Positions 1 through 64,000 of a stretch of DNA of 64,000 nt are shown in pieces. The position numbers and the translations under genes are program-made. The DNA is from Rubrivivax sp. (GTDB lineage: Bacteria; Pseudomonadota; Gammaproteobacteria; Burkholderiales; Burkholderiaceae_C): assembly GCA_021298085.1 (NCBI GenBank), contig JAJTDE010000003.1:1-64000 (forward strand), written 5' to 3'. The notes beneath the pieces are model-generated. The model was not told the DNA's origin. It ran no database searches and saw only the letters and a list, made by a program, of their open reading frames with translations. Position 1 is the stretch's first letter. Every line of letters begins with the position of its first letter.

Positions 1-189
1 TCGTGCCGCCGCTCGCTTGGCCGTCACTTAGACCACTCCGCGAGCAGCGAAGCCTTGCATTCTATGACGGGTGCTTGGAGGGTGTCAACAGGCGTCGCCA
101 ACAAAGATGCAGCGTCGGCCTTTGGCACTGACAGCCCAGCCTGGCGCGCGCGTTCGCGGGGCATCGTTCATTCAGGACGGCGACTGGTC

Positions 190-534
190 TCACCAGTCCA
201 CCGGCTTATCCGCGACGCAATGCCTTGGTTGCACTTTTTCGACCCGGCCGTGCAGAAGTTCGCGGCCCTCCGATCGCAGAAGGTTGGCTTGAAGCCGACC
301 GTCCGGATGTCGCTTCGGTGTTTCCAAGCAGCCGCCGGTTCCCACGACGCGGCGTCAGGGGTAGACCTGCCTCTCCTGATCCGTCAGCTGACCGAGGATG
401 GTGGCCACATGCCGTGGCGCCACGCCAAGGTAGTCGCCCATCGATGCGTCGCGGCACACCCAGCCGGAAGGGACAGCGGCCGTCTGCTGAAGTACCTGTC
501 TACGGATGCGTGTAAAGGACGGGGACTTGGCCAT
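190..534 (-). pseudogene. ATL/MGMT-family (alkyltransferase-like) protein, interrupted by in-frame TGA at 355-357
   Basis: Minus-strand reading MAKSPSFTRIRRQVLQQTAAVPSGWVCRDASMGDYLGVAPRHVATILGQLTDQERQVYP*RRVVGTGGCLETPKRHPDGRLQANLLRSEG...; matches the ATL/MGMT pattern (VP[W/C]HRVV) with TGA at the W/C position and the same frame open to 190. Confidence 0.75.
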
Positions 535-651
535 GATCAGATGGCCTCGTGTGTTGATGACCCCGCAGCAGCGCGGGCGGAGTACTCCATCTTCAACGCC
601 CTGCCTCTTGGCTCTCGTGTCCCAGAAACAAGACCTCGCCCCCTGGGACCG

Positions 652-1671
652 CTATTCGGGCTGTATGCCAGCTCGCTGAATCACCTGGCCCCAACGCTGG
701 ATCCCCGCAGTCAGCAGCGCCTGGACGTCTGCCGGGCTGCTGGCAGCCAGTCGCATGCCCAACCTGCCCAATGCGAGTTGAACAGACGGTGTCGCCACAA
801 CTGCCCGGGTAACGCGGTTCAGCTGATCGATCACACCAACGTCTGTCCCCGCAGGGGCCGCCAGCGCGTTCCAGGAGGCCACCCGGTAGCCCTTTAGCCC
901 CGCCTGCAGCGCCGTGGGCAACTCAGGCGCAGCCGGGTTTCGCTCGTCCGACGCGACTGCAAGGCCACGAAGTGCCCCCGCCTGGAGTTGCGGCAGCACC
1001 GGACCCAGGATCTCGACGGCCAAATCCACCTCCCCGCTGCGCAGCGCATTCACCACAGCGGGCGTTCCCCTGTAGGGGACCACGACCCAGTCGATACCGG
1101 CGACGGTTTCAAACAGCCTGGCTGCAAGGTGCTGAGTACTGCCCACCGAGATCGTGCCGACGTTCAAGCGGCCAGGGTTCAGACGGCCAAAGTCCATCAG
1201 GGCTTGCAGGCTGACAAAGCGCGACTGCGCACTCACGAAGATGCCGAGGTCAAAGCTACCGATCAGACTAACGGGTGAAAAGTCGCGCAGGGTGTCATAC
1301 GGCAAGCGCTTGAACAGGCCCACACTTACCGCGTTGGCGTTGCTCATCAGCAACAGCGTGTGTCCGTCCGGCCTGGCGCCGGCCACCGCTTGGCTGCCCA
1401 CGATACCGCCCGCGCTGGGGCGGTTGTCCACCACGACGGACTGCCCAAGCAACTGCGCCATGGGTTCGGCCAAGGTGCGTGCCGTGAGGTCTGCGATACC
1501 GCCGGGCGCAAATGGCACGATCAGGCTGATGGGGCGCTCCGGAAATGATCGCTGTGCGCGCACCGGATCCCAGCAGGAACCCGCGGCCAATGCCAATAGC
1601 GCACGGCGCGACACAGCTGACGGCGCCGGCCTCACAAATGGAACCGGAAACAAGTCATCCGGGCTTGACAT
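652..1671 (-). CDS. Bug-family tripartite tricarboxylate transporter substrate-binding protein
   Basis: FPERPISLIVPFAPGGIADLTARTLAEPMAQLLGQSVVVDNRPSAGGIVGSQAVAGARPDGHTLL - TctC/Bug signature; N-terminal signal sequence. Confidence 0.9.
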   Translation of the reverse strand: MSSPDDLFPVPFVRPAPSAVSRRALLALAAGSCWDPVRAQRSFPERPISLIVPFAPGGIADLTARTLAEPMAQLLGQSVVVDNRPSAGGIVGSQAVAGARPDGHTLLLMSNANAVSVGLFKRLPYDTLRDFSPVSLIGSFDLGIFVSAQSRFVSLQALMDFGRLNPGRLNVGTISVGSTQHLAARLFETVAGIDWVVVPYRGTPAVVNALRSGEVDLAVEILGPVLPQLQAGALRGLAVASDERNPAAPELPTALQAGLKGYRVASWNALAAPAGTDVGVIDQLNRVTRAVVATPSVQLALGRLGMRLAASSPADVQALLTAGIQRWGQVIQRAGIQPE

Positions 1672-2647
1672 GCCCTGCCTTCACAACCCTGGCCCATCGT
1701 GGAATCTCACGGGCGATCAACTGCCCAAATGCCTCGGGTGACGAGAGCACCGGTTCGGCACCCTCCATCGCCAGTTGCTGGCCAATCTCCGGCAAGCCCA
1801 GCACACGATTGACCAAAGCATTCAAGCGTTCGACCCGCGCGGGTGGCGTTCCCACGGGCGCCACGATCCCGTACCACTGGTCTGCCTCGAAACCGGGGTA
1901 GCCACTCTCGGCGATGGTGGGGACATCCGGTAGGACTGGCAGGCGTCGCACACTGCTGACAGCCAAGGCACGCAGCCTGCCCGCCCGAATGTGGGGTAAC
2001 ACGGCCGGTGAACCGGTGAAGGTCGCGTCCACCTGGCCGGCGATGAGGTCGGTCACCGACGGTGCCGTGCCCCGATAGGGCAGATGCAGCAAAGAGAGTC
2101 CAGCCTCGAGCTTCAAGGACTCAAAGGTGATGTGGGCCGCACTGCCGTTTCCGCCGGAACTGAAGCTGAGCCGCCCGGGGGCAGCCTTGACCTGCGCGAT
2201 GAAGGACCTGAAGTCAGCGGCACCTATGGCGGCGTGGACCACCAGGACATTCGGTACGCGTGCCACAAAGGCAACCGGCGCGAAGCTTTTGACAGGGTCA
2301 TAAGGAAGTTTTTCGTACACCGCCGGGTTGACGGCCAGTGTGCCGATGTGACCCATCAGCAACGTATTGCCATCGGGCTCGGCGCGCGCCACTTCACCCG
2401 CACCAATGGAACCCCCCGCGCCAGGCCGATTCTCGACAACAACGTGTTGACCCAGCGACGCCGCCAGCGGCCCAGCCAACGCGCGGGCGAGGATGTCGGT
2501 GCTTCCGCCGGGAGTAAAGGGGACCACGAGCCGCAGTGGGCGTCCCGACTGCGCACGTGACAGGCGCGGCGCCAGGCACGCCAGGCCGGACGCCAGGAGC
2601 AGGCCGCGGCGCGCGACTCCTGGGACGTGTCGTTCACGCATCTGCAC
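1655..2647 (-). CDS. Bug-family tripartite tricarboxylate transporter substrate-binding protein
   Basis: GRPLRLVVPFTPGGSTDILARALAGPLAASLGQHVVVENRPGAGGSIGAGEVARAEPDGNTLLMG. Confidence 0.92.
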   Translation of the reverse strand: MQMRERHVPGVARRGLLLASGLACLAPRLSRAQSGRPLRLVVPFTPGGSTDILARALAGPLAASLGQHVVVENRPGAGGSIGAGEVARAEPDGNTLLMGHIGTLAVNPAVYEKLPYDPVKSFAPVAFVARVPNVLVVHAAIGAADFRSFIAQVKAAPGRLSFSSGGNGSAAHITFESLKLEAGLSLLHLPYRGTAPSVTDLIAGQVDATFTGSPAVLPHIRAGRLRALAVSSVRRLPVLPDVPTIAESGYPGFEADQWYGIVAPVGTPPARVERLNALVNRVLGLPEIGQQLAMEGAEPVLSSPEAFGQLIAREIPRWARVVKAGHVKPG

Positions 2648-2658
2648 GCCTCGACGGG

Positions 2659-3537
2659 TCAGGGTCGGGCCAACGCGCGTCTGCGCTCGGCATAACGTTG
2701 CGCGGCGACAGTGTCGCCGCGAGCGCGGTACAGGGCCTCCAGTTCGTCAAAGACGAAGGCGCTGGGCTGAGCCGCGGCGTCGTGCTCGGCCTCCAGCCGC
2801 AGCTGCAGGCGGAGTGCGTCCTCGTCACGCGACAGCTGTCTCAAGGTCCTGGCGACCATCCACCGCGCCACCCTCACGGATCGGGCGTCGCCAGCACGCT
2901 CACGAAGCTTGAGGGCCATCTCGAAAGCAGCAAGTGCCTCTTCGTGTCGACCCAGCTGTGCCAGCGCGTAGCCCATGTTGTGCCGGATCGATGCCTCCCA
3001 GCGCTGTGCATCAGGCTGCTGCGACGTCTGGACCACCGACAGCGCCTGCTGCGCCCAGTGCAACTGCTCAACCGGTTGGGTGTCGACAAAGGCCATCATG
3101 TGCAAGGCGTCGATGGCCAGGGCATCCCGCTCAGCGGCTCGGGCGAGTGACAACGCCTGATGGAACGATTGCCGAGCCTGCGCTGCCGCGTCAGCGCTGG
3201 CACCGGGTGGTGGATGCGCCGCAGAAGCGAAGCTGCGGCCCCACTCCAGATGCCAACGAATACGCGCCTCCGGCCCCGCCGTGGCCAACCCTCCTTCGAC
3301 CTCCCGCAGCACTTGTCGTGCCTTGTCGAAATCCTTGCGCAGCCCATGTGTGCGGGCAATCTGCGTTTGCAGAACAAGAGCATCGTCACCTGATGACACA
3401 GCCAGTCGCTCCCTGAAGCGCGCTTCACTGACGTCAGGCCGGGAGAAGTCCCAGAGTGTCCCGAGGTCCAGCGCCTGTGCGGACAACACACCAAGCGCCA
3501 GAACCATGGCAACAAGGGTCGACCGGGTGCGCGGCAT
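2659..3537 (-). CDS. Exported TPR-containing protein
   Basis: Start set at MPRTRSTLVAMVLALGVLSAQA (signal peptide); TPR-like helices (HNMGYALAQLGRHEEALAAFEMALKLRERAGD). Confidence 0.7.
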   Translation of the reverse strand: MPRTRSTLVAMVLALGVLSAQALDLGTLWDFSRPDVSEARFRERLAVSSGDDALVLQTQIARTHGLRKDFDKARQVLREVEGGLATAGPEARIRWHLEWGRSFASAAHPPPGASADAAAQARQSFHQALSLARAAERDALAIDALHMMAFVDTQPVEQLHWAQQALSVVQTSQQPDAQRWEASIRHNMGYALAQLGRHEEALAAFEMALKLRERAGDARSVRVARWMVARTLRQLSRDEDALRLQLRLEAEHDAAAQPSAFVFDELEALYRARGDTVAAQRYAERRRALARP

Positions 3538-3775
3538 GCGCAGGGAGACGGCGCTCACGTCTGCCGAGGGAGCGCAGCACGGCTGATACTGCGCTGAAAC
3601 TGTCAGGCGCTGGCGGCAGACAGCCAGCCACCGCGCCGAGAACGACACGCCGACGGACCGCAGTTGTCTCGACATGGCTGCGAGCTTAACGTGCCATGAG
3701 ACGCTCAGGTCGCTGACGAACGCTCCGTACGACAGCCCTCGTCCCGGCGCTGGCATCGAGCACCCTGCGCGTTGG

Positions 3776-4471
3776 TCAGCTACCGAGGGAAGCCGCCGCG
3801 GCGGCCTGCGCATGGAGCGCTGTGGTGTCAAAGAGCGGCACGTCGGCATCGCGCTGACTCAGCAGCAATGACAACTCGGTGCAGCCGAGGATCACGGCCT
3901 GCGCGCCACTGCTCACCAGGTCTTGAATGATGTCCCGCACAGCGTCACGCGATGTGGGCTGGACGATGCCCCGGCACAACTCGTCGTAGATTACCCGGTG
4001 CACCGTGTCCCGGCCTGGACCGTCTGGCACGATGACTCGCAGGCCATGGTGCTGCGCAAGCCTGTCGCGATAGAAACCCTGCTCCATCGTGAAGCGCGTA
4101 CCGAGTAGGCCCACCGCCTGGAAGCCCGCCTGGCCCACGGCAACGCCCGTGGGGTCCGCAATGTGAAGCAAGGGGATGGCCACTGCCGCTTCGATGTCTG
4201 CAGCGACCTTGTGCATGGTGTTGGTACAGAGCACCAGCACTTCCGCCCCCGCTGACTCCAGCGCCCTGGCAGCACGTGCCAGCAGCGCTGCAGCCGCTGG
4301 CCAGTCACCGGCGCGCTGCAGCGCCTCAACCTCGGCAAAGTCGACGCTGACCAGGACCAGCTGCGCCGAATGGAGCCCGCCCAGACGAGCCTGAACCGTC
4401 TGATTGATCAGGCGGTAATACGGCAGGGTGGATTCCCAGCTCATCCCGCCCAGCAGACCGAGTGTTTTCAT
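3776..4471 (-). CDS. Aspartate/glutamate racemase family protein
   Basis: MKTLGLLGGMSWESTLPYYRLINQ...VLCTNTMHKVA...AVILGCTELSLLL: both catalytic Cys motifs (CTNTMHK, GCTEL). Confidence 0.92.
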   Translation of the reverse strand: MKTLGLLGGMSWESTLPYYRLINQTVQARLGGLHSAQLVLVSVDFAEVEALQRAGDWPAAAALLARAARALESAGAEVLVLCTNTMHKVAADIEAAVAIPLLHIADPTGVAVGQAGFQAVGLLGTRFTMEQGFYRDRLAQHHGLRVIVPDGPGRDTVHRVIYDELCRGIVQPTSRDAVRDIIQDLVSSGAQAVILGCTELSLLLSQRDADVPLFDTTALHAQAAAAASLGS

Positions 4472-4507
4472 GGGTGAGTCAAACCTGTCAGCAATGGCCT
4501 TCCGCCA

Positions 4508-6346
4508 TCAATCGGCGGTCAGTTCGCTGGCCCGCTCATCCAGCGGATGGGCCGGCAACGGCGCGCCCGCACGGCGGCGGCTGAAGCGGCGCGCGGGGTC
4601 GTAGGGGAAGACGTCGTGCACATGTCCGCCCTGGATGCGTTCCTTGTGCACCTGCCAGAAGGCGGCATCCAACAGGTCGGCATGGTGCTTCATGAACACG
4701 TCGCGCACGGCAGGGTTACCCAAGAGAAATGGACCGAACGTTTCCGGGAAAACGTCCTTGGGACCGACGGCGTACCAGATCTCGCCGGACATCTCCTCTT
4801 CCTCATTGCGAGGCGTGGGCACACGGCGAAAGTTGCAGTCGGTGATGTACTCGATCTCGTCATAGTCGTAGAACACGACCTTGCCATTGCGGGTGACACC
4901 GAAATTCTTCCACAGCATGTCGCCCGGGAAGATATTGGCAGCCACCAGGTCCTTGATGGCGTTGCCGTACTCGATCACGGCGCGCTCCACGGCCGCGGTG
5001 TCGCCTTCAGCGGTGGCATCCTGCAGGTAGATGTTGAGCGGGATCATCCGGCGCTCAATGTAGACATGGCTCAGGATGAGCTCGGCGTGTCCGTCGCCGT
5101 CGCGGTCAGAAATTTCGAGCAGGCTCGGGCAGAACTTCTGGATCTCCGCCACCAGCTCGTCTTCAAAGCGGTCGCGTGGGAAAGCCACATTGCTGTACTC
5201 CAGCGTGTCGGCCATACGGCCGACACGGTCGTGGCTCTTCACGAGGAGGTACTTGCTCTTGATCAGCTCGCGCGTGGTGTCCTTCTGGGGCGGGTAGTAG
5301 TCCTTGATGACCTTGAAGACAAAGGGAAAGCTCGGCAAGTCAAACACCAGCATCACCATGCCCTTGATGCCCGGCGCAATGCGGAACTTGTCCGTGCTGT
5401 GGCGCAGGTGGTAGAGAAAGTCACGGTAGAAGCTGTTCTTGCCCTGCTTCTGCAGACCCAGCGCACTGTAGAGCTCAGCCCGCGGCTTGCGCGGCATCAG
5501 GCTGCGCAGGAACTGCACGTAGGCGCTGGGCACCTCCATGTCCACCATGAAATAGGCACGTGCGTAGGAGAACAGCATCAGGAGCTCGTCCTCACGGTAG
5601 AGCACCGTGTCGATGATCAGCTGACCGCGACCGTTGTGCAGTATTGGCAGGGCAATGGGTGTCTCCTGGAAACCATTGATCACCTTGCCCACGAGGTAGG
5701 CACCCTTGTTGCGGAAGAACAGGCTGGTCAGTACCTGGATCTGAAAGTTAGCTCTCGGGCGGAAGTCACCCATGTAGGTCTGCAGTGCATCGACCACATG
5801 GCCGATGTCCCGCGGAAGGTCTTCAAACGGAACAGTCAGCCCGAAGGACTCGACGATGCTCTGCCACACCTGCGCCCAGGTGGCCAGTTCGGGGTAGTAG
5901 GCGCGGTAGGTGGGGCGGTCCTTGTCATCACACTCGATGTACTCGGTGCTGACCGCGGGGCGAACGAAGATGAAATCGTTGTGGAAGTAGCTGTGGTGCA
6001 GGATGCGGGTGGTGACCGAATTGAAGAAGGTCTCGGCCAGCTCCGGCTGCTGATGGCCGGTGAGCAGGCCGATGTAGTGCAGCTTCACCTGCTGCCAGGT
6101 GTCAACGGCCAGCTGTCCGGCGTTGAACTCGCTTTGCAGGCGGGTGGCAGCCTCGGTGACGCGCCGGTCGTAGAACTCGATGCGCTCGCGCTGGGCGCGT
6201 TGCTGGCCATGCCAATCCAGATGCTCGAAGCGCTGTTTGGCCTGCGCGCTGGTCTCCCGAAACAGGCTGTAGTGGCGGTCAAAGCCGTCCAGCAGGGCTT
6301 TGGCGATGTCGAAGGCGCGGCTGTCGGTCAGGCGGTTGGGAAACAT
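4508..6346 (-). CDS. aceK: Isocitrate dehydrogenase kinase/phosphatase
   Basis: [49 protein letters not shown]...[28 protein letters not shown]; full length. Confidence 0.96.
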
Positions 6347-6429
6347 GGCATGGCTCGGGGTGTCAGGGGCGAGTGGGTGGCGTCCGTTTCAAGCGGACCT
6401 TCCCGCGGGTTTCAGACAAACCAGTGCTC

Positions 6430-7146
6430 TCAGGTCTCACCGGGGTTGGCAAGCCTGGTGGCGCTGGGCAGTGCCGACGGTGCCGAGCCGCCGCGGCGCA
6501 GATGAACCGCGGCGAGCGCCCGGGCGTAGGCAGGCTGCACTTCGTCGGCGTTGCGTATGGTCATCTCCAGATCCTGAAGTAAACCGTTATGCAGTCCGTA
6601 GACCCAACCATGGGTCACCACGCTCTGGCCGCGGGCCCAGGCGTCCTGGACCACGGTCGTCTCGCAGACGTTGAGACTCTGTTCGAGCACATTGAGCTCG
6701 CACAGGGCTCGCAGCCGGGCATCGTCGTCGGGCAGGCTGTCCAGAAAGCCACGGTGCTTGTTGCGTACGTCCTGGACGTGACGCAGCCAGTTGTCAGCCA
6801 GACCGACACGGCGGTTGTGCAGCGCCGCCGTCACGCCACCGCAACCGTAGTGACCGACCACCATGATGTGCCGCACGTGGAGTTGGTCGATGGCGTACTG
6901 CATCACGCTGAGGGCATTCAGGTCGCTGTGCACCAGCACGTTGGCCACATTGCGGTGGACAAACACATCGCCAGGCAGCAGGCCCAGGATCTCGTTGGCC
7001 GGCACGCGGCTGTCGGCGCAGCCAATCCACAGGTACTGCGGCTCCTGCTGCTGCAGCAGATTGGTGAAGAAGCCAGGCCTGCTGGCCTCGACGCCCTCAG
7101 CCCAGCGTCGGTTCTGCTCCAAAAGGTCGCGCAATCGGTAGGGCAT
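6430..7146 (-). CDS. Beta-class carbonic anhydrase
   Basis: MPYRLRDLLEQNRRWAEGVEASRPGFFTNLLQQQEPQYLWIGCADSRVPANEILGLLPGDVFVHRNVAN...GHYGCGGV. Confidence 0.95.
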   Translation of the reverse strand: MPYRLRDLLEQNRRWAEGVEASRPGFFTNLLQQQEPQYLWIGCADSRVPANEILGLLPGDVFVHRNVANVLVHSDLNALSVMQYAIDQLHVRHIMVVGHYGCGGVTAALHNRRVGLADNWLRHVQDVRNKHRGFLDSLPDDDARLRALCELNVLEQSLNVCETTVVQDAWARGQSVVTHGWVYGLHNGLLQDLEMTIRNADEVQPAYARALAAVHLRRGGSAPSALPSATRLANPGET

Positions 7147-7292
7147 GGTCTGGACGGCGCGCCGCCGATGGCGCCACAAGGTCAGCAAAAACCCAAGGAT
7201 AGCGGCAGTGGGTGACACCAGGCTTCCGGGCAGCCAACAGCACTGCCGCGGCAAGTGGCCAGCAGCCGTGCAGGGCGGGCTTCCGGCGAGGA

Positions 7293-8094
7293 TCAGCGCT
7301 GTACCTGGGCGCTGCGGGCGTGCCACCACTCCACGAGGACGCGGTTGCCCTCAGACGTCAGGTGAAGGCCATCGCGGTAGAGCGGCACACCGGCATCGCT
7401 GGCGGCTCGATACGCTGGCAGCGCCGGCGCGAACTCCGCCCCGGCGGCGCGAGTCGCCTCAGCGATCAAGGTCTCCGCAAACAGAGGCTGAGGCAAGTCC
7501 CATTCGAACCGCGCAGGGTGAAGGACCACCAGGACCTGCGCATGGTGGGACACCAGATCGCGCACCAGCGACCTCAGCGCAGGAAACGGGCCTGTCTGCA
7601 GCAGGTAGGCCAGTTGGTTGGCAGCCCACAACTGCCGCACTCACCAGCCAGGGCTGACCGGGTTCATGCTCGCGCAGCAGCCGCAGCCGGTGCTGGGCCA
7701 GCGTCTGAGACTGATCGATCCAGTGCTCGCCGCAGACGATGCTGTCGCCCACCAGCAGGACGTGGTGCACAGCATCAAGTTCTTCGCGGCGGAAGTCGTC
7801 GCTGCGCATGCCGTAACGGTTGATGGCAATGCGGTTGACAACACGGCGGTACTCGCGGTCAGGCAGCAGGCGGTACTCGGTGATCTGGTCGCGCTGCGCC
7901 AGCGGCGGCTGACCGAAGCCCATAAAACGGGCAGCGGTTTCACCCGACATGAGCACCACCAGCAGCAGCCCGAGGCAAATACCCCGCAGCACGGGCCAAC
8001 AGGCCGCACCTGCCGCACGTGCTCGGTCGCGGAGTGGCTCGCGCAGAGCGGTACACGCGGTGGACTGGCTTCGCACCGACATGGCTCTGGCCAC
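7293..8094 (-). pseudogene. SGNH/GDSL-type hydrolase split by a frameshift near 7630-7650
   Basis: N-terminal part in ORF 7459..8094 (HHVLLVGDSIVCGEHWIDQSQTLAQ), C-terminal part in ORF 7293..7640 (LWAANQLAYLLQTGPFP...YRDGLHLTSEGNRVL); GDS and DxxH motifs are in different frames. Confidence 0.7.
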
Positions 8095-8287
8095 TCAGTG
8101 GAAGCGCGGCCTGACGCGGCGCACGCGCGGTTCCACCCATCGCACGAAGGCAGCGGCAAACAGCACCGACAGCACCAGCATTGCGACGAGCAGGACCGCC
8201 CAGTTTCGGAACACAGCCGACCGCTGCTGCAGGAAGACGACCACCACGAAGTGGATCAGGTATGTGGCGTAGGAGTCCCGGGCGCAT
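8095..8287 (-). pseudogene. C-terminal fragment of acyltransferase-3 (OafA-like) membrane protein
   Basis: CARDSYATYLIHFVVVVFLQQRSAVFRNWAVLLVAMLVLSVLFAAAFVRWVEPRVRR resembles the C-terminal TM segments of acyltransferase-3; the upstream coding part is absent and is replaced by a transposase remnant. Confidence 0.6.
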
Positions 8288-8450
8288 TGACTCACCCGAA
8301 CTGCTACGGTGAGGGTGATGCGGCGACGCGTGCCTCGCGTAACTTACCCCCGGCTAGATAGTCCGGTCGGAGCGGAGGACCACGACAAGGCGAGTCAGCA
8401 TGGCAACGCGCAAGGTACCGATCGAGGCGGTGTGAACGCGGTACCGATCA

Positions 8451-8925
8451 AGTCCCTTCGGGGAGCGCGGCGCGATCCTGGTCGAGTTCTTCGCCATCAC
8501 CGGCTATTACCGCAAGCACGCGATCAGGTTACTTGCCGGGCCCCGTACGGCGCCCGAGAAGCGCAGACCAAGCGTCCGGTACGACACTGCCGTGCGCGAG
8601 GCGCTGTGCGTGTTGTGGGAGGTCATCGACAGCGTTTGCTCCAAGCGCCTCAAGGTAATGATCCCGACGCTCCTGCCAGCGCTGTTACGGCACGGCAAGC
8701 TTGAGGAGAACTCGGGCCTGCAAGTGCAGTGGGCAGCGGTGAGCCCAGCAACCATTGACCGCCTCCTCGCGCCTGCCCGGCTGGCCAGAGCGAAGGGACG
8801 CAGGCTCGCCGCCAGCCTCAGCTCCGCCGTGCGGCGGGCGGTGCCGATCGGCACGTTCGGCAACTGGGCCGATCCTTCGCCAGGCTACGTCGAGGTGGAC
8901 TTCTTTGCCCACCGCCGACCCCTTC
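8451..8925 (+). mobile_element. Truncated transposase/integrase-catalytic (rve-type) IS remnant
   Basis: Frame reads ERGAILVEFFAITGYYRKHAIRLLAG...VREALCVLWEVIDSVCSKRLKVMIPTLLPALLRHGKLEE...AVSPATIDRLLAPAR...VRRAVPIGTFGNWADPSPGYVEVDFFAHRRP, then loses similarity; N-terminal half of an integrase-catalytic IS transposase. Confidence 0.65.
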
Positions 8926-8976
8926 GACCACATGCCCACAGCCATCAAGAGCGCGAAGAAGTCTGAAACGACCGTC

Positions 8977-9003
8977 CCTCACGGAAAGCCTTCTTCCGTG
9001 AGG
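8977..9003. repeat. Perfect 10-bp inverted repeat with 7-nt loop
   Basis: CCTCACGGAA-agccttc-TTCCGTGAGG. Confidence 0.85.
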
Positions 9004-9158
9004 TAACACAAGGGGTCGGTTCCTGGTCTCGCTTGACAACATCGATTGACGGACATGGCGGGGCAACCGACATACCGTCTCGACTCGAGCCCGCACTGGG
9101 GCTGCGCAACGGGCGCTCGCCAAGGGCGCCTCCCAAACAATGGGATTGGCCCATATCC

Positions 9159-10584
9159 ATGTCGTTGAGAACGCAGCCCACCATCGCAGGCCGCCATCCT
9201 GCCTCATCACAGAGACACACAGGGCAGTTGCGCCCGCTGGCAACCCTGGCGCCCGTGGCGCTGGCCTGCCTGGTGCTGGTGGGTTTGGGAGCGCTTCAGA
9301 CCCACAGCCGGGCGCAGACACTCCCAAGACTGAAGCCCCGGCACCCGGCAGTGCTGGCGGCGAGCCGCTGGGATCCGGCGTTAGGACCTCAACGGGCGAC
9401 GGTGTGCGCCAAGAAGCTGAGGACGCCGACAGCGCCAGCATCGACACGTTAGATCTGGACAACGCTGGAGAACATTGGCGGCAGCACCGGCAGCGGGCTG
9501 ATGACGGACCAGAACGGCACGCGCACGGCCCAGCTGAAGCTGGACAGCACGGATGACCGGGCCCAGCTTGACCAGGCCTTCGTTGCCAAGCTGCGGCTCC
9601 CGGTGGGGACATCCGCGGCGCGGATTCAGCAAGACGAGAGCGACCTCACCTCGGCCGATGTCGACCGGTTCCGCGTTGTGCGGATCAATGGTGATGCATC
9701 ACCGCCTCCACCGCCACCTCCACCGCCACTGCCTGCGCTGAGTACGCTCACGATGCAGGCTGAGGTCACTAGCCTGGCGTCGGGGCTCGCGTCCAGAGCG
9801 CCGCGTCCGCGTCGGGAGGGCTGGTCGTGGGCAATCTGAACGCCAGCGGCGCCGCGGTCGAGTTGAGGTTCAACGCCGCCATGGCCGAGCAAGCCGCGCT
9901 GTCAGTGCGCTAGGCCAGCGCCTATGCCTTCAACAGTACCCACCGCCTGGTGATCACCGGCACCCGCGTGACGGCCAACGGTCCGTCAGGTGTTATCGAC
10001 TTTGCCCCCACGGGCAGCTGGCAGAGCTTTGGGCAGATCAATGGCTTGACCATTGCGGTCGTCGCGGGTGTCAACCGCATTCGGATCGACAAGGGGCGGC
10101 CGGTCTCGGGAATGGCCAGATCCCGCTGCCCGCCAACGGCATCTGCAAGATCATGCCCATCGGCACCATCACTGAAGGCGGTTATGGCGGCTTCCGATGG
10201 AGCCAGTTGGCGTCTGCCGGCTGGCGCACCCTGAGTCACGTCAGTCCGATGCGGGGAGGCCAGGCCTCTGCAGACCCTGACCACGCGGCCATCGGTGGCC
10301 ACAAGGTCAGGGTCATCATGCGCCCGGCCGGGTCAGGCTCCTGGGACGGACGCCGCTGGGCAGACCAGCGCGACCTGTCAGTGTGGTTCCACGCGTATGC
10401 CTCCGACGTGGTGCTGGTGCACTCCGGTACCAACGACGCCTGGGGCGGCGCCGATCCCGCCTCGGTGCTGGCAGCCTACTCGGCCATCCTGAACTACGCC
10501 CGCACACGCAACCCGAACGTCACCTTTGTGATCGCGCAGATCATTCCGATGTTTCCGGCGGGCTGCGGCAACGGCCGCTGCTGA
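9159..10584 (+). pseudogene. Secreted CBM6-SGNH hydrolase-like protein, multiply disrupted
   Basis: Signal peptide MSLRTQPTIAGRHPASSQRHTGQLRPLATLAPVALACLVLVGLGALQTHSRA; polyproline linker; CBM6-like VVGNLNASGAAVELRFNAAMAEQAALSVR*ASAYAFNSTHRLVITGTRV...APTGSWQSFGQINGLTIAVVAGVNRIRID; SGNH-like KIMPIGTITEGGYGGFRWSQL...DVVLVHSGTNDAWGG. Frame changes near 9450, 9790 and 10110; TAG at 9911. Confidence 0.7.
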
Positions 10585-10688
10585 TCAAGCGATGACGGAC
10601 CTGCCAGGCCGGTGGCACGCCATGAGGCGCCCCTGGCCCGACGCGTCGAAACCGTCCGGATGGGCTCTCGCAAAACCAAGAGCCAGCA

Positions 10689-12998
10689 TTACCAGATCGG
10701 GCCCAGGAACAGGTAGAACTTCAGCGGCTGGCCACCCGTCCCACCCATGGCCAGGTAAACCGGACCAAACCGCGTGTCACCCGACAGGAACAGGCTGCCG
10801 GCGCGTCGCATCTGCCCCGCCTGCAAGGTCTCGCCCGGCCCCAGCACATCACCGGCCTCCAGAGAGAAGCCAGCCCTGACGGCTCGCCCGAGCACCGGTG
10901 GCAAAGCCGCCAGCTCACGCGCCATCACTAGGCGGCCCAACACCACGGTGTTGCCGCGGAGTGAATCGATGGGCAGTCCGGTCAGCCGCCAAAACCCTCC
11001 CAAGGCAGCAGGCGCCAGCGCGTCACCCGTGGAACGGCTGCGTTCGGCGTAGACGTGCCCTGACCAGACACCATGGCGGAAGGCCTTCAAGCCCTGCAGC
11101 AGCATTTGTGATTGACGGGTCTCGCCGGCTTCCAGCCCGAACGGCCGGTGCCATGTCAGGCCCACCAGATGCCCTGCCGTTGGGAAGCCCAATGAATCCA
11201 GCGTGTCGCCACGCAGCTCCACCAGCCAGTGGCGGTCCTTGCCGCGCCGCACGGGCTCGCCCTCGGGCAGCAGCGTGCGCAAGGTGTAGCCGCCGGCGCT
11301 GGCGCCGGCCCTGACCTCGCCCCATTCGCCCAGGCGCCGCCCCAGACGCAGGGTGCTCTCATGCGTGCGCCAGCTCACGCGGGCAGCCAGTTCGTTGCCG
11401 ACGTAGACATCGCTGGGCGAGCCATTGAGCTCGAGCATCAGGCTGCCAAACCACGGTGATCCGATCGCCAGCGGCTGCCACAGCTCGGTGCTGAGCTCGC
11501 GCCGCGAGCCGATGCGGGCGACGGTGCGCCACTCGGTACCTGCCCGGGTCAGTGGGCCCGCCACGTACATGCCAGCCAGTGAAAACGCACTTGAATCACG
11601 GAAGTCACTGGACATCTCCAGGCCCAGGCGCAAGCGGCTGCGGGCCCACTGGGCTTCCTGCACGTCCAGTGTGAGGTGGCGTTCGTTGGCCAGGTCACGG
11701 ACGCCCACCGAGACGCGAGAGACCAGCCCATCGGCATACAGACGGGTGGCGGCCTCGTAGGCCTTTTCAGTGGTCACGGGCTGGCCGGGCTTGAGCCCCG
11801 CCTGCGCAACCAGCGACGCGGCGTCGAGCTTCTCCAGGCCGGTCGCCTGTACGCTGGCCAGGGGAAGCGCCGGCGTCGCCGCAGCCTGACGCAGCTGTTC
11901 ACGGGCAGCCAGGTGCTGTGCCCACTGCGCCGGTGGCAGCGAAAGGGCCCTCAGCCGTTCGGCGACATGGCGGGCCGCGGCTTCGCCCTCCTGCTCGGCG
12001 AGTGCGTACTCCTTGAAGGCCAGAAAGCCCACGCGCCCCAGGGCCGGCGTGATCAGGATGTCGGCTGGCGTCAGCTCTGACAGCGACTGCGTGACGTTCT
12101 GCTCCGTCAGCAAGGCCAGCATCTGGCGCATCACGCCCACCGAGCTGGCCAGCTCACGCTCGTCATCACCCAAGGGCGTGCCGACGTTGACGGCAATGAT
12201 GACGTCCGCTCCGGCCGCGCGGGCCATGTCCACGGGCAGGTTGCGCACCAGCCCACCATCCACCAGCAGGCGCTGGTTCACACGAACAGGCGAGAACACG
12301 CCCGGTACCGACAACGAGGCACGCAGTGCCTGGAAAACCGGCGTGGCGGACTGGTTGACAGCAGCACCGGTGACGATGTCGGAGGCCACCGAGCCAAACG
12401 GAATGGGCAGCGCCTGCGAAGGACGCTGATGCAGGCCTTCGGGCAGCAGGCGCGCCAGCGCCAGCTCCAGGGCCGCGTTTCCGGCCGTCGACGGCGGCAG
12501 GCTCAGGCCGGCGGCACCCAGCGCAAACTCGACGCGGGAAGGCAGGGCCAGGTCTTCATCGCGCCGCCGCGGGCTGAGTGCCTCGCGGGGCGGGCGGTCC
12601 TGGAACATGCCGTCCCAGTCGATGGTGCGCACCAGTTGCTGCAACTCGCCAGTGGAACGCCCAGCCGCGTAGGCACCGCCCACCACGGCGCCCATGCTGG
12701 TGCCCCAGACCATGTCCACCGGCACCCGGTACTCGTGCAGCACCTTGATGACACCCAGGTGGGCAAACCCCCGAGCGCCACCTCCAGACAGCACCAGCGC
12801 CACCCGCGGGCGACCGAGCGGCGCGGCAGGGCCCGTGGCCGGTGCAGTCGCCGTCTCTGCGGCGGCCGGCTGAGCGGCGGTTGAACCCGCCACTGTCAGA
12901 CCGATGCTCAGCGGTGACGGCGCACCCGCCCAGCACGCCCACGACAGGCACCAGCCGGCCGCAACGACCCCGGCGAGCCGTCGCCCGCTGAGGCTCAC
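10689..12998 (-). CDS. Patatin-like phospholipase with C-terminal POTRA/beta-barrel (type Vd-like)
   Basis: [46 protein letters not shown] and [25 protein letters not shown] (Ser/Asp dyad); POTRA-like [24 protein letters not shown]; ends in barrel-like ...[11 protein letters not shown] start at 12998 overlaps the upstream stop. Confidence 0.88.
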
Positions 12999-14176
12999 AT
13001 CGTCTCCGCAAACAGCTCCCGCCCAATCAGCATCCGGCGAATCTCGCTGGTGCCCGCGCCAATCTCGTACAGCTTCGCATCGCGCCACAGGCGGCCCAAC
13101 GGGTACTCATTGATGTAGCCATTGCCGCCAAAGATCTGCACGCCCTCACCGGCCATCCAGGTGGCTTTCTCGGCACACCACAGGATGACGCTGGCGCAAT
13201 CCTTGCGCACCTGGCGCACGTGCTCGCTGCCCAGCTTGTCCAGGTTCTTGCCGATGGTGTAGCAGAAGGCGCGCCCGGCCTGCAGCACGGTGTACATGTC
13301 GGCCAGCTTGCCTTGGATGAGCTGGAACTCGCCGATGCTCTGGCCAAACTGCTTGCGGTCGTGTACATACGGTATGACGTTATCCATCACCGCCTGCATG
13401 ATCCCGATGGGCCCGGCGGCCAGCACGGCGCGTTCGTAATCGAGCCCGCTCATCAGCACCTTGGCGCCACCGTTGAGGGAACCCAGCACCTGGCTGGCCG
13501 GCACCTCGACGTTCTGGAACACCAGCTCACCGGTGTGGCTGCCGCGCATGCCCAGCTTGTCCAGCTTCTGGGCGATCGAGAACCCGGGCATGCCCTTCTC
13601 GATGAGGAAGGCCGTGACACCCCGAGCGCCCAGTTCGGGCTCGGTCTTGGCATAGACCACCAGCGTGTCGGCATCCGGGCCGTTGGTGATCCACATCTTG
13701 TTGCCGTTGAGCAGGTAGTAGCCGCCCTTGTCCTCGGCCTTGAGCTTCATGCTGATGACATCGCTGCCGGCACCGGGTTCGCTCATGGCCAGCGCGCCCA
13801 CATGTTCCCCGGTGATCAGCTTGGGCAGGTACTTCTGGCGCTGAGCCTCGGTGCCGTTGCGCTTGATCTGGTTGACACACAGGTTGCTGTGCGCGCCATA
13901 GCTCAGCCCCACGCTGGCACTGGCGCGGCTGATCTCCTCCATCGCCACCATGTGGGCGAGGTAACCCATGCCGGCCCCGCCATAGGCTTCAGGCACGGTG
14001 ATGCCCAGCACACCCAGTTCACCCATCTTGCGCCACAGGTCCATTGGAAACTGGTCGGTGCGGTCGATCTCGGCGGCGCGGGGGGCGATCTCCGCCTGGG
14101 CAAAGTCACGCACGGCATCTCGCAAGGCGTTGATGTCATCGCCAAGTTCGAAATCAAGGCCGGGCAGGTTGTTCAT
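12995..14176 (-). CDS. Isovaleryl-CoA dehydrogenase (acyl-CoA dehydrogenase family)
   Basis: [91 protein letters not shown]...[39 protein letters not shown]. Confidence 0.93.
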
Positions 14177-14293
14177 GGCGTGGCGTCCGTGCAGAGGTGC
14201 TGAAGGGTAGACACGATTCTAGGAACCTGCAGGCCGTTCTGGCCGCCATGCGCACGCCGGCTGTCTTGGATCGATGGCCAGCGAGGCCGCCCA

Positions 14294-15301
14294 TCAGCCC
14301 AGGTCGGGCAACACCTCGGCCTTGAGGCGGCCACGCAGGTGCTCGTAATCGGGCATCACCGAGCGCACCACTTCCCAGAAGGCCTCGCTGTGGTTCATCT
14401 CACGCAGATGAGCCAGTTCATGCGCGACCACGTAATCGAGGATGGGCATGCCAAAGTGCACCAGGCGCCAGTTCAGGCGGATGGAGCCGTCGGCGCTGGC
14501 GCTGCCCCAGCGGGTGGAGGCGGAGCTGAGCGACAGGCGCGTGAAGCGCACGCCCAGGCGCTGCGCGTAGGCCTGGCAACGCTCTTCGAAGATGCGCCGT
14601 GCCTGGCGCTGCAGCCAGCTCTGGACGGCTTCTCTCAACTGCTCAGGCTCGGCGTGCTGTGGCAGACCCACGTGCAGCGTCAGGCGCGGCACACCCGGCA
14701 GCGCCTGGGCATCGGTATTCAGAATGGCGCCGGTGCAACGGGGATCCAGCACCACGATGACCGTTTCGCCCAGGAAGGGTATGGCCGCACCGTCGCGCCA
14801 CTCGATGCGTGCCTGGGCCATGCGGCGTGAGCGGTCCTCGCGCTCGCGCAGCTTGCGAACGATCCACCGGGACTTTTCACGCAGTGCGGCATCGACTTCG
14901 CCATGCCCCACCCAGCGGGGTGCGCTGACGCTCAGCCCTTGTTCGGTGATGACAAAACCGATGGATCGGCGCTTGGCCCGGCGGAACTCGTAGCCCACAC
15001 GGTGGCCCTCGAGCACCACGTGGTGCAGCGCCTTGGGATGCTGGAAGATAACGGAACCCGCGGAGGACGCGGGCGGGGGATGCAGTGGATCGACGGCGTC
15101 ACGCGCCAGGTGGCCAGGCCGGCCAGCGCCCGGCAAGGGCTGCGAACCGCCTGACGTGCTGCCCGCTGTAGGCGCTCCACTCTCGGGATAGAGGCCCGGC
15201 GACGGCGGGGCCGCCCGCAGACCCGTGCCTGCGGGACACGGCCCGGAAGGCTCGTCCTCGACAAACAGGCTCAGCTGACGTGGCTCAAGGCGCAATCCCA
15301 T
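14294..15301 (-). CDS. YgjP-like M48-family metallopeptidase (DUF45)
   Basis: LNWRLVHFGMPILDYVVAHELAHLREMNHSEAFWEVVRSVMPDYEHLRGRLK. Confidence 0.9.
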   Translation of the reverse strand: MGLRLEPRQLSLFVEDEPSGPCPAGTGLRAAPPSPGLYPESGAPTAGSTSGGSQPLPGAGRPGHLARDAVDPLHPPPASSAGSVIFQHPKALHHVVLEGHRVGYEFRRAKRRSIGFVITEQGLSVSAPRWVGHGEVDAALREKSRWIVRKLREREDRSRRMAQARIEWRDGAAIPFLGETVIVVLDPRCTGAILNTDAQALPGVPRLTLHVGLPQHAEPEQLREAVQSWLQRQARRIFEERCQAYAQRLGVRFTRLSLSSASTRWGSASADGSIRLNWRLVHFGMPILDYVVAHELAHLREMNHSEAFWEVVRSVMPDYEHLRGRLKAEVLPDLG

Positions 15302-15368
15302 CTTGGACACGGATTGTAGGCAGCGCCTCCATGCCCGGCTGAGCGCACGACCCCAGGGTGATCCCGGC

Positions 15369-16091
15369 TCAGCCATGGTCGTCGGGAGCCTCTCGGTACG
15401 GTGCAAACACATCGCGCAAGGCAGGCTGCCGTGCTGCATCGGTGGTAAGTGCGCGCTCGAGCTCCTTCAGGTGCCGGCGCATCTCGGCGGCGGCCGCAGC
15501 ACTGCTGTGCGCCAGGGCGTCCAGCAGCTCGGCATGACGGTGCGCCACGCACACCGGCCCGCCACTGGTCTTGAATGACACCATCAACAGTGAAGTGGTG
15601 GGCAAGAGGCCGTCGAGCCAGCGGCAGAAGAGTGGATTGCCGTGCATGCGCGCCAGCGCCTGGTGAAACTCTCCCGAGATGCGCACAGCCGCACCGTGGT
15701 CACCGCGGGCATCGGCCTCGGCCTCGGCCATGACCAGCCGTCGTAGCGCGTCAAGCTGTTCAGGGTCAAGACTGCCACCCAGGCGCCGCGCCACTTCGCA
15801 CTCGACCACGCGACGCGCCTCGAACACGTGTTCGGCTTCCCGAAGGCTGGGCTGGGCCACCCGGGCGCCCCGGTTGTGCTGCAGCTCGATCAGGTGGTCC
15901 TGGGCCAGGCGCTGCAGGGCCTGGCGCACCACGGTGCGCGACACGCCGAAGGTCTCGGCCAGCTCTTCTTCGCGAAGCCATGCACCCGGCTGAAGCCGGT
16001 GCTCGATCATGGCGCGGTAGATGTTGCCGTAGACCCGTTCGGTGGCCGTGCGCTGGCTGGGTGGATTGGCGTTCGGCGGATCGGTCAACAT
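15369..16091 (-). CDS. GntR-family transcriptional regulator (FCD/FadR type)
   Basis: ERVYGNIYRAMIEHRLQPGAWLREEELAETFGVSRTVVRQALQRLAQDHLIELQHNRGARVAQPSLREAEHVFEARRVVECEVARRL. Confidence 0.95.
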   Translation of the reverse strand: MLTDPPNANPPSQRTATERVYGNIYRAMIEHRLQPGAWLREEELAETFGVSRTVVRQALQRLAQDHLIELQHNRGARVAQPSLREAEHVFEARRVVECEVARRLGGSLDPEQLDALRRLVMAEAEADARGDHGAAVRISGEFHQALARMHGNPLFCRWLDGLLPTTSLLMVSFKTSGGPVCVAHRHAELLDALAHSSAAAAAEMRRHLKELERALTTDAARQPALRDVFAPYREAPDDHG

Positions 16092-16213
16092 GGCTTAGAT
16101 TCTCGGACTGAGCGGAGGCGCCGTGGCGGGTCTTGCAGGACCGTCACCGCCACAGCCCACGAAACATCCCCTGACACAGCTCCCCAACACGCCCACCCGC
16201 GAGGCCATGCCCC

Positions 16214-17518
16214 ATGAACGCGCCTGAACACCTGGCCCAAGGCCGCGACACCACACCGCTCGGCCTGCCCCGCATTGACGGCGATCGGCTGTGGCAACGC
16301 CTGATGGCGCTGGCCGCCATCGGCGCCACTCCCAGGGGCGGCGTCTGCCGGCTGGCCCTGACCGAGGAGGACCGTCAAGGCCGAGAACGTTTCTCTGCGT
16401 GGGCGCGCGAGCTGGGCTGCAGCGTGCGGGTGGACGCCTTGGGAAACCTCTTTGCACGCCGCGCCGGCACGGACCCTGGACGCCTGGCCGTGGCCACCGG
16501 CAGCCACATCGATACCCAACCCACCGGCGGCAGGTTTGACGGCAACTATGGCGTGCTGGCCGGCCTGGAGGTGCTGGCCACGCTGAACGACCAGGGCATC
16601 CGTACCCAGGCTCCGCTGGAGGTGTGTGTGTGGACCAACGAGGAAGGCTCGCGCTTTGTGCCCGTGATGATGGGCTCGGGTGTGTATGCCGGCGCCTTCC
16701 CGCTGGCCCATGCGCTGGCGGCCCGGGACACCGAGGGCATCAGCGTCGCCGACGCCCTGCAGCGCATCGGACAGGCAGGTGAAACCCCGGCGGCGCTGGC
16801 CGAGGGTGCGCCTCGCTTTGACGCCTACTTCGAGGCGCACATCGAACAAGGGCCGGTACTCGAAGACGCCGGGCGGGTGATCGGCGCCGTGACGGGGGCG
16901 CTGGGGCAGCGCTGGTACGACGTCACGGTGCAGGGCATGGAAGCGCACGCCGGGCCCACGCCGATGGGCTTGCGCCGCGACGCGCTGCTGCCAGCGACCC
17001 AGCTGATGCAACAGGTTCAGGCCATCGCGATGGCCGAGCAGCCGCACGCCCGCGGCACTGTGGGGATGGTGCAGGTGCACCCCAATTCGCGCAATGTGAT
17101 CCCGGGCAAGGTCCGCTTCAGCGTGGACTTTCGCCACGCCGATGCCGGCGGGCTGGCACGCATGGACGCCGCACTGCATGCCGCCGTCTCGGCGCTGGTG
17201 GAACAGGCACGAGGACGCATTGAGGTGCAGGTTCAGCCGGTGGTGGACTTTGTGCCACAACCCTTCGACGCCAGCCTGCTCGAGAGCATCCGGCTCGCGG
17301 CGCGACGCAACGGTCACGACGCGCTGGACATCGTCAGCGGCGCCGGCCACGACGCGGTGTATGTGGCCAGGACGGCACCCACGGCCATGATCTTTGTGCC
17401 GTGCAAGGATGGCATCTCGCACAACGAGATCGAGGATGCCAGCCCTGAACACCTGGCCGCCGGCGCCCAGGTGTTGCTGGAAGCCATGCTGGAACGGGCC
17501 GGCCTGGCCGAGGCCTGA
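16214..17518 (+). CDS. M20-family Zn hydrolase (N-carbamoyl-L-amino-acid hydrolase / allantoate amidohydrolase type)
   Basis: GATPRGGVCRLALTEEDRQGRERFSAWARELGCSVRVDALGNLFARRAGTDPGRLAVATGSHIDTQPTGGRFDGNYGVLAGLEVL...EEGSRFVPVMMGSGVYAG...HNEIEDASPEH. Confidence 0.93.
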   Translation: MNAPEHLAQGRDTTPLGLPRIDGDRLWQRLMALAAIGATPRGGVCRLALTEEDRQGRERFSAWARELGCSVRVDALGNLFARRAGTDPGRLAVATGSHIDTQPTGGRFDGNYGVLAGLEVLATLNDQGIRTQAPLEVCVWTNEEGSRFVPVMMGSGVYAGAFPLAHALAARDTEGISVADALQRIGQAGETPAALAEGAPRFDAYFEAHIEQGPVLEDAGRVIGAVTGALGQRWYDVTVQGMEAHAGPTPMGLRRDALLPATQLMQQVQAIAMAEQPHARGTVGMVQVHPNSRNVIPGKVRFSVDFRHADAGGLARMDAALHAAVSALVEQARGRIEVQVQPVVDFVPQPFDASLLESIRLAARRNGHDALDIVSGAGHDAVYVARTAPTAMIFVPCKDGISHNEIEDASPEHLAAGAQVLLEAMLERAGLAEA

Positions 17519-17529
17519 GGCGGCGGCCG

Positions 17530-18702
17530 TCAGGCGAGACGCTCGGCGAGTGCCACGAGGCTGCGGTCACGGCCCGGGGCCGCCAGCAGTGACACGCCCA
17601 GCGGTGCGCCATTGCGCTGCGCCAGGGGCAGCGTCAGCTGCGGACAGCCGGCCAGCCCTGAGGCGCACAACAGCCGGATGGCGCGGTTGCGGTAGTCCTC
17701 CAGCCCGGCCTCGCCTTCGCTGCGCAGCGGGGCGATGTCGGGCATGGTCGGCAGCACCATCACGCCGTCGTCGCCCAGCAAGGCGAGCAGGTGGGCCGAG
17801 AAGCGGCGCCTGAACGCGGTGGCCTCTGCCACCTGAGCATCGCTGACCTGGCGCGACCAGGCAAAGCGCTCGGCCACACCAGGCCCCAGGACGGGGCGGT
17901 GCCGTTCGATGAAGTCACCATCGGTCATCCAGGCCTCGCGCCCCTGCAGGTAGCGAAAGGCCCAATACATCGTGTCCAGGCTGTCCAGCACCACATCCAC
18001 CGGCTGGGCCTGGCCCCATTGAGCCTGCAGCCGCTGGGCGGGCCCGTCCAGGGCCGCCAAGGCCTCGGGGGTGGCCAGGGCCCACAGTTCGTGGGGCCAC
18101 AGCAGCCGTACCTGGGGCGGCAGGGGCTTCGCATCCGCGCCCAGCAGGATGTCCGCCACCCGCGCAAACACGGCGATGTCGCGTGCAAACCAGCCGCAGG
18201 TGTCGAAGCTGGGGGCCAGGTCCAGGGTGTCCTGCAGGCTCACCCGGCCGTGGCTGGGCCTCAGGCCGACCAGGCCGCAGTGGCTCGCCGGTGCCCGAAC
18301 GGAGCCGCCGGTGTCCGTGCCCACGGCAAAGTCCACCGTGGCGTGTGACACCGCCGAGGCACTGCCACACGACGACCCGCCCGTGATGCGGTCGGGTGCA
18401 GCACCGTTGAGCGGCGCGCCGAAGTGGGCGTTCTGGCCGTTCATCGAAAAGGCCAGTTCGTCGGTGATGGTCTTGCCGGCCAGTGCCGCCCCGGCATCCA
18501 GCAGCCGCTGCACGGTGGGCGCCGTTCGGGTCTGAATGCCGCTCAGGGCCAGCAGCAGGGGCTGGCCGCCGCTGGTGGGGTAGCCGGCGACGTGAAACAG
18601 GTCCTTGACGCCAAAGCGCAGGCCAGACAGCGGGCCGGTGGCGGCGCAGGGCACCGGCACCGGCGGGTACGGCATGAAGCCGTGGGCGGTGGAGAGCATC
18701 AT
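17530..18702 (-). CDS. Amidase-signature family amidase
   Basis: LSGLRFGVKDLFHVAGYPTSGG...GKTITDELAFSMNGQNAHFGAPLNGAAPDRITGGSSCGSASAVSHATVDFAVGTDTGGSVRAPASHCGLVGLRPSHGRVS (Ser-Ser-Lys signature). Confidence 0.95.
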   Translation of the reverse strand: MMLSTAHGFMPYPPVPVPCAATGPLSGLRFGVKDLFHVAGYPTSGGQPLLLALSGIQTRTAPTVQRLLDAGAALAGKTITDELAFSMNGQNAHFGAPLNGAAPDRITGGSSCGSASAVSHATVDFAVGTDTGGSVRAPASHCGLVGLRPSHGRVSLQDTLDLAPSFDTCGWFARDIAVFARVADILLGADAKPLPPQVRLLWPHELWALATPEALAALDGPAQRLQAQWGQAQPVDVVLDSLDTMYWAFRYLQGREAWMTDGDFIERHRPVLGPGVAERFAWSRQVSDAQVAEATAFRRRFSAHLLALLGDDGVMVLPTMPDIAPLRSEGEAGLEDYRNRAIRLLCASGLAGCPQLTLPLAQRNGAPLGVSLLAAPGRDRSLVALAERLA

Positions 18703-19736
18703 GATGAAGGGCCTTCAGCGCGCCGACAGCGTACCTGGTGGCTGGACGCCACCCAGCGAATGGGCATGGCAGCACCTTCCCGGCAGGCTGGCTCGGCCTG
18801 TGGACAGCGCTCGGCAAAGGCACAGCCGTCAGGCAGGGCCGACAGATCGGGCGGCGCACCGGCGATGGTCTGCAGAGGCTGGCCGCGCGCCATGGCGCCG
18901 TGGGCGCGGCTGCGCAGCAGGGCCTGGGTGTAGGGATGACGCGGTGTGCGAATGACCTGCCGCACCGGCCCTTCCTCGACGATACGGCCGGCATACATCA
19001 CGGCGACCCGGTCAGCCACCTCCACCGCGGCGCCGATGTCGTGGGTGACAAAGATGACCGAGAGCCCGAGTTCGCGCTGCAGTTCGCGCAACAGCAGCAG
19101 CACCTGGATCTGCACCGTGGCGTCCAGCGCCGTGGTGGGCTCATCGGCCAGCAGCAGCTGGGGCCGGCAGGCCAGCGCCAGCGCAATCATGGCGCGCTGG
19201 CGCATGCCACCGCTCATCTCGTGCGGGTAGGCGGCCAGCCGCCGCTCGGGGCTGGGAATGCGCACCCGTTCAAAGAGCTCCAGCGCGCGCTGGCGGGCCT
19301 GCTCACGCCCGATGGACTCATGGCGCAGGATGGATTCGACGATCTGCGCGCCCACGGTGTAGACCGGGTCGAGCGCCAGCAGCGGCTCCTGGAAAATCAT
19401 GGAGCAGACCTTGCCGCGGTAGTCGGCGAGCTCGCGCGTGCCCATGGCCAGTACATCTCGGCCGCCCACCTGCAGGCGCCCGGCCATCTGCGTACGGCGC
19501 GGCGCATGCAGGCGCAGCAGCGAACGCAGGGTGACACTCTTGCCCGAACCGCTTTCGCCGATCAGCGCGATGACCTCACCCCGCTGCACGTCCAGATCAA
19601 CCCCGCCGACGGCGCGCACGGGCTTTCGACCGCCCGTGAACGTGACCGTCAGGCCCTCGATGCGCACGAAGGGGTCGGATGCAGGGGAAGGCTCTGCCAC
19701 CATCGGGTGCTCTTCCACTCTGGCCAGGTTGTTCAT
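18699..19736 (-). CDS. Dipeptide/oligopeptide-type ABC transporter ATP-binding protein
   Basis: Walker A GESGSGKS; signature MSGGMRQRAMIALALACRPQLLLADEPTTALD; C-terminal oligopeptide-ABC Cys region GCAFAERCPQAEPAC. Confidence 0.95.
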   Translation of the reverse strand: MNNLARVEEHPMVAEPSPASDPFVRIEGLTVTFTGGRKPVRAVGGVDLDVQRGEVIALIGESGSGKSVTLRSLLRLHAPRRTQMAGRLQVGGRDVLAMGTRELADYRGKVCSMIFQEPLLALDPVYTVGAQIVESILRHESIGREQARQRALELFERVRIPSPERRLAAYPHEMSGGMRQRAMIALALACRPQLLLADEPTTALDATVQIQVLLLLRELQRELGLSVIFVTHDIGAAVEVADRVAVMYAGRIVEEGPVRQVIRTPRHPYTQALLRSRAHGAMARGQPLQTIAGAPPDLSALPDGCAFAERCPQAEPACREGAAMPIRWVASSHQVRCRRAEGPSS

Positions 19737-20836
19737 GCCGCCTCCCGCAGGCCTGGCGCGGCCGAATGGCCGCTGTCAGCTTCGTACATCAGGCAGGCCA
19801 CTGCGTCGCTGGGCTGGCGTGCCTCACGGGCGGTTTGGGGTGACGATGCACTGCCTGCAACAGGCTTGAGCACGGGCACTCGCTGGCTGCACGCCGGCTG
19901 GGCCATCGCACAGCGGGTGTGAAAGCGGCAACCGCTGGGCGGGTTGATGGGGTTGGGCGGGTCCCCGGCCAGCGGGGGCACCTCGGTGCGATCGTCGGGG
20001 TCCACCGCCGGGATGCTGGACAGCAGCGCCCGGGTGTACGGGTGCTGCGGCTCGGCAAACATCGCCTGGGCATCGCCGATCTCGACAATCTGACCCAGGT
20101 ACATCACCAGGACTCGGTCGCTCATGTGCTCGACGACGTTCAGGTCGTGGCTGATGAAGAGGTAGGTCAGGCCAAAGTCCTGCTTGAGCTCCATCAGCAG
20201 GTTGAGCACCTGCGCCTCGACCGACTTGTCCAGCGCCGACACGGCCTCATCCAGGATGATCACCCTGGGCTGCAGCGCCAGCGCCCTGGCGATGTTGACC
20301 CGCTGACGCTGGCCGCCGGAAAGCTCATGCGGATAACGTTCGGCAAAGCGACGAGGCTCCAGACCCACGCGGGACAGCAGGTTTCGCGCACGTTCCACCG
20401 CCTCGCGACGTGGGGTGCCGTGCACCTGCGGGGCAAAGGCAACGGAGTCTTCGATCGTCAGGCGTGGGTTCAGGGAAGCGTAGCTGTCCTGGAAGACCAT
20501 CTGCACCTGGCGACGGTATTCCTTGAGGCCGAGGTCACGGCTGCCCACCGCCTTGCCTTCGAAGATGATGTCGCCGTTGTCCGGCTGGATCAGGTGCATC
20601 AGCAGGCGCGCCGTCGTGCTCTTGCCGCAGCCTGACTCGCCCACGATGCCCAAGGTTTCACCCGAGCGGACGGCGAAGCTGACGCCGTCAACGGCGCGCA
20701 CGACGCCGCCGCCCCGGCCGAACAGATCCTTCTTCAGCGGAAAGTGCTTGACCAGCCCCTGCACCGTCAACAGCGGCGGTGGCTGCACGGCGGTGGTCAT
20801 CGAACAGCCCTCCAGGGGCAGACAGCGCGCTGGCAC
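19733..20836 (-). CDS. Dipeptide/oligopeptide-type ABC transporter ATP-binding protein
   Basis: GESGCGKSTTARLLMHLIQPDNGDIIFEG...LSGGQRQRVNIARALALQPRVIILDEAVSALD...SGCRFHTRCAMAQPAC. Confidence 0.95.
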   Translation of the reverse strand: MPARCLPLEGCSMTTAVQPPPLLTVQGLVKHFPLKKDLFGRGGGVVRAVDGVSFAVRSGETLGIVGESGCGKSTTARLLMHLIQPDNGDIIFEGKAVGSRDLGLKEYRRQVQMVFQDSYASLNPRLTIEDSVAFAPQVHGTPRREAVERARNLLSRVGLEPRRFAERYPHELSGGQRQRVNIARALALQPRVIILDEAVSALDKSVEAQVLNLLMELKQDFGLTYLFISHDLNVVEHMSDRVLVMYLGQIVEIGDAQAMFAEPQHPYTRALLSSIPAVDPDDRTEVPPLAGDPPNPINPPSGCRFHTRCAMAQPACSQRVPVLKPVAGSASSPQTAREARQPSDAVACLMYEADSGHSAAPGLREAA

Positions 20837-20858
20837 GTCAGATGGCTGAAGTCGGCAC

Positions 20859-21764
20859 TCATGCCTTGATCTCCATGGCGCTGCGAAGGCTGTCCGACAG
20901 CAGGTTGAAGGCGATGGAGGTGACGAAGATCATCACACCCGGCAGTGCGGCCACCGCCGGCTGGGTGTAGATGGCCGTGCGAAGGGTGTTCAGCATCAGG
21001 CCCCACTCGGGCTCGGGTGGCTTGACCCCCAGGCCCAGGAAGCTCAGCCCTGACGCGAGGATCATGCTCACGGCAATCAGGCTGGTGGCGTAGACAAAGA
21101 TGGGGCCCAGCACATTGCCGAGCACATGCACCCGGACGATGGTGAAGGCATGGGCTCCGCTCGCCCGCGCCGCCTCGACGAAGTCACGGGTACGGATCTG
21201 CGTGGTGACACTCTCGGCCACCCGGGCGATGGGCGGGATGAACACCACTGTCAGCGAGATGAGCGAATTGGTGATGCCGGCGCCCAGCGCACCCGACAGC
21301 GCAATCGCCAGCAGCACCGACGGGAAAGCGTAGAACACATCGATGGTGCGCATGATGACGGTGTTCAGCGCGCCACCGGCGTAACCCGCCACGATGCCGA
21401 TGCACGAGCCGATCACGAAGGCGCACAGCACCGGGGTGATGCCCATGAACAGGCTCAGCTGCGTGCCCACGATCAGCCGGCTGAGGATGTCGCGGCCCAG
21501 TTCGTCGGTGCCCAGGGGGTGGTTCTCGAAGCCGATGGGCTTGAGCCGGTTCAGGATGGACGAGGCGTAGGGGTCGGCGGGTGCCAGCTGAGGCCCGAAA
21601 GCGGCCAGCAGCAACAGGCCCGCGATGACCAGGCCCGCACCGATGGCCACCGGGTCACGCCACAGGCGCCGCAGGACCGTCTGCCAGTAGCCGGGAGAGC
21701 GCTCAAAGGCGACGGAGGCCAGCGCGGGCGCCGCGGCGGCAGCGGCGGGTGTGAGGGGAGACAT
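20859..21764 (-). CDS. ABC transporter permease (DppC type)
   Basis: HPLGTDELGRDILSRLIVGTQLSLFMG...DFVEAARASGAHAFTIVRVHVLGNVLGPIFV (EAA loop). Confidence 0.94.
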   Translation of the reverse strand: MSPLTPAAAAAAPALASVAFERSPGYWQTVLRRLWRDPVAIGAGLVIAGLLLLAAFGPQLAPADPYASSILNRLKPIGFENHPLGTDELGRDILSRLIVGTQLSLFMGITPVLCAFVIGSCIGIVAGYAGGALNTVIMRTIDVFYAFPSVLLAIALSGALGAGITNSLISLTVVFIPPIARVAESVTTQIRTRDFVEAARASGAHAFTIVRVHVLGNVLGPIFVYATSLIAVSMILASGLSFLGLGVKPPEPEWGLMLNTLRTAIYTQPAVAALPGVMIFVTSIAFNLLSDSLRSAMEIKA

Positions 21765-21782
21765 GCAGCTATCCTTCGCAAG

Positions 21783-22733
21783 TCAGCGCGCAATGCGCGG
21801 GTCCAGCAGGCTCTGAATGACATCCACCACGAGGTTGAGCAGCACGAAGAACATGGCCAGCACGAGGATGGTGCCCTGCAGAAGCGGCAGGTCGCGCTGG
21901 AAGATGGCACTGTTCAGGAGGAAGCCTGTACCTGGCCAGGCAAACACGGTTTCGATCAGGATGGAGCCCCCCAGCAGGTAACCCAGCTGCAGGCCCATCA
22001 CCGCCAATGCCGTGGGCGCGGCGTTCTTGACCACGTGACGGAAGATGCCGAAGTCCGTCAGGCCCTTGGCCCGCAAACCCACGACAAACTCCTGCGCCAG
22101 GATCTCGGAGACCAAGGCACGCACGGTACGCGCGATGATGCCCATGGGAATCACGCTCATCGTCAGCGCCGGCAGCACCATGTGGCGAATGTGTTCCCAG
22201 TTCCAGACCCAGTCGGCACTGCTGCCGGGGCCGGCACCACTGGCCGGCAGCCAGGGCAGCAGCACGGCAAAGACGATGACCAGCACCATGCCCAGCCAGT
22301 AATGCGGAACACTGACACCCAGCACCGACAACATGGACGCCGCCTTGTCGACCCAGCTGCCCTGGAAGTAGCCGGCGACAAAACCGAACAGGCAGCCGAA
22401 GAAGAAACCGATCAGCGTGGCCATCACGGCCAGCCGCAGGGTGTTGCCCACCGCCTTGAGGACTTCGTCAGCCACCGGCCGGCTGCTGGCGATGCTGGTG
22501 CCCAGGTCCCCCTGAAGCGCCCGCCAGACCCAGCTGAAGAACTGCTCCGGCAGGCTGCGGTCAAAGCCGTAGAGCGTTCGCAGCTGCGCCTGCAGCTCTG
22601 CACTGGCATCGGGCGGCAGAATGGACACCAGCGGGTCACCCGGCGCCAGGTGCACCAGTGCAAAGCAGACCAGGGCCACGCCACCCATGATGGGCAGCGT
22701 GTAGACAAAGCGGCGCAACAGGAAGGCAAACAC
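21783..22733 (-). CDS. ABC transporter permease (DppB type)
   Basis: FLLRRFVYTLPIMGGVALVCFALVHLAPGDPL...EFVVGLRAKGLTDFGIFRHVVKNAAPTALAVMGLQLGYLLGGSILIETVFAWPGTG. Confidence 0.95.
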   Translation of the reverse strand: MFAFLLRRFVYTLPIMGGVALVCFALVHLAPGDPLVSILPPDASAELQAQLRTLYGFDRSLPEQFFSWVWRALQGDLGTSIASSRPVADEVLKAVGNTLRLAVMATLIGFFFGCLFGFVAGYFQGSWVDKAASMLSVLGVSVPHYWLGMVLVIVFAVLLPWLPASGAGPGSSADWVWNWEHIRHMVLPALTMSVIPMGIIARTVRALVSEILAQEFVVGLRAKGLTDFGIFRHVVKNAAPTALAVMGLQLGYLLGGSILIETVFAWPGTGFLLNSAIFQRDLPLLQGTILVLAMFFVLLNLVVDVIQSLLDPRIAR

Positions 22734-22743
22734 CGCTCGGCCT

Positions 22744-24417
22744 TCAGTCCATCGTCATCGGAGCGATGTCGATGAACCAGCTGCGCGGTTGCACGACGTT
22801 CTTCACCTTGGTGCTCATCGCACGGGGGCCGACGTCATGCGCAATCCACACAAACGGCGCTTCCTCGACGATGCGGGCGTGCAGCTTGGCCAAGGCCGCG
22901 TCACGCGCCTTGTCCTCGAAGGCGCTGCGAGCGTCAGCGATCAGCTTGTCAAACTCGGGGTTGCCGAAGTAACCCCAGTTGTTGGACACCGGCGGGAAGG
23001 TCTTGGTGCTGGTGAAGCGGACCATCGCAAAGAACGGATCCATCGTCGCGAAACTGACGTTGATGGCGTTGGCGCCATTGGCCGAAGGGTCCTTCGCGCC
23101 CTTGCGCCAGTTGGTGAACAGCGTGTTCCACTCGATCACGTCAAACTGCACATCGAAGTGGCAGGCCTTCAGTGACTGCTGGACAAACTCATTCATCGGC
23201 AGCGGCTGCATCTGGCCGGAACCGCTGGCGCTGATCTGTACCTTGACCTTCAGCGGCTTGGCGGCGGAGTGGCCAGCCTCGGCCATCAGCTTGCGCGCAG
23301 CATCGGGGTCGTAGCGGATGTCGAACTTGGGGTTGCCCCACCAGGGGTGGCCCGGCGCCACCGAGCCCTTGGGTACACCCATCATGCCGCCCAGCAGCTT
23401 GAGCAGGCCGGCGCGGTCGACGCACAGGTTGGCGGCGTGGCGCACCCGCTTGTCCAGCCAAGGCGAGCCTTCGGCAAAGCTGAGCTGCCAGGGCCACACG
23501 TGCGGCTGGGGGTTGAAGTGGACGTTGAAGCCGCGTTGGCGGATGGTGCCCATCGCGTCCGGGGCCGGCGCTTCGATCCAGTCGACCTGCCCCGACAGAA
23601 GGGCCGCCGTGCGTGCATTGGCTTCCGGCATGGGCAGCATCACGACGCGGTCGATCTTGGGTGTGCGCTTGGGGTCCCAGTAGGCCTTGTTGGCCACCAC
23701 TTCCAGACGCTCGCGCGGCACAAAGCGGGCCATGCGGAACGGGCCGGTGCCCGAGGAATCGGCCGCAAAGGCCGTCCAGGCGGCCCTGGCCTTGTCGGCC
23801 GGCGTGGCACCGGCGGCGGCCTCAAACTTCTTCTGCCAGTGGGCAGGGCTGGCCATGAACAGGTTGGTCAGGTTCAGCGGCAGGAAGGAATCGGGTTCCG
23901 AGGTCGTCAGCTCAACGGTCAGGTCATCGATCTTGCGGGCGCTGCGCAGCGTCGGCATGCGGCTGGCCGTCACACCCACCTGGCTGGCGTCAAAGTGGGG
24001 CGCGTCCTTGTCGAGCACCTTGCGCACGTTCCACACCACGGCGTCGGCATTGAAGGCGCTGCCGTCATGAAACTTGACGTTCGGGCGCAACTTGAAGACC
24101 CATTTGGTCTTGTCCTTGGCATCGACGGCCCAGCTCAGCGCCAGGCCCTGGATCAGCACGCTCGGGGCATCGGCCTTGGACAGGTCCCAGTGGGTCAAGG
24201 CGTCGTACATCGGAATGCCGGTGAAACGGTTGCCTTCGAAGCCCTGGTCAGGCTGACCCAGGGTGCGCGGAATGTCCGCAGCGGTCATGGCGATGCGCAG
24301 TACCTTTTCCTGCGCGAGCGCCGGGGCAGCCGAGAGCAGGCCGGCTGCGGCCAGGGCACCCAGCAGGCTGGCAGGCCAGCGACGGCGGGACAACGGTTGA
24401 ACAACAGACAACGACAT
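22744..24417 (-). CDS. ABC transporter substrate-binding protein, family 5 (DppA type)
   Basis: Start set at MSLSVVQPLSRRRWPASLLGALAAAGLLSAAPALA (signal peptide); RLRPNVKFHDGSAFNADAVVWNVRKV family-5 SBP motif. Confidence 0.94.
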   Translation of the reverse strand: MSLSVVQPLSRRRWPASLLGALAAAGLLSAAPALAQEKVLRIAMTAADIPRTLGQPDQGFEGNRFTGIPMYDALTHWDLSKADAPSVLIQGLALSWAVDAKDKTKWVFKLRPNVKFHDGSAFNADAVVWNVRKVLDKDAPHFDASQVGVTASRMPTLRSARKIDDLTVELTTSEPDSFLPLNLTNLFMASPAHWQKKFEAAAGATPADKARAAWTAFAADSSGTGPFRMARFVPRERLEVVANKAYWDPKRTPKIDRVVMLPMPEANARTAALLSGQVDWIEAPAPDAMGTIRQRGFNVHFNPQPHVWPWQLSFAEGSPWLDKRVRHAANLCVDRAGLLKLLGGMMGVPKGSVAPGHPWWGNPKFDIRYDPDAARKLMAEAGHSAAKPLKVKVQISASGSGQMQPLPMNEFVQQSLKACHFDVQFDVIEWNTLFTNWRKGAKDPSANGANAINVSFATMDPFFAMVRFTSTKTFPPVSNNWGYFGNPEFDKLIADARSAFEDKARDAALAKLHARIVEEAPFVWIAHDVGPRAMSTKVKNVVQPRSWFIDIAPMTMD

Positions 24418-24707
24418 CTCAACTCCTGTAGTGGTGCTAGGCCGAACAAACACAACGCAGAGCGCCGCATTGGCGCCAGCCCGTTGAAGGCATCGCCAGG
24501 TACCCAGCCATTTCTGTGCCAGATGCCCTGGTGCGATCCCTGCTTGGTGAAGATCGTATGCAAAGCCTGTGCCAAAGACTGCCCTTCGTGTGCATGCCGA
24601 CGCACCAGAACGTGTTCGGGTTGCCACGGGTACAAGCCTCCAAGACACCGGCCTTTGCACACAAACGGTGCGCCAAGCCCCAAGAAGGTTCGTGGACGAC
24701 CGGAGTT

Positions 24708-24717
24708 TTGTATACAA
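24708..24717. promoter_or_regulatory. Candidate GntR/FCD-family operator (perfect palindrome TTGTATACAA)
   Basis: TTGTATACAA palindrome 28 bp upstream of the racemase ATG (24746), overlapping a possible TATACA -10; a GntR/FCD regulator is encoded in the same cluster. Confidence 0.6.
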
Positions 24718-24745
24718 GAATAGATGCGTCATGCGAGGTAACCCG

Positions 24746-25483
24746 ATGAGATTGCTGGTTCTGAACCCCAACACGTCCACGGCCATGACGGCCGCCATCG
24801 GGCGCGCCGCTCAGGCCGCCGCCAGCCCGGGCAGCGAGGTGCTGGCCCTGCAGCCCGAATTCGGGCCCCTGTCGATCGAAGGCCACTTCGAGGAGACCAT
24901 CGCGGCAGCGGGGGTGGCGGCGCTGCTGGGCTCCGCCGCCGTGCCCGCCCATGACGCAACCATCATTGCCTGCTTCGGCGACCCCGGCCTGGACGCCGCG
25001 CGGGAGGTCTCGGCCGCACCCGTGCTGGGCATCGCCGAGGCGGCTTTTCATGCAGCATCGATGCTGGCAACCGGGTTCTCGGTGGTCACGACCATGAAGC
25101 GCACCTGCATCATGGCCGAGCACCTGGTGCAGCGTTATGGCTTCGAGCGGCACTGCCGCGGCGTGCACGGCACCGACATCCCGGTGCTCAACCTGGAAGA
25201 CCCGTCAGCGTCCACCGTCGCGGAGATCGAGGCGGCCGCCCGGGAAGCCCTGTCGCGGGACGGCAGTGGTGCGGTGGTCCTGGGGTGCGCAGGCATGGCG
25301 CCCCTGTGCGCCCAGCTGCAGGAGCGCCTGGGTGTCCCGGTGATCGATGGTGTCGCCGTCGCGGTGCGCTTTGCCGAGGCGCTGGTCGGGCTGGGCCTGC
25401 GCACCAGCAAGCGGGGCGACTATGCCGCACCGTTGCCCAAGCGCTATGTCGGCTGGGCCGAATCCTTGTCACGCGGGGCGTAA
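24746..25483 (+). CDS. Hydantoin/Asp-Glu racemase family protein
   Basis: MRLLVLNPNTSTAMTAAIGRAAQAAASPGSEVLAL...HDATIIACFGDPGLDAAREVSAAPVLGIAEAAFH...VVLGCAGMAPL. Confidence 0.93.
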   Translation: MRLLVLNPNTSTAMTAAIGRAAQAAASPGSEVLALQPEFGPLSIEGHFEETIAAAGVAALLGSAAVPAHDATIIACFGDPGLDAAREVSAAPVLGIAEAAFHAASMLATGFSVVTTMKRTCIMAEHLVQRYGFERHCRGVHGTDIPVLNLEDPSASTVAEIEAAAREALSRDGSGAVVLGCAGMAPLCAQLQERLGVPVIDGVAVAVRFAEALVGLGLRTSKRGDYAAPLPKRYVGWAESLSRGA

Positions 25484-26226
25484 GCCTCGGGGTCGAGGCG
25501 CTGCATCTCGGTCTCGATCCACGTCTCCACCTCGCGCATCATCTCTTCGGCGGCACGCCCTGCCGGGCTGATGGGAGGCCCGATGGACACGTCCACCATG
25601 CCGGGGCGCAAGAGGAAGCTCTTTCTTGGCCAGCACTTGGCGGCCGTCACGGCGATGGGCACCACCGGCACGCCGGCGGCGATCGCCAGCCGCGTGGCGC
25701 CGGTCTTGTACTGCCCACGCTGGCCCCGCGCGATGCGTGTGCCCTCGGGGAACATGATCACCCAGGTTCCCTTGGCAAACAGTTCACGGCCCCGGCGCTC
25801 GACCTTGTTCCAAGCCTCGTTGCGACGGGAACGGTCGATGTGGATCATGTCCATGCGACCCATGGCCCAGCCAAAGAACGGCACGTACAGCAACTCACGC
25901 TTGAAGACATACGCCAAGGGGTGCGGCATCAGCGTGGGGTAGGCAAAGGTTTCCCAGGTGCTCTGGTGCTTGCTGGCCAGAAGAACCGCCGAGCGGGAAT
26001 CGGCAGCCGTCGGCACATGCTCCATGCCGTGCACCCGCCACCTGACGCCACAGATGACCCTGGCACCCCAGATAGCCACCCGCAGCCAACCCGCGCACAT
26101 CCAGTAGATTCGATCGCCACGCATGACGATGGAGGCCAGCAGCACCGCCAAGGCCCAGGGGACCACCGTGAGCGCCAGGTACAGCACGTAAAGCGCCGAC
26201 CGCAGCGCACTCAGCAGCGTGGCCAT
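25444..26226 (-). CDS. plsC: 1-acyl-sn-glycerol-3-phosphate acyltransferase
   Basis: LLASKHQSTWETFAYPTLMPHPLAYVFKRELLYVPFFGWAMGRMDMIHIDRS...VIMFPEGTRIARGQRGQYKTGATRLA; HX4D-like and FPEGTR motifs. Confidence 0.94.
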   Translation of the reverse strand: MATLLSALRSALYVLYLALTVVPWALAVLLASIVMRGDRIYWMCAGWLRVAIWGARVICGVRWRVHGMEHVPTAADSRSAVLLASKHQSTWETFAYPTLMPHPLAYVFKRELLYVPFFGWAMGRMDMIHIDRSRRNEAWNKVERRGRELFAKGTWVIMFPEGTRIARGQRGQYKTGATRLAIAAGVPVVPIAVTAAKCWPRKSFLLRPGMVDVSIGPPISPAGRAAEEMMREVETWIETEMQRLDPEAYAPRDKDSAQPT

Positions 26227-26816
26227 CACAAGCCCCCCGCGACCGTGTTGTTGTCGGGGTCGCTCGCCAGCAACGCGTCTGCCATGGCGCTGAGGTTGCG
26301 GTGCACCTGGGCCTGAGGCACGCGGCTGAGCCAATCCTGGCGTTCAGACTCGCTCAGCACCGCCGCACGGCCACAGAGCACGAGCTGCGGGATACAGCCC
26401 GCCGCCTGGGCGGCCTGCAGGTCACGCAAGGTGTCGCACACCATCGGGACCTCGGCCAGATCCACCCCGTAGCGGGCGCCGATGTCCAGCATCATGCCGG
26501 GCAGTGGCTTGCGGCAATCGCAGTGTTCCTCGGGCGCGTGGGGGCAGAAGAAGACTGCGTCGATGCGCGCGCCAACGTCCTGCGCCAGCCGGTGCATGTG
26601 GGCATGCACCGCGTTCACGCTGGCCATCTCGAGCAGACCGCGCCCGATGCCGGACTGATTGGTCGCCACCACAACATGCCAACCCGACTGGTTGAGCCGC
26701 GCAACCGCCTCCAGCGCACCGGGGACGCTTTGCCACTCCTCCGGCGCCTTGACGTGGTCGTGCCGGTACTCGTTCAAGATTCCGTCACGGCCGAAGATGA
26801 TGAGCTTCACGGGCAA
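26226..26816 (-). CDS. gmhB: D-glycero-beta-D-manno-heptose 1,7-bisphosphate 7-phosphatase
   Basis: LIIFGRDGILNEYRHDHVKAPEEWQSVPGALEAVARLNQSGWHVVVATNQSGIGRGLLEMASVNAVHAHMHRLAQDVGARIDAVFFCPHAPEEHCDCRKPLPGMM (HAD, Cys zinc loop). Confidence 0.93.
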   Translation of the reverse strand: MPVKLIIFGRDGILNEYRHDHVKAPEEWQSVPGALEAVARLNQSGWHVVVATNQSGIGRGLLEMASVNAVHAHMHRLAQDVGARIDAVFFCPHAPEEHCDCRKPLPGMMLDIGARYGVDLAEVPMVCDTLRDLQAAQAAGCIPQLVLCGRAAVLSESERQDWLSRVPQAQVHRNLSAMADALLASDPDNNTVAGGL

Positions 26817-26850
26817 GATTATCGACCTGCTGGCTTCCAGACCGTCAATG

Positions 26851-28962
26851 TCAGGCTTGCGCCAGGCGTGAGAGGTCTGCGACCCGGTTCATGGCCTGGT
26901 GAAGGCTCTGGAGCAGTGCGAGGCGGTTGGCCCGCAAGGCGGGGTCGTCGGCGTTGACCATGACCTGCTCGAAGAAGGCATCCACCGGGCCTCTGAGGGC
27001 CGCCAGGCGCTGCAGCGAGGCGGCAAACTCGCCTTGCGCAAAGGCGGCATCGGCATCAGGAGCGGTGCTGGCAAGTGCCTTGGCCAAGGCCTGCTCGGCC
27101 GGCTCCACGAGCAGGTCGTCGCGCACGACTGCCTGCGCGGCGGCCTCGCTCTTCTTCAGGATGTTGCCGACCCGCTTGTTGGCGGCCGCCAAGGCGGCGG
27201 CCTCTGGCAGTGCCGCAAAGCTGCGCACGGCCGCCAGGCGACGTGGGATCTCCCCCCAGCGATCAGGCCGCAGCGCCACCACGGCATCGACTTCCTGCGC
27301 GCTGTACCCCAGCTCACGCAGGCTGCCAACCAGACGGTCGTAGAGGAAGTGCTGCACCTCCGCCTGCGCCTGGCCGTGGGTGGCCGGAAAGGCCGCAAAG
27401 GCGATGGCAGCCAGTTCGGGCACGGCCAGCGGCAGGTCGCGTTCGATCAGCATGCGGATGACACCCAGGGCGTGGCGGCGCAGCGCAAACGGGTCCTTGT
27501 CGCCGGTGGGCAGCTGGCCGATGCCAAACAGGCCGGCCAGGGTCTCGAGCTTGTCGGCCAGGGCCACCACCAGCCCGACCTCGCCACGCGGCAGGCTGTC
27601 GCCGGCAAAGCGTGGCTTGTAGTGGTCTTCGATCGCGTCGGCGATGCTGTCGCGCAGGCCATCGTGGCGGGCGTAGTACGCGCCCATCACCCCTTGCAAC
27701 TCAGGGAACTCACCCACCATGTCGGTGAGCAGGTCGGCCTTGGCCAGCGTGGCGGCTTCATCGGCCAGGTCAGCCAGGGTGAGACCGTCCAGACGCTCGC
27801 CGATCTGCCGGGCGATCTGGCGCACGCGGTCGATGCGCTCGCCCTGTGTGCCCAGCTTGTTGTGGTAGACCACCTTCGCCAAGCCCGGTACGCGCGAGGC
27901 CAGGCTGCGCTTGCGGTCCTGGTCGAAGAAGAACTTGGCGTCGGCCAGACGGGGGCGCACCACACGCTCATTGCCTTGGATCACGCGGCTGGCGTCGGCT
28001 GGGCGAATGTTGCTGACGATGAGGAAGCGGTGGGTCAGCCGGCCCTGGGCATCCAGCAGCGGAAAATATTTCTGGTTGGCCTTCATCGTCAGGATCAGGC
28101 ACTCCTGGGGCACTGCCAGGAATTCGGGCTCGAATTCGCACAGCAGCACATGGGGGCGCTCCACCAGCGCGGCCACCTCGTCCAGCAGGGCCTCGTCGTC
28201 GATGGGCTGCAGACCCAGCACAGCGGCTTTCTCCTGCAGCTGGCGGACCATCTCGGCACGCCGCTCGCTGAAGCTGGCGATCACCGCGCCTTCGTCGGCC
28301 AGCTGCTGCGTGTAGCGGTCGGCGTGTTCGAGCGTGATCTCCGGACGCAGCGCCTCAAAGCGATGGCCCTGGGTGGTGCGGCCGGACTGGAGGCCCAGCG
28401 CCGACACGGGAACGGTCTCGGCACCGTGCAGGGCCACCAGGCCATGCGCCGGGCGCACAAAGTGGACGCTGGTCCAGCCGTCGGCCAGCTGGTATTGCAT
28501 GACCTTCGGGATGGGCAGCTTCGCCAGCGCATCATCCAGGGCCTTCTGCAGACCTTCGGCCAGTGTCGCGCCGCGCTGGGTGCTGTCCCAGAACAAGGCC
28601 TCGGCCTTGCCGTCCTGGGCGCGACGCAAGGCTGGCACGGCATCGGCGCCGGCACCGACAGCGGCCAGCTTTTTCAGCAGCGCCGGTGTGGCCTGTCCGT
28701 CAGCGCCCAGGCCCACGGCCACCGGCATCAGCTTGACCGACACCGCCTTGTCGGCGGCGGCCGAAGCGACGTCGGTGATGTGCGCGGCCAAGCGGCGCGG
28801 GCTGGCGAAACAGGTCAGCTGTGAGGCCGGTGTTGCCAGGCCGTGCGCACGAAGCGAGGCCAGCAGCTGTTCGCCAAAAGCCTCGCCCAGCTTGCGCAAG
28901 GCCTTGGGCGGCAGCTCTTCCACACGCAGTTCAAGCAGCAGGTTTTGGACCATGTCTGTCAC
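26851..28962 (-). CDS. glyS: Glycyl-tRNA synthetase beta subunit
   Basis: NLLLELRVEELPPKALRKLGEAFGEQLLASL...FASPRRLAAHITDV...MVGEFPELQGVMGAYYARHDG. Confidence 0.97.
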   Translation of the reverse strand: MTDMVQNLLLELRVEELPPKALRKLGEAFGEQLLASLRAHGLATPASQLTCFASPRRLAAHITDVASAAADKAVSVKLMPVAVGLGADGQATPALLKKLAAVGAGADAVPALRRAQDGKAEALFWDSTQRGATLAEGLQKALDDALAKLPIPKVMQYQLADGWTSVHFVRPAHGLVALHGAETVPVSALGLQSGRTTQGHRFEALRPEITLEHADRYTQQLADEGAVIASFSERRAEMVRQLQEKAAVLGLQPIDDEALLDEVAALVERPHVLLCEFEPEFLAVPQECLILTMKANQKYFPLLDAQGRLTHRFLIVSNIRPADASRVIQGNERVVRPRLADAKFFFDQDRKRSLASRVPGLAKVVYHNKLGTQGERIDRVRQIARQIGERLDGLTLADLADEAATLAKADLLTDMVGEFPELQGVMGAYYARHDGLRDSIADAIEDHYKPRFAGDSLPRGEVGLVVALADKLETLAGLFGIGQLPTGDKDPFALRRHALGVIRMLIERDLPLAVPELAAIAFAAFPATHGQAQAEVQHFLYDRLVGSLRELGYSAQEVDAVVALRPDRWGEIPRRLAAVRSFAALPEAAALAAANKRVGNILKKSEAAAQAVVRDDLLVEPAEQALAKALASTAPDADAAFAQGEFAASLQRLAALRGPVDAFFEQVMVNADDPALRANRLALLQSLHQAMNRVADLSRLAQA

Positions 28963-28963
28963 C

Positions 28964-29893
28964 TCAGGCCTCCAGGGACTTCTTGTTCTTGTCCAGCTGC
29001 GCCAGCACTTCCTCGGCCCAGGGACGGGGCGCCATCGGGAAGCCCAGGCGGGCGCGGCTGTCCAGGTAGCTCTGCGCCACGCTGCGCGCCAGGTTGCGGA
29101 TACGTCCGATGTAGGCCGCCCGCTCGGTCACGCTGATGGCGCCGCGGGCGTCCAGCAGGTTGAAGGTGTGAGCCGCCTTCAGCACCTGCTCGTAAGCCGG
29201 CAGCGCCAGTTGCTGCTGCATCAGGTGTTGGGCCTGCCGCTCGTGCGCGGAGAAGGCCTGCAGCAGGAACTCCACGTCGCTGTGCTCGAAGTTGTAGGTG
29301 CTCTGCTCGACTTCGTTCTGGTGGTAGACGTCGCGGTAGCTGAGGGTGTCGGTCCACTTCAGGTCGTAGACGTTGTCCACCCCCTGCAGGTACATCGCCA
29401 GCCGCTCCAGGCCGTAGGTGATCTCGCCCGTCAAGGGCTTGCAGTCGATGCCACCCACCTGCTGGAAGTAGGTGAACTGCGTCACCTCCATCCCGTTGAG
29501 CCAGACCTCCCAGCCCAGGCCCCAGGCGCCCAGCGTCGGGTTCTCCCAGTCGTCCTCGACAAACCGGATGTCGTTGGCCTTGAGGTCAAACCCGAGGGCT
29601 TCCAGACTGCCCAGGTAGAGGTCCAGGATGTTCTGCGGTGCGGGCTTGAGCACCACCTGGTACTGGTAGTAATGCTGAAGCCGGTTGGGGTTGTTGCCGT
29701 AGCGGCCGTCCTTGGGACGGCGGCTGGGCTGCACATAGGCAGCCTTCCAGGGCTCAGGCCCCAGGGCCCGCAGGAAGGTGGCGGTGTGGCTGGTGCCCGC
29801 CCCCACCTCCATGTCGTAGGGCTGCAGGAGCGCGCAGCCTTGCGCGTCCCAGTAGGACTGCAGTGTGAGGATGATTTGCTGAAAGCCCAGCAT
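28964..29893 (-). CDS. glyQ: Glycyl-tRNA synthetase alpha subunit
   Basis: [86 protein letters not shown]. Confidence 0.98.
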
Positions 29894-30006
29894 GGCGCCC
29901 GCCGGTAAGAAGAAGAGCCCCTGAGTTTACGGGCAGGGCACCCGGGGAAATGCCGAGGCACGCCAACCACCCGCGGCACGGCGAACGCGCTAGCCTTGGC
30001 ACCTGG

Positions 30007-30882
30007 ATGAACACACAACAGCTTGTCCTGAGCCTGGTCCTGGCCACGATGGTGTTTTCGGTCGCACTGGAGCTGCGCGTGGCCGATTTCCGTCGTGTCG
30101 GCCAAACACCCCGGGCCGTGGTCGCGGGGCTGGTGCCGCAGTTTGTGCTGCTCCCGGTGGCGACGTGGCTGATGACCCGCTGGCTCGATCTGCCTGCCAG
30201 CACCGAGGCAGCCATGATGCTGGTGGCCGCGTGCCCGGGCGGCAGCTTGTCCAACGTGGTCACGCACCTGGGGCGGGGCAACACGGCACTGTCGGTCAGC
30301 ATCTCGGCCGTGGCGGCGCTGATGGCCCTGGTGCTGACGCCGCTGAACTTCACCTGGATGGTGTCCACCAACCCGGCCACTGCCGATTGGCTGCGCAGCC
30401 TGTCGATCAGCGCCAGCGACATCGGCGTCAGCCTGCTGATGGTGCTGGCCGTGCCCATGGTGCTGGGCATGACGTGTGCCTACCGTTTCCCTGGGCTGAC
30501 CGAACGCATCCGCAAGCCCCTGGGCCACGTCAGCCTGCTCGCCCTGCTGCTCTTCATCGTGGCAGGGCTGGTGAAGGAGCGCGCCCTGCTGCAACCCGCG
30601 TTGCTGCCGCTGCTGGGGCTGGTGGTGGCCCACAACGCACTGGGCCTCCTGCTGGGCTGGCTGGGCGCCACCGCCTTTCGCGTGAGCGAACGCGACCGGC
30701 GGGCCATCACCATCGAAGGTGGCATGCAGAACTCGGGCTTGGCGCTGGGCATCATCGCGCTGCAGTTCAATGCCGACCTGGGCATGGTGATCATCGCCAG
30801 CCTGTGGGGTATCTGGCACATCGTCAGCGGGCTTTCGCTGGCATTCTGGTGGAGACGCAGCGATGCTCGACTGGGTGGTTAA
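30007..30882 (+). CDS. Bile acid:sodium symporter family permease
   Basis: MNTQQLVLSLVLATMVFSVALELRVADFRRVGQTPRAVVAGLVPQFVLLPVATWLMTR...AACPGGSLSNVVTHLGRGNTALSVSISAVAAL. Confidence 0.9.
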   Translation: MNTQQLVLSLVLATMVFSVALELRVADFRRVGQTPRAVVAGLVPQFVLLPVATWLMTRWLDLPASTEAAMMLVAACPGGSLSNVVTHLGRGNTALSVSISAVAALMALVLTPLNFTWMVSTNPATADWLRSLSISASDIGVSLLMVLAVPMVLGMTCAYRFPGLTERIRKPLGHVSLLALLLFIVAGLVKERALLQPALLPLLGLVVAHNALGLLLGWLGATAFRVSERDRRAITIEGGMQNSGLALGIIALQFNADLGMVIIASLWGIWHIVSGLSLAFWWRRSDARLGG

Positions 30883-32626
30883 GGGTGTGACGGTGGTGGA
30901 TGGGACCGGCCAAGTCCCGTTCACCGGCGACGTGGGTGTGGCCGACGGGCGCATCGTCGAGGTCGGGCGTGTCAGCACGCCAGCCCACGAGACGCTGGAG
31001 GCGCCGGGCGCCTGGCTCACGCCGGGGTTTGTCGACCTGCACACCCACTACGACGGCCAGGCCACCTGGGACGAAACCTTCAGCCCCAGCATCCACCATG
31101 GCGTGACCACGGTGCTGATGGGCAATTGCGGTGTCGGCTTTGCGCCCCACACACCCGGGCGAGAGGACGATCTCATCGCGCTGATGGAAGGCGTGGAAGA
31201 CATCCCCGGTGTGGCCCTGCGCGAAGGCGTCCGCTTCAACTGGCAGAGCTTTGTCGAGTACCTGGACGTGCTCGACGCCATGCCGCACACACTGGATTGC
31301 CTGGCCATGGTGCCGCACGATCCGCTGCGCATGGCCGTGATGGGCGAGCGGGCCCTGGCCCGGGAAGCGGCCACCGACAACGACAAGGCCTGCATGAAGG
31401 CCGCCTTGCGCCAGGCGCTGGAGGCTGGCGCTGCCGGCTTTTCAACCGGCCGCACCGACAACCACCGCACCACCCGTGGCCAGGAAACCCCCGCCAGCGA
31501 AGCCGGTGACGCAGAGCTGAGCGCGCTGGCACAGGCCTTTGCGGGCCTCGGCCATGGCGTGGTGCAGATGGTCAGCGACTTCGACGTGCTGCGCCCCGGC
31601 AACCACTTTGACGCCGAATTTGAGCTGGTCGAGACCCTGGCACGCCAAAGCGGGCGGCCGCTGTCCATGACCTGGCTGCAGCGCGACCCCGGTGGTGACC
31701 AATGGCAGGCCATTCGCCGACGCACCGAAGAGGCGGTGGCCAAGGGGCTGCCCTTGTACCTGCAGGCTGCTCCACGTGGCATCGGCGTCATCATCGGTCT
31801 GGACACCCAGTTCCATCCGTTCATGGGTTTTGCCGCCTTCCGCGAAGTGGCCAGCCTGCCGCTGCCCCAGCGGGCGGCCGCGATGCGTGAACCCGCGCGC
31901 AAGCAGCGCGTGCTGCAGGGGCACAGTGAGCGACAGTCGGGCGATGGCAGCTCGGTGCCACCCATCGTCGACCTGCTGCTGGCGCGCATCGAACAGGTGG
32001 CCTGGCGCATGTTTGCGCTGACACCCGAGGATGCGCGGCCCGATTACGAGCCACCGATGAGCCGCAGTTTTGGCGCGCTGGCTCGAGCCCGCGGCTGCAG
32101 CGCACTGGAAACGCTGTACGACCACCTCGCGGCCGGCGACGGCAGCCAGCTGATCTACTTCCCCATCTTCAACTACAACGACGGCAACCTCGATGTGGTG
32201 GCCGAGATGCTGCAGCACCCCCGGGTGCTGTATGGCCTCTCAGACGCCGGCGCCCACGTGGGCACCATCTGTGACGCCAGCACCAGCACCTACCTGCTGG
32301 GCCACTGGACGCAGCACCGCCAGCGAGGCCGGATGCCGCTGGAGCAGGCCGTGCAGATGCTCAGCGCCCGCAACGCGAGCTACCTGGGCCTTCATGACCG
32401 GGGCCGCATCGCCCTCGGCCTGCGCGCAGACCTCAACCTGATCGACCCTTCCCGGCTGGCGGTGGGCGCACCCCGCATCGTGCGCGACCTGCCCGCCGGT
32501 GGCCGTCGACTGCTGCAGAAAGGACAGGGTTACCTGCGCACCTGGGTCCACGGACGGTGTGTGCAGGCCGATGGCGAGGTCACGGCGGAGCGGCCCGGCC
32601 GGCTGGTGCGGCTCGGGCAAGGCTGA
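30863..32626 (+). CDS. N-acyl-D-amino-acid deacylase (D-aminoacylase) family amidohydrolase
   Basis: LDWVVKGVTVVDGTGQVPFTGDVGVADGRIVEVG...APGAWLTPGFVDLHTHYDGQATWDETFSPSIHHGVTTVLMGNCGVGFAP...LSDAGAHVGTICDAS. ATG lies within the 3' end of the symporter gene. Confidence 0.92.
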   Translation: MLDWVVKGVTVVDGTGQVPFTGDVGVADGRIVEVGRVSTPAHETLEAPGAWLTPGFVDLHTHYDGQATWDETFSPSIHHGVTTVLMGNCGVGFAPHTPGREDDLIALMEGVEDIPGVALREGVRFNWQSFVEYLDVLDAMPHTLDCLAMVPHDPLRMAVMGERALAREAATDNDKACMKAALRQALEAGAAGFSTGRTDNHRTTRGQETPASEAGDAELSALAQAFAGLGHGVVQMVSDFDVLRPGNHFDAEFELVETLARQSGRPLSMTWLQRDPGGDQWQAIRRRTEEAVAKGLPLYLQAAPRGIGVIIGLDTQFHPFMGFAAFREVASLPLPQRAAAMREPARKQRVLQGHSERQSGDGSSVPPIVDLLLARIEQVAWRMFALTPEDARPDYEPPMSRSFGALARARGCSALETLYDHLAAGDGSQLIYFPIFNYNDGNLDVVAEMLQHPRVLYGLSDAGAHVGTICDASTSTYLLGHWTQHRQRGRMPLEQAVQMLSARNASYLGLHDRGRIALGLRADLNLIDPSRLAVGAPRIVRDLPAGGRRLLQKGQGYLRTWVHGRCVQADGEVTAERPGRLVRLGQG

Positions 32627-32639
32627 GCCCACGCGGCGG

Positions 32640-34244
32640 TCAGGGACGGCGGCTGGCCAGCAGCCCGCAACCCGCCATCAGCAGCCCCGCCAGCCACAAG
32701 GGCAGCAGGCCCCAGCGCCCGGCCCAGGCTGCGTAGGGGGTCAGGCCGGTGCGGCCTTCGACCTCGCCTTCCAGGGTGGCGCGCGTGAACGCCGGCAATT
32801 GGGCCAGCACGCGGCCATCGTGGTCGATGATGGCAGTCACGCCGGTGTTGGTGCTGCGCAGCATCGGGCGTTCAAGCTCCAGCGTGCGCAGGCGCGACAG
32901 GTTCAGGTGCTGAGGCAGGGCCACGGTGTCGCCAAACCAGCCGATGTTGCTGATGTTCACCAGGACCGTGGGCGCGTCGGGCCCGCGCAGGAACCGAACC
33001 GCCAGCTCTTCGCCAAACAGGTCTTCGTAGCAGATGTTCGGGCCGATGAACTGGCCGCCGACCGGCAACGAGGGCGCGTCGACCGGGCCGCGGGCGAAGT
33101 CGCCCAGGGGAATCTGCATGGCCTCGGTGAACCAGCGGAAGCCGCGGGGGATGAATTCACCGAACGGCACCAGGTGGTGCTTGTCGTAGCGGTAGGGCTG
33201 GTCACTGCCGATGGCAACGGCGGAATTGGTGTAGCGGGATTCGTCACCCAGCGGCACGCCCACCAGGGCCACCCGCTGGCTGGCGCCGAAATGCTGCGCC
33301 AGGGCGGCCCACCAGCCCGGTGACACGGCGTCCAGCTGGTAGGGCAGCAAGGGCACCGCTGTCTCTGGCGCCACCACCAGGCGACCCTTGGCCGCCAGAA
33401 GGCTCTCACGCAACGCGTCCAGGTGTTGTGGCAGCCGCTCGGCCGCAAACTTCTCGTCCTGCGCCACGTGGGTCTGGAGCAGCGACACGCTCAGGCGGCC
33501 GGCAGAGCGCGAGAACTCCGAGGGCCCCACCAGCGGCAGCAGCAGCACCAGGGGCACCGACACCAGGCTCAGGGCCCAGGCCAGTGAGCCCGCACGCCGT
33601 CCCGCGGAAGGCGCCAGGGCCCACAAGGCCGCGACCCATGCCGCCAGCGCACCCATCCCATAGACACCCAGCCAGGGAGCCCATCGCACCAGGGGCGAAT
33701 CCACAAAGGCGTACCCCGACGCCACCCAGGGAAAGCCAGTGAACCACTGTGCGCGCGCCAGTTCGGCCAACAGCCACAGGCCTGCCCAGGCCGCCGAGAG
33801 CCACAGCACAGCCAGACGGGCGGCCAGGGATGGCCGGCGAAGCCGCAAACCAGCAAGCGCCGGACGAGCCGCCCGCCGCACCAGCACGGACCAGAGGGCC
33901 CCCGCCAGCGCCAGGTACAGCGACAACGCCGCCGCCAGCGCCAGCACGGCCAACGCCGCCAGGGGCGCTGGCAACCCACCAAAGCGGTGCATGCTCACAA
34001 ACAGCCACCACACCCCGGCACCCAGCCATCCCACGCCGTAGGCGGCGGCCATCAGGGCTGCCAGCAGCGGCGGCTGCCGCGACAGCACCGCCGGCAGCAG
34101 CGCCATCGCAACCCAGGCGAGCGGCCACCAGGCCGTGTGGCTGTAGACCAGCGTATGCAGCGCACCCAAGCCACACAGGGCCAGCCCCAGCAGCAGGGGC
34201 GGCACGGGCGACACGGTCGGCGGCCTCAGGGCAGTCCGCGCCAC
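32640..34244 (-). CDS. lnt: Apolipoprotein N-acyltransferase
   Basis: TGFPWVASGYAFVDSPLVRWAPWLGVYGMGALAAWVAAL...VAPETAVPLLPYQL...YDKHHLVPFGEFIPRGFRWF...NICYEDLFGEELAVRFL. Confidence 0.95.
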   Translation of the reverse strand: MARTALRPPTVSPVPPLLLGLALCGLGALHTLVYSHTAWWPLAWVAMALLPAVLSRQPPLLAALMAAAYGVGWLGAGVWWLFVSMHRFGGLPAPLAALAVLALAAALSLYLALAGALWSVLVRRAARPALAGLRLRRPSLAARLAVLWLSAAWAGLWLLAELARAQWFTGFPWVASGYAFVDSPLVRWAPWLGVYGMGALAAWVAALWALAPSAGRRAGSLAWALSLVSVPLVLLLPLVGPSEFSRSAGRLSVSLLQTHVAQDEKFAAERLPQHLDALRESLLAAKGRLVVAPETAVPLLPYQLDAVSPGWWAALAQHFGASQRVALVGVPLGDESRYTNSAVAIGSDQPYRYDKHHLVPFGEFIPRGFRWFTEAMQIPLGDFARGPVDAPSLPVGGQFIGPNICYEDLFGEELAVRFLRGPDAPTVLVNISNIGWFGDTVALPQHLNLSRLRTLELERPMLRSTNTGVTAIIDHDGRVLAQLPAFTRATLEGEVEGRTGLTPYAAWAGRWGLLPLWLAGLLMAGCGLLASRRP

Positions 34245-34255
34245 GCCGTCAGGCC

Positions 34256-35149
34256 TCAGCCATCGCCTTCGTCGGGCGGCGCCTCACCGGCCGGCACGGG
34301 CGCCACTCGGTACCAGCGCACGGCGCCGCCGCGGGTCAGCATCACGGAAAAGCGCAGGCCGGCCACATCCACAGCCTCACCACGCCGGGGTACGCGCCCA
34401 AGTTGGTCGGCCAAGAGGCCACCAATGGTGTCGAAACTGTCCAGCCGCAGCTGCACACCAAAGGCGTCATTGACCGCCGCGACATTGGCATCACCGGCGA
34501 CGCGGTGAGAGCCATCGGCCAGGCTGACAATGCCGCTGGCGGCCGCGTCGCGGTCATCGAACTCGTCTTCGATCTCGCCGACGATTTCCTCGAGGACGTC
34601 CTCGATGGTGATCAGCCCGGCCACGGTGCCAAATTCATCGATGACGATGGCCAGGTGGTTGCGGTTGGTGCGGAAGTCGCGCAGCAGTTCGTTGAGCTTC
34701 TTGCTCTCCGGGACAAACACCGCTGGGCGCAGCAAGGTGCGCAGGTTCAGTTCAGGGGCGCGCTGCAACTTGAGCAGGTCCTTGGCCATCAGGATGCCTT
34801 GGATCTTCTCGCGTTCACCGTCGAACACGGGGAACCGCGAATGCCCGGTCTCGATGACCTGGGCCAGCAGTTCGTCGTAGTCGGCGCCGATGTCGAGCAT
34901 ATCCATGCGTGGCGCGGCGACCATGACGTCGCCGGCGGTCATGTCGGCCATGCGGATGACACCCTCCAGCATGGCCCGGCTTTCCGGCTCGATCAGCTCG
35001 CGCTGCTCGGCCTCAGCCAGTTGCTCGATCAATTCGTCCTTGGAGTCGGGGCCGGGCGAGAGAAACTCGGCCACGCGCTCCAGAAAGCTGCGCCGCTCGG
35101 GCGCTCGCTCGGCGGGGCGAGAGCCCCGCGTAGGCTGCGGTTCAGACAC
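34256..35149 (-). CDS. HlyC/CorC-family transporter (CBS domains, CorC_HlyC domain)
   Basis: MLEGVIRMADMTAGDVMVAAPRMDMLDIGADYDELLAQVIETGHSRFPVFDGEREKIQGILMAKDLL...LAIVIDEFGTVAGLITIEDVLEEIVGEIEDEFD. Confidence 0.94.
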   Translation of the reverse strand: MSEPQPTRGSRPAERAPERRSFLERVAEFLSPGPDSKDELIEQLAEAEQRELIEPESRAMLEGVIRMADMTAGDVMVAAPRMDMLDIGADYDELLAQVIETGHSRFPVFDGEREKIQGILMAKDLLKLQRAPELNLRTLLRPAVFVPESKKLNELLRDFRTNRNHLAIVIDEFGTVAGLITIEDVLEEIVGEIEDEFDDRDAAASGIVSLADGSHRVAGDANVAAVNDAFGVQLRLDSFDTIGGLLADQLGRVPRRGEAVDVAGLRFSVMLTRGGAVRWYRVAPVPAGEAPPDEGDG

Positions 35150-35286
35150 AACGGTGCCGGAAGTTGAGACCCGCCGAGAATACCCGAGACGGTTGACGAG
35201 CAAAGGCCCTTGCTCCACAGTCGTTTGCCCCCACTTACCCTGAAAACCTGCCCCTAACCCGCCTCTGTGCACCCGCTGCCACCACC

Positions 35287-36351
35287 ATGTCACTGATACC
35301 TGCCACCATCCTCACCGGCTTTCTGGGCTCGGGCAAGACCACCCTGCTCAAGCGTGTGCTCTCGGAGGCGCATGGCCAGAAGATCGCCGTGATCGAGAAC
35401 GAATTCGGCGAAGAGAACATCGACACCGACATCCTCAGCGTCGAGACCGAGGAGCAGATCATCCAGATGAGCAACGGCTGCGTGTGCTGCACCATCCGTG
35501 AAGACCTGCGCACCACCTTGTCTGATCTGGCCGAAAAGCGCCGCAAGGGCGAGCTCCACTTCGACCGCGTCGTGATCGAGACCACCGGCCTGGCCGACCC
35601 TGGCCCCGTGGCCCAGACCTTCTTCATGGACGACGTGGTGGCCGAGAGCTATGTGCTGGACGCCATCGTCACCCTCGTCGACGCCAAGCACGCCGATGGC
35701 CAGCTCAACACCCGCCAGGAAGCGCGCCGCCAGGTGGGCTTCGCCGACCAGATCTTCATCAGCAAGTCAGACTTGGTCAGCGCCGCGGAAGTTGACGCGC
35801 TGATCCACCGGCTCAAGCACATGAACCCGCGTGCACCGCAGCAGAAAGTGCACTTCGGCGAGGTTCCGCTGGCGCAGGTGCTCGATCTGCGCGGCTTCAA
35901 CCTGAACGCCAAGCTCGACATCGACCCGGATTTCCTGGCCGCCGACGACGGGCACGGCCATCACCATGACCACGGCCACGACCATGCGCACGGGCACAAC
36001 GACGGCCACGTGCACGACGAGCACTGCGACCACCCGCACCATCACCACCACGACGACGACGTGAAGAGTTTTGTCTTCCGTTCCGACAAGCCCTTCAACC
36101 CGGCCAAGCTCGAGGATTTCCTGGGCGCCATCGTTCAGGTCTATGGCCCGAAAATGCTGCGCTACAAGGGCGTGCTCTACATGAAGGGCACCGACCGCAA
36201 GGTGGTATTCCAGGGTGTGCACCAGCTGATGGGCAGTGACCTGGGGCCCAAATGGGCGCCTGGCGAGCGCAAAAACAGCAAGATGGTCTTCATCGGAATC
36301 GACCTGCCGCGCGAGGTCCTGCTGGAAGGCCTGGACGGCTGCCTGGCATGA
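35287..36351 (+). CDS. CobW-family G3E GTPase / metal chaperone with His-rich insertion
   Basis: PATILTGFLGSGKTTLLKRVLSEAHGQKIAVIENEFGEENIDTDIL...SNGCVCCTIREDL...; His/Asp-rich GHGHHHDHGHDHAHGHNDGHVHDEHCDHPHHHHHDDD. Confidence 0.95.
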   Translation: MSLIPATILTGFLGSGKTTLLKRVLSEAHGQKIAVIENEFGEENIDTDILSVETEEQIIQMSNGCVCCTIREDLRTTLSDLAEKRRKGELHFDRVVIETTGLADPGPVAQTFFMDDVVAESYVLDAIVTLVDAKHADGQLNTRQEARRQVGFADQIFISKSDLVSAAEVDALIHRLKHMNPRAPQQKVHFGEVPLAQVLDLRGFNLNAKLDIDPDFLAADDGHGHHHDHGHDHAHGHNDGHVHDEHCDHPHHHHHDDDVKSFVFRSDKPFNPAKLEDFLGAIVQVYGPKMLRYKGVLYMKGTDRKVVFQGVHQLMGSDLGPKWAPGERKNSKMVFIGIDLPREVLLEGLDGCLA

Positions 36352-36511
36352 CGACCACCCCCACACCCGCCATGGCCGGCCCGACGCGCGTCGGCAGGCT
36401 GTTTTGGTACCCAGTTTCCAACGGATGCAAAAGCACCCGCTGGCGACAGGACCGCTGGCTACAATCCGCGCGCTTCGAGCCCCCTGGCTTGAGGGAACCG
36501 AGGAGCTGAAC

Positions 36512-37219
36512 GTGAGTAAGCCACCTGCTAAGCGTTCCGGCGCAAAAGCCCCCGAGGCGTCTGCGGCCGGCAGTGTGGCGGCAGCGTCGCCTGCAGTCTC
36601 GTCACGCAAGGCGTCAGCCCCTGTTCCACCCCCGTCCCCCTCGCAGGTCGCCGCCGCTCCGGTCGCGGTCTCTGCTCCGCACGGCTTTGCAGACCGTTTC
36701 GGGCCCGCCAAACACATACCCGCCCCTCCCCAAGTTCCCATGAATCCCGTCAAGACCCCCGCGAAGGCGGATCCAAAACTCGCTGGTGCCTGGAAGACCA
36801 AGGCCGGCCGAGACCTGACCGAAGCCGAGTTGCTCGCCATGCCCGAAAGCGAGTACATGAGCGACAAACAGCTGGACTTCTTCCGCAGTCGGCTGCAGCA
36901 GCAGAAGGACGATCTCCTGTCCAATGCCGGCGAGACCACCGAGCACCTGCGCGAAGACACCACGATCGTCCCCGACCCGGCCGACCGCGCGACCATCGAA
37001 GAAGAGCATGCGCTGGAACTGCGCACACGCGACCGCGAACGCAAGCTGCTCAAGAAGATCAGCCAAGCGCTGTCGCGCCTCGATACGGGCGAGTACGGTT
37101 TCTGCGACGAGACCGGCGAGCCCATCGGCCTGCCTCGGTTGTTGGCCCGCCCCACCGCCACGCTGTCGCTTGAAGCCCAGCAACGACGCGAACTCAAGCA
37201 GAAGATGTTCGGCGACTGA
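36512..37219 (+). CDS. dksA: DksA/TraR-family regulator with N-terminal extension and Cys-poor zinc-finger region
   Basis: GTG start 36512; LLAMPESEYMSDKQLDFFRSRLQQQKDDLLSNAGETTEHLREDTTIVPDPADRATIEEEHALELRTRDRERKLLKKISQALSRLDTGEYGFCDETGEPIGLPRLLARPTATLSLEAQQRRELKQK. Confidence 0.9.
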   Translation: MSKPPAKRSGAKAPEASAAGSVAAASPAVSSRKASAPVPPPSPSQVAAAPVAVSAPHGFADRFGPAKHIPAPPQVPMNPVKTPAKADPKLAGAWKTKAGRDLTEAELLAMPESEYMSDKQLDFFRSRLQQQKDDLLSNAGETTEHLREDTTIVPDPADRATIEEEHALELRTRDRERKLLKKISQALSRLDTGEYGFCDETGEPIGLPRLLARPTATLSLEAQQRRELKQKMFGD

Positions 37220-37225
37220 GTGCGC

Positions 37226-39088
37226 ATGGGCGAGCCCAAGGAAAACAAGAGCTTCTTCCGCAAGGTTGTGCAGTTTGTCTCCAACCCCACCATGGAGTGG
37301 GGAGAGGCACCTTCACGGCCCAGCGATGGGAAGAGCCTTGAACGTTCCGAACTGCGCGCCATGGTGGAGCGCAAGCGGCGTAACGACTTCGTCCGAAAGC
37401 GCGAATTTGACATGCTGCGCCGAGTGCGGCGCGAAGGGCTGACGGCCGAGCAGCTGGCTGCACTGGGGCCCTCATCGCGCCTGGACGATGGCGAATCACG
37501 CCATCCTCTGAGCGAGTCAGCCTCGCGTTCGCCGGGGGTGGTGAAAGCCAAGATCGACCACATCGAGCGAGAAATGGTGGGCGATACCTCGTTCCGTGGC
37601 AGCAAGAACGCGTCCTTCTTCGACGCGCCCACCGAACCCGGTGTGCTCACCCGCAGGGGGCTAGGCTCCATGGTGACGCCGCTGGGCGCCTTGCCCAGCC
37701 AGCGCGACAGCCTGATTGACAACCCGCAACACCCTGCCCTGCCCCCGCTGCCGCCCCTGCCCGACCTCGACCTCACCGACCTGCCGCTGCTGCGCGAACC
37801 GGCGTCGTCACCGACGCCTCTGGGCGGCCAGAGCGCCGTGGGCCCGACGGGGCCCGTGCCCATGATCGGCAACCCGGCCATGGCCTTCCCGAGCAAGATC
37901 GCCGGTCTTCGGCTGGAGATCGAGGTCAACGAGGTTGTGCACGACCCCGAGCTCGACGAAGCCGTCATCGCCTTTGCCAATGCGGATTTCGCGCTTTGTG
38001 AGCGCTCGCTCCAGCAGTTGGTGACGGGTTCGGGTGTACGTGCCCAGCACGCCGAGACCTGGCTGGTCTTGTTTGACCTGTACCGCGCCACTGGCCAGCA
38101 GGCGCTCTACGACAGCCTGGCCATCGATTACGCCGAACGGTTCGGGTTGTCAGCGCCGCAATGGTTCTCCATGCCCAAGGCCGTGGCCGAGGTGAAGGCC
38201 GAACAGGTGGCCAACAGTCGCCCGATGCCCCTGGCCGCAGGGACGGCCGGCGCACAGGGCGCCGGGGCCGCACCAGCCCCGCTGTCCACGCCCGGCGCCT
38301 CGGTGGTGGAGGTCGGCTGGGTCGCGCCGGTGGTACTAGATACCGACGCCGTGGCGCACCTGCGGTCTCAAACGCTGCAACTTCCGCTGCCCTGGGTACT
38401 CGACTGGACCCAGCTGAAACAGGTCGACGTCGAAGCTGCCACCCAGTTGTCCACCTTGTTCAGGCTGTGGGCGGGACAGGTGCTGGAAATGCGCTGGATC
38501 GGCGGTGAACGGCTCTTCACGGCATTGGCCGAGGCCGCACCTACCGGTGTGCGCGATGCCGACCCAGCCTTCTGGCAGGTGCGGCTGGATGCGCTGCGTC
38601 TTGCCAATCGGCCTGACCAGTTTGATGAAACCGCGATCGACTACTGCGTGACCTACGAGGTCTCGCCGCCGTCCTGGGAGCCGGTGCGCTGCTCGGTCAG
38701 GCTGACCGAGCCTGGCCAGCCGACCGTCGCGCCGCAGCTGTCACTGATGAGCGAGGTGTCCACCACCTTCGAGGACTCCGGGCTTGGCGAACCCCACAGC
38801 AAGCTGCAGGTCGCGCACGTTGAGCTGTCGGGCCAGCTGGTGGCCGACCTGGGCGACACCCTCTCCCAGATCAACAGCCGGCTCGGCGCCGCGCCACTGG
38901 TGGAGGTCAACTGCGCCAACCTGATCCGCGTCGACTTCATCGCCGCCGGCGACCTGCTCAACTGGGTGCTGTCGCGGCGCGGCGAAGGCCGGCAGGTTGA
39001 ATTCAGCGAGACACACCGCCTGATCGCCCTGTTCTTCGGGGCGATGGGCATCAACGAGCACGCCCGTGTGCTGGTGAGACGACAGTGA
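37226..39088 (+). CDS. Uncharacterised protein with STAS-like C-terminal region
   Basis: [29 protein letters not shown]...; C-terminal [83 protein letters not shown] resembles STAS/anti-anti-sigma folds. Confidence 0.7.
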
Positions 39089-39660
39089 ACCCTTTGTCCT
39101 CGTGGCAGGCCGAATCGTCCTCGGCCAGTGTCTTCCATGGCACCACCATCCTCAGTGTCCGGCGCGGCGCCTCGGTGGCGATGGGCGGTGACGGGCAGGT
39201 CACCTTGGGCAGCATCGTGATCAAGGGCAGTGCCCGCAAGGTGCGCAAGCTGCACCGCGACCAGGTCCTGGCTGGCTTTGCCGGCGCCACGGCCGACGCC
39301 TTCACGCTGTTCGAGCGTTTTGAGTCCAAGCTGGAAAAGCACCAGGGGCACCTGGTACGGGCCGCCGTCGAACTGACCAAGGATTGGCGCACCGACCGCG
39401 TCCTGCGACGCCTGGAGGCCATGCTCGCGGTGGCCGACCGCGAAGCCTCGCTCATCATCACGGGCAACGGCGACGTGCTCGAACCGGAGTTGGGGGTGGT
39501 GGCCATCGGCTCGGGCGGTGCCTATGCGCAATCGGCCGCCCGCGCGCTGCTCCAGCACACCGAGATGGCACCCGCCGACATCGTCAAGCAGTCGCTGGTG
39601 ATCGCCGGTGAGCTGTGCATCTACACCAACCAGAACCACGTGATCGAAACGCTGGCATGA
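39085..39660 (+). CDS. hslV: ATP-dependent protease subunit HslV
   Basis: [40 protein letters not shown]...[43 protein letters not shown]. Confidence 0.97.
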
Positions 39661-41018
39661 AATCGGCCATGACACCCGCGGAGATCGTCTCCGAACTGGA
39701 CCGCCACATCGTGGGCCAGAAAGCCGCCAAACGGGCGGTGGCCATCGCGCTGCGCAACCGCTGGCGGCGCCAGCGTGTGGACGCCAAACTGCGCGGCGAG
39801 ATCACGCCCAAGAACATCCTCATGATCGGCCCCACCGGGGTGGGCAAGACCGAGATCGCCCGCCGCCTGGCTCGTCTGGCCGATGCGCCCTTCATCAAGG
39901 TCGAGGCCACCAAGTTCACCGAGGTGGGCTATGTCGGCAAGGACGTGGACACCATCATCCGCGACCTGATGGAAGTAGCCGTCAAGCAGGAGCGCGAGCG
40001 ACAGATCACCACCAAGCGGATGCTGGCCGAAGACGCGGCCGAAGACCGCATCCTGGACATCCTGGTGCCGCAACCCCGCAGCAGCAGCAGCGGCATGGGC
40101 TTCGGTGGCAGCAACGACACACCCGCCGCACCCGCGGCCGACAGCACGGCGCGGCAGGTGATGCGCAAACGCCTGCGCGAAGGCAGCCTGGCCGACAAGG
40201 ACATCGAGATCGATGTGGCCGATGCCCGCCCTGCGCTGGAGGTCATGGGGCCGCAGGGCATGGAAGAGATGGCTGAGCAGCTCAAGGGCCTCTTTGCCCA
40301 GATGGGCGCCGAGCGCAAGAAGCGCCGCAAGCTCAAGATCGCCGAAGCCTACCGGCTGCTGGTGGACGAGGAAGCCGCCAAGCTGGTCAATGAGGATGAG
40401 ATCCGTGCAGCGGCGCTGGCCAACACCGAAGGCAACGGCATCGTCTTCATCGACGAGATCGACAAGGTGGCATCACGCGCCGAAGGCCATGGCGCCGATG
40501 TCAGCCGCCAGGGCGTGCAGCGAGACCTGCTGCCCCTGGTGGAAGGCACCAGCGTGAACACCAAGTACGGCATGGTCAAGACCGACCACATCCTGTTCAT
40601 CGCCTCGGGCGCCTTCCACCTGGCCAAGCCCAGCGACCTGATCCCCGAACTGCAAGGGCGCTTCCCGATCAGGGTCGAGCTGGGCTCGCTGTCCGTGGAC
40701 GATTTCGAGGCCATCCTGCAGAGCACCCATGCCAGCCTCGTCAAGCAGTACCAGGCCCTGCTCGAAACCGAGGGCGTGGCGCTGGCGTTTTCGCCGGAGG
40801 CGGTCAGGCGCATTGCGCAGATGGCCTATGACGTCAACGAGCTCACCGAGAACATCGGCGCGCGCCGACTCTCCACCGTCATGGAGCGCCTGCTCGATGA
40901 CATCAGCTTCGACGCGCCCAACCGCTCAGGCCAGACCTTGCGGATCGACGCGGCCCTCGTGGAGAGCCGCCTGGGTGAACTGGCCCGCAACGAAGACCTG
41001 TCCCGCTTCGTGCTCTAA
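39657..41018 (+). CDS. hslU: ATP-dependent protease ATPase subunit HslU
   Basis: [100 protein letters not shown]. Confidence 0.98.
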
Positions 41019-41087
41019 GGTCGGCTTGGCCTGTTGACGCTATCGGAGGGCTCGCGCTGCCGGCAGGCGCCGCATCCCGGCACTCGC

Positions 41088-41801
41088 TCAGGGCTTGGCC
41101 GGGCAATCCACCACGCGGAACTCCGCACGCCGGTCACCCGGGTCGTCGGCACGGGGCTCACCCGCTGCCCCACCGCCTGAGGCCCCGCGGTTCACGGCCG
41201 GCATGAGCTCGGTCGCCACAGTCAGCCGAGAGGCCAGCTCAGGCACCTGGCTGACCAACACTTGGCGCACCCGCTGCGCCCTCTGCTGAGCGATGCGCTG
41301 GTTGGCCGCAGCGCTACCGCTGGCGCTGGCCACACCCACCACCTGCAGGCAGACCTGCGGCGCATCCTTGAGCTGGCGGGCCAGTTCAGACAGCCAGGAG
41401 GCATAACGCCGCCGCAAGGCCGGGTCGGGCCAGAACTCGGCACCACCGGCCGCAAACAACAAGCGAAGGTTGATCTGACGTGCGTCCAGGCTGGCGGCCA
41501 GCAGACGGCTGAACGCGGCCTGGGCGTCGGCTTCGTGGCCTTGTCGCAAGGCCTCCAGGTAGCTGTTGTTCAAGCGCTTGAGGCGATCGGCCGTGCTCTC
41601 GACCGGAGGCGGCGCGGGGGCCGGCGGCATGGGCGGGGGCGCGGGACGTTCAACCGCCGCGGGGGGCGCCGCTGCAGGAAGAACGGGAGCAGGTGGCGGG
41701 GGCGACGGGGGCGACGGGGGTGGCGTGGCACAGCCAGCCATCAGCGCAAACACGGCCGCAATGGCCAGGGCCCCAGGACGAACCAACGCCCACCTCGTCA
41801 C
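41088..41801 (-). CDS. Putative lipoprotein with OmpA-like C-terminal region
   Basis: Lipobox-like FALMAGC followed by Pro-rich linker; QVCLQVVGVASASGSAAANQRIAQQRAQRVRQVLVSQVPELASRLTV...RADDPGDRRAEFRVV. GTG start chosen; an upstream start to 41993 is possible. Confidence 0.6.
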   Translation of the reverse strand: MTRWALVRPGALAIAAVFALMAGCATPPPSPPSPPPPAPVLPAAAPPAAVERPAPPPMPPAPAPPPVESTADRLKRLNNSYLEALRQGHEADAQAAFSRLLAASLDARQINLRLLFAAGGAEFWPDPALRRRYASWLSELARQLKDAPQVCLQVVGVASASGSAAANQRIAQQRAQRVRQVLVSQVPELASRLTVATELMPAVNRGASGGGAAGEPRADDPGDRRAEFRVVDCPAKP

Positions 41802-41917
41802 GGACGCGTTGGAGAAGCGGTCAACTTGGCGGCAACCCACTCTCTGCAGGAAACATTCACAGGAAGGCATATCGCCGATGCTACGCGCTGCAGCGCGTTG
41901 CGCTGCCCGTCGGACAC

Positions 41918-43897
41918 TCATCGACAGTACTTGCCCACATCGGCGGCAGCCGAGGCCATGCCCAGCGACTTTTCCAGCAGCGCCTGGCGGCATCGGGTGG
42001 CCGCAGTGTCGCCGGCCTTGGGCGGCGCAGACGTTCGGGAACCTGCCGTTGCAGCTGCCGCGCCTGGGGCTGCGCCGCCCGACACGGGGGGCGCCGCTGG
42101 GGTTGTCACGGCCTCAGGAACCCGGCGGGGATCGGCAGGGCCGGATACCGGCCCTGCGGCTGGAGGCTCTTGTTGGAGGATCCGGTCAGGATCGAATGCG
42201 GCCGTGCGCGTTGTCAGCGGCGCCAAGGCCACCGCTTCCGCCGGCCCCGCCACAGCGGCAACGGGTGCGGCAGCCACGACGGCTGGTGTCGGCAGTGCCT
42301 GGCGAGCCTGCTCAGAGGGCGCCAGGGGAGCGGCTTCGATGGCGACCGTGGGTTGGGGTGCCTGCGGGGCCATCAGCCACCAGGTCAAGGCCAGACCGAA
42401 CACCGCCACGCCGGCAACCGCCAGCTCACGGATACCGCGCGCTGGCCGGCTGCGCGAGGCCGATGCCCCGCCCAGCAGCGCAGGCATGGGCCGCGTATCT
42501 GGCATCTCGCGCGATTCGGTCCAGGCGGCCGGCTGAGTCTGCGGATAGGCCTCCGCCTCGGCGGCGGGCAAAGCTGGCGACGTGGTCAGCGTGGACGCCA
42601 AGGGCAGCATCACGGCCAGGCCTGCGCCAGCCGACACACCGGACAAGGCAGGCGGGTCAGCCGAAGGGATGGCGTGGCCGCCGGCACGCCCGTCCGCCGG
42701 CGCTTGCCCCTGCGCAGGCAGGTGCGTCGGCAGGGGCATGACCAACGTGGGAATATGTGTCGCGACTGAGCGTTCCTGCAGGATGGTGGCGGCTTGGCGC
42801 TTGGGCACGGCCTGGGCTGCACCCGCCCGTTCAGTAGCGGCTCCTGCGCTCGGCTGACGACCACGCGCAATAGCTCGGTGGGCATCGCGGCCAAGCTGCT
42901 GCTGGCTGCCCGCAGTGTCGCCCGACAAACCACCAAAGCCGGAATCGCCAACCTCGGTATCCAGCCAGCCCTCGCTGACGGGGGTACCGTGGGCGGTCAT
43001 CTGCTCAGCCAAGCCCAACATCGCCCTGAATTGGCCGATGTCCTGCGGCCGCTCGCGCGGATTGGGCATCAGGCTGACCCGGATGGCCGCCTTCAGCACT
43101 CCGGGCACGGGGTCCAGTGCGGCGCTGCGGCTGTCCACCCAGCCAGGACCTGTCCCCGGCGGCCGCGGTGCAGCCATCGCGCGACGCGCGACATTCTTGG
43201 GGCCCTGCCCGGTGAGCATGAAACAGGCGAGGCCTCCCACGCCGTACACATCGGTCCAGGGGCCCCGGGGGGTGCCAGTGGAGGCCAGCACGGTCTGTTC
43301 CAGCGCCACCCAGGGTGATGGCGGCCGGTAACCTTCCTCAAGTTCAGGCGGCGGCAACATCAGTTGGCCGTTCTCCAGCACCCAGACCGAATTGGGGTCG
43401 AAGCCGCCGTGGATACGCCCTTGGTCGTGCAACCATTGGGCAAGGTCACAGCAGGCATTCAGCCAAGGCCAAACCTGTGCCAACGGAAGGCGGCCGCCTT
43501 CTTGTTCGACCACCTCCGCCAGTGTCCGGACACTCGCCAACGGGTACACGGCAAAGGCAGTGCCATGGCTGGGGATGAGGTCGAGCAGTGGCGGCAGTGT
43601 CGGGTGCGACATGGCGCGCAACTGTTGCGCGCGCAAGAGGAACCGCTGCATGCCCGCCCGAAACTCAGGGCCACGCCCTGGAATGACCGACACGTTGTCG
43701 CCCACGCGCCGAACCCAGGCTTCCGGCAGGTATTCGTGGAGCATTGCCTGTTGACCGGTGACGGCGTGCTGCACACGGTACAGGCGGCCTTCAGGCAAGC
43801 CACGGATAAACCCTTCGATGATCTGCTCACGCACCCGCACGCCGGCTGGCAGCGTATCGCTCATCAGCGAAACATCAGGGGGCTCGCGAGGGGTCAT
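41918..43897 (-). CDS. Serine/threonine-kinase-fold protein, predicted pseudokinase, with TM segment
   Basis: Kinase-like layout (TGQQAMLHEYLPEAW...LAQWLHDQGRIHGGFDPNSVWVLENGQLML...WTDVYGVGGLACFMLTG...NPRERPQ) without VAIK Lys, HRD Asp or DFG; TM helix IRELAVAGVAVFGLALTWWLMAP. Confidence 0.75.
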   Translation of the reverse strand: MTPREPPDVSLMSDTLPAGVRVREQIIEGFIRGLPEGRLYRVQHAVTGQQAMLHEYLPEAWVRRVGDNVSVIPGRGPEFRAGMQRFLLRAQQLRAMSHPTLPPLLDLIPSHGTAFAVYPLASVRTLAEVVEQEGGRLPLAQVWPWLNACCDLAQWLHDQGRIHGGFDPNSVWVLENGQLMLPPPELEEGYRPPSPWVALEQTVLASTGTPRGPWTDVYGVGGLACFMLTGQGPKNVARRAMAAPRPPGTGPGWVDSRSAALDPVPGVLKAAIRVSLMPNPRERPQDIGQFRAMLGLAEQMTAHGTPVSEGWLDTEVGDSGFGGLSGDTAGSQQQLGRDAHRAIARGRQPSAGAATERAGAAQAVPKRQAATILQERSVATHIPTLVMPLPTHLPAQGQAPADGRAGGHAIPSADPPALSGVSAGAGLAVMLPLASTLTTSPALPAAEAEAYPQTQPAAWTESREMPDTRPMPALLGGASASRSRPARGIRELAVAGVAVFGLALTWWLMAPQAPQPTVAIEAAPLAPSEQARQALPTPAVVAAAPVAAVAGPAEAVALAPLTTRTAAFDPDRILQQEPPAAGPVSGPADPRRVPEAVTTPAAPPVSGGAAPGAAAATAGSRTSAPPKAGDTAATRCRQALLEKSLGMASAAADVGKYCR

Positions 43898-44016
43898 GGC
43901 AGGTGGCGCTCAGGCTGGAAGACCGCACAGATTCCACAGTTCAGCGCCATACCCCTAAAGTGGGGGATGGCATGTCAGGCACGCTCCGGAATGTAGCGCG
44001 ACTTTCGCTGTGCCAG

Positions 44017-44787
44017 TCAAGTGCGCGATCGCTCCCGTTCGCAGTCTATGGCCAGCAGGCCGTCAAAGATCAGGCTGTCCAGCAACTCGTGTGGCACCCG
44101 TAAGTAGGGAGCCACTTTCCAGCCGGCGCCTCCGGTGACCAACACCAGCGGCGCAACCCCACCGCTGTGCGCCTGCAGCTCGTGGAATTGGTGCTCGATG
44201 GCGCCTGTGATGGCGTAGGTACCGCCGCTGGTCAGCGCATCGCTGGTGTTGGTGGGAAAACGAACCACTTCGCCAGTGGGCACCCGCAGTCCCGCTGTTC
44301 CGCCTTCCAGGGCGCGCAACATGATGCCGTGGCCCGGGAGGATGAGACCGCCCAGGAAGCGTCCTGACGAATCCAGCGCGTCGACAGTGACTGCCGTGCC
44401 GATCATCACCACCAGCACCGGCCGTATGGGGCCGCGCTGCAACATGTGCCAGCGCGCACCGACCAGCGACACAAATCGGTCAACGCCCAGCCTGCCGGGA
44501 TGGTCATAGCCATTGGTGACACCGGCAGCGCCGGCACTGGACACCACCCAGCGAGGCTCGATGTCCCAGAGCTCGAGCTGCTCCTGCACGCGGTGGCGGA
44601 CGGCATCGCTGGCCACGTTGCAGGCCACTACTCGGCGCGGCGGGCTCAGACCGCGCCATTCGCCTTCAGACAGGTTCTCGATGTTCTCGAGGAAGACAGC
44701 CCCCTGCTCCAGCGCCACCTCGCCAGGCAGTCCGCGGGCATAGACGGCCCACTTCAGGCGCGTGTTGCCGATGTCGATTGCAAGCAT
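44017..44787 (-). CDS. coaX: Type III pantothenate kinase
   Basis: [16 protein letters not shown]...[13 protein letters not shown]...[35 protein letters not shown]...[13 protein letters not shown]. Confidence 0.95.
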
Positions 44788-44931
44788 CTGTGTCACGGTC
44801 GCGATGGTAGTGTCAGCCACACCTCGGGTTAACCATGAAGAACCCTCCCGGACCCTGCGCCCGCGGGCCCCAGAGCCGGTGGCATCATCGAAAAGCACGC
44901 AGCTATGCAGCCCTGCGCGGGGCCACCCACC

Positions 44932-47900
44932 ATGACCGACCTCTCCGCTGAATACCAAGCCCTGGCCCAGTACCGGCCAACCCACAAGGTGCGCTTCGTC
45001 ACCGCCGCGTCCTTGTTCGATGGCCACGACGCGGCCATCAACATCATGCGGCGCATCCTGCAGAGCATGGGCGTCGAGGTCATCCATCTGGGGCACAACC
45101 GCTCGGTGGACGAGATCGTCACCGCGGCGCTGCAGGAAGATGTCCAGGGCATCGCCGTCAGCAGCTACCAGGGTGGGCATGTCGAGTACTTCAAGTACAT
45201 GATCGACCTGCTGCGCCGGCGCGGTGGCGACGCCATCCAGGTGTTTGGTGGCGGGGGCGGCGTGATCGTGCCCTCGGAGATCCGCGAGCTGCAGGACTAC
45301 GGCGTGACCCGCATCTACAGCCCGGAGGACGGCCAGCGCATGGGCCTGCAGGGCATGATCGGCGAGATGGTGATGCGCTGCGACCGCGACCTCGCCGCCA
45401 AAGCACCCAACCGGGTGGACGCCCTGCAGGGGCACAGCGACGCCGCCTGGCGTGCCCTGGCCCAGGCCATCACCGCCCTGGAAAACGGCAGCGCCGACGC
45501 CAGCCTGAAGGCCGGCATGCAGGCCGCGGCCCAGGCGCGCCGCATTCCGGTGCTGGGCATCACCGGCACCGGTGGTGCGGGCAAGTCGTCACTGACCGAC
45601 GAACTGATCCGCCGCCTGCGCCTGGACCAGCACGATGCCCTGCGCATCGCCGTCATCTCCATCGACCCGTCCCGGCGCAAGAGCGGCGGTGCGCTGCTGG
45701 GCGACCGCATCCGGATGAATGCCATCACCCCTTGGCAGTCCGGCCCGCGGGTCTTCATGCGCAGCCTGGCCACGCGCGATTTCGGCAGCGAGATCAGCCA
45801 GGCACTGCCCCATGTGGTGACGGCCTGCAAGGCCGCTGGCTTTGATCTCGTGGTCGTCGAAACCTCGGGCATCGGCCAGGGCGACGCGGCCATCGTTCCG
45901 CTGGTGGATGTGCCGATGTACGTGATGACCCCGGAGTTCGGGGCGGCCAGCCAGCTCGAGAAGATCGACATGCTGGACTTCGCCGAGTTTGTGGCCATCA
46001 ACAAGTTCGACCGCAAGGGCGCGGCCGACGCGCTGCGCGACGTGGCCAAGCAGGTGCAGCGTAACCGCGAGGCCTTCGGCACTCCCACCGAGCAGATGCC
46101 GGTCTTCGGCACCATGGCCAACCGCTTCAACGACGACGGCGTGACGGCGCTCTACCAGGCCCTGGTGCCCCGCCTGCAGGCGCTGGGGCTGGCCGTCAGT
46201 GCTGGCCTGCTGCCCACGGTGCAGACACGCCACAGTACCCACCAGACACCCATCGTTCCTGCCGCCCGGGTGCGCTACCTGGCCGACATTGCCGACACCG
46301 TGCGCCGCTACAAGCAGCGCGCCCGCAGCCAGGCCGCCCTGGCGCGCGAGATCCAGCAGCTGCGCGCCGCGGCCACCATGCTCGCCGTCGGCAAACCCGA
46401 CCGCCCCAAGGCCTCGGAAGCCGCCATCGACCTGGCCGACAAGCGGGAAGCCCGGCTCGACCCCCAGGCCCGCCAGCTGCTGGCGCAGTGGCCTGACATG
46501 GTGAAAGCCTATGCCGGTGACGACTATGTCGTGAAGATCCGCGACAAGGAGATCCGCACGCGGCTGGTGCACACCACGCTGTCGGGCAACACCATCCGCA
46601 AGGTGGCACTGCCGGCCTATGAGGACCACGGCGAGCTGCTCAAGTGGCTGATGCTGGAAAACGTGCCCGGCAGCTTCCCGTACACCGCCGGCGTATTTGC
46701 CTTCAAGCGCGAGAACGAAGACCCCACCCGCATGTTTGCCGGCGAGGGCGACGCCTTCCGCACCAACCGGCGCTTCAAGCTCGTCAGCGAGGGCATGCCC
46801 GCCAAGCGGCTGTCCACCGCGTTCGACTCCGTCACGCTGTACGGGCATGACCCCGACCTGCGCCCCGACATCTACGGCAAGGTCGGCAATTCCGGCGTCA
46901 GCATCGCGACGCTGGACGACCTGAAGGTGCTCTACAGCGGCTTCAACCTGTGCGACCCGGCCACCAGCGTCAGCATGACGATCAACGGTCCGGCGCCCAC
47001 CATCCTGGCGATGTTCATGAACACCGCCATCGACCAGCAGCTGGAGAAGTTCTCCGCCGACAACGGCCGCGCGCCCACGCCGACCGAGGCGGCCAAGATC
47101 CGCGACTGGACGCTGGCCAACGTGCGCGGCACGGTACAGGCCGACATCCTCAAGGAAGACCAGGGGCAGAACACCTGCATCTTCTCCACCGAGTTCTCGC
47201 TCAAGGTGATGGGCGACATTGCCCAGTACTTCGTGCACCACGACGTGCGCAATTTCTACTCGGTGAGCATCTCCGGCTACCACATCGCCGAGGCTGGCGC
47301 CAACCCGATCAGCCAGCTCGCCTTCACGCTGAGCAACGGCTTCACCTTTGTGGAGGCCTACCTCGCACGCGGGATGCACATCGATGACTTTGCGCCCAAC
47401 CTGAGCTTCTTCTTCAGCAACGGCATGGACCCGGAATACACCGTGCTGGGCCGCGTGGCGCGCCGCATCTGGGCTGTGGCCATGCGCGACCGCTACGGCG
47501 CCAACGAACGGTCCCAGAAGCTGAAGTACCACATCCAGACCTCTGGCCGTTCACTGCATGCACAGGAGATCGCCTTCAACGACATCCGCACGACGCTGCA
47601 GGCCTTGATTGCCGTCTACGACAACTGCAACTCGCTGCACACCAACGCCTACGACGAGGCCATCACCACGCCCACCGACGAATCGGTGCGGCGTGCGATG
47701 GCCATCCAGCTGGTGATCAACCGCGAGTGGGGCCTGGCCAAAAACGAGAACCCGAATCAGGGCGCCTTCATCATCGACGAGCTGACCGAACTGGTGGAAG
47801 AAGCCGTGCTGGCGGAATTCGAGCGCATCGCCGAACGCGGCGGTGTGCTGGGCGCGATGGAGACCGGCTACCAGCGCAGCAAGATCCAGGAAGAGAGCAT

Positions 47901-48225
47901 GCACTACGAGATGCTCAAGCACACCGGCGAGTTCCCCATCATCGGTGTCAACACCTTCCGCAACCCGAACGGCGAACCGGTGCCCGAACACATCGAACTG
48001 GCCCGCAGCACCGACGACGAGAAGCAGTCGCAACTCAGGCGCCTGGCCGATTTCCATGCACGGCATGCTGCCGATGCACCAGCCATGCTCAAGCGCCTGC
48101 AGCAGGCCGTCATCGACAACGGGAACGTCTTCGAGGTGCTGATGGACGCGGTGCGCTGCTGCAGCCTGGGCCAGATCACCGGCACGCTGTTCGAGGTGGG
48201 CGGGCAGTACCGGCGCAGCATGTAG
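44932..48225 (+). CDS. icmF: Fused isobutyryl-CoA mutase (B12-binding, MeaB-like G domain, mutase)
   Basis: [94 protein letters not shown]; mutase VYGHDP-type [37 protein letters not shown]. Confidence 0.96.
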
Positions 48226-48239
48226 TCCTGCCGGCTGGC

Positions 48240-48263
48240 GCCCGTGCGGCTGGCTGCACGGGC
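48240..48263 (+). terminator. Candidate hairpin downstream of icmF
   Basis: GCCCGTGC-ggctggct-GCACGGGC, 8-bp perfect stem; no strong T tract. Confidence 0.3.
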
Positions 48264-48323
48264 GTGCGTCGCCAAGCCCCTGCCGCGCAGCAGCCCGGCT
48301 GACGTCGCCACAATCGGTGGCCC

Positions 48324-49340
48324 ATGGATTCACTCTCGCAGCTGGCGCTGGGCGCCACCCTCGGTGTGGCCGTCATGGGACGGCGCACGGCAGTCTGGAA
48401 GGCGGCGCTGTGGGGCGGCGTGTGCGGCACCCTGCCCGACCTGGACGCGCTGGCCGACTTCGGCGACCCGGTGGTCAACATGGTGCTGCACCGTGCCGAC
48501 ACCCATTCGCTGTTCTGGCTGACGCTGCTGGCGCCCGCGTTGGCCTGGGGAGTGGCCCGCTGGCATGGCGAGACCACCCTCTGGCGGCGTTGGTGGCTGG
48601 CACTCTGGCTGGCACTGTTCACCCACCCGCTGCTGGACTGGTTCACGGTGTATGGCACCCAACTGCTGCGCCCGTTCAGCGATGAACCCCTGGGCCTGGG
48701 CAGCCTGTTCATCATCGACCCGCTCTACACCCTGCCCCTGCTGATGGGGCTGGGGGTGGCCCTGGTGATGCGAAGCCCGCGCGGCCTGCGCTGGAACCAG
48801 GCCGGGCTGTTGCTCAGCTGCGCCTACATCGCCTGGAGCGCGGCGGCCCAGCAGCACGTCAAGGATGTGGCCCGCGAGGCCCTGGCCGGCCAGGGCATCC
48901 GGGCAGACCGCGTGCTGGTCACGCCCAGCGCCTTCAACACGGTGCTGTGGCGCATCGTGGCCATCGACGGCGACACCGCCCACGAGGGCTTCTGGGGCTT
49001 TCTGGACGCCGATCGACAGGTCCGCTTCCAGCCCTACCCGCGGGGCGAAGCGCTGCTGCAGGCTCTGGACAAGGGCCCGGCCGCCAACGATCGGCTGCAG
49101 CGCATCCGGCGCTTCTCCGGCGGCTTCTACCGGCTGCAGGAGGTAAGGGGTGTGCTTCAGGTTGCCGACCTGCGGATGGGCCAGTACCCCAGCTTCGTGT
49201 TCGAGTTTGCGGTGGCCCGGCGCGAATCGGGTGTGCTGGTTCCGATCACCCCGCAGGACGTGGGCGGCAGGCGCGACATCGGCCGGGGTCTGGCGTGGTT
49301 GTGGTCACGGGTTCAAGGGCAACGTCTGCCACCACCCTGA
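48324..49340 (+). CDS. Membrane-bound metal-dependent hydrolase family (YdjM/DUF457-like)
   Basis: MDSLSQLALGATLGVAVMGRRTAVWKAALWGGVCGTLPDLDALADFGDPVVNMVLHRADTHSLFWL...THPLLDWFTVYGTQLLRPFSDEPLGLGSLFIIDPLYTLPLL. Confidence 0.9.
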   Translation: MDSLSQLALGATLGVAVMGRRTAVWKAALWGGVCGTLPDLDALADFGDPVVNMVLHRADTHSLFWLTLLAPALAWGVARWHGETTLWRRWWLALWLALFTHPLLDWFTVYGTQLLRPFSDEPLGLGSLFIIDPLYTLPLLMGLGVALVMRSPRGLRWNQAGLLLSCAYIAWSAAAQQHVKDVAREALAGQGIRADRVLVTPSAFNTVLWRIVAIDGDTAHEGFWGFLDADRQVRFQPYPRGEALLQALDKGPAANDRLQRIRRFSGGFYRLQEVRGVLQVADLRMGQYPSFVFEFAVARRESGVLVPITPQDVGGRRDIGRGLAWLWSRVQGQRLPPP

Positions 49341-49345
49341 GACGG

Positions 49346-49386
49346 GCAGCGGACCTGAATAGTCCGCTGCTGCGAACGGGCTTTTT
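49346..49386 (+). terminator. Hairpin with downstream T-run
   Basis: GCAGCGGAC-ctgaata-GTCCGCTGC (9-bp stem) followed by ...cgggcttttt. Confidence 0.5.
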
Positions 49387-49449
49387 GACATCTCTTGATG
49401 ACATGCCATGTTGTCACGTTCAATTGACACTTCACTCAGGAGTGTGTCC

Positions 49450-49671
49450 ATGACTTGGCCCCTTTACAGCTTCCTGTTGCTTGGCCTGGCCTTCGGGTGG
49501 CTGAGCTTCAGCCACCGTCATCTGTTCAGCGAAGGCATGACCCGGCCCGACCCAGCCGACACAGGCCGCAACCGTTGGCCAGCGCGGCTGGGCTGGCTGG
49601 CGCTGTGCACGCTGCTGTGGCCCTTGCTGATGCTCACTGGCGTCGCCGGCGCGCTGCTGCGGCGGCGCTGA
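49450..49671 (+). CDS. Small membrane protein, uncharacterised
   Basis: MTWPLYSFLLLGLAFGWLSFSHRHLFSEGMTRPDPADTGRNRWPARLGWLALCTLLWPLLMLTGVAGALLRRR; two TM segments. Confidence 0.6.
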   Translation: MTWPLYSFLLLGLAFGWLSFSHRHLFSEGMTRPDPADTGRNRWPARLGWLALCTLLWPLLMLTGVAGALLRRR

Positions 49672-49675
49672 GGCG

Positions 49676-50914
49676 TCAACCGCCGCTGCGCAGGCGGGCC
49701 AACAATTTCTGCCCCGCGCGCCCATCGGGCGCCCAGCCCAGGCGTTGCTGCTCTGCGCGAATCGCCGCGCGGGACACCGTGCCCAGCACGCCATCGGCCT
49801 CGCCAATGGCATGGCCTCGGGCCAGCAGCAAGGTCTGCAGCTCGCGGCGTTCAGCGCGCGACAGGCCGGCGTCGTCGGTCGGCCAGGGCGTGTTGAATGG
49901 GCCACCACCGCGCAGCCGGTCGGCCAGGTGGGTGATGGCCAGCGCATAGCTCTCGGCAGCGTTATAGCCAAAGACCACGTCAAAGTTGCGGTAGACCACA
50001 AAGGCCGGCCCCTTGGGGCCCGCCGGCAACAGCAACGCAACGCCTTCGCTGGGCACACGCCCATTGGCCAGCGCACTGCCGTCCAGTCGCCGCACACCCC
50101 GTGACTGCCACTCGGCCAGGGTGGCCTTGTTGCGCCGCCCGGTGCCGGCGGCGTCAAACCCTTCGGGCAGACGGACCTCGAAACCCCAGGGCTGACCCGT
50201 GCGCCAGCCGCCCTTGTCCAGGAAGTTAGCCGTGGAGGCCAGCGCATCGGGCACGTTGTTGACCAGGTCGCGCCGACCATCGCCGTCAAAGTCCACCGCC
50301 AGGCGCAGGTAGGTGCTGGGCATGAACTGGGTCTGGCCAAAGGCCCCGGCCCAGGAGCCGAGCATCTGCTCCGGCGCCACATCGCCACGCTGGACGATCT
50401 TCAGCGCCGCCACCAACTCGCCGCGGAAGAAGGACTGTCGCCGCCCGTGGCAGGCCAGCGTAGCCACCGACGGGATGATCTGGCGCCGGCCCAGGTTGCG
50501 GCCAAAGTTGCTTTCCACCCCCCAGACCGCCACCACCGTGGCCGAGTCCACACCGAAGCGGCGCTCGATCTCGGCCAGCGGCCCCGCCCACTGGGCCAGC
50601 ATCGCGCGGCCATCCTGAACGCGCTCCTCGTCCACCAGGCTGGCCAGGTAATCCCAGATCGGGGTGCGGAACTCTGGCTGGTTGTCCAGCAGCTCCAGCA
50701 GCGACAGTTCGGGTCTGACACCGTCCAGCGCACGTTCGAAGGTGGCCTTGCTGACACCTTCGCGTTGGGCGTCCGCCTGGATGCCGGCCAGGCAGCGCGC
50801 AAACTCGTCGGGGTTGGCCGTAGCGGGCGCTTGCGCAGCGGCGGCCAGGGGCAGCCCGGCCAGCCACAGCGGCCACCACGGGCGTTTCACAGCGCGGGGA
50901 ATACGGGGCATCAA
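49676..50914 (-). CDS. Lytic murein transglycosylase (MltB family) with peptidoglycan-binding domain
   Basis: VWGVESNFGRNLGRRQIIPSVATLACHGRRQSFFRGELVAALKIVQRGDVAPEQMLGSWAGAFGQTQFMPSTYLRLAVDFDGDGRRDLVNNVPDALASTANFL. Confidence 0.94.
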   Translation of the reverse strand: MMPRIPRAVKRPWWPLWLAGLPLAAAAQAPATANPDEFARCLAGIQADAQREGVSKATFERALDGVRPELSLLELLDNQPEFRTPIWDYLASLVDEERVQDGRAMLAQWAGPLAEIERRFGVDSATVVAVWGVESNFGRNLGRRQIIPSVATLACHGRRQSFFRGELVAALKIVQRGDVAPEQMLGSWAGAFGQTQFMPSTYLRLAVDFDGDGRRDLVNNVPDALASTANFLDKGGWRTGQPWGFEVRLPEGFDAAGTGRRNKATLAEWQSRGVRRLDGSALANGRVPSEGVALLLPAGPKGPAFVVYRNFDVVFGYNAAESYALAITHLADRLRGGGPFNTPWPTDDAGLSRAERRELQTLLLARGHAIGEADGVLGTVSRAAIRAEQQRLGWAPDGRAGQKLLARLRSGG

Positions 50915-50917
50915 GGG

Positions 50918-52009
50918 TTATCCCAGTGGGGTTTCAGTGCGCAGGCGCAACAAGGCACGGACAAATCCGTGGTCGCTGCGCCAGCGCTCGCGGCTTTCAT
51001 GCAAGTGGTCATTGAACACGTCCACCCGGCGGACATCGCCCAGGGCCACCCGCGAGGCGGCCACAAACTCTTCGCTGACCCAGATCTGGTCCAGCAGTTC
51101 CGGCCAGCCCTGGTGCACGTGCGAATAGGCCACGTCACGCGTGACGGGCGGCTCTGTCTGCACGTCCCAGGCGTGGAACAGCGCCGTGTCGCGTGCGCCC
51201 TTGTCGTAGGCCACGGCCTGGGTGGCGGCGATCATCTGGCTGGTCACTGCGTGCGGGCTGTCGTTCAGGTCACCCAGCAGCACCACGGGTTCCCGGGTGC
51301 GTTGTGTCAGGCGCACGATGATGCCGCGCAACGCCGCCGCTTCGGCACCCCGCATCACCAGGGAACGCAGGGTGGCGCGTGCCGTGACCAACGGGTCATC
51401 GCGGTTCTCCAGTGGCTGGCCCTCGGCGTCCTGCAGAAACTTCGGGCGCTTGCTCTTGAGGTGGGCTACCAGCACGTGCAGGCGCGGGCCCTGGCGAAGG
51501 CGCAGCACGGCGTGCAGCACCGGGCGCTCGAAGCGGGTCACCTCGCCCAGTTCCGGCACGTGCACCCGTTCGGCGGGTGCGTAGTCGCTGAGCGTCTGCA
51601 CCGACTCCACCGACAACCGAGTGGCCAAGCCCACGGCCGGCGTGCCGGTGGCACCGGCCGCCGCCACGGGTGCCACCACCGTGCCGTAGCGCAGGCCGCT
51701 GCGCGCGACCACCGCACGCCAGGCGGCTTCGTCCCAGACCTCCTGCACGCCCACGATGTCAGCATTCAGGCGGGCCAGCTGGGTGCCCAGCCACTCGCAC
51801 TTGCGTTCGTACTCATCGTCCCGGTAGGGGTCCTGGTTGTCGTAATACCGATGGCCGGGCAGCGCCAGGTTGAGCAGGTTGCAGCTGGCCACGGGAAGGG
51901 TTTGCCAGGCCGGCGCGGAGGGTGGCGTCGACGCAACGGGTACTGGGCTCGGGGCAGGCAGGGAAGGCTCCACGCCAGCAGTGTCGCTGCGCGATGCAAA
52001 ATTCGCCAT
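50918..52009 (-). CDS. Endonuclease/exonuclease/phosphatase family protein
   Basis: LPVASCNLLNLALPG...ARLNADIVGVQEVWDEAAWR...LLGDLNDSPHAVTSQMI...VFNDHLHESRERWRSDHGFVRALL. Confidence 0.88.
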   Translation of the reverse strand: MANFASRSDTAGVEPSLPAPSPVPVASTPPSAPAWQTLPVASCNLLNLALPGHRYYDNQDPYRDDEYERKCEWLGTQLARLNADIVGVQEVWDEAAWRAVVARSGLRYGTVVAPVAAAGATGTPAVGLATRLSVESVQTLSDYAPAERVHVPELGEVTRFERPVLHAVLRLRQGPRLHVLVAHLKSKRPKFLQDAEGQPLENRDDPLVTARATLRSLVMRGAEAAALRGIIVRLTQRTREPVVLLGDLNDSPHAVTSQMIAATQAVAYDKGARDTALFHAWDVQTEPPVTRDVAYSHVHQGWPELLDQIWVSEEFVAASRVALGDVRRVDVFNDHLHESRERWRSDHGFVRALLRLRTETPLG

Positions 52010-53489
52010 GACTTCACTGCCTTTGTTCATTGCGCCGGCTGTCTATGACGACGCCGACGCCGCTTTCGCCCAGGTCGACGCGATCTACCGCAACAGCGTC
52101 ACCCACCTGCGCCAGTCACTCCAGCGGTTTGTCTCGGGCCAAGCCGATGGCCTGCGCACCCGAGCCTTTTACCCGATGGTTCGGCTTAGGGTGGATACCG
52201 TTGCCCGCCGGGATTCACGCAAGAGTTACGGCTTTGTGGCCGGACCGGGTGTCTATGAAACCACGCTGACCCGCCCCGACCTGTTTGCCGCGTACTACCG
52301 GGAGCAATTCAGGCTGCTCCTGAAGAACCACGCGGTGCAGCTTGAAGTGGGCACCAGCTCGCTGCCCATTCCGGTGCACTTCTCCCTGGGCGAAGGTGAC
52401 CACCTCGAGGGCAGCCTGACGCCCGAACGCCGGCAGCGCCTGGCCGATCACTTCGACCTGCCCGACCTGGCCTCCATGGACGATGGCATCGCCAACGGCA
52501 CGCACGAACCCGGCCCAGGTGAAGCCCACCCGCTGTCGCTGTTCACCGCCCCACGCGTCGACTACTCACTGCACCGCCTGCGTCACTACACCGGCACCCT
52601 GCCCGAGCACTTCCAGAACTTCGTGCTGTTCACGAACTACCAGTTCTACATCGACGAGTTCATCAAGCTGGGCCATGCGCTGATGGCCGACCCGGCCTGC
52701 GAGTACATCGCGTTTGTGCAACCTGGCAATGTCGTCACGCGGCGTGCAGACCTTCCAGCCGAAGCCTCGGACAGCCTGGGGGCTCCGCCACCGCGGCTGC
52801 CGCAGATGCCGGCCTACCACCTCGTCCGGCCCGACGGCAGCGGTGTGACGATGGTCAATATCGGCGTCGGGCCTGCCAATGCCAAGACCATCACCGACCA
52901 CATCGCAGTGCTGCGTCCGCACGCCTGGCTGATGCTGGGCCACTGTGCCGGGCTGCGCAACACGCAGCAGCTGGGTGACTACGTGCTGGCCCACGGCTAC
53001 GTGCGCGAAGACCACGTGCTGGATGAAGAGCTTCCGCTGTGGGTGCCCATTCCCGCGCTCGCTGAAGTGCAGGTGGCCCTGGAGCAGGCGGTGGCCGACG
53101 TGACCCAGCTGTCAGGCTGGGAACTCAAGAGCCTGCTGCGCACCGGCACCGTCGCGTCCACCGACAACCGCAACTGGGAGCTGCTGCCCCACCCGGGCCC
53201 TGAACGCCGCTTCAGCCAGAGCCGCGCCGTGGCGCTGGACATGGAAAGCGCCACCATCGCGGCCAACGGCTTCCGCTTCCGCGTGCCGTATGGCACCTTG
53301 CTGTGTGTCAGCGACAAGCCGCTGCACGGCGAGATCAAGCTGCCGGGCATGGCCAATCACTTCTACCGGGAGCGGGTTGACCAGCACCTGCGCATCGGTC
53401 TGCGGGCCATGGAGCTGCTGCGCCAGCAGCGCCCCGATCAGCTGCACAGCCGCAAGCTGCGCAGCTTTGTCGAGGTAGCCTTCCAGTAG
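52008..53489 (+). CDS. amn: AMP nucleosidase
   Basis: DDADAAFAQVDAIYRNSVTHLRQSLQRF...FYPMVRLRVDTVARRDSRKSYGFVAGPGVYETTLTRPDLFAAYYREQFRLLLKNH...HYTGTLPEHFQNFVLFTNYQFYIDEF...ALDMESATIAANGFRFRVPYGTLLCVSDKPLHGEIKL. Confidence 0.95.
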   Translation: MTSLPLFIAPAVYDDADAAFAQVDAIYRNSVTHLRQSLQRFVSGQADGLRTRAFYPMVRLRVDTVARRDSRKSYGFVAGPGVYETTLTRPDLFAAYYREQFRLLLKNHAVQLEVGTSSLPIPVHFSLGEGDHLEGSLTPERRQRLADHFDLPDLASMDDGIANGTHEPGPGEAHPLSLFTAPRVDYSLHRLRHYTGTLPEHFQNFVLFTNYQFYIDEFIKLGHALMADPACEYIAFVQPGNVVTRRADLPAEASDSLGAPPPRLPQMPAYHLVRPDGSGVTMVNIGVGPANAKTITDHIAVLRPHAWLMLGHCAGLRNTQQLGDYVLAHGYVREDHVLDEELPLWVPIPALAEVQVALEQAVADVTQLSGWELKSLLRTGTVASTDNRNWELLPHPGPERRFSQSRAVALDMESATIAANGFRFRVPYGTLLCVSDKPLHGEIKLPGMANHFYRERVDQHLRIGLRAMELLRQQRPDQLHSRKLRSFVEVAFQ

Positions 53490-53539
53490 CGGTGTGAACT
53501 GAGTGGGTCAGGCATCTGGCAGTTGGTACCGCCGCCGAC

Positions 53540-54980
53540 CACGGCTCAGGCGGGTTCCGCGGTCGCCTTGGGTCTGCGGCTTCCGCTGGCTGGCTCTCCG
53601 GCAGTCGCTGGGGGCGCCGGCCGCCGAGCTGCCTCACAGCAACCAGCTGCTCGTCGGTCTCGACACCCTCTGCCACGGCGGTCAAACCCAGGCAGGCTCA
53701 GTACCCGCCCCAGGCCGCACTCGTTGGCCATCGACACCAGCCGCGCAGCCGACAAGGTACCGAGGCGGGGATGGATTCAGCGGACAAACGCCTTAAAACG
53801 CCTTCACGGCCCCACTCTCAGTGCCGATGATGGGCTACAGCGCCAGGCTGATCTCCAGCCGCGTGACGGCCAGACGCAGCTCACGCGCCATCTCCAGGTG
53901 TTCAACCGCCTCGGCATGCATCTGCACCATGAACACCAAGTGGCAGGCCTTACGGGCCGCCTTGGCCCTGTACATGGCCGTGTCTTCATCGCTGAGCCAT
54001 TCCTGGGCTGTCAAGGTCGTGGGCTCGCTGACGCGAATCCCGATGCCGGCACTGGTGTTCAGCTCATGACCGCCGATGTGGATCGGTGCTCGGCTGCGCC
54101 GCTGCTCCTGTTCCACCAGGATCTCAAGGTCAGCCATGGCAGGCGCCGTTGACAACAGAACCGCAAACTCGTCACCCCCCAGGCGCGCCACCAGGTGGGC
54201 AGCGAGCACGACGTCGCGCAGCCGCACGGCAACCTCCCGCAGGAAGGCGTCGCCCACGCCATGGCCGAGGCTGTCGTTGATCAGCTTGAAGCGGTCGAAG
54301 TCCAGGAACATCACGGCGCAGGGCTGCGCGGCATCGGCGCAGTAGCGCTCAAAAGCCGCCTCCGGCTGCGCCTCAAACTGACCCCGGTTGGGCAGTCGTG
54401 TGAGGCTGTCATGGAAGGCGATGTGCCGCAGCTGCTGCTCGGCCTGGACACGCGGCGTGTTGTCCTGCCGCTGCAGTGGGGGGACGTCTGATGCATCGAA
54501 CCACCGGTAGACCGTACCACCGAACAGATCGCCCGACGGCGCGTCCAGCAAACGATGCAGGGCCCGGTTGGCCAGCAGGATCTCGCCATCAGGCCCCACC
54601 AGGGCCATGCCGATGGCAGCGTGGCTGAAGGTACCCGTGAAGCGCGCCTCGCTGCGCCGCACGAGCTCCAGCTGACGCGCGGTCTGCTCAACCAGGCGCA
54701 GCGCGCCCTCCGTTGTCAAGCCTGCCGGGCAGAGCAGCGGCTGCAGCTGTTGCCATGCTGGGCCCGCTACGCCATAGGCCAACGCCGCCATCAGCGGCAG
54801 AAGGCCCCTGAAGCAGCCACCAGCCGAAAACAAACACCTCACCGGCCGCACCCGGGTGCTGCGACCTGGGAAAGCGGACGGGCATCACGCGGGCGGCAGC
54901 GACCAGGGCGACCCCCAAGGCGGCCTGAATCAGCGCCTGCGATACCCACAACGCGACCTGCCGCAGCGCATGGCTCAACG
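53540..54980 (-). pseudogene. Degenerate membrane PAS-GGDEF-EAL protein
   Basis: Intact GGDEF in ORF 53835..54851 (FHDSLTRLPNR...RLGGDEFAVLL...MYRAKA) ending at ...TRLEISLAL*PIIGTESGAVKAF, then EAL remnants in shifted frames: R*IHPRLGTLSAARLVSMANECGLGRVL and TAVAEGVETDEQLVAVRQLGG. Confidence 0.75.
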
Positions 54981-55154
54981 TCGGGTCGCCCATCAACATG
55001 AGGCTCCACGCCACCGCCGCCGGGCAAGCACGGCCCTGGGACGCTGACGCAGCGCGCCAAGACGGCGCTGACCCCATGCCGACCAACGTGACGTCTTCAC
55101 GCTCACCCCCGTCGTTGCTGGGGCTATTGCTGGCGGCCTCAGAATGGCGCTTGT

Positions 55155-55273
55155 CGAAAGGGGAGTAGCCTGCAGCGCACTGCTGCCGCGTCACCCCGTC
55201 AATACGGAGAACCCGCAGCGGTTCCCCGGGGCCGCAAGGCACCACGCCCGTGGTGCTTCCGCAAGACCTTTCG
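55155..55273 (+). ncRNA. yybP-ykoY (Mn2+) riboswitch aptamer
   Basis: CGAAAGGGGAGTAGCC...GTCAATACGG...GCAAGACCTTTCG: conserved GGGGAGTAG and GCAAGACC elements; 7-bp P1 CGAAAGG(55155-55161):CCTTTCG(55267-55273); directly upstream of a TerC-family gene. Confidence 0.9.
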
Positions 55274-55320
55274 GCGCCAAGTCATCCCTTCATCGAGATC
55301 TGCGCCGAAAGGAGTGTCCC

Positions 55321-56289
55321 GTGGACACCATTGCTCCCCTGTGGTTGTGGGCGGTATTCATCGCCATCGTCATCGCTGCCCTGTTTGTCGACTTTGTGGT
55401 CCTGAAGAAGCAGGGCGCGCACGAGGTGGGCGTCAAGGAGGCCCTGAACTGGTCGCTCGTCTGGGTGGCCCTGAGCTTTGCCTTCAACGGGTTGTTCTGG
55501 TGGGCTATCCAGCAGGACCACGGCACCGCGCTGGCCAACACCAAGGCCATGGAATTCCTGACCGGCTACCTCATCGAGAAGAGCCTGGCGGTGGACAACA
55601 TCTTTGTCTTCCTGATGATCTTCACCTACTTCGCGGTGCCACCGGCTTTCCAGAAGCGGGTGCTGATGATCGGCATCATCGGTGCCATCGTGCTGCGCAC
55701 GATCATGATCCTGGTAGGCGCCTGGATGATCCAGCACTTCCACTGGATCCTTTACGTGTTTGGCGCCTTTCTGGTGCTCACCGGCATCAAGATGTGGTGG
55801 GCTGCCGGCCAGGAGCCTGACCTTGAGTCTAACCCTGCACTCAAGCTGCTGCGCCGCATCATGCCGGTGAGCAAGAACTTTGACGGCGAGAAATTCTGGA
55901 TCGTTGAGAACGGCAAGAAAGTCGCCACGCCGCTGCTGCTGGTGATTGCGCTGGTCGGCCTGACGGACGTCATCTTTGCGGTGGACTCCATCCCTGCCAT
56001 CTTTGCCATCACAATGGACCCGTTCATCGTGCTGACGTCCAACGTCTTTGCCATCCTCGGGCTGCGCGCGATGTATTTTCTGCTGGCGGCCGTGGCTTCC
56101 AAGTTCCACCTGCTGAGCTACGGCTTGTCGGTGATCCTGGTCTTCATCGGAACCAAGATGATCCTCATCGACATCTACAAGATCCCGGTGGCGGTATCGC
56201 TCGGTGTCGTGGTGGGTATCCTCGCAGTGACGATGCTGCTGAGCGTGAAGACAGCGCCGAAGATCGCTTCAGACCGCTCGGAATCCTGA
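55321..56289 (+). CDS. TerC-family integral membrane protein (Alx-like)
   Basis: GTG start 55321 with SD aaaggag; LFVDFVVLKKQGAHEVGVKEALNWSLVWVALSFAFNGLFWW...EFLTGYLIEKSLAVDNIFVFLMIFTYFAVP...DVIFAVDSIPAIFAITMDPFIVLTSNVFAILGLRAMYFLL. Confidence 0.96.
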   Translation: MDTIAPLWLWAVFIAIVIAALFVDFVVLKKQGAHEVGVKEALNWSLVWVALSFAFNGLFWWAIQQDHGTALANTKAMEFLTGYLIEKSLAVDNIFVFLMIFTYFAVPPAFQKRVLMIGIIGAIVLRTIMILVGAWMIQHFHWILYVFGAFLVLTGIKMWWAAGQEPDLESNPALKLLRRIMPVSKNFDGEKFWIVENGKKVATPLLLVIALVGLTDVIFAVDSIPAIFAITMDPFIVLTSNVFAILGLRAMYFLLAAVASKFHLLSYGLSVILVFIGTKMILIDIYKIPVAVSLGVVVGILAVTMLLSVKTAPKIASDRSES

Positions 56290-56303
56290 GCACAGGCAGC
56301 GCA

Positions 56304-56333
56304 CGCTGAGGCTGCCGAAAGGCGGCCTCAGCG
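56304..56333. terminator. Candidate bidirectional hairpin between convergent terC-like and aldo/keto reductase genes
   Basis: cgCTGAGGCtgCCgaaaGGcgGCCTCAGcg; overlaps the stop codon of the minus-strand gene. Confidence 0.5.
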
Positions 56334-57200
56334 CATCATCAGCGGCACGCGTGACCTGGGCGCCGGGAACAGGCGCTCCAGTTCAGCCTTGTCGTCGGGC
56401 GAGAGTGTGCAACGCTGGGCAGCCCAGTTCTGCCGAAGGTGGGCCGCATGGCTGGCCTTGGGAATGGGCAGCACGTTGCCCTGGGCGAGCAGCCAGGCCA
56501 GCGCCAGTTCTGACGCTGACACGCCCTTGCGGCGGGCCATCTCACCGAGACCGGCATGGCCAAGCAGTGATCCCTCGTCCAGCGGGCAATAGGCCATCAG
56601 CGGCATCTCGTACAGGCGCATCCAGGGCAGGAGGTCCAGCTCAGGCCCGCGCTGGTTCAGCGAGTACCAGACCTGGTTGACGCTGCAGGCGGCGCCGCCG
56701 GGCACGGCCACCAGGTCACGCATGTCGTCGATGTCGAAGTTGCTGACGCCCCAGTGGCGGATCCAGTGGCGCTGCTGCAGGATCTCGAAACCGTCAACGG
56801 TGTCCTTCAGCGGTACCGGCCCACGCCAGTGCAGCAGATACAGGTCAATGCACTCCAGCCCCAGCCTGGCCAGCGTGCGCTCACACGCCTCCAGCATGCC
56901 CGCCGGGTGCGCATGCTGCGGCAGGACCTTGCTGACAATGCACAGTTCCTCCCGGCGCAGGCCGTCGGCCATGGCTTCCCGCAGGGCCCGCCCGACCAGT
57001 GTCTCTGCGCCGCCGTCGCCATAGAGCTCAGCGGTGTCGATGACCCGGTAGCCAATGTCCAGCGCAGCGCGCAGCGCCGCCAGCTCCTGGGCCGCATGGG
57101 CGGGTGATTCGCCCATGCGGGCAGTCCCCAGCCCGAGGGCCGGCCACTCTTCGGCGCTCGGCAACATGACCAGCGCGCCCATGTCCTGCAAAGATTCCAC
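56328..57200 (-). CDS. Aldo/keto reductase
   Basis: LGLGTARMGESPAHAAQELAALRAALDIGYRVIDTAELYGDGGAETLVGRALREAMADGLRREELCIVSKVLPQHA...YCPLDEGSLLGH...PIPKASHAAHLRQN. Confidence 0.94.
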   Translation of the reverse strand: MESLQDMGALVMLPSAEEWPALGLGTARMGESPAHAAQELAALRAALDIGYRVIDTAELYGDGGAETLVGRALREAMADGLRREELCIVSKVLPQHAHPAGMLEACERTLARLGLECIDLYLLHWRGPVPLKDTVDGFEILQQRHWIRHWGVSNFDIDDMRDLVAVPGGAACSVNQVWYSLNQRGPELDLLPWMRLYEMPLMAYCPLDEGSLLGHAGLGEMARRKGVSASELALAWLLAQGNVLPIPKASHAAHLRQNWAAQRCTLSPDDKAELERLFPAPRSRVPLMMR

Positions 57201-57266
57201 GGGTGAGATGGTATGTCGTCCCGATAGGCTCTCGGCCGGGATGAAGGCGGCTTTATCATCAACGAC

Positions 57267-57902
57267 ATGTCTTCTCCCCCGAGCGATACGCCCCGCGACC
57301 TGTCCGAGCTACGTCTGGTTAACGCCCTTACCTTGTTTGACGAGTTTGTGTCGCAAAACGTCCGCACCGCCGATGGTGCCGCCCTTCGGGGACTGGAGAA
57401 GCGATTTGCCGAACAGCTGCTGATCCAGCCCAGCTACTGGAGCCAGATCAAGAGCCGAACTCGTCACATCGGGGACCGTCTGGCACGCCAGTTCGAGGCC
57501 CGTTGCCGCAAGCCGGCGGGCTGGATGGATGTGGCACACCCGGAGTCGTCCGGTCAGCACCTGGCGCTGCAATTGCCCGCCGAGCCGCTGCCCAACGACC
57601 TCAGCAGTACGCCCCGAGACGATGATGAACGATTCATCATCGGATTGGTGCTGAGCTACTACCGAAGGCATCCCCAGCGGGCGCGTACGCGCCTGCTCGA
57701 CCTGTTGTCAGAAGTGCTGAGCCCAAGCCTGGGCGGCAAGGCGGGCGACGCGGCAGCATTGCCGTCCAATTCCGTGTCCCCCCACCTGTGGAACACAGCT
57801 AGACAGGGAGTGAACCCTCCTTCTGCAGAGGCCACGGATGACGCAGACAACCTGTGGCGGCGGACGCAGCAGAGCGTCGCACCCCTGAAGAAGAAGCGCT
57901 GA
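57267..57902 (+). CDS. Putative HTH-containing (repressor-like) protein
   Basis: LEKRFAEQLLIQPSYWSQIKSRTRHIGDRLARQFEARCRKPAGWMDV resembles a Cro/CI-like HTH plus the GWMD turn. Confidence 0.55.
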   Translation: MSSPPSDTPRDLSELRLVNALTLFDEFVSQNVRTADGAALRGLEKRFAEQLLIQPSYWSQIKSRTRHIGDRLARQFEARCRKPAGWMDVAHPESSGQHLALQLPAEPLPNDLSSTPRDDDERFIIGLVLSYYRRHPQRARTRLLDLLSEVLSPSLGGKAGDAAALPSNSVSPHLWNTARQGVNPPSAEATDDADNLWRRTQQSVAPLKKKR

Positions 57903-57939
57903 CCGGCGGCACTGCCAGGGCAAACATGAGCAATGGCGC

Positions 57940-57969
57940 TTGACAATGAGAATCTAATCTTTATCATTG
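57940..57969 (+). promoter_or_regulatory. Strong sigma70-like promoter overlapped by Fur-box-like sequence
   Basis: TTGACA(57940-57945)-N16-TATCAT(57962-57967); the same interval reads caatgagaatctaatctttatcattg (reverse complement CAATGATAAAGATTAGATTCTCATTG), resembling Fur hexamer arrays. Confidence 0.6.
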
Positions 57970-58176
57970 CGCCGTGACTTGTTGTTCTCCCGAGATCCCA
58001 TTCGGTCGGTCCCTGAGGCTCTTCGCCGAGGGCTGAGCAACCCAGTCCCGTCTGACCGCGCAGCCCCTGCGCGCGCTACCGGGCCTGGCTGCAGGCCCTT
58101 CAGCACCGTGGCGGCGTGATGTCGCGACCAGCTTCGTGGCCCCTCTGCCTTTATCAATGCTGCCCAGGAGTGCGCC

Positions 58177-58347
58177 ATGAAGACCTTTTCCCTGTCCCTT
58201 GCCAAGCCCAAGCCTCGCAACCCAGTGGCGCTACCCGCGTCACTGCGCAAGGCTGGCGTCCACCGACGCAGTGCATCGGCGCTGCGCCAAGAGGCGCAGC
58301 GCGCACTGAAACGCGAAGTCACCGAATCGCCGCCTCATTGGCGGTGA
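58177..58347 (+). CDS. Small basic protein, uncharacterised (56 aa)
   Basis: MKTFSLSLAKPKPRNPVALPASLRKAGVHRRSASALRQEAQRALKREVTESPPHWR; SD caggag upstream. Confidence 0.6.
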   Translation: MKTFSLSLAKPKPRNPVALPASLRKAGVHRRSASALRQEAQRALKREVTESPPHWR

Positions 58348-58378
58348 GCGGTCTGAATGTCACGACAAGGAGCAGAAC

Positions 58379-58636
58379 ATGGACAAGAGCTGGGGTGCAG
58401 CGCTGGGACCCGCGCCGCCCAGTCCCCTCGAGTGGTGCCGCCGCGGCGTAGCCGCGGCCCTGCACCAGGCCGGCAGCCGCCTGCTGGCCTGGGCGCAACG
58501 GTGGCAACTGCCGGAACCGGTGCGTTCCGCCGGCCCGCAGACACTGGAGTTCCACGCCGAAGCCGGTGCACCGGAAGGCGCGCTGTATGTGGACGGGCAA
58601 CGGGTGGGGGTTCTGCCAGGGGTCACGCGGCTGTAG
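58379..58636 (+). CDS. Small protein, uncharacterised (85 aa)
   Basis: MDKSWGAALGPAPPSPLEWCRRGVAAALHQAGSRLLAWAQRWQLPEPVRSAGPQTLEFHAEAGAPEGALYVDGQRVGVLPGVTRL; preceded by aaggagcag. Confidence 0.65.
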   Translation: MDKSWGAALGPAPPSPLEWCRRGVAAALHQAGSRLLAWAQRWQLPEPVRSAGPQTLEFHAEAGAPEGALYVDGQRVGVLPGVTRL

Positions 58637-58745
58637 GCCGCTTGCGAGCCAGCTGGGTGGCGTCGGGTTTCAAGTTGGCACAACTTCTGGCCGATAGCCG
58701 GGTCAGGACAAGCCACTGGACACCCTCCCCACCCACCTCGACGCC

Positions 58746-59588
58746 ATGACCGCCACACCCCACGCCGAACAACGCCTGCCCCGAGACCTCGGGGGGTGGG
58801 CGTGTTTGTTTGACGTTGCACAGCTTCCCGTGCTCGGCGACACGGCGGAGCGTCTGGAGGAAGCACGCACCCATGAAGACAGCGTCGACGCCCACTGGCT
58901 GTCAGAGGCGATCTGCAGCGACCCATTGCTGACCATCAAGCTGCACGCCCATGTTGGCTACCTGCGCCGCGGCCGCGACAGCGGTGAACCTGAAACCGTG
59001 ACCGCGGCTCTGGTGATGCTGGGCATCCCGCCGTTCTTCAACCACTTCGGCCCTCAGCCCACCGTGGAAGACGCGCTGCTCAGCAATCCGCTGGCATGGG
59101 AAGGCTTTCAGGCGGTGCTGCGGCGCTCACACCGCGCTGCCAACTTTGCGACCAGTTTTGCACTGCAGCGCCTGGATCACGACGTGGCGGTCATCCAAAG
59201 TGCCGCGCTGTTGCATGACTTCGCGGAACTCTTGCTGTGGCTGCAGGCGCCTCCCCTGGCGCTGGAGATGCTGCGTCGCCAACGCGCCGACCCTCAGCTG
59301 CGCAGCGCCGATGTGCAGCGCGAGCTGATGGGGATCACCCTGCCCGAGCTGCAGCGTGAGCTCATGCGGCGCTGGCGGCTTCCCTCAGTGCTGCAGCACA
59401 CCGCGGACGACACCCGTCACGCCGACTCGGCGCAGGCGCGCACGGTACTGCTGGCGGTGCGTCTGGCTCGCCACACCGCACTGGGCTGGGACAACCCAGC
59501 GCTGCCCGACGATATCCGCGACATCGCAGACCTGCTCCACCTGGGTGAGGTGCCGACGCAGCATCTGCTGCACACGCTCGACCTCTAA
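58746..59588 (+). CDS. HDOD-domain protein
   Basis: WLSEAICSDPLLTIKLHAHVGYLRRGRDSGEPETVTAALVMLGIPPFFNHF...SAALLHDFAELLLWLQAPPLALEML...LRRWRLPSVLQH. Confidence 0.8.
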   Translation: MTATPHAEQRLPRDLGGWACLFDVAQLPVLGDTAERLEEARTHEDSVDAHWLSEAICSDPLLTIKLHAHVGYLRRGRDSGEPETVTAALVMLGIPPFFNHFGPQPTVEDALLSNPLAWEGFQAVLRRSHRAANFATSFALQRLDHDVAVIQSAALLHDFAELLLWLQAPPLALEMLRRQRADPQLRSADVQRELMGITLPELQRELMRRWRLPSVLQHTADDTRHADSAQARTVLLAVRLARHTALGWDNPALPDDIRDIADLLHLGEVPTQHLLHTLDL

Positions 59589-59690
59589 GCAGCCAAGGCA
59601 TGCCTCAGGGAGCCACCAGCAGGACAGCAAGTGCTCGTCACACCACCTCGGCTGGCCGCTGACAACAGCCAGCTCCTTGGCAGCACAGGC

Positions 59691-60770
59691 TCAGGGCTTG
59701 GCCCGTGCCGTGACTTCCACCTCGACACGCCGGTTGGGCAGCAGACACTCGCGAAGATCGGCCTGGCTCTTCCAACCCGAGGTACAGGCCTCGACCTGTA
59801 CCTGGTCACCCTTGGCATCGGTGCTGATCAGCTTGGCATCCACACCCAGACCCACCAGCAGGTCACGCACGGTATTCACCCGCCGCTCGCTGAGCCGCAG
59901 GTTGTAGTCGGCCTGGCGGGTATTGTTCAGTCGGTCGGCGTGACCCACCAGCCGGATGGACTGCACTTCCAGCGTGCCTGACTTCAGACGTTCGGCCAGG
60001 CTGCGCAGCTGGTCCATGCTGTGGCCACGGATGTCAGAGTGCTGGTACTTGTCGAAGCTGAAGACCACATGGGCCATCACTGAGACCTCACGCACGGGAG
60101 CGGGCGGCGGAGGTGGAGGCGGCGGGGGAGGTGGCGGCGGAGGCGCCTGCACTTCGGCCGCGGGCGACACCACACCAGGGCAGTTGAGCGACAGGACTGA
60201 CGCCTCGGCGATCAGGTCCTCGGCAATCTGCACATAGGGCTTGGCATGGCGCCACTGCTGCTGCGCGTGTTCGTTGCCGGCATGCACCAGCTCGACTTCG
60301 GCACAGGCCACCTTGTGGGCCGAGCAGCGAAAGCCCGGCTCCACCTTCAGCCCAGTGATGCGCTGCCACAGGTCCGGGCGCAGGCGCACGGCCTGGCCGA
60401 CCAGCGGCGTGTCGGTGCCGAGGGTGGCATTGCTTTCCATGCCGACGATCAGCTTCTCCGATTCGGTCAACGCCGCCTGCGGAAGGCTGGAGCGGTCGTT
60501 GCGTGTGTACTCGTGAAAGCTCACGTCCAGCCAGCACTGGGCCTTGGCCAGGTGGTAATCGCGCACCGGGCGGCCCTTGTCGTTGAGCGCCTTGATGCGG
60601 CTCTGCAGACCCTCGTAGACAGCGTGGTCACGCTGGATGGCCTGGTCACTGATGCGCGCCGACGGCGGATTCAACGCCGCCTGGGCGTGGGCGCTCGCCA
60701 GCGGCAGACCCGCCCCGCCCAGCAGCAGCAACGCGGCGGCCAGGGCCGAAGGCTTGAAAAAAGTGTTCAT
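59691..60770 (-). CDS. OmpA-family outer-membrane protein with polyproline linker
   Basis: SAHAQAALNPPSARISDQAIQRDHAVYEGLQSRIKALND...APPPPPPPPPPPPPPAPVREVSVMAHVVFSFDKYQHSDIRGHSMDQLRSLAERLKSGTLEVQSIRLVGHADRLNNTRQADYNLRLSERRVNTVRDLLVGLGVDAKLISTDAKGD. Confidence 0.92.
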   Translation of the reverse strand: MNTFFKPSALAAALLLLGGAGLPLASAHAQAALNPPSARISDQAIQRDHAVYEGLQSRIKALNDKGRPVRDYHLAKAQCWLDVSFHEYTRNDRSSLPQAALTESEKLIVGMESNATLGTDTPLVGQAVRLRPDLWQRITGLKVEPGFRCSAHKVACAEVELVHAGNEHAQQQWRHAKPYVQIAEDLIAEASVLSLNCPGVVSPAAEVQAPPPPPPPPPPPPPPAPVREVSVMAHVVFSFDKYQHSDIRGHSMDQLRSLAERLKSGTLEVQSIRLVGHADRLNNTRQADYNLRLSERRVNTVRDLLVGLGVDAKLISTDAKGDQVQVEACTSGWKSQADLRECLLPNRRVEVEVTARAKP

Positions 60771-63700
60771 CGGTCCAGACTCCGGTTGACCTCGCGGTCG
60801 CGGCCCTTGAAGAGGTTTTCGTCAAACTTGAAGCGCAGGCGAATATAGAACCCGCTGCGGGTGTATTCGTAGCCCGCAAGGTCGGTGTCACCCGCAAACC
60901 CGGTGGCGTTGAAGCCTGCCGACAGCCACAGGTTCTGCCGCAGCAGGTAGCCCACCTCGGCACCCACCGCGTGCTGACGCGCGCCGTTCTGGCCCATCTG
61001 CACGGCCGCCATGGCGCCGATGTCCCAGTTCTCGGTGATGTCGTAGACAACCCGGCCCGACACCAGCTGCGCGCGGAAGTTGCTGCGCAGGCCACCCTCA
61101 AACTGGTCGTTCTGCCACTTGGCGGCCACCCGGCCCGTCATCCACCAGGCGCGTGACGGGTGCACATCGGCATGGGCGCTGACGATCACACCCCGGGTGC
61201 GCAGGGTCCCCACAGCCGCGTTGCTGGCGTCGCTCTCGTGCTTGAACTCGATCTTGCCCAGGGCGTTGACCACGTTGGTGTCAGTCGGCCGGTAGGCCAC
61301 GCCCAGCTGGGCACGGTTCTGGAAGACGTCGCCACGCGCCGCGTAATCGGTGCCCAGCATGTGGTTGCGCGCCAGCAGCGTCCAGTCGCGGTCGAGCTTG
61401 CGTGCGGCCATCAGCGTCCACAGCGTGGTGCTGAACCGTTCGTCGATGCCGGGCGTCGAGCTCAAGTCACCCGAGCGCCGGTGCTCGACGCGGGTGCTGC
61501 CGCGCCACAACGGGTGCGCCGCGTAGTCGACACCCACGGCCATCGCATTGACGGTGCTGGTGTCGCCCGACAAGACCTTGATGCGCTCCAGCGCCACGTG
61601 GGCGCGCAGGCCTTCGGCCACGTCCCAGAAGTGGCGCGCGCCCGAGGCGATTTGGGCGTCACGCCCGCTGATCGCGTCGCGCAGGCGGTACTCGCTGAAC
61701 AGCTGAGTTTCGCGCAGCACATTGGCGTCGATGCCCAGCGCAAAGGTGTCGGCGCTGCGACGGGTGTCGGACACGCCGTTGAGCATGACCCAGCCGGTCT
61801 GGTGCTCGGCACGGCCATAGAGGCGCGCCTTGCTGTTGAGGGCGTAGTCGGCACCGAGCGCGACACGACGGCGTTCGTCGCCGTCCACGTCGGCCTCAAT
61901 CTCGCCGCCGACACGCAGCTTGTCGGTCACGCGGTAGCCGGCCCCCAGGCGCACGCTGGTGGAATCGAGCCGCGTCCCCGCCGCCAGGCTGCTGGTGCCC
62001 GGCTGCAGGCTGCCCTGAGTGATCATCGGCAAGCCGGTCACCGGGTCCACCGCCTGGACACCAAAGCCGACGGCACCCCCGCCTGAACCCGTGGCCATGC
62101 TGCCCGTCAGGCCGCCGGTCAGGCTGAACGGCGAAATGACGACGTCGGTGCTGTGGGTGCCCACGGTTTCGCGGGCACGGCGCACGCTCAGATCCAGCAA
62201 GAGCCGGTTGTCGGGCATCCACTGCAGCCCCAACGCAGCCGTCTGCCGTTCACCACCACCGGTGTTGCGGTCCTCGCTGTGAGAGGCCTCGCCGTAGACC
62301 TTCCAGCCTTCGGCCACCTTGACGGCGCTGCGGCCATAGAACTCGTCGCGCCCACCGGCCAAGGGGGCCGAGGGGTTGTTGAACAGCGGCGAGCTGCGGC
62401 CCAGGAAGACACGCGCCTCGGTGTTGTCGCCTTGGTGCACAAACTCCAGGCGCGCCGCACGGCCTTCCACCTCACCGCTGCGGCCGCTCAGGCCCCGTGA
62501 GGTGTTGAGGTTGGCCGGGTTGGTGTTGACGGTGCTGGTGCTCTGCGCCAGCTCCACCACCATGGCCGACCGCTCGTCGAACTTCAGCGTCAGGTTGCCG
62601 CTCACCAGGTCATAGGGGGCGAGGCGATTGCGGTCACTGACCACACTGCCACCGATCTCCAGTGACTTGTTGAGTTTGATCTGCGCATCGGCACCGGCCA
62701 CCCAATGGGCTTCGCCGCCCTGGTCAACCTCGTAGGTGACGCGCAAGGTCACCGGGTTCAGGTTCTCGTCGACGCTGGGCAGGAAGGTCGACAGCAGGAT
62801 ACGGCCCGAGAAGGGCTCGAAGCTGTAGTCGATCAGCCGGGTCAGCGGACGCACCGACACGATGCGCGACGGCTGGGTGCGATCGCGCACCACGACCTCG
62901 ATCTTCTCGCTGCCTTCCAGCACCGCGTTGTGGCGCAGCGCGTAGGGGCCGGAACCCTGGCTGGAGAACTCCTCGACGGTCGACCGCAGTGTGTCGTTGA
63001 AGGCAAAGGCATTCACCACCAGGCTGTCGGTCTCGTGGTGGCCCCGGATGCCGGTGGCGGTGCGGTTGTACTGGCCCAGGCTGCGCTGCTTGAGCGACGC
63101 GACAGCGCCCTGCCCGGCTGGCTGCGAAAAGCCGTCACCGGTGACAAAGTCACCGAACATCACGTAGCTCTTGTGCTTGTCGATGCGCACGTAGAGCCGG
63201 CTGCCCGAACGGGCGTCAAAGCTCTTCAGCGAGGCGTCGCCATACACCGGGTAGAGCTCGTCGGCGCGGACATCGCGCAGCAGGCGGGCGTGGGTGACCT
63301 TGTCGGAGTCGTAGGCCGCCGTCAGCAGCATCTCGCCGCTGATCGTGCCCTTCAGGTAGAAAGCCGCGCGGGCCGCCGCATTGGCCTTGCCGTCGTTGAA
63401 CTCACGCGACCAGTTTTCGATCTCCTGCTCGAAACCATCGCCGCGCCGCGTGGGCGTCAGCGAGACCTTGTTGCGGAAACTGACCACCCCTTCCAGCAGG
63501 CCGGCGGCAATCATCGGGCGCAGGTCAGGCACAAAGCTCACCGCGCCGCTGGCTTGCTGGCCATCGGCCGTGATGCGCAGTCGAACGTCCTGGGCGTCGG
63601 GCGGCGCCAGCAGATGGAACTCGGCCACGCCATTGCGCACCGCGAGCTGAACGCCCGGGTTGACGCGGTCGGCATCCTGGGCCCGCGGACCGAACTCGTC

Positions 63701-64000
63701 GGTGCGGGCCTTGGGCAGCAGCACACGCCCGCCAGAGTGTTCGATGGTGGCAAACACGGTGTCGTTCAAGGGCTTGCCGTCCTTGCCGAGCACCCGCAGC
63801 GTGACCTTGATGGCGGACTGGCCATCGGCGGGCACATGGTTGCGGTCGAGCTCCACGATGATCCGGTCAACCCGAGAGGGTGCCTGGTCGCCCAGGGCGG
63901 GCAGGTCCTTGCGGATCTGCACGCCGCCGGTCGCGGCAGCGCCTTCGTGCGGCGCCGCCGGGTGCAGCGCGCCATCCAGGCCGGAGACCGGCGTGTAGGC
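60767..64000 (-). CDS. Large outer-membrane beta-barrel protein with invasin/Ig-like domain (partial; 5' end outside window)
   Basis: Frame open to the window edge (AYTPVSGLDGALHPAAPHEGAAATGGVQIRKDLPALGDQ...); Ig-like VELDRNHVPADGQSAIKVTLRVLGKDGKPLNDTVF; long alternating barrel-like C-terminal region ending GYEYTRSGFYIRLRFKFDENLFKGRDREVNRSLDR. Confidence 0.8.
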   Translation of the reverse strand, partial: AYTPVSGLDGALHPAAPHEGAAATGGVQIRKDLPALGDQAPSRVDRIIVELDRNHVPADGQSAIKVTLRVLGKDGKPLNDTVFATIEHSGGRVLLPKARTDEFGPRAQDADRVNPGVQLAVRNGVAEFHLLAPPDAQDVRLRITADGQQASGAVSFVPDLRPMIAAGLLEGVVSFRNKVSLTPTRRGDGFEQEIENWSREFNDGKANAAARAAFYLKGTISGEMLLTAAYDSDKVTHARLLRDVRADELYPVYGDASLKSFDARSGSRLYVRIDKHKSYVMFGDFVTGDGFSQPAGQGAVASLKQRSLGQYNRTATGIRGHHETDSLVVNAFAFNDTLRSTVEEFSSQGSGPYALRHNAVLEGSEKIEVVVRDRTQPSRIVSVRPLTRLIDYSFEPFSGRILLSTFLPSVDENLNPVTLRVTYEVDQGGEAHWVAGADAQIKLNKSLEIGGSVVSDRNRLAPYDLVSGNLTLKFDERSAMVVELAQSTSTVNTNPANLNTSRGLSGRSGEVEGRAARLEFVHQGDNTEARVFLGRSSPLFNNPSAPLAGGRDEFYGRSAVKVAEGWKVYGEASHSEDRNTGGGERQTAALGLQWMPDNRLLLDLSVRRARETVGTHSTDVVISPFSLTGGLTGSMATGSGGGAVGFGVQAVDPVTGLPMITQGSLQPGTSSLAAGTRLDSTSVRLGAGYRVTDKLRVGGEIEADVDGDERRRVALGADYALNSKARLYGRAEHQTGWVMLNGVSDTRRSADTFALGIDANVLRETQLFSEYRLRDAISGRDAQIASGARHFWDVAEGLRAHVALERIKVLSGDTSTVNAMAVGVDYAAHPLWRGSTRVEHRRSGDLSSTPGIDERFSTTLWTLMAARKLDRDWTLLARNHMLGTDYAARGDVFQNRAQLGVAYRPTDTNVVNALGKIEFKHESDASNAAVGTLRTRGVIVSAHADVHPSRAWWMTGRVAAKWQNDQFEGGLRSNFRAQLVSGRVVYDITENWDIGAMAAVQMGQNGARQHAVGAEVGYLLRQNLWLSAGFNATGFAGDTDLAGYEYTRSGFYIRLRFKFDENLFKGRDREVNRSLDR

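Follow-up and report, generated by a model that had tools for sequence, protein, structure and literature searches.

The window, a stretch of 64,000 nt of genomic DNA from Rubrivivax sp., harbors on its forward strand the alx gene (55321..56289), which starts with GTG and encodes a membrane protein of the TerC/Alx family with 322 aa. The assignment to the TerC family was confirmed by PF03741 (E 2e-50) and by NCBIfam TIGR03718 (R_switched_Alx), for which the score of 409.7 bits lies well above the cut-off (246.4). On the basis of the latter match, the RNA element described below is located upstream of a gene for Mn2+/metal homeostasis. The alx frame is open further upstream to an ATG at 55144, across the whole aptamer (381-aa ORF). 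We rejected this N-terminal extension of 59 codons, because 55321 is the conserved start (MDTIAP, kept in relatives) and the extension consists of the aptamer. A gene caller may pick ATG 55144, and the riboswitch would then be hidden.

Architecture of the alx leader

All features of the leader are on the forward strand. The P1 helix is formed by 55153..55161 (GUCGAAAGG) and 55267-55275 (CCUUUCGGC). The preliminary description had placed P1 at CGAAAGG (55155-55161) and CCTTTCG (55267-55273), and all of its coordinates were right when read directly from the sequence, but the helix is longer than claimed and comprises 9 bp with one U-G pair. The matching pairs of P1 (helix 1) covary in 48 distant leaders. 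The 5' side of L1 (55162..55169, GGAGUAGC) is a near-invariant core in the alignment of these leaders, and AGACC, which runs from the 3' side of L1 (GCAAGA, 55261-55266) into the 3' strand of P1, is invariant in them. The extended core GGGGAGUAGC (55160-55169) with GCAAGACC opposite (55261-55268) is present in the window and likewise near-invariant in the 48 leaders. P3.1 (55194-55198/55227-55231) and P3.2 (55206-55213/55220-55226) are covarying helices in the same alignment (helices 2 and 3) and flank the one-sided loop L3 (UCAAUAC, 55199-55205). The P2 hairpin (55172..55186; 55172-55176/55182-55186) and the P4 hairpin (55237..55258; 55237-55245/55250-55258) were taken from the fold of the window leader.

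The strand at 55267..55277 (CCUUUCGGCGC) is common to P1 and an alternative helix, anti-P1. Its partner at 55302..55312 overlaps the Shine-Dalgarno sequence (SD) AAAGGAG (55308..55314), which precedes GTG 55321-55323 with a spacer of 6 nt. Both the SD and the perfect 11-nt complementarity of CCTTTCGGCGC (55267-55277) to GCGCCGAAAGG (55302-55312) had been noted before and can be read directly. A helix including the SD and excluding P1 is present at these positions. By our own arithmetic (about 38 placements x 4^-11), the chance of such a perfect complement is about 1e-5. The duplex of the anti-P1 strand with the downstream region has an energy of -23.5 kcal/mol, which was matched by 0 of 200 shuffles, and the fold of the whole leader is better by 4.1 sd than those of dinucleotide shuffles. 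The 11-nt complementarity is not due to chance.

In the free fold of the window, the aptamer core AGGGGAGUAG (55159-55168) pairs with alx codons 4-7 (UUGCUCCCCU, about 55331-55340). This possible second off-helix is specific to the window and, as a feature of the fold, probably incidental; the pairing of GCUCCCC (codons 5-7) with the GGGGAG core was set aside for this reason.

The start codon lies partly in the loop of a hairpin, GUGUCC-CGU-GGACAC (55314..55328). Of the 41 leaders from the genus, 40 have such a hairpin with 4 bp or more and the start codon within or beside the loop. It has 4-6 bp, usually GUGUC with GACAC, and a concerted change to UCUC/GAGA was seen in L189-L191.

Upstream of the leader, a -10-like box CAGAAT (55140..55145) predicts a transcription start near 55152. 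The A at -19 and the T at -15 ahead of GGGGAG are 93% conserved in the 41 genus leaders. Since a scan gave no consensus sigma-70 promoter and the evidence is this conserved -10-like box, the promoter is to be regarded as putative. An inverted repeat CCCC-N9-GGGG (55107-55123) is located just 5' of the -10-like box, at the expected place of a -35 region. With this spacing, CCC and GGG are each common in the genus, both were present in 15/39 cases, and looser forms occur in sister genera. The repeat may serve as an operator or as an upstream terminator. No intrinsic terminator was found in the window leader.

Assignment to the yybP-ykoY class

The leader had been assigned to the yybP-ykoY class with RF00080 as the proposed check, the lack of a significant hit being taken to speak against the class. 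Using RF00080 of Rfam 15, we obtained no match in the window, neither at the gathering cut-off (45 bits) nor, with permissive filters, at E<=10. Read to the letter, this outcome would refute the assignment. However, the same model also missed the alx leader of E. coli MG1655 (L035 3869-4007) at E<=1. As this leader is reported to sense Mn, we judged the missing match to be invalid as a refutation. Window-type leaders of the order, searched beside E. coli alx, were likewise missed, and of seven further window-type loci, five went unmatched at E<=1 and the remaining two, with 43.9 and 28.2 bits, stayed below the cut-off of 45. No RF00080 match above cut-off was found anywhere in 31 of 48 genomes or records with an alx-type element; the other 17 have one, which may or may not be to the alx-type element. 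The whole genome of the window contains one strong RF00080 element (83.2 bits) on contig C24 (L001 1501-1688; G000:C24:3655-3842), upstream of a GDT1-family gene. In our judgment, the failure of RF00080 says more about the coverage of the model than about class membership. The printed RF00080 consensus of Rfam 15 is without the P1 stem, which may account for part of the missed alx-type leaders. In the scan at E<=10, flavi_FSE reached 16.3 bits and Scr6925 13.4 bits, both far under their cut-offs, and these matches are attributed to chance.

When 300 genomes of the order were searched by pattern, two kinds of elements were recovered, one with GUCAACAYACUUG/CAUGGCG, which is RF00080-like, and one with GUCAAUACG/CCGG, which is window-like. 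The window leader has the core GGGGAGUAGC...GUCAAUACG...CCGG...GCAAGACC, and the E. coli alx leader also belongs to the second kind. By a pattern scan of GTDB genomes we collected at least 80 alx-type loci (L036-L115) from Bacillota, Pseudomonadota, Nitrospirota, Chloroflexota and others. A held-out covariance model (R1) was built from 48 of these alx/ykoY-type leaders, none of them from the genus of the window. With a 26-pair structure that was chosen on the same 48-leader alignment, 83.8% of the paired cells were filled by pairs, compared with 62.6% in shuffles, and two-sided changes numbered 307 versus 112. Covariation was strong, with a score of 0.523 (0.166 in shuffles), and all slid versions of the structure scored far lower.

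When applied to the genome of the window, the held-out model gave the window element as the best match with 43.5 bits and E=6.7e-9 (E-values from this model are rough), while the canonical copy reached 21.2 bits. The E. coli alx leader scored 54.2 bits. P1, P3.1, P3.2 and L3 with its invariant adenosine are all present in the window according to this model and to the published structures discussed below. The class call rests on the held-out model together with the comparative evidence, and by these the yybP-ykoY class is the best supported assignment. A second, more distant Alx lineage of the genus (L194, L195, L197, L198; start MQSIGSP or MQTIGSP) also has alx-type aptamers upstream, scoring 24-40 bits.

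Since alx-type leaders, including that of E. coli alx, go undetected by RF00080 at its cut-off, the switch ahead of many TerC genes will be overlooked in genome annotations. This annotation gap was exposed by the alx-type leaders tested directly, to which RF00080 of Rfam 15 is blind or which it scores below cut-off.

The two kinds of elements differ in L3. The loop is UCA41AU43UC in Lactococcus lactis and ACA48UACU in Xanthomonas oryzae, and in both structures the N7 of an adenosine contacts Mn2+ (PMC6754395). By comparison of the loops, A55201 in the window L3 (UCAAUAC) is the counterpart of A41, the residue that contacts Mn2+ in L. lactis. The genome of the window carries one element of each L3 type. 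As assigned by a simple ORF rule, TerC was encoded downstream of 45/65 alx-type elements, cation P-type ATPases of 7/65 and GDT1 or Mntp of 0/65. Canonical elements, collected from one order only, preceded GDT1 in 17/20 cases, Mntp in 1/20 and TerC in 0/20. This sorting of L3 types by gene would fit a changed ligand, with the alx-type elements sensing a signal other than Mn2+. We consider this very improbable: the L. lactis L3 (UCAAUUC) is of the alx type, and its crystal structure with Mn2+ shows the inner-sphere contacts that are also seen in the X. oryzae type (PMC6754395); the E. coli alx leader with the same L3 type is reported to be Mn-sensing (PMC9603457).

Expression platforms and codon usage in the genus

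An alx relative at E<=1e-120 was present in 46 of 81 genomes of the genus, and 41 of the leaders were readable (L153-L193). The aptamer is kept in 41/41 of them. Platform types were assigned by eye. An SD-covering anti-P1 is found in 4/41 leaders, namely in the window, L155, L166 and L184. The arrangement in L155 is the same as in the window, and the complement is written in other letters in L166 (CCUUUCGAC with GUCGAAAAGG) and L184 (CCUUUCGGCAUGA with UCAUGCCGAAGG). Compensatory change may have kept the alternative helix over the SD in the latter two, but in 33/41 leaders the strand after P1, CGGCGCGA or near it, is complementary to UCGCGCCG at alx codons 4-6 instead. In L189-L192 the anti-P1 strand is folded into a hairpin 5' of the SD. 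Some leaders of sister genera (L208, L212, L213, L224) also put the complement over the SD. The SD type needs four changes on the tree and a single clade was rejected (AU p 2.7e-4), so it is polyphyletic.

In minimum-energy ensembles free of constraints, most coding-type leaders paired anti-P1 with the coding sequence at P>=0.86 (among those that did not are L156, L158, L170, L173, L181 and L183), and all eight leaders of the other types paired it with the UTR at P>=0.83. Single coding-type duplexes were only modestly better than shuffles; the case for the coding platform rests on its repeated location and on codon choice. Ala5 is encoded by GCG in 33/33 coding-type genes, whereas elsewhere in the 41 genus genes GCG accounts for 711/1516 Ala codons; of the 23 conserved Ala columns, codon 5 varies least. 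For Pro6, CCG is used by 32/33 coding-type genes, and among 8 Pro columns this one varies least, too. The eight leaders with other platforms have GCG at codon 5 in four cases and CCG at codon 6 in five. GCGCCG was intact in 32/33 coding-type genes versus 2/8 others (Fisher p 4e-5, a test that ignores relatedness). The constraint on codons 5-6 is relaxed in these eight leaders. For a sign test, the tree offered only two independent pairs on well-supported branches; both pointed almost always in the expected direction, but with this number significance cannot be reached. The helix of the coding platform hardly varies; one pair has a two-sided change (G-C to A-U in L157, L160 and L164).

We somewhat favor the view that close relatives have interchangeable off-switches: one and the same anti-P1 strand would either cover the SD (window, L155, L166, L184) or pair with alx codons 4-6, with the target switched repeatedly within one genus and the riboswitch thus constraining synonymous codons. 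A specialist may not foresee that in near relatives this strand appears to be aimed at the gene itself, where the choice of codons fits the pairing. No description of a coding-sequence platform was found in the open-access papers searched.

Proposed switching mechanism and comparison with known systems

P1 and anti-P1 both use 55267-55275, and to this extent the two helices are mutually exclusive, as had been suggested. The simple picture needs a kinetic element, however, because in silico the free fold of the full window leader with anti-P1 was about 20 kcal/mol more stable than the P1-forced fold. With this gap a purely thermodynamic switch would stay off. As the gap is above the likely payment from Mn2+ docking, the switch is most likely decided co-transcriptionally, before 55302-55312 emerges. 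In simulated transcription, P1 was dominant (0.96-0.99 at most lengths, 0.53 at 55300) up to about 55305, and then anti-P1. The large gap might also indicate a genuine yybP-ykoY relative whose switch is stuck in the window, with an anti-P1 so stable that Mn2+ hardly matters, or answers to a different signal, for instance pH or pausing; the E. coli alx leader was described as a kinetic element answering alkaline pH via pausing (PMC3874183). We regard this as quite unlikely, since neither the docking of L1 with L3 nor the kinetics of transcription enters the fold energies, other relatives with the same layout have gaps of 0 to 13 kcal/mol, and the aptamer core, which is kept in all 41 genus leaders, is intact including A55201.

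By comparison of sequences, the aptamer core, P1 and the anti-P1 helix over the SD are in place, and the aptamer is conserved in the genus. We predict that the leader is a genuine Mn2+ riboswitch of the alx type whose anti-P1 platform covers the SD, a fresh case of a known class. Our main reading, to which we assign a probability of roughly 0.77, is an alx/ykoY-type yybP-ykoY Mn2+ riboswitch that would turn on translation of the TerC/Alx exporter by freeing the SD, the response to the ligand being predicted. P1 would form first while the RNA emerges. With enough Mn2+, L1 and L3 would dock around the metal via A55201 and P1 would be held, so that the SD strand would be free on emerging some 30-40 nt later and alx would be translated. 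Without Mn2+, the strand 55267-55277 would move to 55302-55312 and the SD would be buried. In most relatives, where the anti-P1 strand matches alx codons 4-6, the helix would enclose the SD and the start codon. The ON direction is deduced from the stabilization of P1 by Mn2+ in the X. oryzae riboswitch (PMC6754395) and from the reported induction of E. coli alx and mntP by Mn (PMC9603457). The proposal of the preliminary description that Mn-bound P1 frees the SD is therefore the best supported reading, with anti-P1 overlying the SD, but it requires a kinetic, co-transcriptional choice. The SD-covering form is a minority in the genus (4/41), which we counted against this explanation.

The same aptamer might act mainly on transcription. 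Rho would then terminate the untranslated nascent mRNA without Mn2+, Mn2+ would prevent this, and covering of the SD would be only the first step. Control by Rho and riboswitch together is reported for E. coli mntP (PMC11647493), and a yybP-ykoY element of Bordetella pertussis was described as halting transcription without Mn (PMC8546581). The window leader lacks an intrinsic terminator, and its anti-P1 partner overlaps the SD exactly, which would be needless for a switch acting on transcription only. We consider such a mode of action unlikely and prefer control of translation. The window leader would then represent a compact translational Mn2+ switch with all parts readable and about 40 natural relatives, in which the platform is seemingly rewired and the aptamer is fixed. 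Exchanges of native leaders could therefore be used to test how the platform evolves.

The E. coli alx leader resembles the window in L3 type and gene family, is recognized by the held-out model and, like the window, missed by RF00080. Its stable inactive fold is escaped through kinetic control (PMC3874183). It differs by its greater length, with terminator-like and pause-controlled hairpins, whereas in the window leader one 11-bp anti-P1 lies right over the SD and an intrinsic terminator is absent. The yybP-ykoY riboswitch of L. lactis (4Y1I) shares the one-sided loop L3, UCAAUUC versus UCAAUAC in the window, and the Mn2+-contacting adenosine (PMC6754395), but it controls another gene via a different platform, and P1 of the window is longer (9 bp). 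The canonical RF00080 type, represented by X. oryzae yebN and by the copy on C24 (L001) of the window genome, has the L1 core and the P1 logic in common with the window; it differs by L3 ACAUACU with the continuation CUUG/AUGGCG and precedes GDT1 or Mntp genes. In the thiC TPP riboswitch of E. coli, competition between P1 and anti-P1 during transcription likewise decides whether the ribosome-binding site is accessible (PMC5234074). The ligand is a different one and the logic is opposite: anti-P1 of thiC is the ON state, while anti-P1 of the window is predicted to be OFF.
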